A stretch of DNA of 14,252 bases. It comes from an uncultured Lachnospiraceae bacterium. GTDB taxonomy: Bacteria; Bacillota; Clostridia; Lachnospirales; Lachnospiraceae. This document shows, in pieces, positions 1-14,252 of the stretch; the stretch's first letter is position 1, and each line of letters starts with the position of its first letter. Made by a program: the position numbers and the translations under genes. The notes under the pieces are model-generated. The model did not search any database. It saw only the letters and a list, made by a program, of their open reading frames with translations, and was not told the origin of the DNA. The stretch lies in NCBI GenBank assembly GCA_947594085.1, contig CANQEB010000036.1:1-14252 (forward strand). Direction: 5' to 3'.

Positions 1-275
1 GTCGTTCACAACTTTCATTCCGAGAATTGCATTCATATTATTCAAATTGCTGTTCGTATTATTTATACTCTGGTTTAATAAACAAACCACCAAAGCAGAC
101 GCATATGAGCGCCGAGCTCCCGACGTTGATATGCTTTTGTTTTGCATCAAAAAAAGGAGCGTGATCCATATGGACATCAGAGCCGCGCCGGCGCGCAATT
201 AAATACGGTAACCATGGCATCGGCAAGGCGCCGGTGCTTTATTATGCGCATTTATAATAAGAGGAGGACAAACCT
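1..275. other. Upstream phage segment without a convincing gene
   Basis: No reading frame with a good ribosome site is seen. Several short frames are open through the first 150-200 bases on both strands and run off the left edge. One on the minus strand from an ATG at 147 gives 49 residues with an Asn-rich stretch, but nothing resembling a ribosome site precedes it. A good AAAGGAG (154-160) precedes an ATG at 169, but that frame is only 10 codons long. A hairpin closes the segment at 217-243. Confidence 0.4.
217..243 (+). terminator. Possible weak terminator hairpin before the small phage gene
   Basis: Arms 217-224 and 230-237 pair over 8 bp with one G-T pair and a 5-base loop, followed by the short T-rich run TTTATT. 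The tail is short, so termination may be partial. It would separate the 276-527 gene from whatever lies upstream. Confidence 0.4.
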
Positions 276-527
276 ATGCTTAACATGACAAAAACGGTAA
301 CCATCAATGGTAGCAGCCATATCGAAGGCATGATCGCGGAAACATTCAACGCGACGATCGACAGCAACAACCCGGAGAATATGAACCTGTCTAGCTACAT
401 CCAGAACACAAAAACGTACCGTGAGAATCAGACGCAATGCGACAAGGATGCGGAAGAGTTCCGAACGAAGGCGTTTGAAATTCAGGACGCGATGATCGCG
501 GAGAAAGCTGCGCTGAGGCAGGAGTAA
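276..527 (+). CDS. Small phage protein of unknown function (83 aa)
   Basis: I do not recognise the family. The start is supported by an AGGAGG at 262-267, eight bases before the ATG. The protein is soluble-looking. The first half is rich in Thr, Asn and Ser (MTKTVTINGSSHIEG). The last 30 residues are charged and probably helical, with alternating Glu, Lys and Ala. It lies 24 bases before the holin gene, also with a strong ribosome site, so the two are probably co-transcribed late genes. Genes in this position often encode small tail-tip or baseplate accessory proteins, or lysis-associated proteins, but nothing in the sequence decides between these. Confidence 0.75.
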   Translation: MLNMTKTVTINGSSHIEGMIAETFNATIDSNNPENMNLSSYIQNTKTYRENQTQCDKDAEEFRTKAFEIQDAMIAEKAALRQE

Positions 528-551
528 TCATAGTATAAGGAGGACAGGCAG

Positions 552-1031
552 ATGAATAAATTCGCAGTAACAGTACAGGCGTTTCTGGCGGCGGTGGCAG
601 GGTGGATCTCCGCGAAGCTCGGGATCCTCGGGCCGGTGCTCCTGATCCTGCTGGTGATGATGGTGATCGACTATATCACCGGGATGCTCGCCAGCAAGCA
701 GGAGGCGATTGACCATCCGGACGATCCGGCATACGGTTGGAACAGCAAGAAGGGCGCGAAGGGCATTATTAAAAAGGTCGGGTACCTTTGCATCATCGCG
801 GTGGCGATTGTGGTTGACTATGTTATCCTGCATGTCGCTGCGGCAATGGGAATGACCGTGACGGTCAAGGCGTTCTTTGCGTTGGCCGTTGCAGTGTGGT
901 ACGTGCTCAATGAGATGTTATCAATTATTGAGAATGCCGGCAGAATGGGCGCGCCGGTCCCGGAGTGGCTGAGCAAATACATTGCAGTGCTCAAGGAGAC
1001 GATCGACCAGAAGACAGAGGATCCCGGGTAA
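552..1031 (+). CDS. Phage holin, toxin-secretion/phage-lysis holin family
   Basis: Membrane protein that would open the cytoplasmic membrane at the end of the lytic cycle so that the endolysin reaches the wall. At 159 residues it matches the clostridial holin family (Phage_holin_4_1). Hallmarks are DYITGMLAS (39-47) after the first long hydrophobic stretch, the basic segment NSKKGAKGIIKKVGY (64-78), and NEMLSIIENAGRMG (120-133) followed by PVPEWL. Hydrophobic segments lie at about 8-23, 25-45, 76-98 and 104-124. The ribosome site AAGGAGG (537-543) is eight bases before the ATG. The endolysin follows about 200 bases downstream, as expected for a lysis cassette. The family identity is close to certain. 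Activity as a true holin is inferred from family and context. Confidence 0.93.
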   Translation: MNKFAVTVQAFLAAVAGWISAKLGILGPVLLILLVMMVIDYITGMLASKQEAIDHPDDPAYGWNSKKGAKGIIKKVGYLCIIAVAIVVDYVILHVAAAMGMTVTVKAFFALAVAVWYVLNEMLSIIENAGRMGAPVPEWLSKYIAVLKETIDQKTEDPG

Positions 1032-1044
1032 GGAGTGATGCATC

Positions 1045-1131
1045 ATGGTGGACGAGAGACATATTATTGCCGGGATCATGCTGATCCTGCTGGTGATCGT
1101 GATGCTGGCGGGCGGCAATGACAGGTATTGA
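1045..1131 (+). CDS. 28-residue single-span membrane peptide in the lysis cassette
   Basis: A short frame starts at ATG 1045, ten bases after AAGGAG (1029-1034), and ends just before a strong terminator. After a polar start (MVDERH) the peptide is almost wholly hydrophobic (IIAGIMLILLVIVMLAGG) and ends NDRY, which predicts one membrane span. Similar tiny membrane peptides occur beside holins in clostridial phages and could modulate holin timing; that role is inference. An ATG at 1038 in another frame is too close to the ribosome site and gives an unconvincing peptide. The gene is 13 bases past the holin stop and probably shares its transcript. Confidence 0.65.
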   Translation: MVDERHIIAGIMLILLVIVMLAGGNDRY

Positions 1132-1143
1132 GGGGAGCATTCC

Positions 1144-1169
1144 AGAGGGTCGGAAACGGCCCTCTTTTT
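1144..1169 (+). terminator. Rho-independent terminator after holin and small membrane peptide
   Basis: A stem from 1144-1152 to 1157-1165 closes on a GAAA tetraloop (1153-1156) with one T-G pair, and is followed by a run of Ts to 1169. This is a textbook terminator. It means the endolysin gene downstream is transcribed by readthrough or from its own promoter. Confidence 0.85.
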
Positions 1170-1235
1170 GTATGCTGCAGATTGACAGCGGAGACAGAAA
1201 ATGCGCTGCCGGAAAGCAGCGGGAAGGAGTAGAAC

Positions 1236-2432
1236 ATGGGATATACGATTAAAAACGTGATCAGCAACAAATATGTCCCGCAGTGGGGCAATCAGAAGAA
1301 ATTCATTGCAATCCATTACCTCGGCGTGGTCGGACAGAACCATGAGTTGCAGGCGGATGGATGCGGCGCACATTTCTATATCTACTGGGACGGGACAATC
1401 TACCAGAGGTGCAGCCTTGACGCCATCGTCTGGGCGGTCGGCACGGCGGGATATTACACGCAAAAGCATCCTCAGGCGCGCAACGCTAACACGATCAGTA
1501 TCGAGATGTGCTGCAAGTGCGACGGAGATTCCACCAGTGCAGAGGATAAGCGGTGGTATTTCACGACCGAGACGCAGGAGGCTTGCGCGTGGCTGGTGAG
1601 AAAACTTATGAAGGAGCAGGGTATTCCAGCAGAAAACGTGCTGCGGCACTACGACATCGTGAACAAGACGTGCCCGGCGCCGTACGTGCATAACAACAGG
1701 TATAAGACGTCCTGGACCTGGGATGAGTTCAAGGCGAAGATCGGAGCCGGTCAGGACATCAAGGGCATCCGTATCGGCGACAGCACAGTCAATGAGATCT
1801 CCAAAGTGGTTTACAACGAGGCCGGCGTGATCCAGTCGTATGACGCTCTGGTGGCGGTCGCGCAGTGCATCAAGGATATGGTGGACAACGGCGGCTACGG
1901 CAAAGGCATCACGGATGTGATGGAACGTAACTTCTCGGCGTACGGACAGGCCACAACCACCGACGATGCGCGCCGGGCGGTGTATGAGGTGTTCGTAGAG
2001 GGCAAGAGGCGGTATCAGGACGCCGTGATCCTGCAGTTCCGGAGCTTCACGAAGTACAGCGACGGCAAGGGCAACATGGACCCTGCCAAGTGCGCGAGCT
2101 TGCTGGAGAAGTATGAGTATCTCGGCAAGGACGCCAGGGATAACAGGTGGGGGCATCTGTATTTCGGTCATAAAGTGGCCGCGGCGGCTCCGGCTCCGGA
2201 ACAAACGCCCACCAAGGGAACATACGTCGTGCAGGCCGGATCATTCACGGATTCCCGGAACGCGGACAAGCTGGCGGATCGGATCAAGGCGGCCGGATTT
2301 GACGCCATCATAAAGGGCGAGGCCGGTCAGTACAAGGTGCAGTGCGGCGTGTTTCAGGTTAAGGCCAATGCGGATACCCTAGTGGCAAAGCTGAAGACGG
2401 CTGGGTTTGAGGCGATTATCAAGACAGTATAA
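1236..2432 (+). CDS. Phage endolysin: N-acetylmuramoyl-L-alanine amidase with SPOR domain
   Basis: Peptidoglycan-cleaving lysin of 398 residues. Residues about 20-165 form an Amidase_2/PGRP-type zinc amidase. Predicted zinc ligands are H27 (in AIHYLG), H138 (in RHYD) and C146 (in TCPAPY), and the GAHFYIYWDGTIYQ segment is typical of the fold. Residues about 183-312 resemble the SleB-type cell-wall hydrolase family (VVYNEAG with E195, YDALVAVAQCIKDMV, and a closing GHLYFGH), which would give a second catalytic unit; this assignment is tentative. After an Ala/Pro linker (314-326), residues 328-398 form a SPOR domain, with two related half-repeats ending AAGFDAIIK and TAGFEAIIK. The ribosome site AAGGAG (1224-1229) is six bases before the ATG. 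A hairpin at 1204-1221 abuts it and could affect translation. No signal peptide is seen, consistent with holin-dependent release. Confidence 0.93.
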   Translation: MGYTIKNVISNKYVPQWGNQKKFIAIHYLGVVGQNHELQADGCGAHFYIYWDGTIYQRCSLDAIVWAVGTAGYYTQKHPQARNANTISIEMCCKCDGDSTSAEDKRWYFTTETQEACAWLVRKLMKEQGIPAENVLRHYDIVNKTCPAPYVHNNRYKTSWTWDEFKAKIGAGQDIKGIRIGDSTVNEISKVVYNEAGVIQSYDALVAVAQCIKDMVDNGGYGKGITDVMERNFSAYGQATTTDDARRAVYEVFVEGKRRYQDAVILQFRSFTKYSDGKGNMDPAKCASLLEKYEYLGKDARDNRWGHLYFGHKVAAAAPAPEQTPTKGTYVVQAGSFTDSRNADKLADRIKAAGFDAIIKGEAGQYKVQCGVFQVKANADTLVAKLKTAGFEAIIKTV

Positions 2433-2439
2433 CGGCAGC

Positions 2440-2465
2440 GGAGGACGGTCACAAGGCCGCCCTCC
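2440..2465. terminator. Hairpin between convergent genes, possible terminator
   Basis: Arms 2440-2449 and 2456-2465 pair over ten positions, with one A/C mismatch and one T-G pair, around a short loop. It lies just past the endolysin stop and just past the end of the converging small gene. Neither strand has a clear T run afterwards, so termination is not certain. Confidence 0.4.
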
Positions 2466-2475
2466 ATCCGTACTA

Positions 2476-2685
2476 TTATACTCTGTTTCCATTTGCGTCA
2501 ATGCCATATGGCTCCGTGACATAGATATCCCGACCGTCGTACAGCACCTCGATCTCCACGCCACGACCGTTGCGGAAGGTGAGATATGTACCATCGCCAG
2601 GGACATCGTTGGTGGCGGTCAGAGTAAAGCCGATCAAGTGCTGGAAATCTGATGCTGTGTGCTTGGCTTTCAATTCTTGGTTCAT
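2476..2685 (-). CDS. Small prophage protein of unknown function (69 aa)
   Basis: I do not recognise the family. Starts MNQELKAKHT. A strong AAAGGAG on the minus strand lies about seven bases before the ATG, which supports a real gene. The middle has a beta-rich look (LIGFTLTATNDVPGDGTYLTF, then GVEIEVLYDGRDIYVTEPYG), with alternating hydrophobic and polar residues, so a small beta-barrel or SH3-like fold is possible. It converges on the endolysin gene and lies downstream of the 2731-2982 gene on the same strand, 45 bases apart. The two could share the repressor-controlled promoter near 3014-3042. Confidence 0.75.
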   Translation of the reverse strand: MNQELKAKHTASDFQHLIGFTLTATNDVPGDGTYLTFRNGRGVEIEVLYDGRDIYVTEPYGIDANGNRV

Positions 2686-2730
2686 GTCTTCTCCTTTCTG
2701 CCTTCGTGCCTCCGGGGCGGGTGTGCTTAA

Positions 2731-2982
2731 CTAAATGTTGTATTTAATCCATAATTTTGCAGACTTTTTAACCTCCTTGTAGCGCTTGACGAATTGTTTG
2801 TATTCACTGTAATCATCAACACTGCATAAAGCGTAATCATCAGTTATCTGCTCTAAATTGTAACCATTGATTGCCATCACCTTTTCGATTTTTTCGTATA
2901 ATTTTTGCTCAGACCTATCGAAACTAATTTCTGCTATTCTATATTTATAGCCTGCATCCATTCCTTTATAATTCACCCTCAT
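2731..2982 (-). CDS. Small prophage protein of unknown function (83 aa), repressor-linked
   Basis: Family not recognised. The protein is charged and rich in Tyr and Lys, and probably largely helical (SEQKLYEKIEKVMAINGYNL, then EYKQFVKRYKEVKKSAKLWI). There are no membrane segments or catalytic motifs that I can name. GGAGG precedes the ATG by about nine bases. Its promoter (TTGTAA, 17 bp, TATAAT) is divergent from the XRE regulator gene and has operator copy 1 between the two elements, so it is very probably a target of that regulator. The AT-rich composition differs from the neighbouring phage late genes, which suggests separate acquisition as an accessory (moron) gene. Confidence 0.8.
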   Translation of the reverse strand: MRVNYKGMDAGYKYRIAEISFDRSEQKLYEKIEKVMAINGYNLEQITDDYALCSVDDYSEYKQFVKRYKEVKKSAKLWIKYNI

Positions 2983-3013
2983 TTTGGCTGCCTCCGTTCC
3001 TTTTGATGATTAT

Positions 3014-3042
3014 ATTATACATTAAATATCGTGTATTTACAA
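3014..3042 (-). promoter_or_regulatory. Promoter of the 2731-2982 gene with operator copy 1
   Basis: On the minus strand, TTGTAA (3042-3037) and a perfect TATAAT (3019-3014) are 17 bp apart. Operator copy 1 (3019-3034, minus-strand reading ACACGATATTTAATGT) fills the spacer and shares the first T of the -10 element. Confidence 0.75.
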
Positions 3043-3073
3043 TTGACATATTACACGAAATATAGTGTATATC
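3043..3073 (+). promoter_or_regulatory. Upstream promoter toward the XRE gene with operator copy 2
   Basis: TTGACA at 3043-3048 is followed by TGTATA (3066-3071, 17 bp spacing) or TATATC (3068-3073, 19 bp spacing). Operator copy 2 occupies 3053-3068 within it. The -10 is weaker than in the second promoter at 3115, so this may be a minor start or a binding site only. Confidence 0.5.
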
Positions 3074-3096
3074 TTGATGAGATTTTTGTAAGAAAT

Positions 3097-3112
3097 ACAC
3101 GAAAAATAATGC
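3097..3112 (+). promoter_or_regulatory. Operator copy 3, upstream of the main XRE promoter
   Basis: ACACGAAAAATAATGC ends two bases before the -35 element at 3115. It lies outside the core promoter, 26 bp (start to start) from copy 4, and could support cooperative binding with it. Confidence 0.7.
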
Positions 3113-3114
3113 AA

Positions 3115-3143
3115 TTGACAAAACATGAAAATTAATGTAGAAT
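3115..3143 (+). promoter_or_regulatory. Main promoter of the XRE gene with operator copy 4 in the spacer
   Basis: TTGACA (3115-3120), 17-bp spacer and TAGAAT (3138-3143). Operator copy 4 (3123-3138) fills the spacer and shares its last T with the -10. This arrangement predicts negative autoregulation by blocking RNA polymerase. Confidence 0.85.
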
Positions 3144-3171
3144 CAAATAAAAACGGAAGGAGTGATAAGTT

Positions 3172-3387
3172 GTGCTTGTGTATAAAATAGATGTGTTGGC
3201 AGCATTGAAAGAAGCCGGATACACCACAACGAGGCTGAGAAAAGAAAAACTGTTGAATGAAAGCGCAATACAATACATTAGAGAGGGAAAACCAATCGGG
3301 GCGAAAGCACTGGATAACATTTGCAGGCTTCTTGATATGCAGCCAGGAAACGTGCTGAAGTATGTGGAAGATATACACGAAAAATAA
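3172..3387 (+). CDS. XRE-family (Cro/CI-type) small repressor, 71 aa
   Basis: DNA-binding regulator made of little more than one helix-turn-helix domain of the HTH_26 (PF13443) type: VYKIDVLAALKEAGYTTTRL, then NESAIQYIREGKPIGAKAL as the recognition region, and ICRLLDMQPGNVLKYVED closing the domain. The start is a GTG at 3172, about nine bases after GGAAGGAG (3155-3162); no ATG is available. The protein has no cleavage or dimerisation domain of the long CI type, so it would act more like Cro or a toxin-antitoxin-type autoregulator. Six matching operator copies surround it, one of which (3375-3390) overlaps its own last codons and stop. It probably controls itself, the divergent 2731-2982 gene and the 3481-3645 gene. 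Confidence 0.88.
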   Translation: MLVYKIDVLAALKEAGYTTTRLRKEKLLNESAIQYIREGKPIGAKALDNICRLLDMQPGNVLKYVEDIHEK

Positions 3388-3390
3388 TGT
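3375..3390 (+). promoter_or_regulatory. Operator copy 5, overlapping the XRE stop codon
   Basis: ACACGAAAAATAATGT covers the codons for the last residues (HEK) and the TAA stop, and ends nine bases before the next -35 element. It serves as coding sequence and, by its match to the other five copies, as a probable binding site. Confidence 0.7.
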
Positions 3391-3399
3391 AAAAAGTAG

Positions 3400-3428
3400 T
3401 TGACAATACATGAAATATAATGTATAAT
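3400..3428 (+). promoter_or_regulatory. Consensus promoter of the 54-aa gene with operator copy 6
   Basis: Perfect TTGACA (3400-3405), 17-bp spacer and perfect TATAAT (3423-3428). This is the strongest promoter visible in the window. Operator copy 6 (3408-3423) fills the spacer and shares the first T of the -10, so transcription should be strong but repressible. Confidence 0.9.
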
Positions 3429-3480
3429 GATATTATCAGATGAGGCAAGGCGCTGATAATACTAAAGAAAGGCGGTACAC

Positions 3481-3645
3481 ATGGAAGAGATGGGAATGAC
3501 GAACGAGCAGTACAAAGGAATGTTGCTTGACGAATTGGAAGACTGGCAGGAAGTTCTGGAGCTTGCCAAGGAAGCAGGAAATGAAAAGGTTATCCAGAAA
3601 GCTGAAAAGCAGATCGACAAGATCAACGAGAAGTTAAAGTTTTAA
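3481..3645 (+). CDS. 54-aa charged helical protein under the repressible promoter
   Basis: Frame from ATG 3481, preceded by AAAGGCGG a few bases upstream, and ending at TAA 3643-3645. The product MEEMGMTNEQYKGMLLDELE... is almost entirely helix-forming and charged (DELEDWQEVLELAKEAGNEK, then KAEKQIDKINEKLKF), probably a two-helix coiled coil. Family not recognised, though small proteins of this kind are frequent in clostridial phages. It sits between a perfect promoter with an operator and a strong terminator, so it forms its own short transcription unit. An anti-repressor, adaptor or small toxin-antitoxin partner are all possible; nothing in the sequence distinguishes them. Confidence 0.75.
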   Translation: MEEMGMTNEQYKGMLLDELEDWQEVLELAKEAGNEKVIQKAEKQIDKINEKLKF

Positions 3646-3653
3646 GGGAATCA

Positions 3654-3688
3654 GGGAGGGCGGGCTTGCCACCGCTCCCCGCTTTTTT
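3654..3688 (+). terminator. Rho-independent terminator after the 54-aa gene
   Basis: Arms 3654-3663 and 3672-3679 pair with a two-base bulge (GGGA/TCCC and GCGG/CCGC), followed two bases later by six Ts (3683-3688). It closes the accessory unit just before the prophage boundary. Confidence 0.8.
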
Positions 3689-3723
3689 ATAATAGCATAT
3701 ATTCCGGAAGTAGGCAAGAAGAA

Positions 3724-3747
3724 CGGCGGCAGAATAACCTGCCGCCG
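3724..3747. repeat. Perfect 9-bp inverted repeat at the prophage boundary
   Basis: CGGCGGCAG (3724-3732) and its exact complement (3739-3747) enclose a six-base loop. No T run follows on the plus strand; on the minus strand the following bases are T/C-rich (GTTCTTCTTG), so it could be a minus-strand terminator. It lies between the last phage gene and the truncated host gene. Confidence 0.7.
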
Positions 3748-3749
3748 GT

Positions 3750-3800
3750 ACCACAATCCCCTTCTATAGATGCAGGAATATATATAACACCGTGGAATTC
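3750..3800. other. Probable attachment-site junction (attR) of the prophage
   Basis: Homology-like coding sequence for a substrate-binding protein begins abruptly near 3786-3795. Its frame remains open back only to 3738, through residues that do not resemble the family. That is the pattern left when an integrase recombines inside a gene. The exact core cannot be set without the left end (attL) or an uninterrupted copy of the host gene. Confidence 0.5.
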
Positions 3801-4238
3801 GAGCCGGGTGCGACCACGCTGGAGCAGGAGGGCGTCGGCTATGTCGTGGCTTCCCTCGGCACGGATTCCGGCTATGTACCGTACACGGCGTACTGCGCAA
3901 AATCCGGCTATCTCAAGGAGCATCCGGAGGTGATCCAGGCATTCACAAACGCGCTTCAGAAGGGCATGGATTATGTGAATAGCCACACACCGGAGGAGAT
4001 CGCAGAGACGATCGCGCCGCAGTTCGCGGAGACAGATATCGACACGATCACGGCGATCGTGACGCGCTACTACGAGCAGGACACATGGAAAAAGGATCTG
4101 ATCTTCGAAAAGGAGAGCTTTGAACTTTTGCAGGATATCCTGGAGAGTGCGGGAGAGCTCGAGGCACGTGTGCCGTACGAGGATCTCGTGACGACAGAGT
4201 TTGCTGAGGCAGCCGCAGTCAAGACAGAGGAGGATTGA
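3786..4238 (+). pseudogene. 3' fragment of an ABC transporter substrate-binding protein gene (SsuA/TauA/NMT1-like)
   Basis: About 150 C-terminal residues of a periplasmic-binding-type lipoprotein for nitrate, sulfonate, taurine or pyrimidine-precursor uptake. Recognisable parts are EFEPGATTLEQEG, the segment GYVVASLGTDSGYVPYTAY, then HPEVIQAFTNALQKGMDYV and a helical tail that ends EFAEAAAVKTEED. These match the second lobe of the family. The first lobe, lipobox and signal peptide are missing, so about half or more of the usual 320-350 residues is gone. The frame could start at GTG 3792, but no ribosome site precedes it, so the fragment is probably not a functional gene. No ATPase or permease gene follows. 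The simplest reading is that the prophage is inserted in this gene and the 5' part lies beyond its other end. Substrate cannot be told from this fragment. Confidence 0.85.
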
Positions 4239-4324
4239 CTGTCAAAGGGCCAGAGCGCAGCGGCAGAGAGAATGGCTGGCATAAAAAGCCAAAGTGCGGC
4301 AATCGAAGAATAGGACTATGCGAA

Positions 4325-4371
4325 AAAATCACCTTCCCAAATGCCTGCGAGCATTGTAAGAAGGTGATTTT
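4325..4371. terminator. Bidirectional terminator between the SBP fragment and pxpA
   Basis: Exact 12-bp arms AAAATCACCTTC (4325-4336) and its complement (4360-4371) enclose an inner ATGC/GCAT pair. On the minus strand the stem is followed by six Ts, which ends the pxp operon. On the plus strand the T run is shorter. Converging transcription units meet here. Confidence 0.88.
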
Positions 4372-4448
4372 GCCTTGAACTATATCCTTTATACATTCAT
4401 CGGTGCAGACGCCGCGTATCCCGTATAGCACAGGGCACGGCGGCATGT

Positions 4449-5216
4449 TTATACGATCTCCTTCAGAGGACAGATTGTGACGCCTTCCTCCGTGAGTCTG
4501 GCGCGGATCTTCTCCACGAAGGCAAGCGCCTTCGCGCCGTCGCCGTGGACGCAGATCGAGTCGGCCCGGATATCGATGTCGCGGCCGGTGATTGCGGTAA
4601 CTTTGCTCTCCTTCACCATGCGGACGACGCGGGCGATCGCGATGTCCTCGTCTGTCACCATCGCGCCGTCCTTTCTGCGGTCGACGAGCGTGCCGTCCTC
4701 CTCATAGGCGCGGTCAGCGAAGACCTCCTGTGCCGTGCGCAGCCCCATATCGGCAGCCGCGTGCGCCAGTTCGCCGCCGGACAAGGCAAGCACGATGAGA
4801 TCTCTGTCATAGGCCGCGATGCCCTCGCAGATTGCCTTTGCGAGCGAGTAATCCTTCGCAGCCATATTGTAGAATGCGCCGTGTGGTTTTACGTGCTGCA
4901 GCTTCATGCCATTTGCGCGGCAGAATGCGTCCAGTGCCCCGAGCTGGTACAGAACGTATGCCTTCGCTTCCGCCGGACTTACATTCATATTTCTGCGGCC
5001 GAAGCCCATCAGATCCGGATAACCTGGATGTGCACCGACCTGAATGCCGGCTTCCTTTGCCATTGCGATCGTCTTTGCCATCACGACAGGGTCGGAGGCA
5101 TGGTAACCACAGGCAACGTTTGCCGAGCTGATGAGGGGGATCACCTTGTCGTCCATTCCAAGCGTATATCTGCCGAAGCTTTCCCCCAGATCGCTGTTCA
5201 AATCTACACGAAACAT
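4449..5216 (-). CDS. pxpA: 5-oxoprolinase subunit A (LamB/YcsF family)
   Basis: Cytoplasmic subunit of the prokaryotic 5-oxoprolinase that, with PxpB and PxpC, converts 5-oxoproline to glutamate using ATP. The protein has the family signatures VDLNSDLGESFG, SSANVACGYHASDP, GAHPGYPDLMGFGRR, HVKPHGAFYN, VFADRAYEEDGTLVDR and CVHGDGAKAL, which contain the conserved Asp and His residues expected of the active site. The frame is open from an ATG at 5240, but the start at 5216 is preferred: it gives the usual MFRVDLN beginning, 255 residues, and places GGAGGG (about 5225-5231) at a suitable distance. The longer form would put that ribosome site inside the coding sequence. It is the last gene of the operon, 124 bases after accC; in Bacillus subtilis the homologous ycsF comes first. 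A strong terminator follows. Confidence 0.95.
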   Translation of the reverse strand: MFRVDLNSDLGESFGRYTLGMDDKVIPLISSANVACGYHASDPVVMAKTIAMAKEAGIQVGAHPGYPDLMGFGRRNMNVSPAEAKAYVLYQLGALDAFCRANGMKLQHVKPHGAFYNMAAKDYSLAKAICEGIAAYDRDLIVLALSGGELAHAAADMGLRTAQEVFADRAYEEDGTLVDRRKDGAMVTDEDIAIARVVRMVKESKVTAITGRDIDIRADSICVHGDGAKALAFVEKIRARLTEEGVTICPLKEIV

Positions 5217-5280
5217 ACTGTTTTCTCCCTCCCAATTCATTTATGCTTTTTATATTTTGTCGTCAGGATATCCCTTCATT

Positions 5281-5324
5281 TCCCGCGAACGGGATCGTTT
5301 GGATTTGAGAGTGCCGAACGATCC
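5281..5324 (-). promoter_or_regulatory. Overlapping alternative hairpins in the accC-pxpA gap
   Basis: Arms 5292-5302 and 5314-5324 form an 11-bp stem with one T-G pair. A second stem (5281-5285 with 5290-5294, CGAA loop) uses three of the same bases, so the two cannot both form. There is no T run. Roles in mRNA processing, stability or translation of pxpA are possible but inferred. Confidence 0.45.
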
Positions 5325-5340
5325 ATCCGTCGGGAGATAC

Positions 5341-6681
5341 TTACTTCATAAGACTTTCAATAAATCCCGTGTCCGCTTTCCCCTCGCAGAATACCGGATG
5401 TCGCATGATCTGGTATTGGAAGTCCAGGTTTGTCTCGATGCCGGTGATCACCATTTCGTCGAGTGCGGAGCGCATTTTCTGCAGAGCTGCCGGGCGATCC
5501 GGCGCGTGAACAATGACTTTTGCGATCATGGAATCGTACTCGGACGGAATCTTGTAGCCGGCGTAGATTGCGGTATCAACACGCACACCGTTGCCGGCAG
5601 GCAGATGTACATGTGTGATCAGCCCTGGACTTGGCATGAAATTTTTCTCCGGAATTTCAGCGTTGATTCGGCATTCAATCGCGTGTCCACGGGGTTGAAT
5701 ATCATCTTGTGTGAAGCTTAAAGGCTCGCCCATCGCGACGCGGATCTGTTCAATGATCAAGTCTGTCCCCGTAACCATTTCCGTGACACCGTGCTCTACC
5801 TGGATTCGGGTGTTCATCTCCATAAAATAGAATTCGCCTTTGGGACTCACGATGAATTCGATTGTCCCGGCGTTTGTATAGTTTACCGTTTTTGCCGCGA
5901 GGACCGCATATTCGTTCATCTTTGCGCGGATCTCGTCTGTGATGGCGGGGGAGGGCGATTCTTCGATCAGCTTCTGGTGGTTGCGCTGAACAGAGCAATC
6001 TCGTTCTCCGAGCGCCACGACGTTTCCGTGGGAGTCCGCCATGATCTGAATCTCCACGTGACGCGGATTCTCGACAAAGCGTTCCAGGTACATGGTGTCA
6101 TCGCCGAAGGCGTTGGCAGATTCGCGCTGCGCCATATTAAACTGAAATTCAAACTCTTCGTCGGACTGCGCGACACGCATGCCCTTGCCGCCGCCACCGG
6201 AGGATGCCTTGATCATGACCGGATAGCCGATCTCCGCCGCGATCTTCCTTGCTTCTTCCGCGTCATAGACAGGCTCCTTCGTTCCGGGGACAACCGGGAC
6301 GCCGGCGTCCATCATGGTCTTTCTGGCCTGCGATTTGTTTCCCATTTTGTCGATGACGTCCGCCTCCGGACCGATAAAAGTGATTCCGTTCTCCTGACAT
6401 TTGCGCACGAATTCACTGTTCTCGGAGAGAAAGCCAAAGCCGGGATGAATGGCGTCCGCCCCCATGTTTTTGGCAGCGGTGATAATACGGTCCATATTCA
6501 GATAGCTGTATTTAGCGGGGCCTTCCCCGATGCAGATCCGCTGATCTGCGAGCTGTACATGGAGACTTTTGGCGTCTTCTTTCGAGTACACGGCCACACT
6601 GCGGATCCCCATGTTCCGGCAGGCGCGGATCACGCGAACGGCGATCTCCCCGCGGTTGGCAATTAATATTTTGTTGAACAA
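5341..6681 (-). CDS. accC: Biotin carboxylase of a biotin-dependent carboxylase
   Basis: Carboxylates the biotin carried by the neighbouring BCCP, using ATP and bicarbonate. All 446 residues align with the standard enzyme: N-terminal IANRGEIAVRVIRAC (7-21), ATP-grasp glycine loop SSGGGGKGMR (160-169), K116, K237, E275, and the catalytic set E288, N290, R292, E296 and R338 (numbering close to the E. coli enzyme). One unusual point is G298 in QVEHGVTE, where Pro is usual. The start ATG at 6681 gives the normal MFNKILIANRGE. It lies 22 bases after accB, inside a pxp operon and not with carboxyltransferase genes (accA, accD). It may therefore serve a dedicated carboxylase with PxpB/PxpC rather than, or as well as, acetyl-CoA carboxylase. 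Confidence 0.96.
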   Translation of the reverse strand: MFNKILIANRGEIAVRVIRACRNMGIRSVAVYSKEDAKSLHVQLADQRICIGEGPAKYSYLNMDRIITAAKNMGADAIHPGFGFLSENSEFVRKCQENGITFIGPEADVIDKMGNKSQARKTMMDAGVPVVPGTKEPVYDAEEARKIAAEIGYPVMIKASSGGGGKGMRVAQSDEEFEFQFNMAQRESANAFGDDTMYLERFVENPRHVEIQIMADSHGNVVALGERDCSVQRNHQKLIEESPSPAITDEIRAKMNEYAVLAAKTVNYTNAGTIEFIVSPKGEFYFMEMNTRIQVEHGVTEMVTGTDLIIEQIRVAMGEPLSFTQDDIQPRGHAIECRINAEIPEKNFMPSPGLITHVHLPAGNGVRVDTAIYAGYKIPSEYDSMIAKVIVHAPDRPAALQKMRSALDEMVITGIETNLDFQYQIMRHPVFCEGKADTGFIESLMK

Positions 6682-6703
6682 TGCTCCAACCTCCCTCCGG
6701 ATA

Positions 6704-7150
6704 CTATAATTTCTTCACGCGGAACAGCGGCTGCCCATATTCCACCTTCTGCTCGTTGCTCACGAGCACTGCTTCGATCTCGCAGTCAAATTCGCTCTGA
6801 ATCTCATTCATCAGCTTCATAGCCTCGAGGATGCAGACTGTCTGGCCGTTTTTCACCTGGTCCCCTACCTTGACAAATGCAGGTGCGTCCGGGGCCGGAG
6901 CAGAATAGAATGTACCCACGATCGGTGAGACGATAAAGAGCTTGTCGTCTTCCTTCGGGGTGTCCTCAGATTCAGACGGCGCCGGAAGAGGAGCGGTAGG
7001 TACCGGACCGGCCGGAATGCCGGTTGCCACCACAGGCGGATGGTCTAGTTTGCTCATCGTGATTTTAAATTCTCCTTCCTTGAGCGTAAGCTGGGTCAGA
7101 GATGATTCTTCCATTATTTTTACTAAACCTTCAATTTTTTCCAAATCCAT
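6704..7150 (-). CDS. accB: Biotin carboxyl carrier protein (BCCP)
   Basis: Carries biotin between the carboxylase and transferase sites. The 148 residues divide into an N-terminal segment (MDLEKIEGLVKIMEESSLTQ..., 1-35), a flexible Pro/Ala/Thr-rich linker (about 37-67) and a C-terminal lipoyl/biotinyl domain (about 69-148). The domain contains the biotinylation motif EAMKLMNE with target K112 and the usual SPIVGTFYSAPAPDAPAFV segment. This is the acetyl-CoA carboxylase type of BCCP. The gene starts 15 bases after the pxpC stop, and accC follows 22 bases later, so all are in one operon. Biotin ligase must come from elsewhere. Together with AccC, PxpB and PxpC it completes the domain inventory of urea carboxylase. 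Confidence 0.96.
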   Translation of the reverse strand: MDLEKIEGLVKIMEESSLTQLTLKEGEFKITMSKLDHPPVVATGIPAGPVPTAPLPAPSESEDTPKEDDKLFIVSPIVGTFYSAPAPDAPAFVKVGDQVKNGQTVCILEAMKLMNEIQSEFDCEIEAVLVSNEQKVEYGQPLFRVKKL

Positions 7151-7165
7151 ACTTATCTCTCCTTT

Positions 7166-8170
7166 TTATTCAAACAATGTCCGCAGGCGTTTGGCGACAA
7201 GGCGGCACTCCAGAACTTCTTTGCACGGCTGGTGAATCTCCTTGCGCATCTCATCGAGCTCTTTTACCTCATCCAGATAGAGCTTCTGTGCCTCCTGGAC
7301 GGTGATTGCCTTGAAACGGATCTTGTGGTCGGTCTTCCTCTGTACGAGTTTGGGGATATCAACGGATGCCACGGTCGCAATCTTGGCGTATCCGCCGGTG
7401 GTTTGCCGGTCGGACAGAAGAATGATCGGCTTGCCGTGGGAAGGCACCTGAATCGAGCCGAATGAAATTCCGTCCGAGATGATATCGGAGCTTTCCTTCG
7501 GCGCGATGAACGGACCCTCCAGGCGACAGCCCATGCGGTCAAAATCGCTGGTTACGGTGTACTCGCTGTTCAGAAACGTGTCGATCCCCTGCCTGCTGAA
7601 TTTGTCATCCTGCGGTCCCATGACGACCCGCAAGGTGGCGCCTACCTGGTCGAACTCGTTCAGATCCAGCTTTCGAGACAGGAAGAACGGGAGATAGCGC
7701 CGCTTGATACGGAAATTGATGTAATCTCCGGCCATAAGCTTGCGCCCCTTGAAACCGCCCAGAGAGCTCTTCATGTTCGTACAGCGGCTTCCCATGACGA
7801 CCGGGATCTCCAGATAGCTGGAAAACGCGATATAGCCGCGGCTGCCTGTCCGCGCGCTGCCAAATTTCAGGATATCGCCCTTGTTGATATAGAGGGCCGT
7901 GTACATTGGCACTGGCTCGCCGTTGACGGTGGGCTCGAAGTCTCCGCCGGTGATGGCGATGATTGTCGCGGAAGTAAATTCGAGCGTCGGGCCGATCAAG
8001 GTGATCTCAAGTACCGCCTCATTCTCCGGATTGTCCAGCAGAAGATTGGCGATCTTGAACGAGCGCACATCCATAACGCCCGCCACGGAGAAGCCCTGGC
8101 TCTGGTAGCCGGTACGGCCGAGATCCTGCACGGTCGTCAGCATTCCGCCTTTCAGTATGCGAATTCCCAT
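7166..8170 (-). CDS. pxpC: 5-oxoprolinase subunit C (KipA/AHS2 family)
   Basis: Works with PxpB to activate 5-oxoproline in the ATP-dependent ring opening; the family also includes B. subtilis KipA and the AHS2 part of urea carboxylase. Characteristic segments are ILKGGMLTTVQDLGRTGYQS, GVMDVRSFKIANLLLDNPEN, AVLEITLIGPTLEF, AITGGDF, DRMGCRLEGP, and GSIQVPSHGKPIILLSDRQTTGGYAKIATV. The frame is open upstream to 8290, but ATG 8170 is chosen: it gives the family-typical MGIRILKGG and 334 residues, with AGGAGG eight bases before it. The pxpB stop (8172-8174) lies one base upstream of this ATG, so the ribosome site is inside pxpB and translation is probably coupled. Confidence 0.95.
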   Translation of the reverse strand: MGIRILKGGMLTTVQDLGRTGYQSQGFSVAGVMDVRSFKIANLLLDNPENEAVLEITLIGPTLEFTSATIIAITGGDFEPTVNGEPVPMYTALYINKGDILKFGSARTGSRGYIAFSSYLEIPVVMGSRCTNMKSSLGGFKGRKLMAGDYINFRIKRRYLPFFLSRKLDLNEFDQVGATLRVVMGPQDDKFSRQGIDTFLNSEYTVTSDFDRMGCRLEGPFIAPKESSDIISDGISFGSIQVPSHGKPIILLSDRQTTGGYAKIATVASVDIPKLVQRKTDHKIRFKAITVQEAQKLYLDEVKELDEMRKEIHQPCKEVLECRLVAKRLRTLFE

Positions 8171-8171
8171 A

Positions 8172-8900
8172 TCACACACCTCCTTCGTGAACGGTGCATT
8201 GATATTCACCGCGGTCTGCCAGTTCTTTGATCCGCAGGTATTCTGCCTCGTCGATCGGGACGAAGCGGATATAATCGCCGGCCTCCACAAGGATCGGTAT
8301 GTCCCTGCCCGGATCGTATGTCTTTACCGGGGTCATTCCCATGAGCTGCCAGCCTCCCGGGGAGTCCAGCGGATAAATTCCGGTCTGGGAGCCACCGATG
8401 CCGACGCTTCCGGCGCTGATTTTCAGCCTTGGGTTCGCGAGACGGGGCGTGTGAATACGCTCATCCAGTCCGCCAAGGTAGGTGAAACCGGGCAGAAATC
8501 CGAGCATGTAGATCAGGTAATCTCTTGAAGAATGGATCTGGATGACTTCTTCTTCCGTGAGCCCGGCGTGTTCTGCGATGTTCTGCATGTCAGGTCCGTA
8601 TTTACCTCCATAGCACACGGGGATCTCAAATACTCGCTTTCTCTGCGTTCCCGCTATGGTCTCCATTTTAGTCAGGGCCAGGACACGCTCCCGAATCTCA
8701 TCGTAGGAAAGCACTCTTGGATCATAGTTGATCAGAAGAGAGCAGTATGTCGGGATCATATCCACGATACCCTCGATGTGCTGCTCCCGCAAAAGCTGTA
8801 CAGTGGCGGCAATCTTGCGATTGATCTCGGGACTGATCTCGTTTCCGAATTCGACCAGAAGAGAGGAGTCCCCCGCTGTTAAAATTCTGATATTTTGCAT
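8172..8900 (-). CDS. pxpB: 5-oxoprolinase subunit B (KipI/AHS1 family)
   Basis: Partner of PxpC; the homologous KipI of B. subtilis also inhibits the sporulation kinase KinA. Family signatures are GDSSLLVEFGNEISPEIN near the start, EIPVCYGGKYGPDM, LIYMLGFLPGFTYLGGL, PRLANPRLKISAGSVGIGG and SQTGIYPLDSPGGWQLMG, which lie in the cyclophilin-like domain. The frame is open to 8930, but ATG 8900 (MQNIRILTAGD) has AAAAGGAG just upstream and gives 242 residues, normal for the family. It is the first gene of the five-gene operon. A long hairpin separates it from the transporter gene upstream, and a small palindrome lies about 28 bases before its start. Confidence 0.95.
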   Translation of the reverse strand: MQNIRILTAGDSSLLVEFGNEISPEINRKIAATVQLLREQHIEGIVDMIPTYCSLLINYDPRVLSYDEIRERVLALTKMETIAGTQRKRVFEIPVCYGGKYGPDMQNIAEHAGLTEEEVIQIHSSRDYLIYMLGFLPGFTYLGGLDERIHTPRLANPRLKISAGSVGIGGSQTGIYPLDSPGGWQLMGMTPVKTYDPGRDIPILVEAGDYIRFVPIDEAEYLRIKELADRGEYQCTVHEGGV

Positions 8901-8925
8901 TTGGTATCTCCTTTTAAAGGTGATT

Positions 8926-8940
8926 TCCACATGTGTGAAA
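8926..8940. promoter_or_regulatory. Palindrome before pxpB, possible operator
   Basis: A perfect CACATGTG (8928-8935) is extended by TTTC and GAAA with one bulged base. It lies between the transporter terminator and the pxpB ribosome site. It could be a regulator site or a small mRNA hairpin. No clear promoter is seen beside it: there is a TATAAT on the minus strand at 8965-8960, but no good -35 at 16-18 bp. Confidence 0.3.
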
Positions 8941-8977
8941 CTTCGAATCGTTGTCTTTCATTATAAGAAAAATAAGA

Positions 8978-9036
8978 AAAGAGTGTATCTCCAAACGAAT
9001 TGTATGGAGCGAATAATCGTTTGGGACACACTCTTT
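8978..9036 (-). terminator. Long hairpin terminator between the transporter gene and pxpB
   Basis: Outer arms AAAGAGTGT (8978-8986) and its complement (9028-9036), and inner arms CCAAACGA (8991-8998) and its complement (9017-9024), form a two-part stem with a small internal loop. Reading on the minus strand, a T-rich tract (CTTTTCTTATTTTTCTT) follows. It should end or reduce transcription from the transporter into the pxp genes. Confidence 0.75.
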
Positions 9037-9061
9037 CGCAACAAAAGGCCTTCGCTGCAAA

Positions 9062-10267
9062 TTATGCAAACAGGGAAGTCACATTCGTGAGGAATGTGTT
9101 GATGCCCATGTAAGCAGAGAGAATGACAACCACGACACCGAGCACGAGCATCCAGATCGGGTGCTGGTAAGACTCGCCCATGATTTTTTTGCTCTTGGAA
9201 GCAATCAGGCAAATGCCAAGCGTGATCGGGAGGATCAGGCCGTTAAATGCGCCTGCCACGATCAGCAGGGTAGCCGGATTGCCGAGGATCAGCATGATCA
9301 GCGTGGATACTGCAATGAAGCCGATGATCACATAGTTCTCATTCTTCTCGATCGCCGGATGGAAGGTCTTCAGGAACGATACAGACGTGTATGCCGCGCC
9401 AATGATCGAGGTGATCGCCGCGCACAGAAGCACGAGGCCCGCGAAGCGGTAGCCGATCTGTCCGGCTCCCTGAAGGAACGCGTCTGCTGCCGGGTTGCCG
9501 GAATCAAGAGTCACGCCCTTGACCACGACGCCGAGCACGGCGAGGAACAGGAAGATACGGACGATTGTCGCGATCCCGATACCCATGATAGAGCTCTTGT
9601 TGATCTCCTTCAGATTGTCCTTGCCGGTGATGCCCGCATCGATCAGACGATGTGCACCGGAGAAGGTGATGTATCCGCCGACTGTGCCGCCCAAAAGTGT
9701 GATGATCGGAGCGAACAGAGGCTGAACGCCTGTCGCCGGTACAAAGGTATTTTTGAGTGCGGAGCCGAGCGGCGGCTTCACGACGATGATCACGATGAAG
9801 ATGACCACGATCATGATCGCGCCGAGAATTTTGGTGAGCGTGTCCATAGCTGCTTTCGCGTTCTTCAGAAGGAACACGACGATTGCGAGGCCGCCTGCCA
9901 GCACATATCCGACCTTCGTCGGGATGCCGAGCAGTGTGTTGAAGCCGAGCGCACCACCGCCGACGTTACCGATGTTGAACACGAGGCCGCCGAGTACGAT
10001 CATAAAGGATACAAAGTATCCGAGACCCGGAAGCACCTTGTTTGCTACGTCCTGCCCGCGCAGGCCCGATACACAGAGCACACGCCAGATATTGATCTGG
10101 GCGATCGCGGCAAGGATAATGGAAACCAGGATGACGAAGCCGAAGCTCGCCTGATGCTGGCTTGTGAAGGATGCCGTCTGTGTCAAAAAGCCGGGTCCGA
10201 TTGCCGATGTTGCCATGAGGAATGCCGCACCGAGCAGTGCGCCACCGCCTTTTTTCTTTTCGTTCAT
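9062..10267 (-). CDS. NRAMP-family transporter lacking the usual metal-binding motifs (YcsG-like)
   Basis: Integral membrane protein of 401 residues with about eleven hydrophobic segments. It starts with MNEKKKGGGALLGAAFLMATSAIGPGFLTQ; the GPGFL motif of the first NRAMP helix is present. Where true NRAMP metal transporters have DPGN, this protein reads about TSQH, and the MPH motif of helix 6 is replaced by a segment reading GGYITFSGAHRL. Alignment is by eye. Loss of those residues argues against transition-metal transport. In B. subtilis a related gene, ycsG, sits beside ycsF (pxpA) and the kip genes, so import of 5-oxoproline or a related compound is a reasonable guess. GGAGG lies about nine bases before the ATG. 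It has its own promoter and a structured leader, and a terminator separates it from pxpB. Confidence 0.88.
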   Translation of the reverse strand: MNEKKKGGGALLGAAFLMATSAIGPGFLTQTASFTSQHQASFGFVILVSIILAAIAQINIWRVLCVSGLRGQDVANKVLPGLGYFVSFMIVLGGLVFNIGNVGGGALGFNTLLGIPTKVGYVLAGGLAIVVFLLKNAKAAMDTLTKILGAIMIVVIFIVIIVVKPPLGSALKNTFVPATGVQPLFAPIITLLGGTVGGYITFSGAHRLIDAGITGKDNLKEINKSSIMGIGIATIVRIFLFLAVLGVVVKGVTLDSGNPAADAFLQGAGQIGYRFAGLVLLCAAITSIIGAAYTSVSFLKTFHPAIEKNENYVIIGFIAVSTLIMLILGNPATLLIVAGAFNGLILPITLGICLIASKSKKIMGESYQHPIWMLVLGVVVVILSAYMGINTFLTNVTSLFA

Positions 10268-10336
10268 ATTTTTAACCTCCTTTTTTCTGAAAATTCAACA
10301 AACCCAATCGAGTTCGCAGAACCTTCATGTTATGAG

Positions 10337-10368
10337 AAAGGCGTCCTGCCGATAAGCAGGGCGCCTTT
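10337..10368 (-). promoter_or_regulatory. Strong hairpin in the leader of the transporter mRNA
   Basis: Thirteen-base arms (10337-10349 and 10356-10368) pair with a single mismatch around a six-base loop, starting about 13 bases after the predicted transcription start and about 70 bases before the gene. No long T run follows, so it is not a clear terminator. It could protect the mRNA or be part of a leader regulator. It matches no riboswitch I can name. Confidence 0.55.
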
Positions 10369-10387
10369 ACCCCTCAGATTCCTGATC

Positions 10388-10416
10388 ATTATATCACACT
10401 TTTTCACATTCGCCAA
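10388..10416 (-). promoter_or_regulatory. Promoter of the NRAMP-like transporter gene
   Basis: On the minus strand TTGGCG (10416-10411) and TATAAT (10393-10388) are separated by 17 bp. A start near 10381 gives a leader of about 115 bases containing the 10337-10368 hairpin. Confidence 0.7.
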
Positions 10417-10432
10417 GTAAAATATTAAAGTA

Positions 10433-10463
10433 TTGAATTATTTTTTGTTTTGTACCATATATA
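10433..10463 (+). promoter_or_regulatory. Possible promoter of the PHP phosphatase gene
   Basis: TTGAAT (10433-10438) and TATATA (10458-10463) are 19 bp apart, longer than ideal. The region between the two divergent genes is otherwise AT-rich with no better plus-strand candidate. Confidence 0.35.
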
Positions 10464-10527
10464 AGAGCACGATGATCATTTCATTGCAAAGCAGAATGAT
10501 ACATAGCAAGAATTCAATTTACAGATG

Positions 10528-10540
10528 CCACTTCAAGTGG
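10528..10540. promoter_or_regulatory. 13-bp palindrome before the PHP phosphatase gene
   Basis: CCACTTCAAGTGG is an exact dyad of two six-base arms around one central base, 33 bases before the ATG at 10574. It would lie in the leader or just downstream of the promoter, where a repressor operator is often found. Confidence 0.4.
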
Positions 10541-10573
10541 TAAACTGGTTCCGGGTGAAATGGAGGAGATTAC

Positions 10574-11287
10574 ATGGATTTTATACTGGATTCGCATACG
10601 CACACAATTGCGAGCGGTCATGCCTACAATACGATGAATGAGATGGTGCAAGCTGCCTCAGACAAAGGCCTCCGGTTGCTTGGAATCACAGAGCATGCGA
10701 TGGCCATGCCGGGCACGTGCCATGAGTTCCACTTCACAAATCTAAAGGTACTTCCGCGTGTGATGTGTGGGATCGAGGTGTACTTCGGAACTGAGGCCAA
10801 TATCATGGACTATGATGGGAAGCTGGATATGAGACAAAGCCTTTTGGAGCGCATGGATGTGGTGATTGCAAGCATGCATCTTCCCTGCATCCGTTCCGGC
10901 ACGGTGACGGAGAACACACGGGCCTGTGTCAAGGCGATTGAAAATCCGGCGGTGAACATCCTCGGACATCCGGACGATGCGAGATTTCCTGTGGACTACG
11001 AGGAGATTGTAGCCGCGGCGAAGGAGCATCACGTTCTGCTCGAATTGAATAACACATCGCTTTGCCCTCATACGACGCGCAAGGATGCCCGCCCGAACGA
11101 TATCGCTATGCTGGAATTTTGCCGTAGCTATGAAGTGCCAATCATTGTGAACAGCGACGCGCACTGTGCGATGGATGTCGGGGGTCATGAGTATGCGGAG
11201 GCTCTTCTTGTAGAACTGGATTTCCCGGAATGCCTGGTAGTAAACAACTCGGTGGAAACGTACAAAAAGTATACGAACCGCGGTTGA
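10574..11287 (+). CDS. PHP-domain phosphatase, YcdX-like
   Basis: Predicted trinuclear-metal phosphoesterase of the PHP family, closest in layout to E. coli YcdX and related to histidinol-phosphate phosphatases. All nine metal ligands expected from YcdX are visible, with nearly the same numbering: H8 and H10 (DSHTHT), H16 (GHAYNT), H41 (TEHA), E74 (GTEAN), H102 (MHLP), H132 (GHPDD), D195 and H197 (NSDAH). The length of 237 residues fits the short YcdX type. GGAGG precedes the ATG by a few bases. The native substrate is not known from sequence; no his genes are nearby, so a role in histidine synthesis is not supported by context. It is divergent from the transporter gene, and yerC follows under its own promoter. 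Confidence 0.92.
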   Translation: MDFILDSHTHTIASGHAYNTMNEMVQAASDKGLRLLGITEHAMAMPGTCHEFHFTNLKVLPRVMCGIEVYFGTEANIMDYDGKLDMRQSLLERMDVVIASMHLPCIRSGTVTENTRACVKAIENPAVNILGHPDDARFPVDYEEIVAAAKEHHVLLELNNTSLCPHTTRKDARPNDIAMLEFCRSYEVPIIVNSDAHCAMDVGGHEYAEALLVELDFPECLVVNNSVETYKKYTNRG

Positions 11288-11299
11288 TTTTCAAGAAAA

Positions 11300-11331
11300 C
11301 ACTTTACAGTATTAAAGTAAAGTGCTAAAAT
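11300..11331 (+). promoter_or_regulatory. yerC promoter with an overlapping inverted repeat
   Basis: TTTACA (11303-11308), 17-bp spacer and TAAAAT (11326-11331). An exact 8-bp inverted repeat, CACTTTAC (11300-11307) and GTAAAGTG (11317-11324), covers the -35 and the spacer. This is a good candidate for autoregulation by the TrpR-like product of the gene. Confidence 0.7.
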
Positions 11332-11417
11332 ATAGCTGTAAAATGTTTCTGGTAGAGTTTATTATTGACGGAAATGTTGGGCAGTTGCCCGCTGACAGAT
11401 ATAGGAGAGGACGGGTT

Positions 11418-11708
11418 ATGAGTAAGAAAGTCAGGACAGAAGCGGTTGATGCGCTATTTGAAGCAATTTTGTGCCTGAAGAGCAAAGAAGAGTGCTATCT
11501 GTTTTTTGAAGATGTATGTACGGTAAATGAATTGCTCTCTCTCTCTCAGCGCTACGAGGTAGCGCGCATGCTGCAGGAGAAGAGGACATATTTGGAGATC
11601 GCGGAGAAGACAGGCGCGTCGACGGCAACGATCAGCCGTGTGAACCGCTCATTGAATTATGGAAATGACGGATATGAGATGGTGTTCTCGCGTCTTCGTG
11701 AAAAATAA
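11418..11708 (+). CDS. yerC: YerC/YecD family TrpR-related transcriptional regulator
   Basis: Small DNA-binding protein of 96 residues with the TrpR fold. It starts MSKKVRTEAVDALFEAILCL, followed by the helical core LSLSQRYEVARMLQEKRTYL and a helix-turn-helix EIAEKTGASTATISRVNRSL (residues about 61-80), ending with the usual NYGNDGYEMVFSRL. The frame is open back to 11322, but the ATG at 11418 gives the standard family beginning, and AGGAG lies about ten bases upstream. The tryptophan-binding pocket of TrpR is not clearly kept in this family and its ligand is uncertain. The gene's promoter carries an inverted repeat that fits a dimeric regulator. It converges on the DUF1836 gene. Confidence 0.93.
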   Translation: MSKKVRTEAVDALFEAILCLKSKEECYLFFEDVCTVNELLSLSQRYEVARMLQEKRTYLEIAEKTGASTATISRVNRSLNYGNDGYEMVFSRLREK

Positions 11709-11767
11709 TAACAGACGGAGTGCTGTATTTTGAGCCCGGTAAAGGGTTGTGCTGATGACATGCGTAT

Positions 11768-11797
11768 CGCCGTCCCATCATTTCTGGTCGGACGGCG
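11768..11797. repeat. Hairpin between convergent yerC and DUF1836 genes
   Basis: Exact 8-bp arms CGCCGTCC (11768-11775) and its complement (11790-11797) span the end of the DUF1836 coding sequence. No T run follows on either strand, so it is only a possible terminator. Confidence 0.4.
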
Positions 11798-12383
11798 GTG
11801 TATTCATAGAATCAATCATTTTCTCAATCACTTCTTTTTTCAGGTAGATATCCAGACTCAGCAGACAAATAAAACAGAAGAATTGCAGGAATTCACGATC
11901 TTCCTCCGGGACATCGGTAAACGAATGCGCTGCCTTGTGGAAACTGTCTGTCACACTGCGGATTGTCCCGCTGATCTGCTCTTTCTCTATGGTATAAATC
12001 TCTTCATAAATATTTTGTATGTTGAAGTTCTGGTCTGCGTTGAAAAAGCGGTCTGTCATCGGCTTCAAAATCGCCTGAATATCGTTGAGAGGCAGGAATC
12101 CCTTGAGGTAATAGATAAAAATCAGCACGATCATATGCTCCCGGGAGTAACGCTTCTTCTCCGGAGGCGGCAAGAGCTTGTTCTTTGCATAATTGTTGAT
12201 CATGGTTTTCGTCAGGATTTTGTCGTCCTCATAGCGTCTGGAGTTCTGCAGGTGATCGTCCATAAAGTGTGTCACCTGATCCATATATAAATCGATATTT
12301 GGGATATCTGAAAGCTGTATTTGGTCGGTGTTGGCCATCTGCTTCAGAATATCGCCGAGCAGTTTTGTGTATTTTTGGTCCAT
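11778..12383 (-). CDS. DUF1836 domain-containing protein
   Basis: Cytoplasmic protein of 201 residues that matches the DUF1836 family of Firmicutes, function unknown. The family core is visible at about 57-110: LTKTMINNYAKNKLLPPPEK, then RYSREHMIVLIFIYYLKGFL and LNDIQAIL. This has the look of a MerR-type winged helix, so a regulatory role is often suspected. The C-terminal half is helical, with a hydrophobic segment FLQFFCFICLLSLDIYL that may be buried core rather than a membrane span. A purine-rich GAGGGG precedes the ATG at about the right distance. A clear minus-strand promoter lies at 12461-12489. It is convergent with yerC. Confidence 0.88.
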   Translation of the reverse strand: MDQKYTKLLGDILKQMANTDQIQLSDIPNIDLYMDQVTHFMDDHLQNSRRYEDDKILTKTMINNYAKNKLLPPPEKKRYSREHMIVLIFIYYLKGFLPLNDIQAILKPMTDRFFNADQNFNIQNIYEEIYTIEKEQISGTIRSVTDSFHKAAHSFTDVPEEDREFLQFFCFICLLSLDIYLKKEVIEKMIDSMNTPPSDQK

Positions 12384-12460
12384 ATAAAAATCCCCTCATC
12401 CGCAAATATATAAAATCGCTTCAAATGGTACATTCAGGCATTACGCAAAATTCTCTTATA

Positions 12461-12489
12461 ATTATAAAGTTTTTATGTCGGAAAGGCAA
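12461..12489 (-). promoter_or_regulatory. Promoter of the DUF1836 gene
   Basis: On the minus strand TTGCCT (12489-12484) and a perfect TATAAT (12466-12461) are separated by 17 bp. The leader to the ATG would be about 75 bases. Confidence 0.7.
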
Positions 12490-12504
12490 GAGGGGAATTT
12501 GCGC

Positions 12505-12533
12505 TTGCAAGTGAAATGGGTATCAGGTAGAAT
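12505..12533 (+). promoter_or_regulatory. Promoter of the 76-aa gene and probably pcrA
   Basis: TTGCAA (12505-12510), 17-bp spacer and TAGAAT (12528-12533). It is divergent from the DUF1836 promoter, with only 15 bases between their -35 elements. Confidence 0.65.
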
Positions 12534-12612
12534 AGAGAGCGGATGATAGAAAGCGATTCACACAGAAATAACACACGCTGACAGAAGCGCTGAATGCAGG
12601 AGAAGTGATGAT

Positions 12613-12843
12613 ATGCGCAGGATGGAATTCAAGATGGAGCGGGAAGGACTTGTGAAGCCCGGCGACCAGATCAAGGTTTCAGAAGGCGTGTTGCCCTTCA
12701 GCTGGTATTACACGATCGAGCCGGCTGTCGCAATGTCCGCGAACTACGAGAACCGTGAGCGGCTGGCGACGCGGGAAGGGGTGGTCGTCGAAGTGCGCAC
12801 GGATGAGAGCGGCTACACGGTCGTCGCGGAGTTCGATGAGTGA
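12613..12843 (+). CDS. Small protein of unknown function upstream of pcrA (76 aa)
   Basis: Family not recognised by name. The start at ATG 12613 follows GGAGAAG by a few bases; an in-frame ATG at 12622 (MEFKMEREG) is an alternative. The protein is beta-rich by appearance, with a conserved-looking centre [20 protein letters not shown] and a closing strand pair ([20 protein letters not shown]). There are no membrane spans or nameable active sites. It lies 100 bases before pcrA in the same direction and may be transcribed with it from the promoter at 12505-12533. Confidence 0.75.
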
Positions 12844-12943
12844 AATCTGACAAGTAGACGAATGCCGGCAAATTCAGCGATCCCACACACGGCCGAAGGC
12901 CGGATATCTTACAAAATACGACAATAGACAAGGATGGAAGCTT

Positions 12944-14252
12944 ATGAATATATATGATTCTTTGAACCCGCAGCAGTGTGAGGCGGTGCGTCATTTTGAA
13001 GGGCCACTTCTGATCCTGGCCGGGGCCGGATCCGGAAAGACGAGAGTGCTGACGCATCGAATCGCGCGCCTGATCGAGGAAGAGGGTGTGAATCCCTGGA
13101 ATATTTTGGCGATTACGTTTACAAACAAGGCTGCGGGTGAGATGAGAGAGCGCGTGGAACGGATGCTCGGGAATGTCGGGAGCGTCTGGGTGTCCACGTT
13201 TCACAGCACTTGCGTTCGGATCCTCCGGCGATACATAGACTTGATTGGCTATAGCACGAACTTTACGATTTATGACGGGGACGACCAAAAGACGGTGATC
13301 AAGGAGGTCTGCAAACGCCTTGCGGTGGACACGAAGATTTTCAAAGAGCGGTTTTTTCTAAGTGCGATCTCGTCGGCAAAGGACGAGCTGGTGGGACCGG
13401 AGGAGTATGCGCAAAGGGCGCAAGGCGATTTCAGGATGCAGAAGGTCGCGCAGGTGTACCGGGAGTATCAGGCGCAGCTTAAGAGCAACAACGCGCTGGA
13501 TTTTGACGATTTGATCTGCAAGACGGTTGAGCTCTTCCAGAGTGTCCCGGAGGTGCTGGAGTCGTATCAGGAGCGCTTCCGCTTTATCTTGGTCGACGAG
13601 TACCAGGATACGAATCTGGCGCAGTTTAGGCTGGTCAGCCTGCTCGCATCGAAGTATCGCAATTTGTGTGTCGTGGGCGATGACGACCAGTCAATCTACA
13701 AGTTCCGCGGCGCGAATATCGGCAATATCCTGAACTTTGAGGAGTACTTCCCGGACGCGAAGGTGATCCGTCTCGAGCAGAATTACCGTTCGACGCAGAG
13801 CATTTTGGATGCGGCAAATGAGGTGATCCGGCACAATACGGGACGCAAGAGTAAGAAGCTGTGGACCGCCAATCCGGACGGAGAGAAAGTGAAATTCCGG
13901 CAATTTATGAATGGATTCGAGGAGGCAGAGTATGTCACCGAGATGATCGTTGGCAAGACGCGGGGTGGCGAGTGGAAGTACGGAGACTGCGCGGTATTGT
14001 ACCGCACGAATGCTCAGTCTCGCCTGTTCGAGGAGAAATTTCTGCTGGCAAACATTCCATACAAGATTGTGGGCGGCGTGAACTTCTACGCGAGAAAAGA
14101 GATCAAAGATATTCTGGCCTATCTGAAGACAATCGCGAACGCGGAGGACGACCTGGCGGTGCGCAGGATCATCAATGTGCCGAAGCGCGGTATTGGGCAG
14201 GCCTCCGTCAGCCGCGTGCAGGAGTATGCGATCGAACACGGAAAGAGCTTCT
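12944..14252 (+). CDS. pcrA: ATP-dependent DNA helicase PcrA/UvrD (5' part)
   Basis: SF1A helicase that unwinds DNA 3'-5' in nucleotide-excision repair, plasmid replication and removal of RecA filaments. The window holds 436 codons of about 730-760 expected; the gene runs off the right edge without a stop. Motifs in order: Q motif LNPQQCEAV (7-15), Walker A GAGSGKT (27-33), motif Ia TFTNKAAGEMRERV, Walker B VDEYQDT (217-223), motif III VVGDDDQSIYKFRGA (243-257) and motif IV LEQNYRST (277-284). All key residues are kept. The ATG at 12944 gives the typical beginning and has a modest AAGGA about ten bases upstream. In Firmicutes the gene ahead of ligA is usually called pcrA; ligA is not in view. 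Confidence 0.96.
   Translation, partial: MNIYDSLNPQQCEAVRHFEGPLLILAGAGSGKTRVLTHRIARLIEEEGVNPWNILAITFTNKAAGEMRERVERMLGNVGSVWVSTFHSTCVRILRRYIDLIGYSTNFTIYDGDDQKTVIKEVCKRLAVDTKIFKERFFLSAISSAKDELVGPEEYAQRAQGDFRMQKVAQVYREYQAQLKSNNALDFDDLICKTVELFQSVPEVLESYQERFRFILVDEYQDTNLAQFRLVSLLASKYRNLCVVGDDDQSIYKFRGANIGNILNFEEYFPDAKVIRLEQNYRSTQSILDAANEVIRHNTGRKSKKLWTANPDGEKVKFRQFMNGFEEAEYVTEMIVGKTRGGEWKYGDCAVLYRTNAQSRLFEEKFLLANIPYKIVGGVNFYARKEIKDILAYLKTIANAEDDLAVRRIINVPKRGIGQASVSRVQEYAIEHGKSF

What the first reader, a model, noticed from the sequence alone, without database searches (positions are those of the whole stretch)
3014..3428. Six matched operators form a compact repressor regulon at the prophage edge
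A 16-bp near-palindrome (consensus ACAYGAAAWWTAATGT) occurs six times in about 405 bp around a 71-residue XRE gene. In three promoters (3014-3042 minus, 3115-3143 plus, 3400-3428 plus) the operator fills the 17-bp spacer in exactly the same register and shares the first T of the -10. This ties together three units: the repressor itself, the divergent 83-aa gene and the downstream 54-aa gene. Neither target resembles a protein I can name. The layout fits an autonomous accessory module (toxin-antitoxin-like, anti-repressor or host-modifying) carried beside the lysis cassette rather than the phage's own lysogeny switch.
Basis: partly seen in the sequence, partly recalled or inferred. Interest (0 to 1): 0.82.

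Follow-up and report, generated by a model that had tools for sequence, protein, structure and literature searches.

The report
Self-repressed cargo cassette at prophage edge
A tiny DNA-binding protein at the edge of a gut-bacterium prophage most likely switches off its own promoter and those of two flanking accessory genes through six matched binding sites, and the same switch recurs in related mobile elements while the genes it controls keep being swapped.

Summary
In detail: six 16-mers at 3019-3423 (0 of 200 shuffles reach the observed match count), none elsewhere in the 2.4 Mb draft at <=1 mismatch, three filling promoter spacers in one register. In 52 de-duplicated loci with >=60% identical XRE, 230 sites flank the gene, 82 in that register; density is about 220 times background. 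Flanking genes are exchanged: the closest relative (XRE 97% identical, same host gene) has an unrelated divergent gene and at most a distant relative downstream. A relative prophage has a separate CI-like repressor at its opposite end, near a serine integrase, so this is probably not the lysogeny switch. Best reading: an autorepressed cargo cassette working like anti-CRISPR/Aca or VanUG control. DNA binding, timing and cargo function are inferred; a toxin-antitoxin pair is not supported. New here: a sequence-variable hairpin at the downstream transcript's start, and operator position 5 following the recognition helix, though only one or two evolutionary changes underlie that. No description turned up in eight paper searches.

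The parts
3172..3387 (+). xre: 71-aa HTH_26 (Cro/CI-type) protein, the presumed repressor
   Evidence: PF13443 E 1.8e-07; 742 matching protein clusters; AF2 model mean pLDDT 89.6
3019..3034 (-). operator O1, in the spacer of the divergent promoter
   Evidence: 1 mismatch; register recurs
3053..3068 (+). operator O2, 34 bp from O1
   Evidence: 1 mismatch; relative position recurs
3097..3112 (+). operator O3, 44 bp from O2
   Evidence: 1 mismatch; relative position recurs
3123..3138 (+). operator O4, in the spacer of the xre promoter
   Evidence: 0 mismatches; register recurs
3375..3390 (+). operator O5, overlaps the xre stop codon
   Evidence: 0 mismatches; at +203 to +207 in many relatives
3408..3423 (+). 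operator O6, in the spacer of the downstream promoter
   Evidence: 0 mismatches; register recurs
3014..3042 (-). divergent promoter (predicted)
   Evidence: TTGTAA-17-TATAAT
3115..3143 (+). xre promoter (predicted)
   Evidence: TTGACA-17-TAGAAT
3400..3428 (+). downstream promoter (predicted)
   Evidence: TTGACA-17-TATAAT
3431..3461 (+). hairpin at the predicted 5' end of the downstream transcript (9-bp stem)
   Evidence: stem TATTATCAG/CTGATAATA; MFE -8.2 kcal/mol, z -1.91
3481..3645 (+). downstream cargo: 54-aa predicted helical hairpin
   Evidence: 464 matching protein clusters; AF2 pLDDT 93.2, two helices
3658..3677 (+). terminator-like hairpin after the 54-aa gene
   Evidence: 2 found, 1.0 expected
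2731..2982 (-). divergent cargo gene 1: 83-aa protein, near-orphan
   Evidence: 2 database hits, one being itself; relative in the divergent arm of L056, weak one in L066
2476..2685 (-). divergent cargo gene 2: 69-aa protein, probably same transcript (inferred)
   Evidence: ORF with RBS on the same strand; no Pfam, NCBIfam or PADLOC match, PHROG none under E 0.05
1236..2432 (+). amidase of the lysis cassette (context)
   Evidence: PF01510 4e-17, SPOR 4.2e-15
3780..3795 (.). right prophage end (attR region) inside an SsuA/NMT1-like binding-protein gene
   Evidence: homology to the gene of same-genus relatives starts at 3784-3795 in 9 of 11

Best explanation
The locus is an autorepressed accessory-gene cassette of a temperate phage. 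The 71-aa XRE protein, presumably a dimer, binds a 16-bp palindrome. Where the palindrome fills the -35/-10 spacer it keeps RNA polymerase off, so the protein shuts its own promoter, the divergent cargo promoter (83-aa gene, probably also the 69-aa gene) and the downstream cargo promoter (54-aa gene). The extra operators, often 33-34 bp apart, probably give cooperative binding. All three promoters are near consensus, so cargo would be made in a burst whenever the DNA is free of repressor (entry into a new cell, or prophage replication outrunning the repressor) and then fall silent. Mobile elements keep switch and operators and exchange the cargo. Shown: gene, operators, promoter register in sequence, recurrence in relatives, cargo exchange. 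Inferred: binding, repression, timing, benefit of the cargo.
For: Six sites, three in one promoter register. 52 de-duplicated loci: 230 sites, 82 with >=9/12 promoter match at the window's register; of the 12 other shifts nine give 0, and -2 gives 7, +3 gives 2, +5 gives 21 (one of the 12 letters at shift 0 and three at shift +5 are fixed by the motif itself). 167 sites in 43.6 kb near xre against 8 in 464 kb elsewhere at <=1 mismatch; 43 of 52 loci have >=2 sites, 44 of 52 a register promoter (divergent 26, xre 26, downstream 29). Neighbouring sites 33-34 bp apart in 65 of 183 pairs. L030 keeps switch and both flanks of the prophage end but not the divergent gene. Half-site position 5 is G in 103 of 196 half-sites of the 19 NES-helix loci and in 0 of 207 of the 21 GEN-helix loci. 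Separate CI-like repressor in a relative prophage. Precedents, read as passages: Aca inverted repeats inside core promoters (PMC9410906); VanUG repressing its own and a second promoter through inverted repeats (PMC4405338).
Against: No binding, expression or timing data. The helix/operator correlation rests on one or two changes on the tree, so ancestry alone could give it. 8 of 52 loci show no register promoter and only 9 show all three; below 60% identity the window's own motif is mostly missing. No cargo protein was recognised as an anti-defence protein, and no library of such proteins was on hand. No terminator is predicted between xre and the 54-aa gene, so read-through is possible. The prophage's other end is missing from the draft genome.
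Confidence: 0.6

Rival explanations
1. Lysogeny switch: the XRE protein is the phage's main repressor, and the divergent or downstream gene plays the Cro or antirepressor part.
For: An autorepressing XRE with divergent promoters and several operators is the plan of a CI/Cro switch; in G060 the module sits where a minus-strand gene cluster meets a plus-strand one.
Against: The Cuneatibacter prophage (G061 = G064:C2 40955-75832) has a CI-like protein (PHROG transcriptional repressor 1.4e-08, regulator 1.4e-12) at the opposite end; a serine integrase with a Recombinase match lies 1.3 kb beyond the end that IMG/VR drew. Divergent and downstream genes are exchanged between relatives. The only Pfam match is an HTH domain. 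In some genomes the nearest large upstream gene is a housekeeping gene. One relative only was checked this closely.
Confidence: 0.14
2. Toxin-antitoxin-like module: XRE is the antitoxin and regulator, the 54-aa or 83-aa protein the toxin.
For: Small XRE antitoxins exist (general knowledge); among 17 hand-picked downstream proteins of relatives ParE matches 3 and DUF4160 matches 3.
Against: The 54-aa gene has a predicted promoter of its own, and in 10 of 11 viral loci its family has no XRE of this kind in the DNA fetched. No PADLOC match. Where TA-like genes occur they look, by inspection, like two-gene pairs carried as cargo.
Confidence: 0.07
3. The downstream small helical protein is an antirepressor or co-regulator of XRE, making a two-protein switch with leader-hairpin control.
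For: Small proteins of one single-linkage blastp cluster lie in the downstream arm of 15 of 102 loci, near-copies included; AF2 gives a confident helical hairpin for the window's; 24 of 29 small downstream proteins have a second Met at residues 3-7; 13 of 29 downstream leaders start with a stem of >=7 Watson-Crick pairs, expected 1.2%.
Against: The slot also holds unrelated proteins, including TA-like genes and a Uma2 nuclease; the family occurs without XRE; PHROG matches for 25 of the small proteins are single and weak (E 0.003-0.005).
Confidence: 0.12

Closest known systems
Anti-CRISPR/Aca operons (Aca1-10, AcrIIA1)
   Same: Small HTH autorepressor, inverted repeat inside the core promoter, variable small accessory genes on mobile elements (PMC9410906, passages)
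   Different: No known acr identified here; xre has its own predicted promoter between two cargo units instead of following acr in one operon; six operators over three promoters here; no Aca among PDB sequence hits
VanUG of the enterococcal vanG locus (Xre family, PDB 3tyr)
   Different: 15-16% identity; controls resistance genes together with a two-component system; not a phage cassette
CylR2 of Enterococcus faecalis (PDB 1utx)
CI/Cro, ImmR/ImmA and C/Ner switches of prophages in Clostridium clostridioforme LM41
   Same: Divergent promoters under an HTH repressor (PMC11318856, passages)
   Different: Those passages put them in the lysogeny module; this module is at the lysis end, and one relative prophage has both
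Archaeal-virus anti-defence regulons found by a shared regulatory sequence (Aca8)
   Same: One conserved regulatory sequence over diverse small genes (PMC11065993, passages)
   Different: Archaeal promoters and a wHTH protein; an anti-defence role is argued there, unknown here

Membership tests
XRE / HTH_26 DNA-binding proteins | HTH_26 profile match above the curated cut-off | tested here: met
   31.7 bits, cut-off 22
XRE / HTH_26 DNA-binding proteins | Binds DNA | not testable with these tools
   needs gel shift or footprint
Anti-CRISPR-associated (Aca) regulators | Inverted repeat inside the core promoter of its own unit | tested here: met
   O4 in the xre promoter spacer; same register at the xre promoter in 26 of 52 loci
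Anti-CRISPR-associated (Aca) regulators | Adjacent to a known acr gene | tested here: inconclusive
   No family above cut-off for the window's cargo genes in Pfam or NCBIfam, none in PADLOC; PHROG matches weak; no acr library on hand
Anti-CRISPR-associated (Aca) regulators | Sequence or fold kinship with Aca1-10 | tested here: inconclusive
   No Aca named among PDB sequence hits or the fold rows shown; Aca models not on hand
Type II toxin-antitoxin | Toxin and antitoxin gene as one co-transcribed pair | tested here: inconclusive
   54-aa and 83-aa genes have predicted promoters of their own, 54-aa family mostly without XRE in viral loci; read-through from xre not excluded
Type II toxin-antitoxin | Recognised toxin family | tested here: inconclusive
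   no match above cut-off for either small protein
Phage lysogeny repressor (CI type) | Only or main repressor of the prophage | tested here: inconclusive
   One relative prophage has another CI-like repressor; the window's own prophage is incomplete
Phage lysogeny repressor (CI type) | Confers immunity | not testable with these tools
   needs deletion or immunity assay

The most novel reading that the evidence does not exclude
These cassettes are a large, undescribed class of early-burst plug-in modules of gut Clostridia mobile elements: a conserved XRE switch with operators in a fixed promoter register and a 5' mRNA hairpin drives constantly exchanged small genes that disarm host or rival defences. 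The switch could then be used as bait to find new counter-defence proteins.
Probability: 0.27. Interest if true: 0.78.

Novelty: new variant of a known kind. Interest (0 to 1): 0.52.

Why it matters
If right, one short operator pattern plus one small regulator marks a cargo slot in prophages and other elements of Lachnospiraceae (26 of 397 sampled genomes of the window's family, its own included, match the regulator at E <= 1e-15). Few of the cargo genes could be named. The switch would let such genes be found systematically, as Aca proteins did for anti-CRISPRs.

Tried and rejected
Rfam: no family reaches its cut-off in window 2600-3850, best chance match E 0.21; at gathering scores no family covers the leader hairpin in 11 relatives. 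PDB sequence search with XRE gave only WD-repeat and other beta-propeller proteins, judged spurious. Phage records: one weak match in a record without annotation. attL: the N-terminal half of the disrupted gene was sought in the draft genome with DNA of a relative; one partial match on another contig, nothing at the junction. Direct repeats of >=12 bp at the ends of the Cuneatibacter prophage: none in the stretches compared. Phylogenetic test of helix/operator covariation: one or two independent changes, so no significance. 83-aa family in 397 genomes: only the window. L194, first taken for an 83-aa relative (its match was residues 1-51 at 47%), shares clearly only about the first 25 residues and then stops. 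Covariance model and formal pair counting of the leader hairpin were not done, because MAFFT did not line up the stems. Foldseek gave no PDB match with E <= 0.001 for XRE; no Aca appears in the rows shown.

Rows dropped: 124 loci with XRE (123 fetched plus the window); register, density and spacing counts use the 57 with >=60% identity less 5 near-copies (L024, L025, L040, L044, L119) = 52. The 67 below 60% were scanned but not counted there. The helix tally compares 19 NES loci (one, L038, without a countable site) with 21 GEN loci; the other 12 of 52 have other residues. Divergent-gene Pfam scan: 25 of the 29 listed, plus the window (L033, L060, L062, L118 left out). The 344 flanking ORFs are mechanical ORFs with an RBS-like motif from 102 loci, near-copies included, so some are not genes. 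The 29 small downstream proteins include 2 near-copies. One search kept the best 80 of 318 relatives; protein lists 12 and 22 show 120 of 742 and 120 of 464.

Papers: no description of this module in searches. Four papers were seen as passages only (PMC11318856, PMC4405338, PMC11065993, PMC9410906); the rest as search listings.

Full report
Observation. The full count of 11 matches at up to 3 mismatches was not reached in any of 200 shuffles (maximum 3). In the draft genome (319 contigs, 71% complete) every site with at most 1 mismatch is one of these six. The promoter scan lists 3400-3428 (12/12), 3115-3143 (11/12) and 3042-3014 minus (10/12) among its 13 hits, 3.6 being expected. In each of the three the operator begins 2 nt after the -35 box and its last T is the first T of the -10.

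Place. The contig holds the right end of a prophage: holin 552-1031 and amidase 1236-2432, then the module, then host DNA. Homology to an SsuA/NMT1-like binding-protein gene of same-genus relatives begins at 3784-3795 in 9 of 11, and at 3748 and 3766 in the other two; 8 of those 9 lie in an open frame of 339 aa or more (one with a stop codon inside), the two exceptions in short frames. So the junction lies near 3780-3795. The left end was not found in the draft.

Relatives. The XRE protein matches 742 protein clusters. In a sample of 60 relatives 9 genomes, the window's own included, have a match at E <= 1e-8, and 26 of 397 genomes of the family at E <= 1e-15: it is accessory. Of 124 loci read, the 57 with >=60% XRE identity were cut to 52 by removing near-copies. 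They hold 230 sites within 330 bp of xre at <=2 mismatches to a looser palindrome; 82 score >=9/12 as a promoter in exactly the window's register. Of the 12 other shifts nine give 0, -2 gives 7, +3 gives 2 and +5 gives 21. One of the 12 scored letters at shift 0, and the ACA of the -35 box at shift +5, are supplied by the motif itself. At <=1 mismatch there are 167 sites in 43.6 kb near xre against 8 in 464 kb elsewhere. Register promoters occur at the divergent position in 26, the xre position in 26 and the downstream position in 29 loci; 9 have all three, 8 none. Neighbouring sites are 33-34 bp apart in 65, 26-27 in 20, 37-38 in 19 and 44 in 9 of 183 pairs. Of the 67 loci below 60%, 30 (near-copies included) still have two or more sites to the looser pattern, but the window's own motif is mostly absent and other palindromes appear in some.

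Specificity. Where the recognition helix begins NES, half-site position 5 is G in 103 of 196 half-sites (19 loci); where it begins GEN it is never G (0 of 207, 21 loci). That fits one protein reading all sites of its locus. But on a tree built without these residues the helix type changes only once or twice, so this agrees with direct reading and does not prove it. Which residues form the recognition helix is read from the model (helix 30-38) and general knowledge of the fold.

Cargo. L030 (XRE 97% identical) lies in the same host gene and shares the amidase and the prophage end, and 2979-3449 is 90% identical. Yet its divergent slot holds a 151-aa gene and, by its N-terminal motif, a serine recombinase, and its downstream slot a 52-aa protein. 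Neither the 83-aa nor the 54-aa protein finds a match in L030 at E <= 0.01; the 52-aa protein is 26% identical to the 54-aa one and joins its cluster by single linkage, so it may be a distant relative. Over 102 loci with >=54% identity, 344 flanking ORFs fall into 237 clusters, 180 single; the ORFs are mechanical, so some are not genes. Pfam names few divergent genes (26 scanned at E <= 0.01: integrase 2, HIRAN 2, J-domain 2, Fic 1, three weaker). Among 17 hand-picked downstream proteins it names DUF4160 (3), ParE (3), Uma2, Fic, DUF2442 and Gp49 (1 each). For 25 small downstream proteins PHROG gives three single weak matches. The 83-aa protein has one database relative besides itself, plus one in the divergent arm of L056 (51%) and a weak one in L066 (22%); those two loci were found through XRE, so the association is biased. 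The 54-aa protein matches 464 clusters, folds as a helical hairpin in the AF2 model, and in 10 of 11 viral loci no XRE of this family lies in the DNA fetched (up to 2.5 kb on each side).

Not the lysogeny switch, probably. In the Cuneatibacter prophage (G061, 40955-75832 of G064:C2) the XRE module, a 51-aa protein and an amidase lie at one end and a 159-aa CI-like repressor at the other. A serine integrase lies 1.3 kb further out, at 77088-78452 (Recombinase match at 77631-77879; ORF), outside the boundary drawn by IMG/VR. In Diplocloster the module again sits, by inspection, beside holin- and lysozyme-like genes and further mobile-element genes (holin similarity). Of 30 nearest upstream large ORFs scanned, 8 to 10 match cell-wall hydrolase families (Amidase_3 4, Amidase_2 4, Glucosaminidase 1, endolysin-like 1; one protein may match two), others housekeeping genes. 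Those 30 are the window's amidase plus 29 loci, of 44 with enough upstream DNA, in which such an ORF was picked.

Leader. Thirteen of 29 downstream leaders begin with a stem of at least 7 Watson-Crick pairs, expected in 1.2% of shuffles; control leaders gave 2 of 27 (xre) and 2 of 26 (divergent). Stem sequences differ while pairing is kept. In the window the fold is modest (z -1.91); in L030 it is strong (z -4.78). No Rfam family fits. A 5'-terminal stabiliser is the plain reading (inference).

Mechanism and comparison. The architecture fits repression by occlusion with self-control. Aca proteins (PMC9410906, passages) and VanUG (PMC4405338, passages) work this way; VanUG and CylR2 are among the nearest solved folds, at scores that are common for the fold. 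It works like an Aca system; membership is not claimed, because no acr gene was identified. Burst on entry or induction followed by silence is inference from strong predicted promoters and autorepression.

Verdict. No description was found in the papers searched.

Noticed in passing
L043 4570-4636 (-), L059 5509-5574 (-), L022 4368-5405 (-): Pistol ribozymes near two of these modules and three Twister-P5 ribozymes in a phage contig that carries one.
   Followed up: no
L048 1606-4156: Apparently two such modules in tandem: two XRE-like genes, each followed by small genes, with J-domain-like genes in divergent slots.
   Followed up: no
L057 3987-5015: The module lies about 1 kb from a cas1 gene in Lachnoclostridium An118.
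   Followed up: no
window 3792-4238: The prophage has split an SsuA/NMT1-like ABC-transporter binding-protein gene; L030 has its prophage in the same gene.
   Followed up: partly
window 3481-3492 and downstream slots of relatives: 24 of 29 small downstream proteins have a second Met at residues 3-7 (MEEM, MEDM, MNDM and the like), so the true start codon is unsure.
   Followed up: partly
L194 1461-3178: Two diverged relatives of xre, one of them divergent from a short frame whose first 25 residues resemble the 83-aa protein; an operator-like palindrome lies between that frame's -35 and -10 boxes.
   Followed up: partly
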